Source: Cystobasidium ongulense (Eukaryota; Basidiomycota; Cystobasidiomycetes; Cystobasidiales; Cystobasidiaceae). Taken from it: a stretch of DNA of 64,000 nt. This document shows positions 1 through 64,000 of the stretch, piece by piece. Under the pieces are notes generated by a model that worked only from the letters and a program-made list of their open reading frames with translations, ran no database searches and was not told where the DNA came from. Each line of letters opens with the position of its first letter. The first letter of the stretch is position 1. The position numbers and the translations under genes were made by a program. The DNA lies in contig BQUP01000010.1 of assembly GCA_022835595.1 (NCBI GenBank), positions 140,236 through 204,235 of the forward strand, given 5' to 3'.

Positions 1-388
1 CCTTACCCACCACACACACACAAGACAAAATGTTAGGCTAGCTTTGATTACGGTGTATGAGGTAGTTACGGCTTTACTTTTGCAGTAAGAAGTACCCGGG
101 CCTAAGGTACTCGGCCAGTGTACACAGGCATGCGAATTCAGTACAGTCCGCAGATGAAGTGTTCTTGCCGCTATCGAGTATCCTTCAGAGGCGATACTGT
201 TCGCAAGAGGTGGCGGTCTCAAGGTCGTTGTAAGCCACAAAGGAGCAAGTGTCAATGACATACTATATCATATATGGATGCAGAAATCATATATGGGTGT
301 AGCAATGTGCTAATAATAAGTTTCTACACTCTGCTCTAACAGAGATCTACTAGCTTCAACGGGTGCTCAAGAAGTAATTCGAGGGAGC
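1..388. other. Left-end non-coding stretch
   Basis: No supported gene. It starts with a short CA dinucleotide run near position 10 and is otherwise unstructured AT/GC-balanced sequence. Its right part is the 3' flank of the histidine-rich gene that ends at 389. Confidence 0.5.
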
Positions 389-2821
389 CTACTCAGCGGA
401 GCTGTCGGTGTCGCCGGAGGTAGAGGTCCAGTCAGCACCAGAATTTGGAGTAGCCTCGGGGGAGGAGGCGTCCATAGTAGAGGTGACAATCACGGTGGTG
501 GTGACAGTGCCGGAATCGTCGCTCGAGGTTGTCCAGTCTTGAGTCATCTCTCCATCAGAAGGAGTGACGATCTTTGCTTGACTGTCGCCTGGGGTGAATG
601 CATCCGAGTAGGAGCTGTCCATGTCTTCAGAACCAGCATCTTCAGAAGGGTCGACTATCTTAGCTTTGCCTTGAGCAGCTGGGTCGAAGAGAGGTCCAGC
701 AGGGGCAGATTCTGGAGCAGGAGAAGGGGACTCTGAAGCGGGTGTAGAGTAAGTAGAAGCGGGGATGAAGAAGAGCGATACTTTGGGTGCATCACTGGGT
801 GCGGCTCCGTTGTCAGGGGTTGAAGTAGTGGCCGGAGCGGAAGGGGGCGCGGCGGAGCTGGCTGGTGCATCTGTGGAAGCACTTGAAGAGTCTGTTGCCG
901 AAGCAGCAGGGTCAGACGACGAAGAGCTTGCTGCAGCACTATCAGATGGAGGAGATGGTAGTCCTGTAGCGGCCGAAAATCCAGACGCTTCGGAAACCGG
1001 TACTTGGTTTGGAGTGACCGGGAATTGTGCGGCCATGACTTGCGGTTCAGACATCCTTACAGCCGCATTCATTGGTTTGGGTTGGGTAGGAGTAGCCGGG
1101 TAAACAGGTGTGAGTTCACCAGTAGTCGCGTTGTAGTTGAAAATTTGGGAGAATCCTTCGGTCTGCTTGCATGGGGCCATTGTCATTGGAGAGGGAGGTA
1201 GAATATCAAAAGTAGCGCAATAGTCGTTACTTTCGAATTTCTTGCTGTCTAGGACTGGAATACGCAGCTGATAAGTTTTGGCAGTATCTTCAGGAGAAGC
1301 CATTGACGCATTTGCCGAGTGAGAGGTTTCAAGCGTTGATTGGTCATCTGTTGGGACGAGGTAAAATTGTGTAGATTGACTTTCAGAAGTGCCGAGCAAG
1401 AAGCCAGATGCATTTGGATCTGGTCCTTTGCTAAACACTAGACCTGCTACGCTCTTGGCTAGCATGGTACCAGCGAGAGTATTGGCTACCTCGACGAAAC
1501 CTGGAATGCCTGATTGGGCTGCTTGACGCTTGTTGTAGTGGTGGTGCCCGTGGTCGTGTTCGTGCAGGTGAATGTGAGCATGTCCATCGTGATAGTGCCT
1601 GTCGTAAGTCATGTCGTCTAACCACACGTCGTGGTCGCGGTGTCGGCGCTTGTCGTTGTGATGACCATGGTGATGGTGATGAGAATCGTGGTCGTGGTAG
1701 TGTTCATCTTCGTGGACGTGCATGTGAACATGCTCATCCTCATGTCTTGCCGAAAGATCGCGCTTGTGCTCGTGTGAATGAATGTGCTCGTGGACATGAA
1801 CATCTTCATGACCGTGGTCGTGATGATGTTCGTCTTCCCAATGGTCATCATCGTGGTGGTGGTGATGTCTTGCGCTTAGCCCGGGATTGATCTTCCCGGG
1901 TAGTGGGGTACGTTTGATACCATTCGTGAAGATCTCAGTTTGAGCTTTGATAGCCTTGTTGTCTGATTTCTGTCCATTCTTCTTCCGATCATCATTCTTG
2001 CCGTAATTCTTTCGCTGATCTCCATGATATCCATTGTGCTTGTATGATGAATTCTTGCGTCTTTTAACTAACCTTGATGGTTCTTCTCCTTCTCCTTCTG
2101 TATCGGCATCATCAGCTGTACTATCTTCGTCCCTCTTGTGATTGTTGCAGTGAAAGTGAGAACCTTTGCACTTATTGATCTTCCCGATCTTCTTGGATTT
2201 GTTAATCTTGTTGATCTTCTTGTACTTGTTGTTTGATGGACTATCGACGTTCAAAGCAGCTACGTTGACTAAGTCGCGAGAGTCGTGGTGGTGATGATGG
2301 TCATCGTGTGTCAGACCGTGATGATAGTTGTAATGTTCCGAATGGTGGTGCTGGAGAAAAGATGTACGGTCATCAGACTATGTCACTAAGTGCTTGAAAA
2401 AGGAAGGGTGACTTACATCGTAATGCTCGTCGTGGTGGTCGTGGTCGTGTTCATGAATATGCTCATGCACATGCGTATCCCGGCTGCAGACAAAAGATAT
2501 TAGTGTATAATTGTCTGCGTATGGGCCATAGCTTGCTCACGGTTCGACAATATCCCGCTTTGACTTGACAAGCTTCGCTGATTTAACGAGTGGAGCCTGC
2601 TTCAATCCCTTTGCATGGCCACCCCCAACATAACCTCTCTTTACAGATTTAGCTTGGACAACAACAGGTCCATCGCTTCTTTTTCCATTTGCAGATATGT
2701 TGTTCGAAATGTTCGAAGAAGCTGCTTGATCTCTTTTGATGGAAGCAGGTAATGCTGAAGTGGTGGAGATGAAGGTGGTGAGTGCGACTGCTCCAGCTAG
2801 TACTGGCTTGAAATAGACCAT
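389..2821 (-). CDS. Secreted histidine-rich, Kex2-type processed protein
   Basis: Three exons on the minus strand: 2821-2541, 2483-2417 and 2350-389. Both introns have GT/AG ends and the frame closes to 769 codons. The N-terminus is a signal peptide (MVYFKPVLAGAVALTTFIS..., cleavage near ALP-AS). Dibasic KR sites follow (SIKRD, GKRSD, VKRGY, SKRDI), as expected for Kex2 processing. Two blocks are made almost entirely of His alternating with Asp/Glu: roughly residues 95-139 (spanning the exon 2/3 junction) and 276-392. The second block is itself interrupted by KR sites and contains repeated LSARH units. After it comes a moderately conserved-looking globular part (about 400-540, with NDYCATFDILPPSP), then a Ser/Ala/Pro/Thr-rich tail. 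I do not recognise a named family. Such His/acid repeats bind Zn, Cu or Ni in other proteins, so extracellular metal binding is my inference. The start is the ATG just downstream of a TATA box. Confidence 0.85.
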
Positions 2822-4259
2822 GGTGATTGAGAACGTAGAATATAGAACTGAACAGTTGTTTATATAATGAATGTATGTAGGTCAGGTTGACTGCGATGGA
2901 GAAAACCGGTAAGGCTTGGTTAGCTATATGGTTTCACAATGGAGGGCATGCTAAGTAGGGGAGAAAGCTTACTGTACAATCAGAACCAGCTGATGGAAAT
3001 AATGTTATTCGAAGTTGAAGAGTCGGCAGGTAGAGACGCAGCAAAGGATCAAACCAGTGATCCTAAAGAAGCGTGTATACGTGGATGGCGATGGAGAGTA
3101 GTCGAAGATATAGAAGTCACCAGGACTTTGATGTAGTGTCAGGGGGGCTTTGGTACAAATGGACTTGGACGGAAAAGAAAGAAGAGAAGAGAAGGGCAGA
3201 GGAGGCTTTAGATATAGTCTCGCCCATTTCTCGGATAGATTCGTTGCGTCGACTGGCTCTGTTTTTAAGAGTCGCATAGCCGGCCTGGATTGGAATGATG
3301 AAACAAATAAAGCTATGATCGCCAGCCAGGATGGCATTGAAGAACCCGCCCCTTGACCTTGTGAGAGAGTGCCCATAGTCAGCTCACTATTGCATGATTC
3401 GAGGATGTTAGTAAGCCGTTGTACGTGGTTTTGCTGAAGAGTGTATAAATGCAAGGCGGTCGGCCCGATGAGCAGCAGTGTATTATAAGAACGATATCAT
3501 CACATCAGCAAGGCATCTCGCCCGCATCACTTTCACATAGTAAGGTATACAATTCAGTCGGTGACTCTCTTGGCTCCTCTGCCTCTGTCGTTGTCTCTCA
3601 GGCCAGGCCCAACCTTGGAAGATGGGATGGTCTGCCATTCTTTCGCTTGCAATAGAGTGACTGATCTACAACTTCGCGAGTCAGCGGTCCTGAAGGTTGG
3701 GATCTCACAGCTTAGGCTGCTGTTCCTGCTGTTCGCACTGTAGCAAGTGCTGTGGCTGTCATGGTCTGCTTCGCTTTGTCAAATAGTGTGGGACCGATTG
3801 GCTTGATGGGCATGCTAGGACGAGCCTCATGCGCTGATGAGCTGGAGTCATGCATGGACTGCCTTGACTGGGATGCACACAGACGAAGAAGTACCACAGA
3901 TCTTGACGCTGACGTTGGCCTGATAGTTTCCGAGTTGTGCTGTCGTGCGAAGACTTCGCTAACCGTGCGGGCCAGCGGACGGGTGAAGCTTGGACTGCGC
4001 AGGTAGCAGGCATACTACACTGTACTACACCATTGCAATGCACGTCCATACGACGGTAAAAGCGACATGCTGGTTATTTCTCAACACGCTCTTCTGTCAG
4101 AGTTGATTCGTTGTCAAAGAGCTCGATCAAGCTCTTATCAAAAGGTGACTGAGTGAGGCTCTTTGCTTGACTTCTCATTCATCCAAGGCAAGACAGAGAA
4201 AGAAAACACTTATTATCGCTGCTCAGACGCACCTGAATACTTGCACGCAGCTCGTCACC
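2822..4259. other. Intergenic region between histidine-rich gene and PYC
   Basis: Shared upstream region of two divergent genes. Several open frames of up to about 150 codons cross it on both strands, the longest on the minus strand around 3005-3454. They begin at non-ATG codons, have no splice-supported continuation and no recognisable domain. I see no supported gene. Confidence 0.5.
2859..2866 (-). promoter_or_regulatory. TATA box of the histidine-rich gene
   Basis: The minus strand reads TATATAAA here, about 38 nt upstream of the ATG at 2821. A clean TATA box this close to the start fits a strongly expressed or regulated secreted-protein gene. The assignment rests on sequence and spacing only. 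Confidence 0.5.
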
Positions 4260-7200
4260 ATGTCCGGGTAAGCTACTAGCATTGACCATGCTCGCCCATC
4301 ATCAACTGCAGGCGGGCCGAGGTAGCTTTGGCTGGGTTGAGTAGACGGGAGATATGCAGCATATTCCCATACTCTGCCCATAGCAGACATACGCCAGCCC
4401 TCACTGCGCATACTCTCCAGCAATGCAGCATGCTGATATCCTCGCCTTGATCCAGCGACTCGCTCCCAGGAACACCGGGAGGTGGACTGGGTTCATCCTC
4501 TGGCTTCCAGACGCCTCATCCAGCAGGAACAGTAGGAGGTATCCGTCGCACAGTCGCCAACAACACTCGCGGCCCTCTCAAGAAGGTCCTCGTCGCCAAC
4601 AGAGGTGAAATCGCTATCAGAGTGTTCAGAACCGCCCATGAATTGGCTATGAAGACTGTTGCTATCTTCTCCCACGAGGACAGACTGAATGCGCACAGAT
4701 ACAAGGTGGGTTATTGGAGCAGCTAGATGGGTGCTAGTGTCTGCATCTTTCACTGGCTGAGTATACTCTGCATTTCTTCTCCTGCGTCTCCTCATACTGC
4801 TCATACTTCTGGACCCACTTCCGATCAACGGCTACTCCGTCGCAACTCCGGGTATCCCCATCGTCCCAATAATATCAATATACACCTCCATACGTCCTCA
4901 ATTCAATATGCTCATCCTCCAATAATGTGACCGACACAGGCCGACGAATCCTACCAAGTCGGTAAAGGTCTCACTCCAGTTGGAGCATACCTTGCCCAGG
5001 ATGATATTATCAGAATTGCTCTGGAGCATGGTGTAGATATGATCCATCCAGGGTGCGCATATATCGCCATACGCAGCCTATTGAAGGATTAGCTGACCGT
5101 GTCCTTGTCTCTGCTGTAATATTGTAGATATGGATTCTTGTCGGAGAACGCTGAGTTCGCCAAGAAGGTATGTATGAAACAGATGCAGTACCTACAGCCA
5201 TCAAGCTGATTGTCACACTTCATCTTCACAGGTCGAAGATGCTGGTATTGCCTTCATTGGACCACAGCCAGAGGTCATTGATGGTCTCGGTGACAAGGTC
5301 AAGGCTAGAGCTGTTGGTGTGTGCGACTCAATTCAGGCGGTATAGTCAGTCCAACATGCTGAGTCCCTTCTCCGCTTTGCGTCGCATTTTCAGCCATCAA
5401 GGCCGGCGTACCAGTTGTTCCCGGTACCGCAGGTGCCATCGAATCCTATGACCTCGCCGATTCCTTCATCAAAGAAGTTGGCTTCCCCGTTATCATCAAG
5501 GCAGCAATGGGAGGAGGAGGCAGAGGAATGAGAGTTGTCAGAGATCAAGAATCATTCCAAGATTCCTTCCAGAGAGCAGTTTCAGAAGCTAAATCTGCAT
5601 TCGGAGACGGCACTGTCTTCATTGAACGCTTCTTGGACAAACCCAGACATATCGAAGTTCAACTGCTAGGTGATTCTCACGGAAACGTCGTACACCTTTT
5701 CGAACGTGATTGCTCGGTTCAGAGAAGACATCAGAAAGTGGTCGAACAAGCTCCTGCTGTTCTTGACGATGATGTTAGATTCAGAATCTTGGAAGATGCA
5801 AAGAAGATCGCTAAGGCTGTCAACTATAGAAACGCTGGTACCGTAAGTGTATTTGGGGACTGCCGGATGCCAGACTTGGCGGGCGCAAGCTGAAATGTTG
5901 ATCTGGTATTGTAGGCAGAGTTCTTGGTCGATCAGCAGAACAGACACTACTTTATCGAGATCAATCGTGAGTCGGAGACTTGAGAATCCTTTATCAGTCC
6001 TGTCTGACTTCTCTTCTTGCTGCACGTAGCCCGTATTCAAGTCGAACACACCATCACTGAAGAGATCACCGGTATCGATATCGTGGCCGCTCAGATTCAG
6101 ATTGCAGCCGGTGCTTCCCTTCCTGAGCTTGGTCTAACTCAAGATTCCATCTCCAAGCGAGGATACGCTATCCAGTGCCGAATCACGACTGAAGACGCGC
6201 AAGAGAATTTCAGACCTGACACAGGCAAGATTGAAGTTTACAGATCTGCAGGTGGTAATGGTGTCAGATTAGATGCAGCATCAGGTTTCGCAGGTGCTCA
6301 GATCACCCCTCATTATGATTCGTTACTCGTCAAAGTCTCAGTCAGAGGTGCTACCTTTGAAGTCGCTAGAAGAAAGATGCTCAGAGCTTTGGTGGAATTT
6401 AGAATTAGAGGTGTTAAGACTAACATTCCTTTCCTATTCAGATTATTGAGTCATGAAGTCTTCTGCAAGAATCAGACCTGGACTACAGTGAGTTGCTGAT
6501 CTTGAGCATCAGCGCAAGGGACAAATGGGCGTCTGGCTGACAAGACTATGATGGTGTATGTGCGCAGTTCATCGATGATACGCCAGAACTTTTCCACTTG
6601 GTCGTCTCTCAAAACAGAGCTCAACGCTTATTAGCTTACATTGGAGATCTCGTCGTCAACGGAAGTTCCATCGCTGGACAGCAAGGCGAGCCTGGTCTAT
6701 CCGAGGAGATCCCAATCCCTACACTACCTGATCCAGAGAGACCAGGCGAGATGCTAGACACCTCACTGCCTTGCCAGAAAGGATGGAGAAACATCCTGGT
6801 CGAACAAGGTCCCGAAGCTTTCGCTAAGGCTGTTCGTGATTACAAAGGATGCCTAATCATGGATACTACATGGAGAGACGCTCATCAGTCTCTACTGGCT
6901 ACACGCTTGAGAACCGTCGATATCCTCAACATTGCCAAAGAAACTTCTCATGGACTCCAGAACGCTTTTGCTCTTGAATGCTGGGGTGGTGCTACTTTCG
7001 ATGTAGCTATGCGATGTGAGCTGGAGATGAACTTCACTGCATGAACACATAGAGCTGATGCGCTTTGTTATCGTAGTCCTTCACGAAGATCCTTGGGAGC
7101 GCCTCCGTCAAATGCGAAAGCTCGTACCCAACATTCCCTTCTCGGCTTTGGTTCGAGGTGCCAATGCAGTTGGTTACACAAGCTACCCCGACAACGTCAT

Positions 7201-8905
7201 TTACGAATTCTCCAAGAAGGCCGTCCAGAACGGTCTCGATATCTTCCGAGTTTTCGACTCTCTCAATTACATTGAAAATATGAGAGTTGGTATCGATGCT
7301 GCTAAGAAGGCTGGTGGTGTTGTTGAGGCTGCAATGTGAGTCAAGACGAGCTGAATGATATAACTGAACAATGCTGACGAATGCATTGCCCGTCTCAACA
7401 GGTGCTACACCGGAGACATTGCCGATCCTACCAAGAAAAAGTACACTCTTCAATACTATCTTGACTTTGCAGATCAGCTAGTCGAATGCGGTATCCACAT
7501 CCTAGCCATCAAGGATATGGCCGGTCTTCTCAAACCTCAAGCCGCCACCATGCTTGTTGGCGCTTTGAGAAAGAAGTACCCCGATCTACCTATTCATGTC
7601 CATTCACACGATACAGCCGGTATCAGTGTCGCCAGTATGCTAGCTTGCGCAGCTGCCGGTGCTGATATTGTCGATGTCGCTATCGATGCTATGTCTGGCA
7701 TGACCTCGCAACCTGCAATGGGAGCCGTCTGCGATGCTCTTGAACAAACTGGAATGGGACCCGGTATCAAACATGAAGCCATTCAAGCTCTCAATCAATA
7801 CTGGATGAACTGCAGACTGCTTTATGCACCATTCGACGCGAATGTCAAGTCTTCCGAGTAAGTCACGTGACCCTTTTTTTTTATATCGATTTTTGTTGGT
7901 GACTTCACTTCCCGTACTGACGTCTCTATCCACTGCAGCTCTTCTGTCTTTGATCATCAAATGCCTGGAGGTCAATACACCAATCTTATGTTCCAGGCTC
8001 AGTCTCTCGGTCTCGGTTCCCAATGGACGCAGGTCAAGGCTGCTTATATTGTAGCCAATCAACTCTGCGGCGATATAGTCAAAGTTACGCCCTCATCCAA
8101 GGTAGTTGGTGACTTTGCGCAATTCCTAGTCACCAACAACTTAACAAAGCAAGACGTTCTGGAGAAAGCCGAAACTCTTGACTTCCCTGGAAGCGTTGTC
8201 GAATACTTTCAGGGGTTACTCGGAACGCCGACAGGTGGCTTCCCTGAACCGTTGAGAAGCCAGATCATCCGTGACAAGCCACGCATTGACGAGAGACCCG
8301 GCAAAAACATGAAACCCTTCGATTTCGCCAAGGCCCGCGAGACCTTGACGGAGAAGTTCGGACGGGGAATCACCTCAACCGATGTTTTGTCATACGCTCT
8401 GTACCCTAAGGTGTACGAAGAGTATCGAGATTTCCTCGACAGATACGGTGACCTTAGTACTCTTCCTACTCGTTACTTCCTTCGCAAGCCGGCCGTCGGG
8501 GAGGAGGTCCAGGTCACGATCGCAGAAGGCAAGACCTTGCTCATCAAGTTGCTCGCAACGGGTCCAATAGATCCAGAGTTGGGCCTGAAAACCGTATTTT
8601 TGGAACTCAATGGTGAAACCCGTGCTGTTCAAGTGAATGACAAGAGTGTCAAGGCATCCCAAGTCACTCGAGAGAAGGCCACCAAGGAACCAGGAAGCAT
8701 CGGTAGTCCAATGAGTGGTGCAGTTGTCCAAATCGCAGTTAAACAAGGTGATGCCATCAAACCTGGCCAAGTCGTAGCTGTCATGAGCGCTATGAAGATG
8801 GAACAGAACGTATCTAGCCCTATCGGCGGAACTGTTAAGAGAATCTTGGTACACGAAGGAGATGCTATCTCTTCAGGAGATCTGATTGCGGAGATTAGTG
8901 CATAG
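4260..8905 (+). CDS. PYC1: Pyruvate carboxylase
   Basis: Biotin enzyme converting pyruvate, bicarbonate and ATP to oxaloacetate; the fungal enzyme is cytosolic and feeds the TCA cycle and gluconeogenesis. Twelve exons: 4260-4267, 4456-4705, 4940-5052, 5128-5167, 5232-5316, 5394-5842, 5915-5966, 6030-6487, 6568-7015, 7077-7335, 7402-7857 and 7939-8905, giving 1194 aa, the usual family length. The first exon is only eight bases (ATGTCCGG) and joins an exon encoding [13 protein letters not shown] then [17 protein letters not shown]. Visible parts are the biotin carboxylase domain (about 45-500) with the ATP-grasp loop GGGGRGMR and EINPRIQVEHT; the carboxyltransferase domain with [14 protein letters not shown] and DTAG; and the C-terminal biotinyl domain with AMKMEQN (biotin Lys near 1159). 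There is no mitochondrial presequence, in line with a cytosolic enzyme. Confidence 0.97.
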
Positions 8906-9224
8906 ATAGAAGGAATATAAGCAGAGAGGAATTAGAAAGGCTGTCTTTTGTTCAATTTGTGCTATTCCCCTATCATAGGAATGCAGCTGCTTCTGCAAAA
9001 ACCCATCATATTTGCCACAAGCGTGCCTATAGTAGCTATAGTCGCCTGTCTCAGCATTGAATGTAGCTGACAACAACGGATGGTAAGCATTCCCATCTCT
9101 ACTTCCACAGTGCAAAGGCGCGGGCTCCAGCGACTTCGCCGTTGTCATCTACCTGCACCTTCGTGATCGACCACCGTACTTGGTTGACCCAGCTCCACAT
9201 CACCTGCAAGCAACACCAGCAGCG

Positions 9225-12200
9225 ATGGCGCGTCCTTCAGGGACTGTAGTTGCAAAAAGCAGAGTCAAGCCGCACAAAGTCAGCGAGTCAGAGGAGAGCA
9301 GCTCGGACGGCGCTTCGGATGGCCTGGCAGTGCAATCAGCGGAGGAGGACGACAGCGACGATGCACTGGCAACAGTGACGAACAAACAAAAGGGCAGCAA
9401 GAGCAATGGCAAGAAGCGTGTTGTAGACAGCGAAGATGAGGATGAGAGCGACGAAGATTCCGACGAAGACAGCCAGAACCGCAAAGTCGCGCCCTCGAGA
9501 TCAGGCAAAGGCCAGGTAAACAACAGCAGCTGGACAGCCAAGTCGTCAAGCGAAGCAGGCAGGACTGGGACAAGCACTGGAAAGAAAACTCTCAATGATA
9601 TACCTGCGCAACCCTTGCAGCCCACTTCCCAGGTGCCTCGCTCACCCTTCCGCACTGTCTCGCTCAACGATGCCAGCCCTGGAGCCCAGAGAAGGCGCCT
9701 GTCAAATAGCAAGGTATCCCGTGCAGACGCTCTGCGACGGCAATCTCTACCCTCAAGTCTACGCAATCAGGCAGATGTGGCGGACCCAGATGCCTCGTTC
9801 GCTTCCAATGCGTCTTCGTCGGCCGATGTATCAGTCAGACGCGGTAGTGGTGCTGGCGGAAACACGACTCTTTCGAAGCACGCTCTGGCTCAAGCACAGC
9901 TGAGGAGAACATCAGCTGGATACGCACTACAAGGTGGAGGTATTGGAGCTCTGAATGCTGCTGCTGCTATACAGCGTCACGCGTCTGGAGCATCAGCAGC
10001 TACCTCGTTGAACCCGGACGACTTCAATGACTTTACGGTGATGCTACCCAAACTCACCAGAGAAGTCATGGACACAAACTATGAATCGTGGATGAAGCTA
10101 GCTACAGACAACGTAAGTGATCAATCCCTTTCTTTCGTTCACTGCATTGGTTCCCTGACGCTGCTACCGACCTCTGCAGAAAATTAACTCCTCTAATACT
10201 TGGTCGTTCGCCCTCATCGACTACTTCCATGATATGAGCTTGCTACGTAATGCAGATGGCGACGGCTCTATCAACTTCCAGAAAGCTTCATGCACTCTGG
10301 ACGGGTGTGTCAAGATTTGGACATCACGTGTTGATTCAGTCGCCACTGAGACGGGCAAATTATTGAATGGCCTATCTGGCGATGCAGGTAGGTCACTCTT
10401 ATTTCAAACTGTCATCGTCGTAACGTACTTACTTCTATTGACGCAGCCGCACGTGCTGAGGAAGAAAGCGACGACGACGAGGACGGCGAAGGCGCTGGCG
10501 ATGCCGACGAAAATGGCGAGCGACGCCCAAAGAAGAAGAAGACTAGAACTCACGTTGCGACCTTAGCGGATAGCTTCAGTAAGATTCAAGTCAAAGAGCT
10601 CGACCTCGAGTTTACTGTAGACCCGCTTTTCAAGAAGACGAGTGCAGATTTCGATGAAGGAGGTGCCGCTGGTCTACTCATGAACCATCTAGGCAGTGAT
10701 TCTACCATGCGGGTTGTTTTCGATGCTGGAGATGCCAAAGTTGATGATGGCGAAGAAGATAATCAGGAAGAGGAAGATGACGGGCTTGATGACGATGAGA
10801 AATTGCCAAATGTGGACATCTCAAAGCTGAGAAGTAAGTTGGTGTTCCACGTTGGCTTATATTGCGACTTCAGCTTACATAGGGGTTTCCTCTCATCAGG
10901 CGCTTTCCTTCCTGACCTGAATATCCTGGATGGCATGACAATCTGCCCTTCTTTTGCAACGTTCAAGTTCAATGCCGATCCTACATTGCTCGACCTCTCT
11001 CTGCTTCAGCCTGAACAGCTCGAGGCTTCAACTTCTGGCCCACGGCACACACCTGACCAGGATGGAGTCACTGACGGCGATGATCAACTTGACCAGGTAG
11101 AAGGCAACGGAGGAGCACCAGTCGACTTCTTCGATGATAACGGAGCAGGCTTCGGCGGCGATGACGATGGCCATGGTGAAGATGATGGCGGCGGTGGCTT
11201 TGAGCCTGCGTATGGCGATGCCGATGGCTCCAACGAGGATATGGCGGTCGATGCTGCTGAGGCAGCGCAAGGAGCTCACTATGGGGCGGTACGACCTTTC
11301 GACCCCCGTATGGCACCGGACGAGCGAGAAGTCGTCATTGGCATGGGCGGGGAAGACGGCGAGAAGAAGGTGTTTAGCTATTTCGATACAAACATGTCTA
11401 GAAATTGGGCAGGACCGGAGCATTGGAAGATGAGGCGTACTGTTCGTAGATACGAAAAGGAGAAGGAACAGGAAGAAGCTGCAAATGCTGCTGCAGATAA
11501 GAAGACGCGCACTAGGAAAGCGAAAGACGCTTTTTCGATAAGCCTTGCTGTGTCCGAAGATACTGAAGGATTAGATAGCAAGACCCTCTTCGCAAGTTCG
11601 AAAGCCACGCTTAATATGCCATCCACGAGTACGTCCAAGCGCAAACGCGGTACCATGGCCAACAAGAAGGAAGATTATCTTCTTCCGGACGATAAGCACT
11701 TCGCTTCTCAACAGCTTCTCACACTATTCCGCAAGCCGAAAGCAGCTGTCAACATGAAACGGCGGATGCAACGCATAGCACCTCCGCCTGGGGCCGAAGT
11801 CGACGAGAATTATTGGGCTGCGGCTGCTGCCGCTCAGGCGGGCGGTAACGCGGGAATGGGTAAGTTGCTAATTCGTCTATCCATTGCATGCTTACTGATA
11901 TCTGTAATGACAGACGAAGACGATGACGACTATGGTCCAATACTGCCCTTTGATACACAATTCTTCCACGATGACGGAGATACCCCTGACTACGACGATG
12001 ATTTGCCCATGGGCGGAGACGATTTTGAAGTAGGCATCGGAGGAGCAGTGGACGGCGAGGGTGCTGCAACTTCAGGCACGGCTGCGAACGACGAAGAGGA
12101 TGATCTCCTCAAAGCCACACAAGTGCAGGTCAAGCGCGCTAGGCCAGTATTCGTCAATTATGCTAGGAGGGCGAAGCGAGTGGATGTCAGGAAATTGAAG

Positions 12201-12649
12201 GAGAATCTTTGGAAGGAGCTCGCTTTGGAAATCCCAGTTGCTGCTGATCCCGAAGAAGGCGGAGTAAGTTGCTTTGCCGCATTTGATTTTCTATGCGATA
12301 CATTATACTGATACTTTTGTGACAGTCGGATGTGCCTGCACCCACGAAAGACTTCACGACAGTCATATCGGGCTTACGGAAAGCGTATCCAGAGGATAAG
12401 ATGGAGGAAATCAGCACTTCCTTCTGCTTCATTTGCCTACTCCATCTGGCGAATGAGGAAGGACTTCGTATACAATCGGGTGACGTCGTACAAGAGGCTG
12501 TCCGAGCCACCAGAGCGGACAGGGCAGACAGACCCTCTGCCTCGCGTCAAGGTGCCAACATCGCAGAAGATGACGATGTGGTCTTGCAAGAACTCCGATC
12601 TGTAGGCGGTCTGGAGAAGCTGAAGATTAGGAAATTACTCATTGCGTGA
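9225..12649 (+). CDS. BRN1: Condensin complex subunit 2 (kleisin, CAP-H/Brn1)
   Basis: The kleisin of condensin, which bridges the SMC2/SMC4 heads and recruits the HEAT subunits during mitotic chromosome compaction. Six exons: 9225-10112, 10180-10387, 10447-10833, 10900-11859, 11914-12263 and 12326-12649, 1038 aa. Family landmarks are NTWSFALIDYFHDM and SCTLDGCVKIWTSRVDSV in the N-terminal SMC-binding part, then LDLEFTVDPLFKKTSADFDE, TICPSFATFKF, and a C-terminal winged-helix-like part ending in GGLEKLKIRKLLIA. The first 200 residues are a Ser/Asp-rich, low-complexity extension (DEDESDEDSDED), and a second acidic stretch lies near residues 580-680. The length is slightly above the fungal average because of these acidic inserts. 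I start at the ATG 9225 because no ATG precedes it in frame. It is convergent with RIM2, 266 bp apart. Confidence 0.93.
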
Positions 12650-12915
12650 TGAAATAACGAAGGAGATATGCTTGTCTTGCTTGTATTTAGCCAATATTTC
12701 GACTTTCTTGTTGATTGTATACACCGATAGTTTGCTTCGGCGTTTGCAATGCATATTACGTGTGCAAGCCAGCTACGCCTTGACAAAGAGGAAGAATGGT
12801 GATTTCCCGCTTAACTGGGTGACCTATGGGGACTATTCCTACAAGTTTGCTACACCGTCCACTAATCGCTACAGTAGAACTCAAGGAGGACAGACTGAAT
12901 CTATAAATGGTTTTA

Positions 12916-14343
12916 TCATGCATGCTTCAGGATCAACTCGTAGACTGTATACATGACGGCTGCATTGGGGACGACTCTCAGTAGATGCGGTGAAAGACCG
13001 CCATAAAGGGCTGCTACGCCTTCTTCCTTCAGAATGAGCTTGAAGGATTGGAGCAGGCCGTAGTATTTTTGCTTAGTATGTCCGGGAGGAGGAGCCTGTC
13101 TCAGACGGGTGCGAACGACCTCGTGGGGATATGTGATGAATGTAGCTATAAGCTTTGCGGAGCCTGCTGCTCCAATCCTATCGAGCCATCCCTCTTCAAT
13201 GACTTGAGAGCCAGACGTGTGCCTCCGCATGGCTTTAAACTTTTCGTAAAGTGTCCATTGAATCGTACCCTCGGCTACACCGAGCAAGCTTGCGGACAGA
13301 CCACGGTAGAAACCTTTGGTACCTTCCGTCCGCCATATGTGAGCGATGCACTGCATAGATCCACTAAACCGATCTGGAGAGGCTGAAGAGAGCGTCGTGG
13401 CAGCTCGACCGAAAGAAGGAGTGAAGTGAGATAGGGTTTGAGGAGATGTCGACGACGCTTGCTGAACTATTCGAGAATACGAAGAAAAGGCGGCCGTAGT
13501 TGTGGGGCTTTTGCCAGTGACAGTTCGTGGCGGTGGAGTAGCTTTCTTGCTGGGAGATGGATCTTGCAGCTGAAGTCTCGTCTTAACAACCCATATTGGA
13601 TTTGTAGCAGCTGCTGTCGCTACTCCTGCTGTTGCTGCAGATATAAGATGGACGCCGGTAGATTCTTTCCCATTATTCAGGAGATTTGCATATATTTGCT
13701 TGCCGTTGCCGTAGACGAAGAAGTTGATAGACCTGAGAGCGGAGATCAGAATAAGTCAACGTCACAGTATCTGGAAGATTCTCACCTCGCTGGTATAACT
13801 CCGACCAGCGTTGGTCCTAGCCCTCTAAAGAGTGCCGATGGACCTTCGTTGCGGGCAATATCTCTGAGGCAAGCGACAAATGTAAGCCTGGCGACAGGAA
13901 AGGACTGCGTGTAAGGTAGATACCCACCTCAGGAGCTGGCCGGTCTCAACGAAATGATAGAGCAAGCGTCTCGTGGTATTGACGACTCCGCTTCGTGGCG
14001 GCACAGCTGCAGCTTTGGAAGAACTCGCGAAAAGGTCACTTTGAAGGCGGGTTTTGACGACATCGAAGGGCGCAGTGACGATAGCACCGCTCATTCCACC
14101 AAGACCTCCTGCTACCAAGTGCACCCACGATTTTGCCGGCAAACGCTTTGCTGCTTCTTGCGTGGCTGCAGACTTCTCGATCGAACTGTCGTCTGCTCTT
14201 TGCTTTCCTCTGCGCTTTTCACTCATTGGCAATGGTGGTGTAGGAATGGTCGAGGTCTTGACGGTCGTGAACTGCTCGCCTTCGCTGCTGCCTGCCAGCG
14301 ACAAGGCCGACGTGGTCGTCTCCCCGTTACTGCGTTGGTTCAT
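12916..14343 (-). CDS. RIM2: Mitochondrial pyrimidine-nucleotide carrier (Rim2 type)
   Basis: Member of the SLC25 family in the inner mitochondrial membrane; Rim2/SLC25A33-36 proteins exchange pyrimidine (deoxy)nucleotides needed for mtDNA and RNA synthesis. Three exons: 14343-13928, 13863-13786 and 13732-12916, 436 aa. All three carrier signatures are visible: [21 protein letters not shown] and [12 protein letters not shown]. Together with [15 protein letters not shown] and [12 protein letters not shown] these point to the Rim2 subfamily rather than a general carrier. A hydrophilic N-terminal extension of about 75 residues and a Ser/Thr/Pro-rich insert of about 70 residues after the second signature (the loop before repeat 3) are longer than usual. 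The start is the first ATG of the open exon. Confidence 0.93.
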
Positions 14344-14811
14344 GCTGGAATAGAATTGTGGTACAGAAGAGAAAGCTATTTGCTAGATCAAGCCCGACGA
14401 CACTCAAGCAAAATGACTATGCTGCCAATTACAACAGACGCTCGTAACGCATTGGTCGGACTTGGAGGCGCTTCCTCGTGTCCTTTGTCGTGCTGAATGC
14501 GCACTGGAAGCTATGCCGGACAGACCCACGCGTAGAGGGACGAGCGCAACTATTGACAATAGAAGACAAGGGCCGCAGCAGTCTTCATAACTTCCCTACA
14601 TTCTGCAACTTTCCTGCACTTCGAGACTGCAACGGGAACAATGACTGGCAACTCTCGTATTCAGTCAAGATCCGCTTAGTAGAACGAAATAACTTTCCAA
14701 GTCTGACATTTGTCCAGTCACTCCTGGCTTGAGCATGCGGACACGAGCGTGTAAAGTGTCGATACTGAACTGCATATACACGACCATCTGCTGTGCACGC
14801 GCCGTTCGTAT
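14344..14811. other. Intergenic region, RIM2 promoter and CinA-like 3' flank
   Basis: Upstream region of RIM2 (transcribed leftward from 14343) and 3' flank of the CinA-like gene. I see no supported gene, repeat or RNA here. Confidence 0.5.
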
Positions 14812-15405
14812 CTATGCAGCTTTAACAGCTTGAATGGCTAACTTTAGCGCAGCAACTGCGAAAGCTACCATATTGCTGGATCGATCCGCAGAGCCAGTCT
14901 CGATTTCTTCAGTTATGGTCTCATGCTGTGGAGATGCCACCGCGAGAGCACAATAGCCAGGTGTGCGATTTCGAGTTGTTCCACCAGTAGGACCAGCTGT
15001 TCCGCTCTCGCAAACGCAATAGTCTGCCTTGAGCTGCTGCAGGACATTTCCAGCAAGGAAACTGACTACCTCTGGAGTAGGTCCCTTGTAATTCTTAGTA
15101 TGCTCCTCGGTCCAGCCAGCGAAGGTTATTCGGCTCGGTAGGGTATATAGCGTCAAACCGCCAGCGTAGATCTTGCTTGCTCCGGGACAGGATAGTATAG
15201 AAGCGGATACCAAACCGCCAGCAGCCTATAGTACGAAGCGATGTTGCGAATGGTAACATCTGTAAGCTATGTATAATTTCAATCATCAGGCCATGCTGAT
15301 AACAAAGCACACCGTTTCGGCCACGCAGATCGTCTGGCTTCGAGCCTTCAGTAGATCCACCAGTTCCTGCGCGGCTTCTTGTAAATCTGATGGCAAGAAG
15401 CTCAT
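14812..15405 (-). CDS. CinA C-terminal-domain protein (PncC-like), catalytic motif altered
   Basis: Two exons: 15405-15313 and 15225-14812, 168 aa. The protein is a stand-alone CinA C-terminal domain. In bacteria this fold is the nicotinamide-nucleotide amidase PncC, which recycles NMN to nicotinate mononucleotide. The N-terminal helix (SDLQEAAQELVDLLKARSQT), then the glycine-rich AAGGLVSASIL, GASKIYAGGLTLYTLPSR, and the CESGTAGPTGGT loop are in family order and spacing. In bacterial enzymes the first loop reads AESCTGG with the nucleophilic Ser. Here the splice joins VAET to AAGG, so that Ser is absent. The protein may therefore be a divergent fungal subfamily with another activity or none. 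The start ATG at 15405 lies 201 bp from the divergent REV1 start. Confidence 0.82.
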
Positions 15406-15606
15406 TGTGTCTAGTAGACGAAAGATGTGATGATCTGTTGCCTCTGATTAGAAAGCTTTGGACGGTGAAATGCAGACCAGCTTGATGTCGGCCAGGTTCA
15501 GAGACAATCTTGCTTCTTGCCACCTTACCGACGAGCGAACAACTCCACCAATGCCATCAACAACGGGCTTACTTCTCCATGGCATACTTCTCTGTCATCT
15601 ATAGCG
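15406..15606. promoter_or_regulatory. Bidirectional promoter of CinA-like gene and REV1
   Basis: Only 201 bp separate the two divergent start codons, so both promoters must lie here. No TATA-like element is obvious. The assignment is by position. Confidence 0.5.
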
Positions 15607-18600
15607 ATGCCTCTACAGCGAGACACCTCGTCCGCTGTATACTGGCAAGATGCTGGTCTCGATGATCCCGATATCGACGAGGCGCTCTTGTTGGACCAGC
15701 AGCAAGGCCAGGCCGGAGGCGAAGGAAAGACTGAGGATCATCAGGTTGGAGATCATGTAGGGCACGATGCAGCTATCCTGTCTGCATCCACCGCATCAGA
15801 AGACCGTCCTTCCACCTATGTCTCAACCTCGATCAACCACCCGGTAAACAAGCAAGCATCAGGCAGCCATAACAGCAGTGAGAATAGCTCTGCGAGTAGC
15901 AGTTCCAGGCGTATACAGGAAGAGCATCTTGCAGAGGTCCGTACCGATATGCAAGTCGCTGAAGAGGACGAAGACGAAGAGGTCACGTTCAATCCAGACA
16001 TGGAACTCCAGGATGCACAGGCTGCTCAGCATGGCTACGAGAATGCGCAATTCTACGAAAAAGTCAACTTTGGAGAGTTTGGAAAGTATATGCAAAACAA
16101 GCGTCGGAAGCTTGGTGTCCAGCAAGGAGCTTTTAAGCTGAATGCAAAAGAAGGCGAAACCTCTTCGGTGCTTAAAGGGTTGCGTATACATGTGAGCTGT
16201 CAGTAGCTCTTCGGAACGACGAGAATGACCGTGCTAAGTTGTCACTTGTCTGTACCTTGCTTCCAAAAGATTAATGGCGAGACAGGTGAATATGCTCTGC
16301 TCTGGACTCCGTGGTGGCGCAAACTGACTTCATCCTTCGTCTCAGAACCGCCCGCTCACGTCCTCAGTCATCTTGTCGTACTCCATGGTGGAGTATACGT
16401 TCCGTATCTCGACGGCAAGAAGACGTTCGCAACGCATATCATCGCATCAAACCTTACACCGCGGAAAAGGGTAATGTTCAAGGAGTACAAAGTGGTACGG
16501 GCAGACTGGCTGTTAGAAAGTATACGGGACCAGAAGATTAAAGACTGGAGACTCTATCGAGAAGATCAGACACCTGTCAGAGAGGAAGATGTCGGTGTCG
16601 CACCTGCAGGAACACAGATTGCTCAGCCGAGACTATCATTCCAGCCTCGTTCGACATCGTCTTTTGCCGCAGTGACTGGACCCGCCACTCCAGTCAAGCA
16701 AGCTACGGCAGAGATGCTCGTGACTCCGAAATTAGTCAGATCTCCCCATCGTCCTCCGCCGCCAACTAGTGACCCTCTGAACCAATACCAGGTCGACAGC
16801 CTCGAAGCTGCGGAAATAGACGAAGCACAGGAAGCTGGCCCATCAAGGGTCGGCTGGTATCAGACAACCTCGAACGCTCGCTCGGCAGCCTTGCTGAAAG
16901 ACGAAGCATGGCGACTTCAGGAGACTGCGGTGAACGCGACCGAATTCTTGGACAAGTACTACAAAGAATCACGCCTGCATTGGCTCAGTACCTGGAAAGC
17001 AGAGTTGAAGAAAATGGTCGGAGAGCTATCGGAAGGGCGAGAAATTGACCTTGCCAAGCAGAAAAGGAAAGGGCCTCTCAAAGGTACTGAGCACGACGGA
17101 AGGGTTGTTATGCATATCGATTTCGATTCGTTCTTCGTATCGGCATCATTACTAGCCCGTCCGCATCTGAAGGGACAGCCGGTAGTCGTGTGCCACGCAA
17201 CGGCTGGGGATGCCGCATCTTCATCTGAGATTGCAAGCGCCAGCTACGAAGCTCGAGAATTTGGCATTCCAAATGGCATGTCGTAAGTGCGCGTGTCGCA
17301 CCTCAATGCGAAAATCACTGACGAAATAGCAACACAGGCTCGGTTCCGCACGCACGAAGTGTCCTCACCTTCAGACTGTACCGTACGACTTTGACCTTTA
17401 CCGAAGCACATCCGCCAAATTCTACTCCATCCTTTTCGCCCATGCTCAAGATCTTGAAGCTGTCTCTATTGATGAAGCATACATATCTCTGCCCGATGTT
17501 TTGCCTCCGCGAACTACAGAACAGCTTCTCGAATTTGCTGAGCAACTCAGATCAGAGATACGCGAAGCCACTGGCCTTGAGACTTCCGTCGGAGTGTCGC
17601 ATAATAAGCTGTTGGCCAGGCTTGCGACAAATCGCGCCAAGCCTGCGTCGAGCTTCCAAATTGGTAACAGCACAGGGACGACCGGCGAAGAGATACGAGA
17701 CTTTCTCAAGGAGATTGAAATTGAGACTCTGCCAGGTATCGGATGGAAACGAGCCAATGATGTCGAAGAAAAGTTGGCGGAACTGCAAAAGCGCTTAGCG
17801 GGAAGTCATTTCTCAAAGAAAGATGATAAAGGTAAAGGCCCGGAAACCACTACCGAAGAACCCAAGTTTGAGAAAGTGGGCGACCTGCTAGCTTTCACGA
17901 AGAACCAGCTGAAGCAGGCTATTGGTGAAAAGACGGGCGAAATGTTATACAATTACGCTCGCGGTATCGATGGCAGGGAACTTGAGATGGATGGCATACG
18001 AAAGAGCGTTAGTGCGGAAGTCAATGTAAGCTATTGCGTTCATGTCCAAAGATTGGCTTGCTGACAACACGTAATACTCGACAGTACGGTATTCGCTTCA
18101 AGTCAAAGCCAGAAGTTGATGCATTCCTAGGGGATCAAGGTCTGGCCGGTGAACTAGCTCGTCGTTTACGGGGTCTCAAATACAAAGGTAGACAACTGAC
18201 CTTGAAAGTCATGCGAAGAGCTGAGACTGCACCTGTAAGCGAGCTTTATTCACGATACAGTAATCCTGACCGCTAATTCCCTGACCGATTTACAGATCGA
18301 ACCACCAAAGTTCCTCGGTCACGGTGTCTGTGACACGTTCAATGTATCAAAGCAAATGGATCTAACGGACGATGCCGTCACGCTTGGGAAAGCTGCGTGT
18401 GAGCTCATGCAAAGCCTAGCTTGCCCGCCCGAGGAGCTACGGGGGATCGGGCTACAGATGCAAAAGCTTGAGAATTCCACCGGAAGCATCGACAAAGGCG
18501 GCCAGCAAGGCGGTGCGCAGGGCCGTCTAACATTCGAGGCAATAGGCAAACCTGCACTCGCAAAGCCGCATGCGATTACAGTACAGGCTGGCTCACCAAT

Positions 18601-19633
18601 TGTACTTAGTGACAAGACCTCGTCACCCCAAGTGCTTGGAACATCTCCTGCACCCGGGCAGCGCTCTACTCGGTCGAAGCAGCCGGTCAACTATGTAGAT
18701 CTGTCGTCGGAAATGTCTGATGAAGGAGATTTATCAGTTTTATCACAAGCACCTGCCAATTTCGTCGACAAGGCTAGGAAGCAGGCACAACAATCCATCT
18801 TAGGGGGTGAAATTGTCAAGCGAAGCAAGTCTCTATCTGCTCAGCCTAAGGCCATCATAATTCCCGCCACACAACCCACGAAAGCTATCCTCATTCCAGC
18901 TACATCGCCGGCTTTCCAAGATGCAGGACCAATGTTACCATCTCCGAAGAAATTGACCGATAAGCAACTCTCACTTCTTGGCTTGAATGCCATATATTTT
19001 CACTCGTGCAGTAGAACGCTGCAAACCGAAATCCTGCGAGAGTGTCTACTAAAGAAAGGCGACAAAGATGAGGTGCAGAGGTTACTGGTGGAAGCCGGTG
19101 TGAAAAGCAAGAAAGGAAAAAAGGAAAAACCTTTATTTGCACCTGTGTTTGAGCAAGCAGCTGCCAATGCAGCGAAAAGAGAAGAAAAAAAGAAAAGGGA
19201 TGAAGAAAAAGCAAAACGTAAGAAGCGAGGTCCCATTTTCCTTCATCTTGATATGACCAGAAATGGAAAGACACCAATTTTCGCTGGAAAGAGTGATTTG
19301 GGAGATTTGAGAAAGATTCTGCAGCAGTGGATGGACGGGGTTGGGATGGATGCTGCACCTGCACTTGAAGAAGTAGGAGATTTTACGAAATATTGCTTGG
19401 ATACGATCAGTGGACGAGCTGAACGTAATGGAGGGCGAGGTCCGGATATCGCAAAGATTGCAGCGCTATTAAGATGGTGGAAGTATCTAATCGAGCAAAG
19501 AGAGAACTTGGCTAGATCAGATGGAAGTCAGAAATTGGCTGCTGATGCTTGGAGAGATACATATTGTCAGGTCGAGCAGCGCGTCAGTAAGGCTGTCCAG
19601 CAGCAATGGGGTGCGCCGCTGTTTATCAGGTAG
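15607..19633 (+). CDS. REV1: DNA repair deoxycytidyl transferase REV1
   Basis: Y-family polymerase and scaffold for translesion synthesis in the nucleus. Six exons: 15607-16191, 16270-16285 (only 16 nt), 16346-17282, 17338-18025, 18085-18234 and 18296-19633, 1237 aa. Domain order: an N-terminal BRCT domain (about 185-280, LKGLRIHINGETEPPAHVL, HIIASNLTPRK, VRADWLLESI); the polymerase core with catalytic MHIDFDSFFVSA and AVSIDEAYI; the little-finger domain with YGIRFKSKPEVDAFL and PPKFLGHGVCDTFNVS; a degenerate ubiquitin-binding motif near 1025-1045 (YFHSCSRTLQTEIL); and the C-terminal partner-binding helical domain (about 1130-1225, DLRKILQQWMDG and IAALLRWWKYLIEQRE). Acidic D and E residues at the active site are intact. 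The first in-frame ATG is 15607. It converges on ATP12, 204 bp apart. Confidence 0.95.
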
Positions 19634-19837
19634 TTATGCTTTGCCTGCTATTATACCTTGTTCTTGGTCTATCTAGATTTCTGACTGTTTAGTTTAGGGG
19701 TAGTGTGGTGGTCATTGTCGTTGTAGCAGTATGCAAATATTCTGGCAATCGATTGCGATTCTCTTCCAACATCTTGTCATTATAACGAGCTGCTATTGCT
19801 GAGAAGGGAAAAGACTGGGCTTCTATTGTCGGACACT

Positions 19838-21131
19838 CTACTTTACAGGTAATGGAGCCATGATGATAGCTGAAGAACCTAGACGAACGCGAATATCTTG
19901 ATGGTCGACATCGTGTGCTAGAAATTGTCGGGTGTCTAAATCAGCTTGGACTTTTATAGCGATCTGATTGTGAGAGGTAACCCACTGTCTTCGACCTCTC
20001 CCCATCGCTCTATTTGACTTTGCACTTCCACATGGGCTGCTTGCGCTGCTTGTTCCACTGTCAAGTGACCTTCTGCAAGGCCTAAAGCGATGATATATGA
20101 TTTGCTGGCCATGACGCTTCGTTCGAAGCCTGACAGTACCAGTGACAGGTATCAAGGTCAGTCAAGAGACAGCGAAGATGTAGCTTGTCAATAATAATCC
20201 GCGAAAACGCACCTGCCAGTCGATAAGCATCATATTTGGATACTACGTCCTGGAGCTTTTGTACCGTCTCAGCTGGTTGCTGGTTGAATAGCTGTCCAGC
20301 TGCGACGTTAATCGAGACATCGAAATATTTCTCAGCCCATTGAATGAGGGGCGTCCAATGCTCCTCTTGCAGTCTAGTCAAGGCATTCGATTTCCCTTCT
20401 TCCGCATACCTACAAAGAGGGGAAGAAGAAGAAAAGTAGAGGTGGCAATCAGAACATGCTCGTTGGATGAGCCACAAGATCGGCAGAAGGGTGGCTCACA
20501 CTACTGTATCGGTATGCAGGTACCTTCCTAGCTCTTGGACGACTTGCGATACGAGCGCTGGGTCAGATAGCGCATCGATAGCACGCGAAGCCAACGAAGT
20601 CTGCGAACAAGAGTATCAAACCGGCGATCAGCTAGAACAGCTTGCAGGAACCAAAGACCAACGGCCCACTCACAACAGGCAAGCTATGTGGCTTCAGTAT
20701 CTGCTCTTGCGAGTCCCACTCCTGCGCTATGAGGGTTGCAGCGAGTATCTTTTCTTTCGGCAGCCTGATCGGGTTAAGCGAAGGCGTTTTAAGAGCTGCA
20801 AATGGACCCATCAGCATGGCTCATCGCGACGGGAGGACGAGCTATACGCACTTCTCTTGTCGAGTTGAATACTCCATGACTGATCCTTGGGATCCTGGAT
20901 CAGATTGACCGACTTCCAGAATCGCTGGAGTGTTCTTTCAGCTTTCGCAGTCGCTGGCTCTTGACTTCCTGCAAGTGCAGACTTGGACGTTGACGCTTTC
21001 GAGTTTGGATGAAATGACAGCGCTTCGGCTGGTGTTGATATGCAGCGTCGTGCTATGGCTGGCTGAGCTTGCAGAAGCTGCCGCCGTGCGAGCCCGCTGA
21101 GCATTCGCTGTCGTAGAGCATTTGCCGACAT
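19838..21131 (-). CDS. ATP12: F1-ATPase assembly chaperone ATP12
   Basis: Mitochondrial matrix chaperone that holds the F1 alpha subunit before hexamer assembly. Six exons: 21131-20852, 20795-20674, 20600-20500, 20409-20213, 20129-19986 and 19917-19838, 307 aa, the normal family length. An arginine/serine-rich presequence (RRCISTP region) is followed by FWKSVNL, the conserved LDKRTLKTPSLNPIRLP, LIAQEWDSQ, TSLASRAIDAL, LGRYLHTDTV, EEHWTPLIQWAEKYF and an acidic C-terminus ending APLPVK. The YLHTDT motif, a hallmark of the family, is coded just before the donor at 20499 and fixed the choice between two competing donors (20523 and 20499). A TATATAA-like string about 100 nt upstream of the ATG may be its promoter element. 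Confidence 0.93.
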
Positions 21132-21736
21132 ATTTACAGCGTGTCGATGGGTGCAGAGCAGAAGAGCAAGAGCAAGGCCGCCGTCAGCTAGCAAATAGCC
21201 AGAGGTATTTAGCCTGATCCCCACTGAGATGCCATTATATATGAGTATGGAACATGCAATGTTGGCTATTGATGGCTATCCACTTGCTTCAAAGAGCGTG
21301 CTGTTGGATCCAGCAAGTCGCCACTACCGGAAGGTAGCTATGCCGGACGTCTTGCAGTAGCGTCACCACGTCCTGAGCTGTCAAGTACTGGTATGGCGTG
21401 CAAGAGCCTGGGCAATCCCGTTCACGCCTGCTGCTTCTTTTTATGCTTCTGCTTCGGATAGCAACGGTCTATGGCGCGTTGCAGCCCATCTTCAGTACCG
21501 ATGCGTCCACCTGAATACCTGACTGTTAGAGTGAAATTGAGGAAGGCAGAATAACTGGATGATCTTGTATTCCGCGTTGTCCTGTCCATGAATGAATGCC
21601 GTCGTAATAGACCTCGTATAGCCGAAAAGCAGAGGTGATCGGCAAGTAGAATGTACAACCTGGATTGCCGAAAGCTTTGTTCTTGTCTTCTACACATCTG
21701 TAACTCTTCTCGCATTCGACACTATATTCGTCAGAC
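21132..21736. other. Divergent intergenic region, ATP12 and gluconokinase
   Basis: 605 bp holding the promoters of both divergent genes. The ATTATATATGAG stretch near 21233-21244 is the only TATA-like element seen. Open frames here lack supported starts or domains. Confidence 0.5.
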
Positions 21737-22737
21737 ATGGCTTCAGCATCATCACCAAGTGGTCCGTCAAATGGGCAAGCCTCAATCGTCGACCCCGACA
21801 TTGCGCCCAAAGAAGCACTTCTCCGCGACCCTCCCAAGCTATTCAAACAGCATCCAGGCACACGTCCACATCTCACTTCACCTGTTCTCATCATTGTCAT
21901 GGGAGTCAGCGGCTGCGGAAAGAGTACCGTCGGTCAGCGGATAGCCGACAAGTTTAGAATTCAGTTCGTAGATGGGGATGCACTACATCCGAAGAGCAAT
22001 ATTGACAAGATGAGTGCAGGTATACCGTTGAACGATGAGGTATGCTACTATATACTGTTAATATCTTACATTTATTACAAGACTGGACTAATTCGTACCC
22101 ATTGCCTTGCTCTCGGCAATAGGACCGCTTCCCATGGCTAAGTATTATACGCGAAGAAGCAGCAAAGCAAACAACACGTGAAGCTTTGAAGGCTTTTTAT
22201 CACGGCAAGAATCTTAAAGATCCGGAACAACCACGAGCTGGTATCGTAATTGCATGCTCGGCGTTGAAGAGGTCTTATCGTGATATTCTACGAGGGACGT
22301 CGCACGAATCGGTAGAATTGGATGAGAGCCACGCTGGCCTAGATACGCATTTCGTCTATCGTGAGTTGTTATTCCGCGAGTGCCTTGGAGCTCAGTCTAC
22401 AGGAATTCTAATCCTGAGCCTAATTATAATCATGCAGTCAAAGGCTCCAGGGAAGTACTGATCAAACGGATGGAGTCTAGAAAAGGCCACTTTTTCTCGC
22501 CAAAAATGTTAGACTCGCAATTAGCGACGTTAGAGCCGTAAGCAACTTAGACTCTTCAACCAAGTTTATACTTGATCCCCTGAGTATTTCCTTCCTTGCC
22601 GTATCTGTAGCCCTTCAAATAAAGAAGAAAACACCCAAGGAATAGTCGAGGTCGATATTGACAAGCCTATCGATGAACTCGTTGACGAAGCTGCGCAAAG
22701 ACTGTCTGGATTGACTGGCCTGAAGGTGCTTGATTAG
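21737..22737 (+). CDS. Gluconokinase
   Basis: Phosphorylates D-gluconate to 6-phosphogluconate with ATP, feeding the pentose phosphate pathway in the cytosol. Four exons: 21737-22039, 22123-22360, 22438-22537 and 22611-22737, 255 aa. A hydrophilic N-terminal extension of about 50 residues precedes the P-loop GVSGCGKST. Then come VDGDALHPKSNIDKMSAGIPLND, DRFPWL, ACSALKRSYRDILRG, VYLKGSREVLIKRM and RKGHFFSPKMLDSQLATLEPP, the usual order of the shikimate-kinase-like gluconokinases. The extension is longer than in bacterial enzymes (about 175 aa). A decayed copy of the last part of this gene lies 1.8 kb downstream, beyond the F-box gene. Confidence 0.94.
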
Positions 22738-22985
22738 GCACTGCCAGAGGAATGTACCTGTACCTCAATGTAAAGTAGATCAGACGCAAAGAGTGCCATT
22801 ATGGAAGTAATACGCAGCGATATTCACGATCCGAGAATTGAAGAACTCAGCTCTACATTGCAAGAAACAAAGAAGCAAGGCTGGGTAGGACAGTTGATCA
22901 TCGTGGCAGGTTCACACGCCATATCCTATTGACAGACATGTGGTATCGGGATTGTGCTGTGAGTATTGCACTTGTCAATTAATCT

Positions 22986-24317
22986 TTATTCACGGGCCAG
23001 CTTCCAGACTGTCGTTTCTAAATCTCCTGCGTATAACCTGAGACCTCTTGCTTTCAAACCAGCTAAGCCTTGACCAATGTCCTTCTTTTCAGCTTTAGAA
23101 AGACGAGTCGTTCGTTCGAGTGTAAAATTAGGTATCGCTTGCAGATTTGGAAAGAAACCAGGTTTTCGAAAAGCTTTGCACACGCGTACAAATTTCTTTG
23201 TACCGAAAAGTCTATCGATTCCGTTTATTGTCAGGTTTTGACATTTTAAGATTTTATATCCTGCTAGATCTAGTAATGGCATTCCACGTTTGTTGCCCAT
23301 TTTTGTTCTGGGTATAGTCCTGTCTTCTGATATCGCTCGTATATGTATGGTTTCGAGATTTGGGCTTTGTAAAATATCCGGATCGTACCTCAGGGGATAA
23401 TGCACCAAGGACGTCTTCGGTAAGGGCTCCCAAATCACTTGCAGATGTTTTAAGGATGTACTGAACGCATCGAAGTGGAGGCCAAACGAAGCCTTTTCTT
23501 CCTTTTCACCTTCCCATGCTTCATGGTCGAAGGAGTGATGCCACTTGGTTGTCTGCCGCAATACCAGTTGCCGTGCACAAGGGAAGAGCTTGGACCAGAG
23601 TCGTGAACGTTGGAAGGTGGCATCGCGCAGAACCACAATTTCTGCTGGACATGCCTGATTCGGATACTCGTCAGGCAGATCGATTGCTAGGTAGGACAGC
23701 TGTAGTTCTTTTAACGGGACTTTTCTTGCCGGGCTGCAGATCAGGTCCAGTAGACGGATCCATGAAAAGTTGCGTCCGGGAAAAGTATACTCGCTATAGG
23801 CCGTCGTATGCGGATCGTACGAGTAAATGTGCAGCCTAGCAATCTTGCTCAAAACGGTGTGCATAGCTTTACGAAGGGAGAGTGTTGTACCAACCTCGAA
23901 GAATTCCGACTGTAACGATAGCGAAGTGAGGGAAGATGCGGAGATTGCTAATAATCTAGCGAGGGTATCAGAGGCTCTGAAAGTGTGCCAGTAAGCTGCA
24001 AGATCCTGGACTTGGGCCTCTATGTGGAGGTTGAGGATAGGCGTCGAATGCACGAGCTGCTGGCCATCGCGAGCGAGTGCTCTGTACCAATACGCAACCA
24101 AGTGCGTCCATCCGCTTTGAGAGACTGTGAATGTGGTCCTGTATCCTCTCGCTAATCTGTACCAGTCCCTGCACACCAGCGCTGCGCGGCTGAAGAAGCG
24201 ATTGTGCTGCTTGCTGAGCGCGAACCAGTCGTAGGGGAACAATCCATCGCTCTCGCTCCTGTGAATCTCGTCGAAAATGCGCGACACGAGCTCTAGCGGT
24301 AGGCGAACCATCTTCAT
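22986..24317 (-). CDS. F-box-like protein
   Basis: Single open exon of 443 codons plus stop. The N-terminus MKMVRLPLELVSRIFDEIH followed by a second half with SRAALVCRDWYRLARGYR is a typical F-box-like motif, which docks onto Skp1 in SCF ubiquitin ligases. The remainder (about 70-443) contains scattered leucine-rich stretches such as LPDEYPNQ, LKHLQVIWEPLP and LETIHIRAI, resembling the irregular LRR folds of fungal F-box proteins, but no named domain. The gene has no intron although its neighbours average four to six. It sits between gluconokinase and a broken duplicate of gluconokinase, which suggests it moved or was duplicated with that segment. The substrate is unknown. ATG 24317 is the first in frame; a second lies two codons later. 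Confidence 0.8.
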   Translation of the reverse strand: MKMVRLPLELVSRIFDEIHRSESDGLFPYDWFALSKQHNRFFSRAALVCRDWYRLARGYRTTFTVSQSGWTHLVAYWYRALARDGQQLVHSTPILNLHIEAQVQDLAAYWHTFRASDTLARLLAISASSLTSLSLQSEFFEVGTTLSLRKAMHTVLSKIARLHIYSYDPHTTAYSEYTFPGRNFSWIRLLDLICSPARKVPLKELQLSYLAIDLPDEYPNQACPAEIVVLRDATFQRSRLWSKLFPCARQLVLRQTTKWHHSFDHEAWEGEKEEKASFGLHFDAFSTSLKHLQVIWEPLPKTSLVHYPLRYDPDILQSPNLETIHIRAISEDRTIPRTKMGNKRGMPLLDLAGYKILKCQNLTINGIDRLFGTKKFVRVCKAFRKPGFFPNLQAIPNFTLERTTRLSKAEKKDIGQGLAGLKARGLRLYAGDLETTVWKLARE

Positions 24318-24894
24318 ATGACAGACGTAGGCATGCGTATCAGTGTGGCTGATGCTGATGGTCGGAAGATACTTGTCTGCGTCGGATGACGCGGGCGCTG
24401 CAGTGCGCAAGGCTGGCTACGCACGGGCCAGCGGTCGACAGCTGCAGCAAAGCTGTCGTACAGTCAAGCATGATAACAGAGCTTCAGGGACCTGGAGTAG
24501 TATTCCAGTGTGGGCATATGGAACGAAGCTGATGTATAGAGAGAGAAAGATAAGAAATGCCATGAAAGCTGGAAGTGCTTCCTAGCCTTGATCAAATAGA
24601 GAGGGAAACACCCAAGTGAATGGGCATTCATCAGCCAATTGATGATCCTTTCGATGAGACTCTATAAAGACTGTCTGATTGACAGGGCTAAAAGTGCTTG
24701 ATTAGGCAGTATCATGAATGTCACGTCTTGTGTGCCAATAACATGAGCCATACAAGACACAAAGCAACCACGGCGAAATATACAACGCGATACTACAACA
24801 CAGTGGGGGATGGTCTAGGAATGCAGGTAATAGATTCAATCCTTGTTTGGATAGCATTGTCTACTGTGCTCTTCCTTGAACCCATCACACTTGC
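24318..24894. other. Intergenic region with gluconokinase relic
   Basis: Upstream region of the F-box gene and 3' flank of the Myb/SANT-like gene. Apart from the gluconokinase-derived fragment listed separately (about 24500-24706), no gene is visible. Confidence 0.5.
24500..24706 (+). pseudogene. Decayed 3' fragment of a gluconokinase duplicate
   Basis: The sequence from about 24590 to 24706 runs in parallel with the last gluconokinase exon (22611-22737). Both contain CAAATA-AGAG/AAGAA then AAACACCCAAG, a CAATTGATGA/CTATCGATGA block, AAAGACTGTCTG, and end with AGTGCTTGATTAGGCA versus GGTGCTTGATTAGGCA. Translated in the matching frame the relic reads S-N-R-E-G-N-T-Q... and I-D-D-P-F-D-E-T against SNKEENTQ and IDELVDEA of the intact gene. 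It contains several in-frame stops and has no open frame. A weaker match to the preceding exon (LMYRERK against LIKRMESRK) extends it left to about 24500, apparently without the intervening intron. It is a host-gene relic, clearly old because similarity is only partial. Confidence 0.72.
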
Positions 24895-26115
24895 TCAAAG
24901 AGGGTGTCTTGTAACACCCGTGTGAGCTCGGCTGTAGCGGTCTACAACATTACTCGTTCCAATCTGTGCCAGATCTGTTTCCCGGTCATGCAAATGACGG
25001 ATCACAACCTGGCAGGCAATATCATCTTTATTTCCTTTGGCCAAAGTGGCAACGCATCTTGCAATTTCACTGAGAATGTTCAAAGCTTCGTACCACTGAT
25101 CAAAAGACAGCTTGCCCGCTTCTTGCAGCCTTGATAAACATCGTATTGCTTCTTGTTGTTCTTGCCATTCGGCGGTGATGATATAATGGACATGGACGTG
25201 CGACCGATCCTCCCAATCAAAACTACTCCTGGAAGCGACAATGCTGTTCCCAGACACCGCACTAGTAAATCGAGGCCGCTTCGTACTTCTTGCTCCTTGT
25301 ACGTGGTGGGATCTCTTGTTAGTGTGCCTAGAAAGTGTCGGACTTCCAATAGTCGGGGCGGATTGTTCGGCGTCCTGTTCACTATTTGCTTCTTCGTCAG
25401 CTTCCAAGAAAGGTGCATCTCGATGCTCGTGATCTTCGTGTTCTTCCACCGTTGCGTTGGCGGGAAGCGCGCCAAAGACTTTGTTGCCTGATCTATCTAG
25501 GTCGCTCATTAGGGTGTATAGCGGCCAGCCTCTCTGCCGGAATCGAAGCAAGATATTCCCGAGCTCGCCCGATAAGCTGCTCGCGTACTTGAAGAAGGTG
25601 CTATCTGAAATACTTTTGAATCCGTCTTCCAGTGTATAGGCGTTCTCCCAGCCAGGTTTATTACGGGCGGTCCTGATTGTATGATAGATAATCGACAGCT
25701 ATTGAAGTTCCATCACTTAGCTCAAGTCTACGCGATTGCTCAGCAGACAATGGATTGCACTCACAGTCTGATAATGGCTCTTGCATCCTTTGTGTGTCAG
25801 CAGCTCTGTATCACTGCGCTTCAGCTTCTTCTGGCAATGATCAGCCGCATCATGCCACGCCGCGGTCTTGAAGCCAGATGACGGTGTTCGCAGATACGCG
25901 TGAATGCCCTTCAAGTACTCAAGGAGCACTATATTGTCTGCTTCTGTCCACATGAACCGTTTCTTGCCAGCAGTCTTCTTCTGCGTGGTCCAACTGGCTT
26001 GCATGACCTTTGACGTCGAATGGCGACGAGGAATGCGGCGAGTACTCTGATCTTTCACGTCCGCTGGAGTGTCGTTGCTGCGGAGGGTATCGATAGTACT
26101 GGCGTGAAAGACCAT
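24895..26115 (-). CDS. Myb/SANT-like DNA-binding domain protein
   Basis: Two exons: 26115-25765 and 25698-24895, 384 aa. The N-terminal half has a Myb/SANT-like (Myb_DNA-bind_3-type) domain: FMWTEADNIVLLEYLKGIH, FKTAAWHDAADHCQKKL, KGCKSHYQTLSIIYHTIR across the splice, then a GWENAYTLEDGFKSISDSTF segment and RFRQRGWPLYTLMSDL, the usual tail of this domain. The C-terminal half is acidic then basic (EEHEDHEHRD; KRSHHVQGARSTKRPRF, a possible nuclear signal) and ends in a predicted helical stretch of about 100 residues. In fungi this domain occurs in many lineage-specific proteins and next to PIF/Harbinger-type transposons, so it may be a domesticated transposon-associated protein. I see no transposase or terminal repeats nearby. 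The target is unknown. Confidence 0.78.
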
Positions 26116-26587
26116 GCTGTTGTGGACATTTGTGGGAAGGGATGCAAGCTTCACATCAGTGCACCACCTCCATACTGAGCAAGCCACCTTGAGTTGCTGT
26201 TGTTTCTGTTGTTAGGAATTTGCTCTTCTCCCGCACGCTGTAACGTGACTTTTGCAGTATTTCTGCTGGACAGCCAGTACTGGGCCTCAGTGTGTACTGG
26301 ACGATGTTAGATCACGTGTTTTGCAACAGATCTTCCTGAGGTCAGTCGGCTTGCCTGGAGACTGCGACCAAGACGAATCCCAAGTTGTGCATCTCATCAG
26401 CTGAGATCGTTGCTTGTTGCTTCTGTAGCAACCCTTTACCCTCGTCTTCTGCGACAAGTTATTTCAGCTGGCTTGAAATCAGGTTGATCGAGTGTCTACC
26501 GGCTGGACGATTTCCACTTTGACTGCTGCTTTCAACCATGCACGACTCTCTGCCACACCAATCACTCATCCACACTTCTCAATCACG
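26116..26587. promoter_or_regulatory. Divergent promoter region, Myb/SANT-like and LRR genes
   Basis: 472 bp between two divergent start codons. It holds both promoters by position; no clear TATA box and no other element recognised. Confidence 0.4.
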
Positions 26588-28663
26588 ATGAGCATCAGCA
26601 AGGCCATGGATCCCTTCTCGGGGCGCTACTCGATGTCTGCAGAAGACCGCATGCCGTCGTGGGAGAAAGGCTCAAAGCTGCCTCACTGGGACTCGTCGGA
26701 CTTGTCTGGCATCAGCAGCAGCAGCAGCAGTGAAGAAGACAACAGCAGCTTCGACTCGTCGTTCAACAACGGCGATGCTAGCTATGTATCAGACAGCGAC
26801 GACGACGCGCCAGCTCAGACGGCTAGTCCAAACGCCAATCCCGAACTTATCAAAGAGACAGAGACGACTCCAAGAGCAGGCAAGAGGCATCTACACAAAC
26901 CTTCAACAGGCAGTACAGGCACTGATAAAGGAAAGGGAAAAGCAAAGAATCAGGATGAAGACTTGTCCCGGCAATCCATCTCGCCGCCATCGCAGGGCAG
27001 TACCGGCCATGGAAGACCAGCACCATCGTCAGGCAGGACACGCCCTCGCAGGCCAAGATCCAATTCAAACGCATCAAACAATGTAGCTTCACCTCCGTTC
27101 TTAGCCTCGCTCTCCCCTCCGTCATCCACCGCGTCCGCTGATAACGCACACCGTATCACCTCGAAGCGAGCACCTGGACCCGCAGCTCAAGCGATGGCAG
27201 ACTTCATGTCTACGTCCAACAAGTCTTCCTCATCTCAGTCCTCCCAAGTTAATTCATCATTTCAAGGCCTCATGCCAGCATCAGCTCTTGCACCCTCGTC
27301 ATCCAAGCTCGGCGCGAGGCCCCTCTCCCGTCCCCTACACCTTATGAATAGCAATCGACAATTAGGAAGAGCTACTTCAGCACCTAACAATCTTTTCGCT
27401 GAATCCCTTCCTACAAATAATCTCTTCTCGCCCGGTGGTAGCAGACTGGCGCCTACCGAGGAGGAGTGCGAGCTCTCCTCGCCGTCTCCTGAGGCAGATA
27501 TGCAGACCATCATGAACAGAGCGTATGAAGCGAGGTCTGGCTCTATTGACTTGTCGTGAGTTCCTTACGACAATTATATAAACTAATCAAAGGACGGAAT
27601 CTGAGACCTCCTGCTTCTATCTTTCAACAACAGACGCAAGAATCTAGTCCGTCTGCCAGCGAATGTTTCCGACCTCTCCCATTTCGTAGCATGGGACCCA
27701 CGTACCCGATCTTCTCACCCTACACCTATCTTCCTCAATCTCGACAGCAACTTTCTCAACGCAGCAGGTCTCCCATCTTCCCTTTTCAGCATTACGAATC
27801 TAGAAATTCTCAGTCTGAGAGCTAATCAGATTGAAAGCCTACCTCAATCGATTGGTAATCTAACGGGCCTTAAACAGTTATTGTTGTTTAATAACAAACT
27901 TACATACCTGCCGGCGGAGATACTAGGTCTCAAATTGGAGAAATTGGTACTGGGAAGCAATCGATTCCCTGCTTATGAAAAACCTAAAGCCGAAACCAAG
28001 GAGACTGGAGAAGTTGCAACAGATGCCAAGGAGGAGACAGTCGTCAAGAGAGTGTGCGAACCACGAAAGAAGCAGTTCACAGTACCGTCATTACTCGAAT
28101 TGTGCACCCGACGACTGCTGGAGCCCATCGACGGATCACGTGAATCAGGAAGTCCAGCAACAATCAAATCCAAGTTGTTCACTCCTGGAATGGCAACCTC
28201 GTCAACTGGAAACATTAGACGTCACTTTCATACCTTCAAGGATAGGATCATCTCGCCTGACTCGGATGAGCCTGTTCCTGCTCATCTCCTCAAACCTTTT
28301 TTATCTCTCTTGCACCCTCTACCTCACCATCTACGCCACCTTCTCTCACCTGGTCAATCACCTTCCATATCATCACCGAATAACCACCTATTGGGTACAG
28401 GTACACCCTCTTCCACTTCTTCGGCGAGGCTACCGGGTACACCATCTAAACCTCTCTCTACTACAACTCCCTTCGAGGCTATAAAAGACCTACCTCAATG
28501 TTCAGTATGCAAGACTTCATGTTCTGAATTCGCTGAAACTAGAATCGAGTGGAGGAGTGAAATAGCTGGTGTTCAGATGGGAAAAGCGGATGATGAAAGA
28601 TGCTGGATACCTGTTCTCTGGAAAGGGTGCAGCTCCAATTGTTTAGATTTCTTGGATGAATAG
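26588..28663 (+). CDS. Leucine-rich repeat protein with C-terminal Cys cluster
   Basis: Two exons, 26588-27555 and 27634-28663, 665 aa. The first 320 residues are a Ser/Pro/Asp-rich, disordered region with a poly-Ser run (encoded by repeated AGC). A short leucine-rich repeat block follows (about 325-425): RKNLVRLPANVSDLS, LFSITNLEILSLRANQ, LPQSIGNLTGLKQLLLFNN and LTYLPAEILGLKLEKLVLG, typical 22-24-residue LRRs. The C-terminal part has a basic segment, FTVPSLLELCTRRLLEP, a proline-rich loop and a final CSVCKTSC ... GCSSNC arrangement of cysteines that could bind zinc. The LRR-plus-cysteine architecture is seen in uncharacterised fungal proteins; I cannot assign a function. Start: first ATG after a divergent promoter. 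Confidence 0.83.
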
Positions 28664-29241
28664 TTGAAATAGTTACTTTCCTTTTCTTTCTCCGGTTATA
28701 GTTGCATTTCAGTACATGTTGACTCCAAGGTACCATTTCCTGCCTTGTTCAAAGGCTATCGATCCTCGGGTGCCAAACAGGATATGTATCGGTATCGTTG
28801 TAAAAACGTAGTTCTTGTTCTTTTTCGCACTTCTTCTCTCAATCTGCACATAGTGCTTTAGCAATGCCATCGTCATATCTTTCAGTCATCTGTCGGCTTT
28901 TGCCTTTCCTCTTGCCTCAACTTTGCTTGGAGGCAGGCTTGCGGCGCCCCGCGGCCTCGCTAGTAGTAGTGTCAGCTACCCCGCATTTGACAGGACGCGG
29001 ACGCCACCCACTTGATTTCCGGACAATGCCGGTGTTTTGGCACACAGTTTGCTTTCCTGCCAACTTGTAAGACATCATTATTACAAGTATTGGATTCAAG
29101 GTGTCAATAAGGGTAAGCGGGCCACGTCTTATGGCGGACTGTGCTGTCAGGACTTACTTGCGATCCGCAGAACAAGCCGGCCTAACACTGCAATAAGCCG
29201 ATCGAGGCAGGAAGGAACAAGCTTCATCTCTAATATCTATC
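28664..29241. other. Intergenic region
   Basis: 578 bp between the LRR gene and the small membrane-protein gene. No supported gene or repeat seen; the right part is presumably the promoter and 5' UTR of the small gene. Confidence 0.45.
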
Positions 29242-29687
29242 ATGGCAGCTTCTGCTACTCTGCCACCCACTGGAGGCCGGGCACTTCCGTCTCGCTCCAA
29301 GAAGCCGTTGCTCGCTGCGTGAGCTTGTCATCTCTACAGGCACAATCATTGGAATCGCCACCAAGTTACTCCAGCCAAATCGGCGCGGCTCTCTTACAGA
29401 TCTAGGCTGACTTGACTTGTTCCTTTCGTTATTTTCCATTGCCTTTTTTTTCTTTCAGAGCACTCGCTATACCAGCTATCTACATTGCATTCGCTGCGAA
29501 CAAGAGAAGACAGGGTGTGCTTGAAGGAAAGAAAGCTGACAAGACTAGAGATGCAAGCAAAGCATACTTGGAAAGTGACAAGACTTTCGAGGGACATCCT
29601 CCCGTCGAGAGGTCAGGCGGTGGTGAGTCCTTCCACATGTCTACACCCCTATCAGTTCCTGAATCAACCTTTTGATAGGCATTTGAG
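29242..29687 (+). CDS. Small single-pass membrane protein
   Basis: Three exons: 29242-29318, 29459-29622 and 29680-29687, giving 82 aa. The protein starts MAASATLPPTGGRALPSRSK, has one hydrophobic segment (LLAAALAIPAIYIAFAA), then a basic-acidic soluble tail with KRRQGVLEGKKADKTRDAS and ERSGGGI. The last exon carries only two whole codons and the stop. If the final intron is not removed, the frame continues to a stop at 29675 and the tail becomes GGESFHMSTP... instead. Composition and topology resemble small mitochondrial or ER membrane proteins, but I do not recognise the family. The exon 1/2 junction restores a clean frame, which is the main support for the gene. Confidence 0.62.
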
Positions 29688-30065
29688 CTCTACGATGCAA
29701 TTGGCTGAACGCAAAGAATTTCTGTAGCAATTAACTTTGGGAAGGGAAAGCGAATTGTCGTGGCTGATCAGAGTAAACCAGTTTGTGCAACAAGCCTCTC
29801 TCACAGCTGTCCGACAAACGAATGTGTGTCACGTAAAAAACGACCATACGAATGTGACCTAGATCGATGGCGGAGTCATGCAATTCGAGCGTTATATCGC
29901 AAAGCTCGTTAATCAATACTGGCTAATAGACTGTACAGCAAATCCGATTATCAAAACATGGTGCAGCAGGAGAAAATGTAGATCGCAAAGTAGGACCGAC
30001 CATCGGTGAAGGCAGGGTAACGGTACCTCTGGAGCTAAAGAAGTGGGAAGGTGCGAAGTCGTGAT
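29688..30065. other. Intergenic region
   Basis: 378 bp between the small membrane-protein gene and the convergent hypothetical gene. Nothing recognised. Confidence 0.4.
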
Positions 30066-30581
30066 TCATACTGCAATAGGTCGGCCAAATAATGGCCTCG
30101 GAGGATATACAACAAGCGTTCTCCTGGTCTGCTGTCTGAGCTGCTGGAAAGCCTGGTCACCACGAGGCCAGTTGTACTCAGGCTGATATCGATGGGCCGC
30201 ACCGGTGGACCAACTGCCCGTGCGCCGGCCGGATTGGCCTAGAATTGCCAGTCTGTGTGCTGAGCCTGGTTGCGGTGCTTGAAACACTCTCACGCGACCG
30301 CTTCCACCATAATAAAATTCTAACGCGTCATGTAGCTCCAAATAATTGAAGCCCAAGCAATTGTCAATTGCTCTCGTCGAATAGTACCAAGGACTGGCGG
30401 CAGCTGCCTGCAAGGTAGGGGTACGGTCTGCGTACTTAACCCACAGGAGACCGGTCTGCGTTTCCACAGCTGTCCCGAAATCCACCCTGCTGGCCACCGC
30501 AAAGCTGATCCTATCCCCTTCGAAGCAAGTGCTGAACTGACTCTGATCATACAATGCATCTGATAGCGGTGATATCGGCAT
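30066..30581 (-). CDS. Hypothetical protein, 171 aa
   Basis: An uninterrupted frame starting at the only in-frame ATG (30581). The composition is protein-like and even: MPISPLSDALYDQSQFST, FEGDRISFAVASRVDFGT, NNCLGF-like NCLGFNYLELHDALEFYYGG, and a basic, proline-containing tail ending VVYPPRPLFGRPIAV. The first two thirds look like a small beta-rich domain. The tail has QQLRQQTRRT. No family is recognised, no signal peptide or membrane segment is present, and no splice-supported upstream exon was found. It could be a real orphan gene or a chance frame; length and amino-acid balance favour a real gene only moderately. Confidence 0.45.
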   Translation of the reverse strand: MPISPLSDALYDQSQFSTCFEGDRISFAVASRVDFGTAVETQTGLLWVKYADRTPTLQAAAASPWYYSTRAIDNCLGFNYLELHDALEFYYGGSGRVRVFQAPQPGSAHRLAILGQSGRRTGSWSTGAAHRYQPEYNWPRGDQAFQQLRQQTRRTLVVYPPRPLFGRPIAV

Positions 30582-31237
30582 TATAAGGTGACGTTGCGCA
30601 GCGCGAGTAAGAGGCAAAGAGGTAGTTGTTGGGGAAAAGGTAAGTCTGTTCAATTGACTCCAGCGTAAAGACTACAGCGCCTGAAGATGGACCAGCATCG
30701 CCCTACATCGGACGCCTGGACAGCCTCCTCAGACGCTGGTCTGATTACCTCTACGGTGCTTTGCCAGCCTGGAGTTGGGAATGACACTACGCGCACACTC
30801 GGCAAGCGGCTTCAAGTGGTTTGATGCTCGTCCCGAAGTGACTGAGAACCCGAAGCTTGTTCGGTGTCAAGTCCGATGTAGTCAGCCAAACTTTTGTATG
30901 TATATAAACAGCCATATTCACAGGTATGTATTAGCTTGGCGTCTCATATCCTGCTATCCGGCGGTGATTGTGAAATTTGCAATCTTAGCTGGACGTATAA
31001 CATCAAAAAGAAATATACACGTTCAAGAATGATAAATAGCTACATGTGGCACTACCAATCCCTAGGATTCCGTACTGGCAGACTAATGTAGACAACAGCA
31101 CCCACGAGACACTGTACCGGAATGTAATCACTAGAGTCGACTGCCTACTGATTCTGACTTGCCGTATCCACGCGCCAATACTATCTCTCCAGAACGACGT
31201 TCGTTGATATGGGGAAAAGAGGAGTCTGCAATCTACA
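30582..31237. other. Intergenic region with isolated TATA-like element
   Basis: 656 bp upstream of the hypothetical gene and downstream of Dicer. A plus-strand TATATAAA at about 30899-30906 has no supported gene downstream of it. Open frames here begin at non-ATG codons or are short. Confidence 0.4.
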
Positions 31238-34200
31238 TTACGCACACCTCACAATGAGCTCTCCATCGTCGTCATCTTCATCATCGCTGAAATCGATCAA
31301 GAGCGCTGCCTTCGCCTTTGGTCCCGCGTCCGTTTGGACAGGTGGAAGTGTGGCGTTGACCATCGGAGAACACTCAATCAGGCCAGGCTTTCGTGCGTAA
31401 TCAAGGTCTATCAAATTTTCAGTAGCGTCCAGCAGGGAAAGCATGTCTGGTTTTGAAAGTTGCGACGCATGCAGCTTGAAGTGCATGTTTTCCAGGTCCG
31501 GACTTAGTCCGGTGCGGCGGTCGTCAAGTCGGGCTCCAGGGGACTCCTCTGTAACCTCAACACTGCTCTCGGTCGCACTGGTCGAATCGTCCTCGTATAC
31601 TCCTTCCTTACCTTCTGCTGTTTGCGCCTCCGGGTTGTAGCCATAGCTGTCCAACATTATTCGCTCGAGTCTTGCCTCCAACGCCTCACTATCCCTTTCT
31701 ACAGCTTCTTCCTGATCATCAGCAATATCCTGTGATGTTGCTGACTTTACATTAGCGGTCTTCAGTTGAGGCAGATCAAGGAATGGATCTAAGCTTCGAT
31801 CCAAATCGTCAGGCTTCTTGAGCATGCCTAATGCTTTAAGCTGCGCATCAAATTCCTTCTTCCATTCTCGAACGGGTGCGAGATGTTCTTTAAGCTCATC
31901 TCTGCAAGTGCAGACGCTATCGATATAGGTATCGCCTCCTGCTCGAAGCTTTTCCAGACCGAGTTTACTTGCAAGCTGTTTCGCCGAAGCAGACGAATGG
32001 TGAGAAACCCGCGAGAGCTGCTGGTCATGCCAGGTAATCGTGATTACAGCGGGAAAGTGCACGTCGGGCCGAGGGGAGGATCTGCAGCGCAGAGAATGGT
32101 AGTGTCAACGAAATCCAATGATTGCCTTTTGAGGCATCAGAAGAGACTGAAGAGACGTACTTTATTTCCAGATGGGTGCAGCTTCTCTGTTGGAGATACA
32201 GGCGGAGCCGCGATGTCGGATCTCTGGGAGCCGACTCCTTGTGCGGAAGAAGCTTGAACATGTCCTCGAAGACACGATCTAGTACCTCAAAGACTGGCTC
32301 GATCTTCCAACCGCAATCAACGAAAATACTGCCAATGATACCTTCCAACGCATCTGCAGCTGGTTTGGGTGGGTCAAACAGCCAGACTTCCTCAACAAAA
32401 TTACTGTGGATGAGCTGCTCTGCTTCCGCTAGAGCTCGTTTGAAATGTTCGCCGAGCAATGGTGTAGCATGCATGATGTACTTGTGCAACTTCAGGAATT
32501 TGAGTGCTAAGTAACCGAGTGCCGAGTTGCTGACGAGGGTTGCGCGAAGTCGAGTGAGGTGAGAGGGTGTAGCTGTGGGAAATCTTCGACTAAGGCGGTC
32601 GATGACAAAGTTATCGAGAACGGCTGTGGGTGACAATATTCAGCAGATTACGTGTTGTCCAAAGAGAGGGAGAAGTCTCACCATCTCCTAGGAATTCTTC
32701 GCGCTCCTGACAGTGTGTGGAACCACCAACAAAACTTCGATGTGTTAAAGCTTGCATCAACAACTGACCATGCTTGAATTGATAGCCCAACATCTTCTCG
32801 AGCTGTACCAAGTTTGGTCCAACGGGAGCTTCGAGTACGTCTTTGGTAAGAGCGTAACGCTCGTGCCACGGATCAGGCCCTCCAAAGCAGAGACCGAGAG
32901 CACTTCCTGTCTCCAGAACAGCTTCGAAACCTCCAGAGAGATAAGCAGCACCCAAGAGTGCTTCCGTACAATCCGAAAGAGCACGGCGAGGAATGCTCTT
33001 CTTGATAGTGAGGCCATCGGAAGAGAGTGTTCCGTTCTCGAGGGTGGGAGCGACCCAGGTGCGCATTCGGAAGAAATCGGTAAAAAGATGTTGATGAAGG
33101 TTGAGCTTGAGAGCTCTCAGTCGGAGGTGCTGATTGTCGATCGAATTCATCCTTCTTGCAGATAGACCGCCTTCATCTTTGGACTGGTAACGATTATACA
33201 CCAACACAGTTACACAAAGCTTGAGAGCAGAATCGCCAATGGTTTCGAGAGTCTGGTAATCCTTGCCGGTGCAACATAGAGGTAGAGTCAGTGCTCTGAA
33301 GGTGTGTCAGCTAAACTCATAAGCGGGTAGGTGATCTACATACTGTCTAACCAGAGGGAACTGTAGGGTGGGAAGACGAAGTTCTTGCATAGCTCGCTGT
33401 ACACGTGCCTGGTCATGGATAGCCCTCATAAGGGATGGCATCCAGCTCCAGGCGTTCCAAACACCGATTCCAATGTTCGAGATTTTGCATAGAGACCATG
33501 GGAGTACGAAGGCGTTCGTTACATCTGTCTTCGTAGCTGTTGTCTCGCCAGCAGACAGAGGCTGTAGATCTACGATGTCGTTTTCCGGGTCAAGCATGTC
33601 CATAGCGTCTTCATCGACTTCATGCTGCTTTGTTTGATACTTCCTCCACTTCCAGTCTGGAATCTCCCACGGAGCGAGCGGGATGTCAGCATCTGCATCG
33701 ATCTCGTCGTCCTGCTGGGCATTTACGTCGGGTTCTCCTGCTCGACTCGCAAGTGGGGCAGTTGCGGCCTTGTAGCCGTCATTCTTTGCTTTAATTGGAT
33801 TCAAGTTGTTCCTGACCTTGAACCAAGGCTTTAGGTGTAGCATTTCCTCCTTGCGATCCAGTCCAGTAAGGTCGATGTTCTCGTAATCGAGGAGAGCAAT
33901 AAGAGCATCGCCAAAAGTATTCGTACGTTCGAAAATACGGCCACGTTTTGTGAGGCCAGTGATGCGGGGCATATTGTCCGAATTGAGATCTTTGCGGATC
34001 TCGTGAACAGTGAAGATGTGTTTTCGCATAAACTGCCAAGGCGCGATGACCAAATTACCTGGAGAAAGTTGTTCTAGATTTGAGACAGGGCTGTATGGAT
34101 TATTTACAGCCCACCAATCGATGTCCCAATGACCTCTGCTTGCTTCCCTGAGCGGGGCGAACATGTAGAGTAGGGGACCAGTGATGAGCTTTCGATTGAT

Positions 34201-36926
34201 GACTTGCTTGATAATCCATCTTGAAAGCTTATCTAGCTTCTCCATCTTTTCCTTGCGATCTTCAGCAGGCCACGATAGTCGTCTTATCGATTTGACGCGG
34301 ACTTCGAACTGCATTCCAGGCTCGTGCATGATAAGAGGTCCTTCCAGATCCAATCTCTCTCCACAAATGAGACCGAAACGTTCAATTTTACCATCCTGAA
34401 AATCGACTTTCACTTCGTTGAGCCAGATAGTGGGGTTGAAGCTAGCCCACATGTTGCCAAAAACGTTTGGTTGGTCGACTTCGATATGAAGATCAAGAGG
34501 GGTGCGATCTACAGGCTCATCGTCTGCGTCTCTTGCGTAGTCGCCTTTTCCTTCTCTCATCGGCAATAGGTGTGAGTCAAGTATACCGTGCTCGTAAAGA
34601 ACCTTGCAAGCTTCAAAAGCTGCAGCTTGTTTGGCTCCTTTCTTGGTAGGCGTTTCTGGTCCTTGAATTTCTCTGCAATCTATGGGAAGAGCGGGCATCA
34701 TGGGAAGGAAAACTTTGCAGTGATGGATTTTTCCGACATCGAAGCGCTCCCAGCGTGGTTTAGAAGATGGAGAGTACGCGTCCGTTGGTAGGAGGGCACA
34801 TGCCTCGCTTAAAAGTGCAATAGCGCTGAAGTACGTGAGTACAGCACCAGTCTCGGGGACGATGAAACGAGGTGTATTCTCCAGCTCCGGTTCTTCAGCA
34901 ATGTCTTCTGGTTGCCGCTCGGCTTCAAGTTTCTGAAACTTTTCTTCTCCTGCCATCTTTTGCTGCAGTCTGAGGTACTGATCAGTATCACGCTCAATCA
35001 TAACTACAAATTCCGAATCCTTCTTTCTTGCTCGGCCTCGGCTTTGAATGTACCCTTTATAGGTGGTGATGACGTCAAATCGTATGATGAGGTTGCAAGC
35101 TTGAAAATCTAATCCTTCTTCAGCTACCTGAGTAGCACATAAAAGATTAAGCTCTCCAGTTCTAAATTGAGCGACCGTTTTTTGTTGCTTGTGAGAAGAA
35201 GGAGGGAGCAAGTTAGCCCAGTAATACATGTGGATTCAGCAGAGTAAGAGACAACTCACGAGCTTGGCAACCATGCCTTCACTGTTAAGACGCTCCTCTC
35301 CAGTCGAGCCGTGTCCAACCAGATACGCAGGTCGAACAAACGATTGCAAAGACTGTGATTTTGCTAGGATTGTGGCCAAGGCTTGAGCGTGGTGTCGTTG
35401 CTCTACAAAGATAATGCAGTGGAAGCCTTGCTTGTTCTTGTAGCCGAGCAAAAGCCTGACTAGCTCCCTGACTTTCTCGGAGACGTGGCCAAGGCCATAA
35501 TAAGGGAGACGTTCGACAATCGTCTTCATTTGAGCGTGAACTCTCTCAATATCTGGAATGCGGCCAGATCCTCTGATAGCGAGAAGAGAACTGTTAGTGG
35601 CGACCGGATCCCTTAGGGAGTAGAGCCAATGCATGATGTAAATGTCGCAGGCGAGGGTTCCCAATGTCTTCAGTATCGATAGCACCACTTCAGCTTCATT
35701 TCCGCCGGCGAGGGGGAATAGCTGCGTGACTTACCGACTTGACATTCTCGATTCTATTCCTCACTTTATCTTCATTGACATATTCCCAGATTTCAAGATC
35801 CTCCAACATGAGCTCGAACTCCGTCTCGAATTGAGCGTCGTAGTCTTTTGTGTAAAATACTTTCCTCTCAATTGGCTTCTTGAAGTAGGAAGCAGCTTCG
35901 GTCGCTGTCTCTCTGGCTGTGATGATGATAGAATCTAAACTCGCTTCAAGTGCAGCAAACTTTTCTTGTGCGTCCTTTAGATTGAACACTGGTGAAGCAG
36001 TGAGACCTAATATTTGCGGTCGGTGCAAGTGCGGGTGTGCTTCCTTATGGAGGTGATATTCTTCCATGATGAGCTTGTAGGGATGCTTCTTCTGGCAGTG
36101 ATGGCACTCATCCTGTAAGCGAATGGCGATCAGCCCGGAAGCGAGTTTGCTAGGCAGCACTAGGATATTCAAGGTCTTACGAAGATCATCAAGGTGACCT
36201 ATTTAGAAGAGGAAGCGGATTGTTTTAGCCAGCGAACTTTGTTGTTGAAGAAAAGCGGACGAAATAGGAGGCCTCACATTTTCAATCGGCCAATAGGCGT
36301 GATATAGAACTGACCGCCATATCTCAGCCGTCATGACTACGCAGTCTGAAGCCTGAAATTCTTCGATCCATTTGTCTCTCATCCAGAAGTCAACGTCTAG
36401 ACGAAATCGTGAGGCGAAGTGAGGCGTACGGATATCAGCAAATGAATGTAAGTGCTAAAAGAGAGGTACCCACTCATATCCCCTCTGTAACCTCTGACTC
36501 GGAGTGAAGTGTTATTGGCGATATGTTCAGATTGTTGGTCGACTAGTGCGACAGTCGGAACGAGAAACACTGTAATCTTATGCTCGTCCGTTTCTCTTGG
36601 CAGTGAGTTTATCCATCGCATGAGCATTACCTAATGGAAGGAATGAGGTCGAAGGTCTAGCTTGAGTACTGGTAGTGGCGAAACTAGTTGATAGGCACAG
36701 AGCCAACTCACAGCAATAAAAGTCTTTCCCATCCCTGTATCCAAGCGGATGATAGCATTCCTTTTTTGACATATCTGCAGTATTTCAGATTGGTACGCTC
36801 TTGGACTGGAAGTGAGTGAATCGAGCAAGCATCAGCGTGAGGTCTTCCACTTGGGGCGCCGTATCGGTGTCTGACATACGTCTGCAGCAACGAGACGGTC
36901 AGCATGGACTCCAACGGTGGCTTCAT
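31238..36926 (-). CDS. DCL1: Dicer-like ribonuclease III
   Basis: Cuts long dsRNA into siRNAs for RNA interference. Eleven exons: 36926-36880, 36805-36712, 36630-36474, 36396-36278, 36198-36181 (18 nt), 36112-35735, 35667-35260, 35187-33344, 33295-32682, 32623-32161 and 32081-31238, 1661 aa. Helicase motifs: Walker A LDTGMGKT (37-44), DECHH (146-150), LTAS (182-185) and QSRGRAR (455-461). A dimerisation domain and a long middle region follow, in which a PAZ domain is expected but not clearly readable. RNase IIIa has LETIGDSAL and DCTEALLGA; RNase IIIb has EEFLGDAVLD and DALEGIIGS, so the acidic catalytic residues of both are present. A dsRNA-binding remnant (TITWHDQQLSR, AKQLASKLGLEKL) precedes an acidic tail (DFSDDEDDDDGE). 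The start at 36926 is chosen because it alone gives the right phase into exon 2 (LLQTPRAYQSEIL). Least certain junction: the 35734-35668 intron. Confidence 0.94.
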
Positions 36927-37723
36927 AGCATCGCGACAAGCTCACTTTGTTCTCTATAGGAGCTTCGCCTCCCAGTAGGCGAACCATGGTGCCAAACTCG
37001 ACCGCTTCCAGTTGCACCACTACCGTCAAACAGAACAGCAGCAGTCAGAATGACCCGCAGGCCAGCAGACACGGCCGCAGCGGAGGCCGTCAGCAGAGCG
37101 TGAGATCCTCGTCACAGCATGGATAGCGCGGATGGATGTGGTTGTTCAGTACAAGAGTGGTCTGAAGCCAGAGTTGTGCACGCCATCGCGACGCTTGGAT
37201 AGCAATGATCGAAAATCATACACTGAGACCGCCTTCCACCATGAACATGGCTGACTCTTATTCAACATCACTCGACTGGCTTTCATTACAATAATCGATT
37301 CAGTTGATGGGCTCTTCGCTGGCTAGTTGCAGTCTTGCCTGCTTACGGCCTCTTTCAACGCTCCTCTCCTCAGGAGGATTCGGGGCCACACCGCACGGTC
37401 TTTTCTTTCCGTCAATAAACTGCCTCTTACAATACAAGCTGGCACGAATCAAGGCAACATCGTTACCGTATTCTCGCGAATGGTTTACATGGGCTGCTCC
37501 CAGCCTGACAACCAACATCGGCTGTCTGACGGCTTTCGCGTGCAGGTTTCAGAAAGCCTTTCATTTACTGAAGCCTAGACTGCTTGCTCCGGGTTTCGCG
37601 TGAATTGAAGGGTTCCAGCTGAAGGATTCGTCAAAGCTGTTCGACTCTGCTTTCTTGTCTCTTTTCCACCCATCTCCTAGTCGATAGAGAGCCCGAAAGT
37701 TTGTCGAAACATCGGTATACATC
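36927..37723. other. Intergenic region upstream of Dicer and GPI-protein genes
   Basis: 797 bp holding the promoters of two divergent genes. A 72-codon ATG-started frame on the minus strand (37300-37518, MLVVRLGAAHVNHSREYG...) is present but has no recognisable domain and overlaps equally long frames on the other strand, so I do not call it. Confidence 0.4.
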
Positions 37724-38557
37724 ATGCGGTTCCATTTCACGATCCTCGCTACCGCGACCCTTTCTATCTCAAGCATCGCGCAAGCTTATTCTCTGACTGC
37801 GCGTCAGTCCAACACCACTGCTCGTCGAACTATCGACCTCAATGGACCTGATGTCATCTACGAAGGACCTTGGGAGAATGTCACCTCGCCCTGCAACTTG
37901 GGAGGTATCGCCAGGAAGAGCGACAACTCACTTGCTCAGGATGTCAAAGCTACAATTCGATTTGCCGGTACGTCTCCTTCATAACTAGGTGGTAGTGTCG
38001 GCAATCGCTGATACGATACTCGGTCATACTAGACGATGTACAGGCCTTCACAATTTCCATGCAAGCCCAATCCACTACCGTCAAGTACACCATCGAAACA
38101 GAAGGAATGACTCACTCCTACGATGCCGATGACAACCCGGCCAGTCCAACAGGTGAATCCGGCTGTCCTGTTCTCCTCGCTCACACCTTTGAAAACGGCC
38201 CAAAGAACGTCACTATCAATTTGCGAATGCTTAGATCTGCAAAGAGGGATGCATTAGTTGAGAGACAAGCTTTTGAGCTCCCTTGGATTCAGATTAACGA
38301 AGTCAAGTGAGTGAAGTGTTTGCAAAAGGCTTGCTCTTACTATACTCGACGAACAATGCTGATGGGACCATGCGTGCATCAGAGCAATCTTTTCTGCTCT
38401 ACCTGCAGACGAAACGCAGCCAGGAACTAGTACTCAACCAGGAGGTGCTACTCCAACTCTCTCTGCAGGAACTGGCAGCGCTATGCCGCGAATCGTCACC
38501 CAATGTCTACCTTTGACTCTCGTGTCCACTATCTTGATGGCTATTGTTTTAGTTTAG
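37724..38557 (+). CDS. Small secreted GPI-anchored protein
   Basis: Three exons: 37724-37967, 38033-38306 and 38383-38557, 230 aa. It has an N-terminal signal peptide (MRFHFTILATATLSISSIAQ). The ectodomain of about 150 residues has two N-glycosylation sequons (NVTS, NVTI), cysteines in SPCNLGG and SGCPVLL, and beta-strand-like repeats (AFTISMQAQSTTVKYTIE). A short Pro/Gly/Ser/Thr stalk (PGTSTQPGGATPTLSAGTG) leads to a C-terminal hydrophobic tail (PLTLVSTILMAIVLV) ending at the stop, the classical GPI-attachment layout. The acceptor at 38382 rather than 38410 was chosen because only it keeps the frame into the tail. Likely located at the plasma membrane or cell wall. The domain is not one I recognise. 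Confidence 0.8.
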
Positions 38558-38856
38558 ATAGTCGTTGACATCAGTTCGTATCATCTACCTGGCGCAGGTT
38601 CACAGTGATGGCCGTCCTAGTTCCAGATAGACCGCCTTTTCCGTCCCTTTATTTCGAAAGTACATGGTTTCTTAGGTATTCCTCTTCTACAAGTAAATAA
38701 GGTTGATTGAGCCGTGGAACTGTTGAATGCAATACAGATGCACGTTGCGTACAGTAGATACATCGGACAATCCAGTTCTTGTACGAGAAATAACAATCGC
38801 TGCCTCTATCCGCGCTGTTCGCATGGCTAATAGCTTCCGAGAGACAAAAGACATCG
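38558..38856. other. Intergenic region
   Basis: 299 bp between the GPI-protein gene and the Sec7 gene, presumably the latter's promoter. Nothing else recognised. Confidence 0.4.
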
Positions 38857-41800
38857 ATGGCTGTCGGACACTCTGCAGCTTGGCTCTATGTCGACACGAC
38901 TGAGGGGTTGGACGTCTATCTCGCCAGTCAGAGGTGGATACGATGCTGGATCACCTGCACTAAACAGATCTCGAAAGCATTAACTTGCTTGAACGAGCTC
39001 TGTCCACAAATCATGCGTCAAGTCCAGCCACGTGCGAATTCGAGATTGGGACAAGCAGCAGCACTTCCATTGCCGGACTTTGAGACTCAGCTAGCTAGCA
39101 AAGGAAGTACGATACTAGTGCGTGCAAGTGGTGACCATCGACATGCCCGAGGCGACAGCGACGATGAAGAGCTAGAGGATGCAGCGGACAGAAGCAGTAG
39201 CAGCAGCAGTTCGGCAGCACCTACGCCGCCACGCAAGAGTGCGAGTGCAACAATGGCGACGAGGAAGAGCGAAGCAGCAGCACCACCCTATATGAATGGC
39301 TCTGGACCGGTAGTGCGCGGACGACAGGCTGCTTTGCGAGATATAGAGCGAGAGATGGCGCTGGACGAGGGCGACGAAGACAGCCAGCATACGGCGAGCG
39401 AGCCAGAGACGATTGGAGATCTTCAGGAAAGCAGCAGGACAGCAACAGCACTACCATTGCATGGTCCCGCAACAATCAACACCAGTATCCAGACTACACA
39501 GCGCCTTGCTGGATCAGCACCTCTCCCGTCTGCTACACCGCCAGGCAGCGACAAGGCCTTGCCCATGTCGCCGCCCGACCTGGTAGACGCAGACCTGCGA
39601 CGGAGGAGTCAGTATCGCAGTCCTGGACTTGCTACCTCGCCTGACCTGGCTACGCTGGTCAAGGCGGCTAAAGCGAGCAATGGCCAGGTTGCCAGTCTCT
39701 CCCCTCAGCAGTCCAACGACTCGAGCTATCCCATCGCATCTTCCCAACTTCAAGGCACTCAATATGCCCCGCCAGTCTCGCCTGCTATGACTGTCAGAGG
39801 TACTGGATCACCAAGATCAAGAGTATCAAGCGAAAGCGGCTCAAGAAGGCCTACACCCGTCCTGACTACGGTCTCGTCATTGCAAGCTGCGATGGAACAC
39901 CCTCGAGCTAGGGCCGTCTCAACACGTTCAGATAGTACTACATCCTTTGTACATGTCAACAATCAAGCTCTACCGGGGAGATCATCTTCGTACACGAACG
40001 GGCAATCAAACGCTGCTCAAGGCTCCACCCTATCTACAATACCCGATGCCGACCTCAGGACTGTCACTTCGGTATCCAGTGGCGGGTCTATGACAAGGCA
40101 TAAAAAGCTCACTAAAGGCGGTGGTGCAGCAGATGAAAATGTATGTCTTACTTTCTAGTATTATGCAATTGACTATTGACGCATTCTTCCAGTCCATATC
40201 CAATGCTATGCGCAAGACGAGCGGATTCTTCAGAAAGACATTTGGATCAAAGGACAATGCTTCTACCGCTTCCACATCCCGTCCACCGAGTACGCTTAGC
40301 GTTCCCAACACACCTACTTCAGTCCGCTTCTCTTCATACGACTCACCAAACAAACCTCCTGTGCCTTTGATACCACCCGCCTACATCCAGACGACGCCTA
40401 CCCGCCGTACTTCAATAGACACGACTACAGACTCGTCTGCTTCACCTCATTCTAGAAGGCGGCCAAGTCGTTCTTCATCGCAAGCCACGTCTTCGAAAGT
40501 TTCGCCTGCAAAGTCGCTGGGTCGCTTTAGTAGTTTTGCAGCCTCCTTCAGATCTAGCGATAACAGATCTACGACAGACTTGCAGAATAGCACTTCACCT
40601 TCGTCAAATCACGCATCGCCTCAAAGGCAACCTGCATCTGGGATGAAGACATCTACAAGTACAGTTAGCACAGAACAGGAACGCCTTGCCAGAGAATTAG
40701 TCCAATGGAAAGGCTACGAGCAAGGCTTAGAGATTCTAGCTCCGATGGAAAATGACGGCCTAGGTGACGCCTCCTTCCAGACGATCAAGGCTAGGACGAG
40801 CACTTCCTCAGGAAGAGGCGGAAGACCATCAATACCTTCGACACCGCCTCAAGCCACTGACAATAGATCACGCTCAAACTCGGCGGCGGGCTCTGGAATG
40901 GTGTACATGTCTGGGTCCATACCTTCTCCGCAGATCGTGTCAAGCCGATCTCCAAGGCCTAACAATCCGGATGCCTTCTTTATGTCGGGCAGTATACCTT
41001 CTCCACAGCAAAGTCAAAAGAAATTTCAGGCCAATGGTGGAACGCCATTTCAAGATACTGGATTGGCAGCTTCGCCTGCAATGTTTGCTACTGGTGCCCG
41101 CTCACCTTCGCAAAGCCCAAGCATGACAAACGGGGTAGCTCGGACATCGCAAGATGGAAAGGTACTCTCGCCTGCTAGTGGAAAGCAGATCAGAAAGCGT
41201 TCGACATCAGCTTCTACTTCGCCGGTCAATAGCCCTGTACTTGGTGACGAGCGTTCTGTCAAGACTCCGACAGTCCGCCTAGTAAGTACACCACCTTCTC
41301 AATATCAGCAAGCTCCAGCAGACAACGATGAAATCGTTGCTCCGCCAGCTAGAAAAGCTAGCATTGGGCTAGGTCTTGCGATGGAGGATGATCCAGATAT
41401 CTCATCAAGTCAAGGTCGACATCGTACTGGAGAAAAGGACCTGTCACCCATACGACCTCACGACATACCGCGTCTGGTAACACAGTCTCCCAGTCCCGCC
41501 CCTCCGAAAATGGTCAATCTGGCTTCGGCATACGCCTCGCCTACACCGACTCGAACGTCATCGAGCAATGCAGCGGTATTCGCATCTGACGCAGCTCTCG
41601 ATACATCTATAGGAAGTCTACCACTCGATTCCGATACCGCAAAGTCGCTGGCTGACAAGTGCTTCAACGAAGATGAATCATTCTTGAAGAAGGAGAAAAT
41701 AGCGGAATGGCTCGGTGGGCATGGCGCCATCAATCGAGCCTCCCTTGCTCAATACATGCAAAATTTCAACTTCAAAGATCTGTCCCTTGAGAATGCTTTC

Positions 41801-44181
41801 CGGAGATTGTGCGAGAAATTGTATCTTCGAGCTGAAACGCAACAGGTAGATCGAATACTGGCCGCTTTCAGTGCGAGATATATAGATGAGAATCCAGACA
41901 GTGTCTTCCAAACGACAGACGTTGTACACGCAGCTACATATGCTATGCTTCTACTTAACACGGATCTGCACGTAGCGGATGTGTCCAATCGTATGTCAAG
42001 AAGCGATTTCATCTTCAACACTATGTCTGCTATTCATGCGCAGACTAGCGTTACTCCTTCAATAGGCGCTAGAACACCCGCAAGTTCGAACTCGCCAGCT
42101 ATACATGGCACGAATGGCTTCTTCCAAGCGGATAATGGACGAGCTTCCTCTTCGGAACAATGGAGAGATGGAGCTGCTACAACACGCTTCAGACCAAAGC
42201 GAAGCGGAAGTGCTAGTGCTAATAGCTCAAGAACTGGCCTGAATGATCTCAGTAGCTTCACTGGCTCTAGTAGCAATCTTCCTATGCAATCTCCACCAAA
42301 GGAGACACCCGAGAATTCAGAAGGCTTAGCCTTGAGCAGTAGAAGTGACTCTCAACCTCTGGCGACAGGCAAAGCTCGGGAATTGGAACTTGAAAATGCT
42401 CTGAAGGAGATATACAATGCAGTCAAGGGCAAAGCAATCATGCAGCCTCTAGCGTACTCCCAGCTAGCTCCGCCATCAGGCAGCGGATCACCTTATAGTA
42501 GCTGGAACGGATCAGTGGCTCGTACGCCAAGCCGGCGTAGCCAAGGTTCCCTCCCCGGCAATGATAGAAGCGTGGGAAGTAAGCGTAACAGTATTCGAGG
42601 CTTCCTCGGCGCCAGCCACGAAAGTCTTCGTGCTACAAGTCCAACACCTAGCGTAGGCACATCTATGAGCGGAGGATTTTCGGGATCTACTTTCGGTTCC
42701 GCGATGAGCAATGCGACATCGTACTATCCTGCTACTATGGGTTTTGCCAGTAACCTTTCTCACACTATTATCAAAGAACAGCAAGAAGATGACGCACAAA
42801 GTGAAGCGAGTGATCAATCTACTTCGGATGAAGAGCTTGCGCTTCTTGGTGCACCTTGGGCGAAAGAGGGTATCCTACAGCGGAAGCACTACTGGGAGAC
42901 TCCAAACAAGCGATCTAAAGATAAGCATTGGCTCCAAGTCTTCGCTGTCATTTCCAAAGGCGAGATGAAGATGTTTCAATTTGGTGGAGTGGGGGCTGGA
43001 AACTCTTCCGGTGGAGGTATGGGTGGCGGAAATTGGTTGACCAATGCCCACATGGTCGGCGAAGTGCCATTGGCTCATTCCCTCTCATCGGCAATGCCAC
43101 CACCGGGCTACAATCGCTCAAGACCGCACGTACTCGTGCTTACGCTGTCATGCGGCGGATCCTACTTCTTCCAAGCGGGAACAGAGGATCTTGTCAATGA
43201 ATGGGTACTCACTTGCAACTACTGGGCGGGACGAACAAGTCGTGAAGCGTTGCTTGGAGGCGTATCTAACATGGACTATGGCTGGAATAGAGTATTGGGC
43301 GGTGCAGGCCCTCAAGAAGATACAGAAGACCTAGCCAGCGTCCGAAGTGGACGGAGTGGACACAGCAGAATCAGCAAGATGTCTTATACTGCTTCCCTTA
43401 GCCGTCAACATGGCATGGAGAGCGCGGCGGATAGGGCAAACATCTTCGATTGGAGACCGCCGCAGCCACCTTCTGGATTCAGCACGCTCAGTGAAGATGC
43501 TCAATTCGATGCGCTGCGGAAGCACACCCTTGCCTTGCAGACTGAGCTAGAACGGCACAACGATCTGAGACTGCCAATGCTCAAGCTGGTAAGTTGATCT
43601 GATATACACGGATAGGATGCTTGCATGAGGCTGAAGCTTGAATCTTGCTGTCAGTACTCGCCACGCAGCGTCAATGCCGGCAAAGCTGCTGCAAATTGGG
43701 AAAAGAAATCGAAATACTTGCTGGCCGAACTTGTCAAATATCAGACTTACGTTGAAGCCCTGAGGATTGCTCGGCAGGAACGCCAGAAGCGAAGGGATGA
43801 GAAGCAGGTGAGCCTGCCTGTATTTGGAGGCATCTGTTGTCCGTGCAGTCTTTCCATGCTAAAATGGTGCTTCTCATCACACAGGTGAACCGCCTCCTCG
43901 AAGACGCAGATGACAATGCAGCACTGGGTGATCCGACCTATGTTCCCGAAATGGATAATAGCATAGACAGTATCGCTACGGGTGACACTACACGACAGTC
44001 CACAGAAGGCGATTTAACAAAAGAGGCCGGAGAAGAGTCAGGGCTAAAGAGACTATCGCAAACGGGAGATTTTGATAGCGGTGATGTTGAAGGCAGGCGA
44101 AATCGCTTTAGCAGTACAACTGCTTCAACTACAGCAGAATTCTTCGAGGCAAATGGCGCAAGAATATCAGCAGAGGTGTAA
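38857..44181 (+). CDS. Sec7-PH domain Arf guanine-nucleotide exchange factor
   Basis: Activates an Arf-family GTPase at a membrane. Four exons: 38857-40140, 40193-43588, 43655-43807 and 43885-44181, 1709 aa. The Sec7 domain lies near residues 905-1045 (AKSLADKCFNEDESFLKKEK, NFKDLSLENAFRRLCEKLYL, and the catalytic-loop region ATYAMLLLNTDLHVADVS). A PH domain follows near 1318-1440 (WAKEGILQRKHYW, KDKHWLQVFAVISKGEMKMF, SYFFQAGTEDLVNEWV). After it comes a basic helical segment (KYLLAELVKYQTYVEALRIA). This Sec7-PH-helix order is that of yeast Yel1/Syt1 and animal EFA6/PSD, so the likely substrate is the Arf3/Arf6-type GTPase at the plasma membrane (inference). The first 900 residues are Ser/Pro-rich and mostly disordered. 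The start is uncertain: ATG 38857 opens the frame, but ATG 39013 (MRQVQPRANSRLG) may be used. Confidence 0.92.
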
Positions 44182-44509
44182 GGGTTTACGGGGTTATTTA
44201 CCGGGAAAGCAGTCTGTTATCATTACTGGTAGTGCCAATATCGTTGTTAATCTATCAGGCTTGCAAGCTGATTGTGCTTCTAGTAGATGTTGTGTATTTG
44301 CATATAGATGCAAGATGTTTCTTGAGCATTTGATGGCCTTGTTTCTTTGTTGTCATTTGCTTTGACTTGATCCAGTGGCAGCTTCTCGGCGCCTCGGAGG
44401 TCCACCATGAACGCCAGGTGCGACAGCAGCCACTTGCAATACGTTGTGGCAGGACACTGTTCTCAATATCCATGGAAGCAAGGTAACCGCCGTGTGCACT
44501 CGGGTCGAG
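44182..44509. other. Intergenic region
   Basis: 328 bp between the Sec7 gene and BUB2. Contains an unrelated short ATG frame at 44407 that runs out of phase with BUB2; no gene called. Confidence 0.4.
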
Positions 44510-45700
44510 ATGACTCTCCCATGGATCAACCGCATTCTGAGCTCGGAGCAACAGCCAGCCGCTGCTGATGAAAACACGCCCATCCAGCGACTGAGGCTGC
44601 AGATACTCGCAGAGGGCATTCCGAACGAGCAGCAGCACGATGGAGGCAGTTCGAGCCGCTCCATAGCGTGGAAGGCCCTGCTGGGCGTCCTTGAGCTCGA
44701 TGTGAAGAAGTATCTGCACTATGTCTCGCTGGGGTCAAGCATGGCTCACGACAAGATTGCGAATGATACGTGAGTGTATTGTGGAGGCACGCGCAGATTG
44801 CGCTATGCAGCATGCTGAGAGTCTGGTATCCTCTCCTACAGCTTTCGAACCCTCGCAACAGATGCTGGCTTCCAGCATGTCGTCTCGGAGGACATGCTCC
44901 TTAGGTTGCTAGACGCGTTTGTCTGGCAGAGCCTTGCAGGTGGGCAAGGCAGGATGCATGGATGAGCGATACGCTGACCCCTCCACATCCTCGAACAGAC
45001 ACGAATGAGCTGGGTTTCACCTACGTCCAAGGCATGAATGTGCTGGCCGCGCCATTCCTCTATGTCATGCCGTCAGAGGTGGAAGCTTTCGCCTGCTTTA
45101 CTGCCTTCATCGAGAAGAGCTGCCCGCTATACGTACAGCCAACGCTCGAGGGTGTCCATCGAGGCTTAAAGGTGAGTTGCCATTGCCAAGGTATCAGCTT
45201 CGTTTCTGGTCGATTCTCGCTGACACAAGAATACCGCTTCTCTCAATTCTGCAGCTGGTCGACAAGTGCTTAGAAATACTAGAGCCAGAACTCTATGACC
45301 ACCTCAAGAGCAAAGGCTTGTCAGCAGAACTCTACGCTTTTGCCTCCATCATGACTTTCTCGGCTGGAACGCCTCCGCTGCTGGAAGCTCTACGCTTGTG
45401 GGATTATCTCCTAGCTTTCGGTATCCATCTCAACATCCTCTGTGTTATTGCACAACTGCACCTCATCAAGACCGAACTCCTGGCAGAGCCTAGGTAGGTG
45501 AGCATGTAGCTACGCCTAAATCCGACTTGCTAACAATTGGGTGTGATCGCAGCCCAGTGAAGCTACTGCGAAGCTTTCCCCCACTGGATGCTTCAGCTAC
45601 TATTGCACTCTGCTGCCGATTCGTCAAAGACCTTCCGGCTGACCTCTATGATCAGTTGGCACGCCATGTAGGATTCGACCACGTTAGTACTGCGATTTGA
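44510..45700 (+). CDS. BUB2: TBC-domain GAP, Bub2/Cdc16 type
   Basis: GTPase-activating subunit that, with Bfa1/Byr4, keeps the Tem1/Spg1 GTPase inactive on spindle poles until the spindle is correctly positioned. Five exons: 44510-44769, 44842-44939, 44999-45171, 45255-45493 and 45553-45700, 305 aa, the same length as yeast Bub2 and fission-yeast Cdc16 (about 300). The protein is almost entirely TBC domain: LRLQILAEGIP, AWKALLGVLELDVKKYLHYV, KIANDTFRTLATD, LGFTYVQGMNVLAAPFLYVM, FACFTAFIEKSCPLY, AFASIMTFSAGTPPLLEALRLWDYL and LRSFPPLDA. The arginine and glutamine fingers are in RTLATD and YVQGMN. An alternative last intron (donor 45683, acceptor 45724) would replace the tail VSTAI by AWDSTLRL and end at 45751, only 10 bp from the convergent hydrolase stop. 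Confidence 0.9.
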
Positions 45701-45761
45701 AACTGATATATCTTTCCTCGCCAGGCATGGGATTCTACGCTTCGCTTATAGAGCCGTTAAA

Positions 45762-47602
45762 CTACAACAAACTGTCATACACGGCCTTCTCCGCGGCTCT
45801 GTAAGGATCTAGAGTATGAGAGTCATAGAAGGGAAAGTACTGCGACATAATCACGTTCACTAGGCCCTTCTCGCGATCTGCCATCCAGTAGAGATTGCCG
45901 AGGCCTGCCCACCTATCAAGGAACAAGGCAGCACGCATTAGCTTCAGACCAGAACACCAGTCTGCGACTCGAACCTACCAAACACTGTTTGCACTCCGGC
46001 CGCTGCACAATGAAGCCAATTTTCAGCTCTTTACTGGCTACTTTGACGGAAAATATTCACCTTGGCAATGGATCCTTCGTCAGCATGCCAGCGAATGACC
46101 ATCCTTTCTCGATTCCTGGCAGACTGCGAGCGAAACGGGTCAACTACCTGCCGAGACTTAAGTCATTGGCGGCACTTACGGGACCACTGGGTTAGTGAGC
46201 TGTGGTATCACAGCAGGGATTGTTTGTTCCAGTGCTTTGTTTGTTCCAGCTGGCGTGCCGGCTAACTGATCCCGGAACATTTCGTCTACCGTCTTAGGCT
46301 CAAGCACACTCACGCCATTCTGGCCCTTCCCTTCGTTTATAAGAACGAAGAGTATCTTGATGTAGCTTGACGAGGCAGATACAACAGGTGAGTCTGGAAA
46401 TCCCTTTGCTGCAGATACCGACTCACTCTTCGGCTGTAATTATGCATCCGGCGCCTCCAGAGTGAAACGTTCCTTGTACGAAACCAGGTTGATGATCTGT
46501 GTCGCCTGCCTCAATACTCTGAAATTTGTCAGCGAAGGGAAAATATAACATACCTATTCTGATGAGGTTTCCTTCCGGAAGTCTCAGATGCATTGATGCG
46601 AGACGGTTTTCGCATTGCGTCGGCACCTATACAAGCGAAGGAAAGCGGTGTGTAAGTCCTCGCTTATTTAAATGCATAACCTTACCAGCCAGCTCACCCT
46701 GTTGAATTGTATATCTTTGCAGCCCAGTGGATCGAAAATATGATCTTTGCAGTACTCGCCTAGTGTCTGACCAGACACTCTCTCGACAAGTTTGCCAGCC
46801 CAGTCCATGCTGATGCCGTAATTCCAGTCTTCACCGGGTTGAGCGATTAAGGCTTGGTTGAATGTTTCCCACTTCGCAGAGTCGAATGGCTGATTTGCCG
46901 TCGTCCAATCATTTATTTTTTGGTTGAAGAACTTGATGAACAGGTTGCTCTTCAGCAATACTCTTGCCTTCGTCAGAACACATTCGAAAGCACTTACGGT
47001 GTAGGCGTAGCCAGCGGTATGTGACATCTACTTGGACCAACGGGAGATTGCCAATTGCGAGGAAACGCGTCGTAAGCTTGGGGCGGTAAATGGGGGGCAA
47101 GCGAGCGAGATACACAGACTGACTAGCATTCTTAAAGTTATTTTACGCTTTGGCGTACTTCCGTCAACCATTTTGACGTCTGCAAGCTCGCTGAGGAACA
47201 CGTCTACTGGCGCGTCGAGCTCAACTTTCCCTTGCTCGACCAATTGTCTGTATACAGCGAGAAGTCAAAAACGATTGCTTGTACCATGAGGAAAACCTGA
47301 TACTTACAAACAGGCGATAGCTGTTATAAGCTATATTAGGAAAGAGGTCAGTCATGGCATTGTTCAGCCAGAGTGGACAAAATGTGCGGACAGACCTTTG
47401 TGCAGGAGAAGCCCACAAAAGCTGTATCAGTTGTCATCTTTTGATCCTTCTTGTCGAGCCCTTGAACGCCAGCAGCGGCTTTGACCAGATAGTCTCCATT
47501 GCGATCCATCATCACGAAGACCGCACCAGGCAGCGCCTCCGGGTCGGCGCAGGCGGTATCAAGGATGGCCTGCACATCGTACTGAGCTTTCGAAGAGCCC
47601 AT
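45762..47602 (-). CDS. Beta-lactamase-fold serine hydrolase, copy A
   Basis: Eleven exons: 47602-47396, 47330-47308, 47247-47124, 47027-46998, 46931-46698, 46626-46554, 46496-46427, 46365-46180, 46123-46061, 46002-45979 and 45912-45762, 394 aa. It belongs to the class C beta-lactamase / EstB esterase family. The nucleophile motif is SCTK (SxxK), the Tyr motif is in GEDWNYGISMDWAG, and the third motif is HSGGAG. Other family marks are KITLRMLMSHTAGYAYT, FDPLGCKDIQF and a C-terminal WWAGLGNLYWMADREKG. There is no signal peptide, so it is probably cytosolic. Members hydrolyse esters, lactones or amides; the substrate is not predictable. A near-complete paralogue, in opposite orientation, lies at 51352-53291 with every intron at the same place. 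ATG 47602 is used; another in-frame ATG 57 nt upstream would add 19 residues. Confidence 0.9.
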
Positions 47603-48135
47603 GCTAAGAGTACCTGTTGAGCGGTGGGCAAGGTCAGAGACGGGAAGGGCAAGCGGCATCTCGTGGGCCGGCAGCGCCACTGCGCCCCACCCATCGATCC
47701 CATCGGCATGTGTGTCACGTGTCTTTTAACCGGGATGTGAAAGGCGCTTCACGGCAGATTGAGGCAGTCATTGTGGACGTAGGTGAATTGCTTTGCATAG
47801 CTACTGTGGCTCAGCCAAGTACGCTTGAGTCGCGCTAGGCGGCCGAGAAAAGCAGGGTTCGTCAAAAACCTAAAGTCTAACACAATAAACCACATTGATC
47901 CAACTGACTCCCATGATCTAATAACCTGAGCGACTACTCTTTGAATCTACCCTCTACTTCGGTAGAATGAACCTTTTGATTGGTATTGGACGAGATTTTG
48001 CGAGACTTGCTGACTGATTAGGTGCGTGTAGGCAGCGTAAAAAAAGGTGAAAAAGCTGAAACGAAAGAGACTAAGATATGGCTACATGACTGATTTTTCG
48101 AACTTCATTATTTATAATTGTTTCAAGATATCAAG
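47603..48135. other. Intergenic region between hydrolase A and LPMO B
   Basis: 533 bp, upstream of hydrolase A and downstream of the LPMO. No gene seen. A short A-run occurs near 48040. Confidence 0.4.
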
Positions 48136-50111
48136 TCATGAGTGATGGCTGAGCCTTCGGGGTCCATGTCTTCTAGTCTTGTTCGATTTCTTGTCTGCGA
48201 CACCGATTTTTCCATCTACGCATTGCGTACCGGGTGCTACTAAGCCCATATTGATCAAGGCACCGTCTGCGGTACACATCGAGAAGCTATTTCCGTCTTT
48301 AGAGCATACCATTGCTCCAGGTGAACATGGTTCCGGAGAACTTGATGAGACTCCAATTTTTCCATTCTTGCATACTGTTCCAGGTGCTACGAGACCCATG
48401 GAGATCCATTGACCACTACCACAGAGATAGAAAGATCCACCATCTTCTGAGCATTTGATACCAGTACCAGTGCACATCGTATTGTCAGGTAGAGTAGGCG
48501 TTTCAATAGCCGCCGGGGATGAAGTTGTTTTCGTCTTTGAATTACCCCGGCCACTTGAAAGGTTGACCACAGAAGAGATAGTGGGTTTCACGGTGGCAGC
48601 TTCGGAAGATACTGTCGCTGAAGACGAAGCTGCTCCACCGCGACCTGGCTTCAATGACACCTTCGTGCTTGTCGTTTCGGGTCGCTTGACTGGCTCTTGA
48701 GTAGTAGAAGATGAGGTAGGTTCAGGAGTCTTGACAGGTGCTGAAATGATTGGCTCAGGTGTATATTCATTTTCACCTCCGCCATTGCCATTATCAGGAG
48801 CCGCGCCAGTGTTCGAAACCAAGGTAACAAGCTTGTTGATATTCATTTGGTCATTGGTGCATCCTGCAGTCTTGAGTGCGTTTTGACCTGGCTTCTGACC
48901 TGCCCACATACCGCCATAAACTACCGAATCACCAGGATTTGGGAAGACGATTTCGTCACCCTGTGATATCGAGAGCCCGTATTAGCCTTTGGTGTTCTCG
49001 AATGGCTATGCACCCGTTCAATGTAGGAGAAGGGCTTATCCGTACCTCAACAGTATGGCACGTGCCAGCGAAAGTATTTGCTCGGAAGATTGAAGGAAGC
49101 TTGATTGATGACGTAGAAGATGATTCGATATCGACTGCTGCACAATTCATGTACATTTCACGATTGCCAACTCTGTTAAGTTCGGAGGAGGCATGTCAGT
49201 TGCTTCATGGGGTGGGCTTATTCCGCTCGCACAATAACTGCTTACTTGTTAAACCACTTTTTAAGGCAAGATATGCTAAAGTCAGTCATTTGCTTTCAAC
49301 TGATGGAAACTCGGGCATGTTTTCCACTTACTGTCCACGCCAGGAGGACATTCTTTCCAGCGGGTACATTCGCAGGAATCTGTATGTATGGCAATCATAG
49401 TGCGCCATGAGTAAAGAAGGGGGAAAGGGGAGGTTACTTGTGTATATCAACTCACCTTGAAGGAGTATTTCTTTTCGATTGGGCAACCGCCAATAACAGA
49501 ATGCACGACGCCAAAGGAATTTCCGCCGTCACTGCAGTTGAGAGGAGAAACAAGAATACCAGATTAAAACTATTACTTCTGGTATATACGCAGGATGTGT
49601 AGGAATGCACTCACTAGGACAGAGAAAATTGACACGATCCTCCTCCATGAACAGCTGACCCATCGAGGGTGACTTCATATTGCTGTCCTGCTTTTATTGT
49701 TTCTACAGCATGACTTTTCCCAGGAACATCTTGCTGATATCCTTTGCAAGCGAAATTTCTGGGTGGGAAGAGAATTCGAAGAGCAAGCGAAAGCAAGTAC
49801 ACATGTTAGTCGATATACTCTACTCGCTTTGAACGACATGCACCAAAGGGAAGACAGCGACCAAAGCGCGCTCTTTGTCTTTCGATACGAGTGCAAGCAA
49901 GCGAGACTTACGAGCCATCTTCGAGGAGCGGAGCAGTCATGGAGTAGTCGTATCCAGACCAGTCGTATTGTGGGTTGTTTTCGCCTCTCAAAGGCGCAGG
50001 ATGTGTGAGTCTTATGTGTGCGTTGACTGGGCTAGGTCCCTCTGCCAGCATGATGAAGAGACCCAGTGAGCTGGCCAGCAGCGAAGTGAGCGTTGAGCGT
50101 TGTGGTGACAT
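48136..50111 (-). CDS. AA11-type lytic polysaccharide monooxygenase, copy B, two C-terminal modules
   Basis: Copper enzyme family that oxidatively cuts chitin. Seven exons: 50111-49912, 49758-49615, 49531-49456, 49379-49332, 49256-49246 (11 nt), 49172-49046 and 48960-48136, 476 aa. A signal peptide ends at PVNA, so the mature protein would begin with the copper-brace histidine HIRLTHPAP. The second histidine is in [14 protein letters not shown], and the axial tyrosine in [27 protein letters not shown] and WFNKVGNRE also match AA11 enzymes. A Ser/Thr/Pro-rich linker (about 275-370) leads to two similar cysteine modules ([11 protein letters not shown]...[15 protein letters not shown] and [11 protein letters not shown]...[15 protein letters not shown]), like the X278-type modules attached to AA11 enzymes. 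The tail is basic ([12 protein letters not shown]). Secreted; acts on chitin or the cell wall (inference from family). Confidence 0.92.
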
Positions 50112-51351
50112 GACTGCCTGAGCGTGGTTATCTAGCAAAATCGATAGACTGGCTATGCGCTGCTGTCCGGCCTGTTCCTGTCGTGATGTTCCTGCGGGCA
50201 ATACAAAGAGTGTGTGGCGTGTGTAGGGAAGTACAGAGCAGGGTGATAGGGAAGGGTGGTGAAGGAAGAGCCAGGAAGTGGAGTGAAGTAGACAAGCACG
50301 AATGAACTGTTCGTATCAGGTGGGCTGGTCAGAACGAGACAAGAGGATGAACAGACTTACCTGACTCTGTCGAACAAATTGACCTGGCTTTGGTTGTAGG
50401 ATCCGCAAAACTGAAGAACCCGGTTATGCAGCGACAGTCGACGAACGAGTGTCTGAGTTGGACCAGACAACTGTTGCTCGACAAGGTAGCTAGAGCAGTG
50501 CAGAGCAGAGCAGAGAAGCGTCTTGCTCGGCCTTCTCGTATCTTGAAAACGAATTAATGCGAAGAGAGATTTTGATCGGACTCGAAGAAGGAAGTTAAAT
50601 GAAAAGAAGATGGAAGGGGAAAAGAGAGAGAAAAGGCCAGAGGCGGTGATGGAAAGAATGCTGCTCCTGGGCTTGCTTTGCTTGCTCGAGCTGTCCACTG
50701 AAGAAAAGCGTCAAGGCGTCCTGCTGTCATGTCGATGCAGATGTGATGTGGTTGCCATGGCCAAAGCGCCTCGTCTGGCAGCATCTTCCAGACAAAAGCC
50801 AGTCTTTGTGTTCTGATGTGCGGAACAGGAACCACCCTTGAAGTTTCTGAAGAGATTAGAGCCAAATCACTCTTTAGGATGCGCTTGACACGACTTCGCC
50901 TCGTTCGTTGCAAAGTGTCCTCCGCAATGGTGTCCAATCACGTGACTTGAAAGGACCCAGACAATCTGAATCAACCTTTCCAAATCTCAATCATAGTGAT
51001 TTGTTCGGACCTGCATGTCTTTGAAGCTAAACAGGTACAGCTTCACAGTGAAATTGTCTAAAACTACGTCGAGCAAGTCCTGCTGACCCACAACGACCTT
51101 CAAAGCAGATCTTGAGAAGACCGCGGATGAGGCTTCCGGCGGTTGGAGACACTCACGCGGGCCGGCCAACAAAGGCACTTCCTTCAATGTACGAACAAGC
51201 TTATTTCGTCTCCACTATCTTCGTATTTTGAATAGCGGAGCCTTTTCACATCCTTCTCCTTTCTTCTTGACCAACCCAAAGCACATACTTCTCCATCTTG
51301 ACATCCGGTGCCCCAGCTTTTTCAATCCTTGCACCCCACACGATACAACTT
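50112..51351. other. Divergent spacer between the two hydrolase/LPMO pairs
   Basis: 1240 bp between the start codons of LPMO B (-) and hydrolase A' (+), so it carries both promoters. It is the longest gene-free spacer in this half of the window. Long minus-strand frames (around 50357-50937) have no ATG start in frame and no domain and lie over CT-rich sequence that is probably the LPMO 5' region. I saw no inverted-repeat arms that would mark the duplication junction. Confidence 0.5.
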
Positions 51352-53291
51352 ATGGCGCCAACCACGGGCAGCTCGGCAGACGCATTATCCGAAAGCATTG
51401 ATCGTGCACACTTGGACACGAACAAGTCCAGCAACAAGGTACAAGAACAAGTACAAAAGATATTAGATGATGCATGTGCAGAAGAGAATGCTGTGCCCGG
51501 TTTGGTGTTCGGAATGATGGATCGCAAGGGTAATTATCTAGCTAAAGCTGCAGCTGGTGTGAGAGGATTGAATAGGAAGGATGAGAAGATGACTACAGAT
51601 ACTGCTTTCGCTATTTACTCATGCACAAAGGTGTGTCTTCGCATACAGTTTCGGCCTCTATAACGCTGAAATGGCTGACCTCCTTGGCCTCACTATCTTA
51701 TACATAGATGCTTGCAGGTATCGCTTTGATGTAAGTTTTACTACCTTTGACACGCATTGATCTGCGTGAATGATGATACTGATGAGACGGACACTCAGGC
51801 AACTAGTTGAACAAGGCAAAGTCAAGCTTGACGATCCAGTCGAGAATGTTCTTCCTGAGATTAAGGAAGTTCGAATGGTAGATGGCAGCGAACCAAAGAA
51901 CAAGATTACCCTTCGAATGCTTGTGAGTTGTTGCTGTCTTGTACCTTATGTGAAGGTGGAATACCTTTCAGCAGAGAATTAACGAAAGGTTTGGTTCTGG
52001 CGCGCGGTAGCTCTCCCATACTGCCGGATTCAGTTATACCGTGAGTTAAGTCCAGCACAACGTGCCAGATCTTTATATCCGAACAAAACAGACATTGAAA
52101 GTGTTCTCGTAGTTCTTCAGCCAAGACATCAAAGATTGGGCTGAGAAGAACGGTCTAGATGAATTCGAACCAGGAACTTTTGATGCTTATAAGCAGCCTT
52201 TGATAGCCCAACCAGGTGAAGACTGGAACTATGGTGTTAATATAGATTGGGCTGGTAAAGTCTTGGAGAAGATTACTGGTAAATCACTGGGAGAATATAG
52301 CAAGGATAATATATTCGACCCCCTCGGTTGCAAGGACATTCAGTATAGTAGGGTAAGTACACTTTCCCTCACACGGACATCGAATGGACCTTTTAAAGCA
52401 TCATCTTTGAACTTCTAGCTCGCACCTCAATGCAAGGACCGATTCGTCTCCATGCATCAGCGCCACTCAGATGGCACTATTGAGCAGAGAGGTGAGTATT
52501 TGAAGTCACTATACTAGCTTAGCTCTGCTAATCTGGAGAGTAAAAACAGATCACATGCCATTCACGACTAAGGGATCCTTCGACTCTGGCGGTGCAGGAT
52601 GCCTCGGTACCCTCGAAGAGTAAGCGTTTCTGGCCAGATGCTCGCCAAGTCGATAAAAACTGAAATCCACTTGGATTTTCAGTTACCTCAAGTGCATCTA
52701 TATTATGATCAACGAAGGCAAAGGCGCCAATGGAGCTCAAATTCTGAAGCCTGAAACGGTCGATGAGATGTGGCAGGACCAGCTTGCTGGAAAACAGCCA
52801 GAGAAGATTAATGCTCTTGGACGAGACATCCCTGCCGTTAGACCAGACCTCACCAATGTGGTCAAGCCGTAAGTTCCGACCTATTGGCCTGATTGTAAAG
52901 ACATTTCGCTGAAGATCTGGACTCCTCAGACTTCCTTTCACTACCGCTGGCTGGGCAATCACCGCCCAGCTTACCCACGATGCCTGGCCAACGTGAGATT
53001 GGATTCATTGCAAGTTCAGAAGTATGACAGCTGATCCGATGATCTTTGCATGCGTAGCGGCCGAAGCCCCCGCAGCATTTGGTAAGTCTTTGGTACTGAC
53101 CGTTGAGCGCACACAGCCAGCTAAGGCTACTACATTGCAGGTGGGCTGGTCTACCGAATCTGTTTTGGATGGCAGACCGAGAGAAGGGAGTCGTCAATAT
53201 GGTCCTGTCTCAGGTCGTTCCATTCAATGATCCCAAGACTCTCACGCCCTGGCTCGCTGCTGAGAAAGTCGTCTATGACAGCTTGGCTTGA
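51352..53291 (+). CDS. Beta-lactamase-fold serine hydrolase, copy A'
   Basis: Paralogue of the hydrolase at 45762-47602, in the opposite orientation. Eleven exons: 51352-51630, 51708-51730, 51799-51922, 52011-52040, 52113-52352, 52419-52491, 52550-52619, 52683-52868, 52930-52992, 53058-53081 and 53141-53291, 420 aa. Exons 2, 3, 4 and 6-11 have exactly the lengths of copy A (23, 124, 30, 73, 70, 186, 63, 24, 151). Exon 5 is six bases longer, and exon 1 is longer owing to a hydrophilic N-terminus (MAPTTGSSADALSESID). Active-site motifs SCTK, WNYGVNIDWAG and DSGGAG are present; the third motif starts with Asp where copy A has His. There is no signal peptide. Both copies look functional. Confidence 0.92.
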
Positions 53292-54332
53292 AATTGAAGT
53301 CTCTGACTTGTCTGTGAAGCTGTAAGCGTACATACTGGATTGAAACTGCCCTTCATGGGTCAAAGCCAAATCTTGTAATAGTGAATTGTCCAAGTTGTTC
53401 CATCTCCGGCGGAGCATGGCCCAATGCCATGCAAAGTGATTTTACTCTCTCCTTCCGACTACTCGTGTGCTATAATTTATAGAAGGGCATTTGGCTGTTT
53501 CAAAGTCTCCCACACGCCATACAGTCGTCAGTACAGTAGTGCGAGTGCGAGTGAAGCAAACGTACGCAGGCCCATAGTGCGAGCTGGTTCGACTTCCGAT
53601 CGTCCTGAAGCAACAGCGCAGTAAACAGCAGCATCAGCAGCATCAGCAGGGTACGGGAGATACTAGCATCAAGACACAGACCGACAAGTTTTCTGCAGAG
53701 AGCTGCAACATTTTGAGTGATGTACACGGGTCCAGCGTCTTCCGGGCTGGAGCTGAACGCAGAGCCTCAAGAAATGTGAAAAGTGACAGCAAGCATCGCT
53801 GTCATGTCTGGACTACCGAAGTCCTACATTCAGTCTTTCTGACTTCTCGAGATGCCGAACAGAAGACATTGTTCATTGCTTTCCCAGTGTCTTCAAGATC
53901 ACGAAGCATTGGAATCTATAAATGTCACGGTAACAGCCCTCGGCTGACTTGCGAGAACGATAGCATCGCATGCGACGGTCGTTCTGCCCAGCCACTCCCA
54001 GCCACTGATGCAGAGAAACTATCAGCGGTCATGGCTGCTCTGTTCCTTGGACCTCCTTCAACCCTTCCAGACTTTCTTTCGACACTACACCGACACCTAT
54101 AGGGTCTTCTTAGCTGACTGTAAAGACTGCCACCACACTCGTTACCAGCCAGCCTTCCAATCCTCATCGCTGGCGGTGTCTACGCCCGTTACCTACATCA
54201 CTATATTGTGGCCATACTACCCAAAGCTTAAACAAATCAAGGACGATCATCCTCCGTCCAACGCCTTCCGTTGCCAGCACTATCAAGGATACAGCGTGCA
54301 CACCATTCAGAACGCCTGCAGGACGGGACGGT
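53292..54332. other. Intergenic region between hydrolase A' and LPMO B'
   Basis: 1041 bp, about twice the matching spacer in the left pair. It contains an imperfect CAG/CAT trinucleotide run near 53610-53650. Open frames here (for example 53713-54102) have no domain or splice support. Confidence 0.45.
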
Positions 54333-56024
54333 ATGAGATCAATGCCGCTGGCCGCGCTGGCGGTGCTGCTGCTGCAGTGTACACCCTCGATTTGGGGCCA
54401 TATTTTTATGAGCGAGCCTCCAGCTCTAGGATCGGAGAAAAGCTCTGCTCCTCGCGATTACAGTATTACTAACCCCGTCTCGTCGTTGGGCAAGTAAGTC
54501 TCTATTATTGGATTCTCAGATTATCAGGGATCTGGCAACTGATCACCTATTTTATTTCCGCCTCCCCTCGACTTTATCTGAATATGCTTCCCTCGACTTT
54601 ATCTAAATATCTAATGGTCACCAGAGATGGATTTCCATGCAAGGGAGCGATCAAAACCATGCCTGCCGGCATTACGCGAACGCCTTACAACGCTGGCGAT
54701 GATGTCACTATCACCATGTCTGGGTCAGCTACACATGGAGGCGGTTCCTGCCAGATAGCTCTCTCGTAGTGAGTTGCTAGAGACTTTTCGAGCCAAATAG
54801 GACGTATCGCCGTTACTGAAGTAACATTGCAGTGATGATGGAAAGACTTGGGGAGTGATACACTCATTCATTGGCGGCTGCTTGGCAAGCTCAATGTCTC
54901 TTTCGTTCAAGGTGAGCTGGCATACGCGCAACTTCGTTCACTCACAATAGTGCTGGTGACTGACCTGAAGTTTCCTCAGATACCACCCGCAACGCCAGGC
55001 GGCGAGAATGTTATGCTTTCTTGGAGTGTGAGTCTACGCATTATACGAGGGGTCTACCTTCTAATAACGCGAATTTCTCGTTCAGTGGCTAAACAAAATC
55101 GGAAATCGCGAACTCTATCAGAATTGTGCGCCGATAACGATTGCTTCCAAATCCAAGTCTATGAAGGTCCCGGCTATCTTCAAAGCTAACCTTGGGGATG
55201 GTTGCGCAAGTGTAGAGGTATGACCGCAAGCTACCTCTCACACCAGCGGCCGGAATGCAGACTGAGTACTTTCTACAGGGTGTGGAAAGTGTCTTCCCGA
55301 ATCCTGGCAAGTTCGTCACATACGGAGGTCCCTATGCCGGAACACCTCCATCGCCAGGCGCTGGTCTCGCGGGATGCTCGGATGGGGGAACAGTCACTCT
55401 CAGTTCAAACGGTAGTCCGGCGAAAGCGAAGTCTCCTCCGGCAAACACTTTTTCTAAGCAGAATGCACCTGCAGACACGCCAGAGGACAGTCCGGAGACT
55501 GCCCCTGAGAATACTTCCGAAGCGCCCTTTGCGAACACATCCGAGGATACCGCTGATACAACTACAGCTAATAATGGAAAGATTCGGGTCCAAGGAAAAG
55601 CACGAGTCAAGAAGAAAGGGCCCAAGAACAAGCTTACGGCTGACACTAGAGTCAAGGGATCTGGGAAAGCTAAGTCACCGACATCGCCCCAGGCGAACAC
55701 TGCCGCTCTTGCAAAGGCTCCAGGAGGTTCAGATGACAGCGATGCACAAGCATCTGCTAGTTCCGCCGATTCGTCATCTGCAGATGACTCGGGCGTTACA
55801 GTCTCGGGACCTGTGCAAGCTGGAGGTGCATGCAGCGGAGGTCTCGGGTGTTCCAGCGACGGAAAGTCATTTTTCTTGTGTGGTTCCAGTGGATGGATAT
55901 CAATGGGTAAGCGAGCATGACTGTTTATTTGGAACGTATTAGCTGAAAGCGTGCTTGAACAGGTTCCGTAGCAGCTGGTACCACGTGCAAAAACGGAGCC
56001 ATCGGTCATGCAGGCGCGCGTTAA
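54333..56024 (+). CDS. AA11-type lytic polysaccharide monooxygenase, copy B', one C-terminal module
   Basis: Paralogue of the LPMO at 48136-50111, opposite orientation. Seven exons: 54333-54493, 54625-54768, 54833-54911, 54980-55027, 55086-55217, 55279-55906 and 55963-56024, 417 aa. The signal peptide (MRSMPLAALAVLLLQC) ends before HIFMSEPPALGS, again placing His at the mature N-terminus. The second copper His is in THGGGSCQIALSYDDG and the tyrosine in NRELYQNCAP. VFPNPGKFVTYGG is conserved. The Ala/Pro/Lys-rich linker is basic and longer (about 245-375), and only one cysteine module follows (CSSDGKSFFLCGSSGWISMG, then VAAGTTCKNGAIG). Exons 2 and 4 have the same lengths as in copy B. The intron that creates the 11-nt exon in copy B is absent here. 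Spliced C-terminus: AGAR. Confidence 0.92.
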
Positions 56025-56551
56025 TACACCGGGGTACTCAATACGAAAGCTCAAGCTGTTTCTATAGTCCTGTACGACGCAGATCGGATACATCTGATAT
56101 GAGACGCGTGACAAGACTTGTGTGACATACAAGTGCAATTGGCGGCTCGGCGTTCTATATCTCCTAAATGAATGCAGGAGCAATGGCAATGTGTAAGCCG
56201 GTGTGCGCGTGGTGCGCTGGTCCAATAACAACACCGCTGATGCGACATGGTCTTTTACAGCATGGGTATCGCCTCTGCGTCTGAATGTTTCAATCTTGCT
56301 GGCAGCGTGTGTAAGCAACGCGAACTAATGACTTCGAAATAACGCCTTCAACCGAACGAAAATGACGATTGACCATGGCGTAAGAACGAGTAGCCAGTTT
56401 ATGCCCTTATAGTAGACAACAATCCCTTGTGCGTGGCCGAGGTCCTAGAGAACGTCTGGTACGTTCGGCCCGAGTGATTGTAAATGTAGCCCAGCGAACT
56501 CATCATCGATTGCACATTGTATCGGTAGGATATACTCGATAGTGTAGCAGT
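56025..56551. other. Intergenic region
   Basis: 527 bp between LPMO B' and the OB-fold gene. No supported feature. Confidence 0.4.
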
Positions 56552-57667
56552 ATGTCTTGTCGTTCTCCGGTAGTTCATCGCTGCTATAGAGTGCTGAAGC
56601 CGCGGCATCGGAAGGGCATTCGCCTTCATCAGCTTGGAGTACATCCCTCCTTCATGCCAACAACACATTGGCTGATCTTGCGCGGGGCGCCTAGCACACA
56701 AGAAGTGCTGTCAAATGCAGCAGAAGCCACTGGTCATCGTGGAATTGTTGCCGACTCGCTAGAGTCTGAACAGCCGGAGCGATGGCAGACTGTTTATCAG
56801 TCTGCGAGGCCAAACTTGCAGGTGCGGCAAGATCTGGAGGCAGCAGAAGATGTAGTCGAGAACAGCCAGATGCGGCCTAGACCAAGCGGTGGAGATGACC
56901 AAGGCTCTATCCTACTGGCATTGTTGGAGCAGTCAAGAGCCATCGCTGAAGAATCGCAATTGTTATCGCAGTCCAGGCGGCGGCCTGCTGAGACCAGCTA
57001 TTTAACTGCACCATTCGAGGACAGTAGGAATGCACAATCGCACAACGAAGACAGCTTCTCAGAATCTCTACTGCCCCCTCCGACTCAGCAGCGCAGTCGC
57101 GTACTTGGTGATGGATCCAAGTCTTTCGGCGGCTTCGGAAACATCACAGAAGAGCAGTCTCTTCTCAATCTACCAAGCTGGCAATTCCAGCTGACGTACA
57201 TAACGCAACTCAATGCTCTCCCCCCCGCAAACGGAAGAAGCGCTTACAACAGTCCTCGAGTGAATCTTATTGCGCTCGTTGACGAACTCGAGTTACCTTC
57301 AACCATGCCAGTCAAGAATCGAAGCAGAGGAGGCAGAGAGGAGGTCACGCGAGCAGGTATGACACTCGTTGACGAAACAGGAGCAAGTCTGCAGGTAGTA
57401 ATGTGGGATGATTACGCTGAAGAATGGGCAGGCCGACACCTAGTCCAAGGCGATGTGATCTATGTGGAAAAGATTGCACTTAGCGAGTACAAGGGGCAGA
57501 GGCAAGGCTCGATTGTCAGCGGGAGCAAATTACAGATATGCTACAGAACAGCGGCGCGCCACGGCGGTAGAAGAACAGATCCAGCGCTCAGACCGGAACT
57601 CGACCTTGATTGGGACCCTATCAGTCAAAAAGTGAAGGCGCTTGCGCAATTGGCTACAGCGTTGTGA
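56552..57667 (+). CDS. OB-fold nucleic-acid-binding protein
   Basis: Single exon, 371 aa. The N-terminal two thirds are polar and probably disordered except for a short helical start (THWLILRGAPSTQEVLSNAA). From about 225 to 335 there is an OB-fold-like domain: WQFQLTYITQLNALPPANG, RVNLIALVDELELP, GMTLVDETGASLQVVMWDD, HLVQGDVIYVEKIALSEYKG and GSKLQICYRT. This strand order and wording resemble RPA70-type and shieldin SHLD2-type OB folds, so single-stranded DNA binding in replication or repair is a reasonable guess but not shown. An in-frame ATG at 56657 (MPTTHWLILRG) could be the real start, since the preceding 35 residues look non-conserved. The gene is intronless and converges on the dehydrogenase gene with 76 bp between stops. 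Confidence 0.7.
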   Translation: MSCRSPVVHRCYRVLKPRHRKGIRLHQLGVHPSFMPTTHWLILRGAPSTQEVLSNAAEATGHRGIVADSLESEQPERWQTVYQSARPNLQVRQDLEAAEDVVENSQMRPRPSGGDDQGSILLALLEQSRAIAEESQLLSQSRRRPAETSYLTAPFEDSRNAQSHNEDSFSESLLPPPTQQRSRVLGDGSKSFGGFGNITEEQSLLNLPSWQFQLTYITQLNALPPANGRSAYNSPRVNLIALVDELELPSTMPVKNRSRGGREEVTRAGMTLVDETGASLQVVMWDDYAEEWAGRHLVQGDVIYVEKIALSEYKGQRQGSIVSGSKLQICYRTAARHGGRRTDPALRPELDLDWDPISQKVKALAQLATAL

Positions 57668-57743
57668 TTGTTGGCAGTGTATCCTCGGAACTGCTACGAA
57701 TCTGTGCTTTTGGCAATATCTGCTTGTGTCGTGATGCTCTTCG

Positions 57744-58809
57744 TCAGCATATCGATCTTGCCTTGGATTCGCTGCACACAATCACTTCCAAGAGGGCTGT
57801 CAGAAAGGAAGGATCAGCATTTGGCGAATACCTAATGGGCACGGCTTCTACTGACAGACGTAAATCCCACGGTCTGTTCTCGAACATGCCAGTGCGCGTG
57901 ACTGCCTCGAAGATTCGGTGGCAGCCAAGTACGGTATCGCCCGGCTGGCCACCATGATTGGCCTTGGTTTTTGCAAAGGCAGCGACGACATCGCTTTCCT
58001 TATAGGAGTCGGGGATAGGCTGCTCAGAGACCGACGCTGCACTAGCTAGTACGTTGGTGCGGAAATTGCCTGGCTCGACGATGAGGCAGCGAACGCCTAG
58101 TGCTTTCACTTCCACCGAAAGTGATTCGGTAAGAGCTAGTTCATTATATTCCGCAGCATTAGCAAATTTATCAAGACTGCACCGGCCTGAATATGAATGT
58201 ACCTTCTAATGCATGTTTGGAAGCAGCGTACATGCACAGCGTTGGGTTGGCTGAGATACCTGCCATGCTGCTAATGTTCACTGAATTATTGGTGGTCAAC
58301 TAAATTGATGTGCTATCGGACAGCTTAATCTTACCGATAGTACCGCTCTTCTGCTCCCTCATCGTGGGTAAGACAGCGGCAATCAAGCGATGCGCGCCGA
58401 AAAAGTTGACTTCGAACTGATCTTTGGCTTGGGCGTCCGTGATGAATTCACAAATTCCAGTGAGGCAGGTGCCTGCGTTGTTCACGAGGATATCTATCCT
58501 GCCGAATGCACCGAGGATTTGCTTGACAATATCCGTTGCCACTTCGGCAGCGGGGTTGGCGACGTCTAGAGTGAACCATTTCCCTCCTGCTGCTTCGACT
58601 TCCTTGACAAGCTCTGGCGTATTTGAAGGATTGCGAGACGTAGCTACGACCCGGTGGTTTGCTGCAAGAGCGACCCTAGCCAGTTCAATTCCGAAGCCTG
58701 ATCTGCGTTTGTCGTTTGCCGGGTTCAGTCCAAGCGTCAGGATAAAGTGCGCGTATGGGAAAGCTTACGAGCAGCCAGTAATCAGCCATACGGGAGAGTC
58801 AAGTGTCAT
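57744..58809 (-). CDS. Short-chain dehydrogenase/reductase
   Basis: Classical SDR oxidoreductase using NAD(P)H. Four exons: 58809-58769, 58702-58335, 58280-58203 and 58135-57744, 292 aa. The cofactor loop is TGCSSGFG, the adenine-pocket region includes ATSRNP, then LDVANP, the structural NNAG (ILVNNAGTCL), the catalytic Ser in NISSMAG, and YAASK. PGNFRTN follows, as in fungal SDRs related to the 1-acyldihydroxyacetone-phosphate reductase / ketoreductase group. The substrate cannot be assigned. The Arg in TSR suggests NADPH preference. It is divergent from GatA, with 303 bp between starts. Confidence 0.9.
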
Positions 58810-59112
58810 TTTGACGTTGTATAAAGTAGTATGAGAGAAGGAGCGTCAACCCTTGCTGCCTGCTCCAACCAGTTCGCTTATCCGGGAAAATAGCCGGCTG
58901 GCGAGATGGCCTTTTCCACAACAACGAGAGTCGTTCTAGAAGACCCGAGTCTCGCTCTCTACAAATCATCAAACGGACTGATTGAAGTGTTCAGGCCCGC
59001 TAGCTTGCAGCCTGGCAACAATATAAAGTCCGTTGCTGCTGTGGCATATCGCCGCTCGAAGCATGATCACCACAACCTTCGGCTCGACGCTTCGCTGTCT
59101 TAGCACGACTGC
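58810..59112. promoter_or_regulatory. Divergent promoter region, SDR and GatA genes
   Basis: 303 bp between two divergent start codons; both promoters are expected here. A 65-codon ATG frame at 58906 overlaps the GatA 5' end in another phase and is not called. Confidence 0.4.
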
Positions 59113-60778
59113 ATGTCTCGTCTTCAACGCCTGCCTGGCTGCATATGCCACCTGCAGCAGCGGTCCTTTCGTACCAATGCAGCGCCTCAAGACGCTCAAG
59201 CTAGCACCCAACCAGACCTGAAGTCGACGAGTCCATACGATCCATACAATGCATTTGTATCGGTCGAAGCCGAGTCAAGCACAACAGGAGCGCGACCTGC
59301 CGAAGGCTCGCTATCTTCATTGAAATTCAGCGTCAAAGACAACTTCGTCACACACGATGAGCAAGCCACGACAACTTCATGCGGGTCTCGCATGCTGCAT
59401 GATTATCGATCACCGTTTGAAGCGACTGTAGTGAAGAAACTCCGAAGCCATGGAGCGCGTATAGTTGGCAAGACTAACATGGACGAGTTCGGCATGGGAT
59501 CTAATGGCGTCTATTCGACACATGGTGCCGTGAGGAATCCACTTGATGCCGACCGCGTTGCAGGTGGAAGCTCGAGTGGAGCGGCTGCTAGTGTTGCTGC
59601 TGGCTATTGCGACGTGTAGGTCGAGCATCAGTGCCTGAATTGGTGCAGAGACTGAATTGGAATTGATTTATTGTATCAGCGCTCTCGGAAGTGATACTGG
59701 CGGATCAGTCAGATTACCAGCTAGCTATACAGGAACACTCGGTTTTAAGCCTTCGTATGGTCTGCTTTCTCGGTACGGCTTGGTTGCGTACGCAAGTAGC
59801 CTAGACACAGTTGGAATAATCTCAAAAAAAGCTGAACACGCGCGTCGCACCTTTTGTCAGTATCTGTTTTGCTGTCTCGGATGTTTTCACAACCGCTAAC
59901 ATAGGTGACTACAGGGGCATTGAACGAGTATGATGTCCATGATCCGACTTCAATACGCTCAACTCATAGACCGCAGAAGTCTGCTGGATCCAAGCCCGAG
60001 CTCGAACGTCTGCGGATCGGAATACCACTGGAATGTTTTCCTGCCGAGCTTACTGAAGCGAGTATGCGACCGCTTCGACGCGCTCTTAGCATATTGCGAG
60101 ATCAAGTACAAGTTGAGATCGTTTCTGTCTCAATACCGAGCACGACTAAAGCTCTTAGTGCATATTACACCATCGCGAGTGCAGAAGCTAGTAGTAATTT
60201 AGCGAGATATGATGGCATTCGCTATGGTTTCAGGACAGGTGGACACATTGAAGAGACGAGGACAGCAGGATTCGGAGAAGAGGTCCAAAAGCGCATCATA
60301 TTAGGGACATATGCCTTAACAGCAGAGTGCGTGAATGGTTGGCACTGTAAATGAAAAAGGAACTAATCTGAAGTCTACGTCGTTTCACAGTGCATTCGAC
60401 AACTACTTCCTCGCAGCGCAAAGCCTTAGAGAGCAGCTGAGACACGAAATGGACGCCGTATTTAGCAAGAGGAATCCACTTCGTCAGTCTCAAATAGAGT
60501 CTGAAATATTGTCCTCGGGCGCTGGAGTGGATATACTACTCTATCCGTCTGCCATTTCAGCAGCACCCACAGTAGAGGAAGCTCGGAGCTTGAGCAGCGG
60601 AGTCGGAACATACGTGCAGGATGTGCTCACGGTCCCTGCGAGCTTGGCTGGGTTACCTGCCGCTAGTTGTCCTGTTCAGCTGGCTGAGAGTGATGAGCTG
60701 CCGGTAGGCGTTCAGATAGTCGGTCAATGGGGAGACGATGAGCTAGTTCTTCAAGCGGCACAGATGCTGGAAATGTAG
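59113..60778 (+). CDS. HER2: Mitochondrial glutamyl-tRNA(Gln) amidotransferase subunit A
   Basis: Catalytic amidase subunit of the GatFAB/GatCAB complex, which converts misacylated Glu-tRNA(Gln) to Gln-tRNA(Gln) in mitochondria. Four exons: 59113-59615, 59680-59855, 59915-60326 and 60391-60778, 492 aa. An arginine-containing presequence ([17 protein letters not shown]) is followed by the amidase-signature core: the catalytic Lys in [34 protein letters not shown] and [16 protein letters not shown], completing the Ser-cis-Ser-Lys triad. Next are [40 protein letters not shown] and, in the last exon, DNYFLAAQ and [14 protein letters not shown]. Length and motif order are those of GatA. The junction phases were checked at all three introns. 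Confidence 0.96.
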
Positions 60779-61156
60779 ATATATGTCACAGTGTCCTGTT
60801 GCATGTTTACTTTTCTTCTCTCGGCAAAGTACCTATATCAAGAATGATACTTTGATTCCTTCACTTTGCATGCGAGCCCAAAGTCAATGGCATTGTATGT
60901 ATTACCAATGCACAGGCACAGAGCCAAGCTACTGAGCTTCTTGATGCTCTTTCTCCCAGTTGCAAAGTCGTGCTCTGTTCGGCGCCACTCTCGCTTGCCG
61001 TCACTTTGGACTTGATCGAAAAGCGAGAGCCAGGAACGACGAGAGACTTGCAGAAAACCGAGCAGCTGAGAGCGCCTTTCTGCAGAGGTGCGACTGGACT
61101 GGACGACACGGCCCACCTAGACAATAACGCACCTAGCAGGCCACTTGCAGTCTGCG
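60779..61156. other. Intergenic region
   Basis: 378 bp between GatA and the debranching-enzyme gene; presumably the promoter of the latter. Nothing else recognised. Confidence 0.4.
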
Positions 61157-64000
61157 ATGGCCCTCACGAACGGCGCTGCGGCGGCCCACGCAAACGGCAG
61201 CAGCGAGGTTGAGGAGATCACGGTGTATGAGCTGGAACTCGAGGACGATGGCTCGCCGACAAAGGAACGCAGCGTGAGTGTGGTCGCACCTTTGCCAGGC
61301 CTAGCGGGCTGCTGATAGAGACAACCCTCGACGCAGTACATCCGCCTGCCTCCGCCAGTCAAGCCATACTATCTGCGCATGTCGATCCAAGCTGGTTCGT
61401 CTGCCTCGAAATCTGGAGTCTTGCACACCAACTTCCCACTTGACGGCTCGCCCTTTGCGCGCGACAAGTACCACCAGAAGATGTGCGTGTCCACTGCGCT
61501 CTTATTGCTAGACTCTATTCGCTGACCGTTGCCTCGTTTCTGGCGCTCCACGAAATCCTATCATCTATCGTCTTCGGCCCCGATCACGTCCACTATACTT
61601 TTTTTCCCATACGTGACAACATTCTCGCTCGACATGCAATTTGCATGCAACACAGATTGCCTAGCGACTTCAGCAAGCCCATTCAGATAGACCTGCCTAT
61701 CACCACCCCTGGTGTCTTCCATTACTTTATCGAGTATGACGCCAGCTCAACGGTTGACAAGGACGCTCAACTATCTATCAATGGCGCTTCGGACGTTACT
61801 GCCAAGGGCAAACGTGTCCAGAGCAAGAAAGGTGCCTTCAACGTCGATCCTATCTTGACAATTCCAAAACGAAACAAGATTCTTTCGGACTCGTTCCAGC
61901 CTCTTGATGTGAAACGAGGTGGAGGCAAAGTCGGAACCGAAAATGTAGCCCTCCCTACTGATGGCCTCGTCATTCAGTCTGTTATCGCGAAATGGATGGG
62001 TACAATTGACCAGTGGGACAGACACCTAGATGTTACCCGAGATAGAGGATACAATATGCTCCACTTCACACCCCTTCAGCAACGTGGGGAGAGTGGAAGT
62101 CCATATTCCATCTTTGACCAGATGGCGTTCGATGACGAGCTCTTCAAGAACGGCAAAAAGATGTCAGTTGCAGCCAAGCAGAAGGGAGTCAAGGAGCTTC
62201 TAGCAAAAATAAGGAAGCAATGGGGAATTCTCAGCTTGACGGACGTTGTTTGGAATCACACTGCCAACAACAGCGAATGGCTGCAAGACCATCCTGAGTC
62301 AGGTAGGTTCTTGGTTCATATCGTACGACTGCTCAAGCAATCGCATACTGACGCATACGAAAAAAAGGTTACTCACCAGCGAACTCTCCTCACCTCGAGT
62401 CCGCTCTCCTCCTCGATGACACACTACTGGACTTCTCGAACAACTTCGAGAAGCACGGCTTTGCCAATCCTCTGACTGGTCCGGACGAGCTTTCGAAAAT
62501 CATGGATTATATTAAAGATGACCTGCTTCCCAAGCTTAAACTTTGGGAGTACTACGTTATCGATGTCGCGACTGAAAAGAAACGATTTTCCGAAGCTTGG
62601 CAAAATACCAAGTACTGGGACAAGCCAACTCACACCCTCGACAATATCACTGGTCTTTCTGCTGAAGAGCTTGACCAGACCTTCGCTCGCTTGTGCTTGA
62701 ATCAAGACTGGCACGCTATCAATACTCGATACAATGCCAAAATTGTTAACCCATCAGGAGCCGTTGCATTTGTTGCGAAGCTTCTCGGCACCACCACTGG
62801 CAAAGACAAGTCCGTTGCCGAAGCAGAAGATAGACTTGAGAAGATACTCAATGACTTGAACGTCGATCGATACCGTATGTTCAACGAGGATATCGTAGCC
62901 ATACTTGACAACACTCGCGGTCGCATCGACTACACGCGCTTGCAAGATCACGGTCCCAAAATGGGCAAGATCACTTCTCAAGCTCCATTAGTCGAGTCCC
63001 TTTTCACTCGTTTACCCATCAATGCGAAGACAAAGAAGCACGACCCTCGCGCTTTAAGCTTGGCAAACAACGGTTGGATCTGGAATGCAAATGCCCTACA
63101 TGATTTTGCATCGCCGCCATCAAGGGCATACATTCGACGAGAGGTCATTGTCTGGGGCGATTGTGTCAAGCTCCGCTACGGCAATGGCCCTGAGGACAAT
63201 CCTTTCTTGTGGAAGCATATGACCGAATACACCGAGCTTCTCGCTGGCATGTTCGACGGTTTCCGCATCGATAATTGTCACTCGACACCGATCCATGTGG
63301 GCGAAAAGCTTCTCGATGCAGCAAGACGCGTCAACCCAAATCTATATGTTTGTGCAGAACTCTTCACTGGTTCTGAAGATACAGACGTTCACTTCGTGAG
63401 ACAGCTGGGCTTGAGCAGTCTAATTCGTGAAGCCATGAATGGTAACGATCCTAAAGATCAGAGCAGACTTCTCTACAGTTACGGTGTTGGCAAGCCTGTC
63501 GGATCTATGGACCAAGACTGCCTGCTTGAAAAGAAGACGATCAATGTTAAAGGCACACAACGCCCTTGCAATATCATCCCTCTTCAAGGCTCTACTCCCC
63601 ATGCTTTCATGATGGACTGCACGCACGATAATGAATCTCCCGCCGATAAGCGAACTGCCCGAGATGCTCTTCCAACCGGGGCTCTCGTCACTTTCTGCTG
63701 GAGCGCTATCGGATCGAATAAAGGCTTCGATGATCTATACCCCAAGCTTCTGAACCTTGTCACTGATAAGAGACATTACGAAGAGTATGATGATCCTTCC
63801 TCGAGCGGGATAGGGCACTTTAAGCGTGTCCTCAACCATCTGCACACCGAAATGGCGATTGAAGGTTATGCCGAGGGTCACCTGCATCAGGAGGGCGATG
63901 TGAGCGAGCTCGTCCCTCTATTTTCGTTAATACTGCCTACCGTGACTTACTTTCTGGTTGCAGTACATCATTTCTCATCGCATACACCCAACTACACACA
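61157..64000 (+). CDS. GDB1: Glycogen debranching enzyme, 5' part (cut by window end)
   Basis: Bifunctional 4-alpha-glucanotransferase / amylo-1,6-glucosidase that removes glycogen branch points in the cytosol. Exons in the window: 61157-61273, 61337-61482, 61656-62302, 62368-63899 and 63964 onward, about 826 residues of an expected 1500. Visible are the N-terminal beta domain (YIRLPPPVKPYYLRMSIQ, TTPGVFHYFIEYD), KWMGTIDQWDRHL, MLHFTPLQQRGESGSPYSI, LTDVVWNHTANNSEWL and HLESALLLDDTLLDFS, then the catalytic segments GMFDGFRIDNCHSTP, YVCAELFTGSED and MDCTHDNESPADKR, which carry the GH13-type acidic residues. The glucosidase half lies beyond position 64000. The third intron (61483-61655) is unusually long for this locus at 173 nt. 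Confidence 0.95.

Follow-up and report, generated by a model that had tools for sequence, protein, structure and literature searches.

Among the AA11 LPMOs described so far, AfAA11A is a single-domain enzyme according to excerpts of two papers (PMC12186267, PMC9550227), and AoAA11, AfAA11B and the Neurospora protein CWR-1 consist, in the sections cited of three papers (PMC9550227, PMC8453653, PMC12186267), of a catalytic domain, a linker and X278. In the parts cited of a 2015 survey, AA11 was present in 36 of 39 ascomycetes; for the 32 basidiomycetes, its abstract gives two with AA11, its results three and its discussion four (PMC4424831). AcmB, a bacterial methyl acetate hydrolase known from Gordonia sp. 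TY-5 and relatives, is, in the passages cited, an esterase whose gene shares an operon with acmA, the gene for a Baeyer-Villiger monooxygenase (PMC6215540). Here we describe a fungal locus in which genes of an AA11 and an AcmB-like hydrolase family are each found twice.

The locus lies in a window of 64,000 nucleotides, the whole stretch of DNA that we analysed, and spans positions 45762-56024. Hand-built models, all four open from ATG to stop and with exclusively GT-AG introns, give the gene order A(-) B(-) A'(+) B'(+). The serine hydrolase genes are A (45762-47659, minus strand, 413 aa) and A' (51352-53291, plus strand, 420 aa), each with 11 exons, and the LPMO genes are B (48136-50111, minus strand, 476 aa) and B' (54333-56024, plus strand, 417 aa), each with 7 exons. 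B and A' are divergent and separated by 1,240 bp (50112-51351). These models bear out the initial annotation of this DNA, which had reported two families occurring twice each within 10 kb and had given both the order and the strands correctly. The arrangement is real and mildly unusual; the gene families are already known.

Both family identities proposed at that stage, a beta-lactamase-fold hydrolase and an AA11 LPMO, were upheld. A and A' matched Pfam profile PF00144 above its cut-off (E 3.3e-49 and 7.8e-48, respectively), with the SxxK motif present as SCTK at residue 85 in A and 90 in A' and a Tyr-Gly at 185 and 192. Judged by eye, neither has a signal peptide. From these features, A and A' are probably intracellular enzymes that cleave small esters through an SxxK/Tyr acyl-enzyme mechanism. 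AcmB was the top NCBIfam model for both over nearly their full length (279.6 bits for A and 305.4 bits for A'), but these scores are about half the equivalog cut-off of 550 bits. An AcmA/AcmB-type cluster was ruled out because, unlike the AcmB operon with its monooxygenase neighbour, the locus has no FMO-like neighbour: none of the 17 FMO-like matches listed for the genome falls in the window, and the only one listed on the same contig lies ~179 kb away from the cluster. The top solved-structure match of A' was the fungal transesterase LovD (PDB 4LCL and others, E 2.4e-45), with which it has the SxxK and Tyr-Gly regions in common; this is a likeness of sequence alone, with no polyketide-cluster gene among the 16 stretches of the window scanned.

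B and B' scored above no Pfam cut-off. They matched the solved AA11 LPMOs 7p3u, 9exj (taken as AfAA11B from its molecule name) and 4mah with E values from 2.5e-59 to 8.8e-24, the best match being 7p3u for both (E 2.5e-59 for B, 2.1e-44 for B'); the only non-AA11 chain up to E 1 was a sulfite oxidase, for B (E 0.31). Both begin with a signal peptide, judged by eye, followed by His1 (residue 32 in B, 23 in B'). With leader and cleavage placed in this way, the second histidine falls at mature position 73 in B and 69 in B' and the axial tyrosine at 136 and 133, within an NRE-M/L-Y motif, so that the histidine brace and the axial Tyr with Glu are present in both proteins. A linker then leads to two C-terminal cysteine-rich modules in B (48196-48483, minus strand) and to one in B' (55831-56024, plus strand), the latter split by an intron (55907-55962). 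In searches with these modules, one of the three copies had a sub-threshold match to CBM_19 (E 0.43), and the best solved match (E 1.1) was a chance match to thrombin; by their position and their cysteines, they resemble X278. B and B' are AA11 enzymes, probably secreted, whose copper-dependent action probably oxidises chitin or chito-oligomers, with the cysteine-rich modules probably in an assisting role. We infer the substrates and compartments of all four proteins from such features.

A and A' have the same residue at 240 of 410 aligned positions (58.5%), B and B' at 160 of 387, in both cases much more than chance would give. All 10 introns of A and A' share alignment column and phase, as do five of six in B and B', which makes the copies DNA-level ones and not retrocopies. 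We searched the genome (19.77 Mb in 19 contigs) exon by exon, so that counts are lower bounds. All nine listed matches to B fall in the window. Of the 16 listed matches to A', 13 do so, and the three others are weaker (two on contig C13 and one on contig C3). The two PF00144 genes on C13, a distant pair, are divergent (left minus, right plus) and have a Zn2Cys6/Fungal_trans transcription factor gene between them; the same genome search with B found no AA11 match beside them. Outside the genome, a search of plasmids with the A' protein yielded 413 records, none of which reached 60% identity. At four bacterial loci (L064-L067), picked by hand from the 25 listed of these records, no AA11 was annotated; an FAD-dependent oxidoreductase was annotated beside the A homologue in two of them (L064, L066) and ~4 kb away in L065, with none in the stretch shown of L067. 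Alignment scans of viral contigs and of genome contigs from a set without a fungal collection found no loci for B and B'; for A and A' they found one planctomycete contig (29%) among the latter and no loci among the former.

The treatment of A and A' as copies of one another in the initial annotation agrees with our phylogenetic tree. Against the sequences sampled, A' groups firmly with A, the two being split with a support of 100/100 from the four bacterial homologues and the C13 pair, whose members, 37% identical, group together at 100/100. This tree took in A, A', the C13 proteins (approximate, their exons having been put together at inexact splice junctions) and the four bacterial proteins; it left out LovD, L034 and the C3 homologue, for which we had a list of ORFs.

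To the gene order, the earlier reading had attached two further claims: that a single tandem or inverted duplication cannot make it, and that the second block was flipped gene by gene. We enumerated duplication events with all operations weighed equally and a chromosome of at most six genes. The first claim stood for adjacent blocks: one such duplication, tandem or inverted, yields 12 of 52 arrangements, the observed order not among them. It did not stand for nested copies, as an ancestral divergent pair <A B> gives the order in one step when it is copied, inverted, into the space between its two genes. Copying single genes is enough as well, in two events, provided that one copy is placed a gene's distance away; when all copies were adjacent, four steps did not lead to the order. 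Since either route produces the order, there is no need for a block to have been flipped gene by gene. The blocks have weak repeats in common, of which the longest (104 nt at 70%) links the final exons of A and A', and the intergenic regions share matches of 11-15 nt at most (best E 0.016), so that the event path is not directly readable from them.

We infer the duplication history of the locus from this combination of observations. It appears to us reasonably probable that two adjacent genes, both from known families, were duplicated locally and long ago at the DNA level, and that the linkage of A and B reflects an ancestral neighbourhood and not a common substrate. The order <A <B A'> B'> would have been produced by one nested event or by at least two events, and the linkage would most likely be that of ancestral neighbours, perhaps with common control from the gap between B and A'. 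This explanation is supported by the opposite-strand PF00144 pair on C13, which stands there without an AA11 match, and by the position of all listed genome matches to B at this locus. Against it speak the joint duplication and the four copies still open after much divergence, given that independent duplications predict less coordination. It is also possible that the 1,240-bp gap is a common promoter, which may weigh on the same side as it would mean coupling.

Concerning the route, a single nested event, in which a divergent <A B> was copied inverted into its own intergenic region to give <A [<B A'>] B'>, can be entertained tentatively. In that case either the outer genes A and B' would form the original unit, with B-A' inserted into it, or vice versa. 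It is the sole one-step route in the enumeration and agrees with the divergence of B and A' today. However, the equal weights and six-gene maximum of the enumeration temper this, insertion borders and intergenic homology have left no trace, and a copy landing precisely between its source genes may be a rare occurrence.

It seems rather unlikely that A and B form a functional pair, co-duplicated and kept by selection, for example as an esterase and an LPMO serving one chitin or cell-wall process from a common promoter. Such a pair would fit the duplication of both neighbours with all four genes open, the outward transcription of B and A' from a single gap, and the restriction of the only AA11 genes listed in this genome to this locus. 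However, the leader seen by eye in B and B' has no counterpart in A and A', and the C13 hydrolase pair does without an AA11 match. A comparison of promoter words in the three gaps gave no signal either: no 9-nt word is common to all three, and their common 8-nt words were equalled in 43 of 300 random draws. Among the papers listed in our literature search, none was recognisable from its entry as dealing with an association of A and B. Linkage of the two throughout the fungi would make the hydrolase a candidate for an activity that assists AA11 LPMOs.

We regard as similarly doubtful that B and B' are ancient paralogues that predate the A-A' duplication and lie side by side because they were retained there or moved there later. 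In the 156 columns common to all, the identity of B is 57.7% with AfAA11A and 51.9% with B', so that B is nominally nearer to the former and B and B' may not be local duplicates; the best tree likewise joins B with AfAA11A. Its bootstrap is 52, however, and it samples three solved AA11 chains; all three topologies survive the AU test, with p 0.47-0.48 for B+B'. The introns common to B and B', and the same kind of C-terminal module in both, also speak against this reading.

A combined scenario is very unlikely: a divergent, co-regulated <A B> would have been duplicated by an inverted copy into its own promoter gap, with both units kept because the LPMO, secreted and chitin-oxidising, and the ester hydrolase, intracellular, served one process of cell-wall or chitin use, and with the LPMO made of an AfAA11A-like domain with one or two X278-like modules. 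Kinship with the allorecognition locus cwr-1/cwr-2 of Neurospora, whose AA11 LPMO acts as a checkpoint protein of cell fusion, is hardly credible: B and B' have the layout described for CWR-1 in the sections cited (AA11 with linker and X278, PMC9550227), but their catalytic domains look AfAA11A-like and not of the AoAA11/AfAA11B type, and, whereas that locus links its AA11 gene to an 8-TM protein with PF11915 (CWR-2), our search of the genome for PF11915 gave no match, as was also the case in the control genomes.

The locus adds two AA11 genes from what is probably a basidiomycete, a group with few AA11 in the cited parts of the 2015 survey. As to the host, an acetyl-CoA synthetase exon had its best match in 5ifi, from Cryptococcus neoformans (811 bits, against 749 for the next chain), but with a trehalose-phosphate synthase exon of 132 residues 8fhw, likewise from Cryptococcus, came last among seven chains. 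The genome gave a match for STE3 and none for STE2, while the control genomes gave none for either; among the 39 of 723 candidates that were scored, there was no 5.8S rRNA. The nearest solved structure to B and B' is that of AfAA11A (PDB 7P3U), a clade I AA11 from Aspergillus fumigatus. Its Tyr25 is kept in both (mature positions 25 and 21), and the 95-110 loop described for AfAA11B is absent from both. Unlike the single-domain AfAA11A, both proteins continue into a linker, followed by two C-terminal cysteine-rich modules in B and one in B'. They have this three-part layout of catalytic domain, low-complexity linker and C-terminal module in common with AoAA11, AfAA11B and CWR-1, yet 7p3u, and not 4mah or 9exj, is the one closest to their catalytic domains. 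AfAA11A-like catalytic domains are here joined to C-terminal modules of a kind that, in the parts of the literature cited, accompanies the other AA11 type.

Hand-spliced models, built with GT-AG introns only, place the serine hydrolase gene A at 45762-47659 (-), the AA11 LPMO gene B at 48136-50111 (-) and their second copies A' and B' at 51352-53291 (+) and 54333-56024 (+), with the ATG-to-stop reading open in all four and intergenic gaps of 476, 1,240 and 1,041 bp along A-B-A'-B'. These models agree with the initial annotation in both order and strands, A(-) B(-) A'(+) B'(+). The model of B includes a predicted 11-nt exon (49246-49256, -), flanked by 75- and 73-bp introns, inside the AA11 domain's conserved WFNK stretch; of the two introns, B' lacks the second. 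The locus is bordered on the left by Sec7/PH and RabGAP-TBC genes and on the right by an OB-fold gene, a short-chain dehydrogenase, an amidase and a glycogen debranching enzyme. We could assign a family to 14 of the 16 window stretches scanned, none of which was a transposon or polyketide-cluster gene, and the GC content of the locus (0.466-0.514) lies inside the window range (0.454-0.525). Farther left, a Dicer-type gene (32614-35235, -) encodes helicase C-terminal, Dicer dimerisation and RNase III domains, so that RNA interference may be retained by the host fungus. A CinA-family (competence-damaged protein) domain is also found in this fungal chromosome, at 14815-15225 (-) (PF02464, E 7.6e-28). 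The window covers positions 140236-204235 of contig C10 in a genome of 19.77 Mb and 19 contigs, in which contigs C4, C5 and C6 start with irregular, telomere-like CCCTAAA/CCCCTAAA-type repeats whose numbers of A and C vary.

A/A' and B/B' are old DNA copies. Between A and A', 240 of 410 aligned residues are identical and 10 of 10 introns coincide in column and phase; between B and B', five of six introns do. In an unrooted tree of A, A', four bacterial homologues and two paralogues from contig C13, whose protein sequences are approximate, A and A' split from the remainder and the C13 proteins clustered together, each with 100/100 support, which bears out the proposed kinship of A with A'. For the LPMOs the test is weak: in the 156 columns that the proteins have in common, the identity of B is 57.7% with AfAA11A and 51.9% with B', and that of B' with AfAA11A is 50.0%. 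In the best AA11 tree, B was joined with AfAA11A (bootstrap 52); the AU test rejected neither B+B' (p 0.47-0.48) nor B'+AfAA11A (p 0.12-0.13). These results are compatible both with equal and with different ages of the A-A' and B-B' splits.

We enumerated the event paths leading to arrangements of two A and two B, with operations weighed equally, up to six genes and counts that depend on the operations allowed. One adjacent block duplication yields 12 of 52 distinct arrangements, the observed one excluded; it is indeed beyond a single tandem or inverted adjacent duplication, as originally claimed, and was not attained by adjacent duplications alone in up to four steps. Adjacent duplication plus inversion reaches it in three steps; with transposition added, two suffice for each of the four ancestral orders but the convergent pair, which needs three. 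If copies land freely, two steps lead to it from either same-strand pair and one from the divergent pair <A B>, the inverted copy inserting between its two genes; the convergent pair never led to it in this enumeration. The gene-by-gene flipping invoked initially is therefore unnecessary. The arrangement, a mildly unusual one of known families, is best explained by local duplication.

It was also suggested that A and B form a functional pair, a hypothesis in line with the duplication of both neighbours, all four copies being open, and with B and A' reading outward from one 1,240-bp gap. However, a leader was seen by eye in B and B' and in neither A nor A'. The divergent C13 pair of distant PF00144 hydrolases (C13:105934-112599; left -, right +; 37% mutual identity) encloses a Zn2Cys6/Fungal_trans regulator gene, with no AA11 there among the matches listed, and the four bacterial A-homologue loci, whose gene annotation is incomplete, contain no annotated LPMO. 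An annotated FAD oxidoreductase adjoins the homologue in two of these loci and lies ~4 kb off in a third, a neighbourhood consistent with the acmA-acmB operon (PMC6215540). Furthermore, no 9-nt word is common to all three intergenic gaps, and the three 8-nt words that are (six with complements) were equalled in 43 of 300 random draws. Our literature search found no hydrolase/AA11 association named among the entries listed, which is no proof of its absence in print.

Both hydrolases match PF00144 (A, E 3.3e-49; A', E 7.8e-48) and possess the SxxK pair and the Tyr-Gly motif. Their top curated family is the AcmB methyl acetate hydrolase, at scores (279.6 bits for A, 305.4 for A') below its cut-off of 550. 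The top solved-structure matches of A' are LovD transesterases. B and B' end in cysteine-rich modules of ~40 residues, two in B (48196-48483, -) and one in B' (55831-56024, +), the latter split by an intron that the B modules do not have. Compared with the first module of B, the other two copies show 51 and 61% identity; a search with that first module retrieved only these three copies from the genome up to E 10. From their position we presume the modules to be X278-like; the sole profile match was a weak one of a single copy to CBM_19 (E 0.43), and no solved-structure relative was found.

No Pfam model scored above its cut-off for B or B', and their best solved-structure match was 7p3u, followed by 9exj and 4mah. 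Among host markers, an acetyl-CoA synthetase exon has 5ifi, a Cryptococcus structure, as its top match, and STE3 turned up but not STE2, although neither gave a hit in a control genome; these point to a basidiomycete as the probable host, which a trehalose-phosphate synthase exon does not support. AA11 genes are reported to be rare among basidiomycetes (two, three or four of 32, differing between sections of PMC4424831). PMC12186267 identifies 7P3U as AfAA11A, a single-domain enzyme of clade I acting on insoluble chitin, whereas clade II includes AfAA11B and AoAA11, both with an X278 domain, AfAA11B having an additional 95-110 loop and lacking a surface Tyr present in AfAA11A. In our alignment, B and B' miss this loop and keep the Tyr (mature positions 25 and 21, respectively), so that their catalytic domains look AfAA11A-like, although both proteins differ from this single-domain enzyme by their C-terminal cysteine-rich modules.
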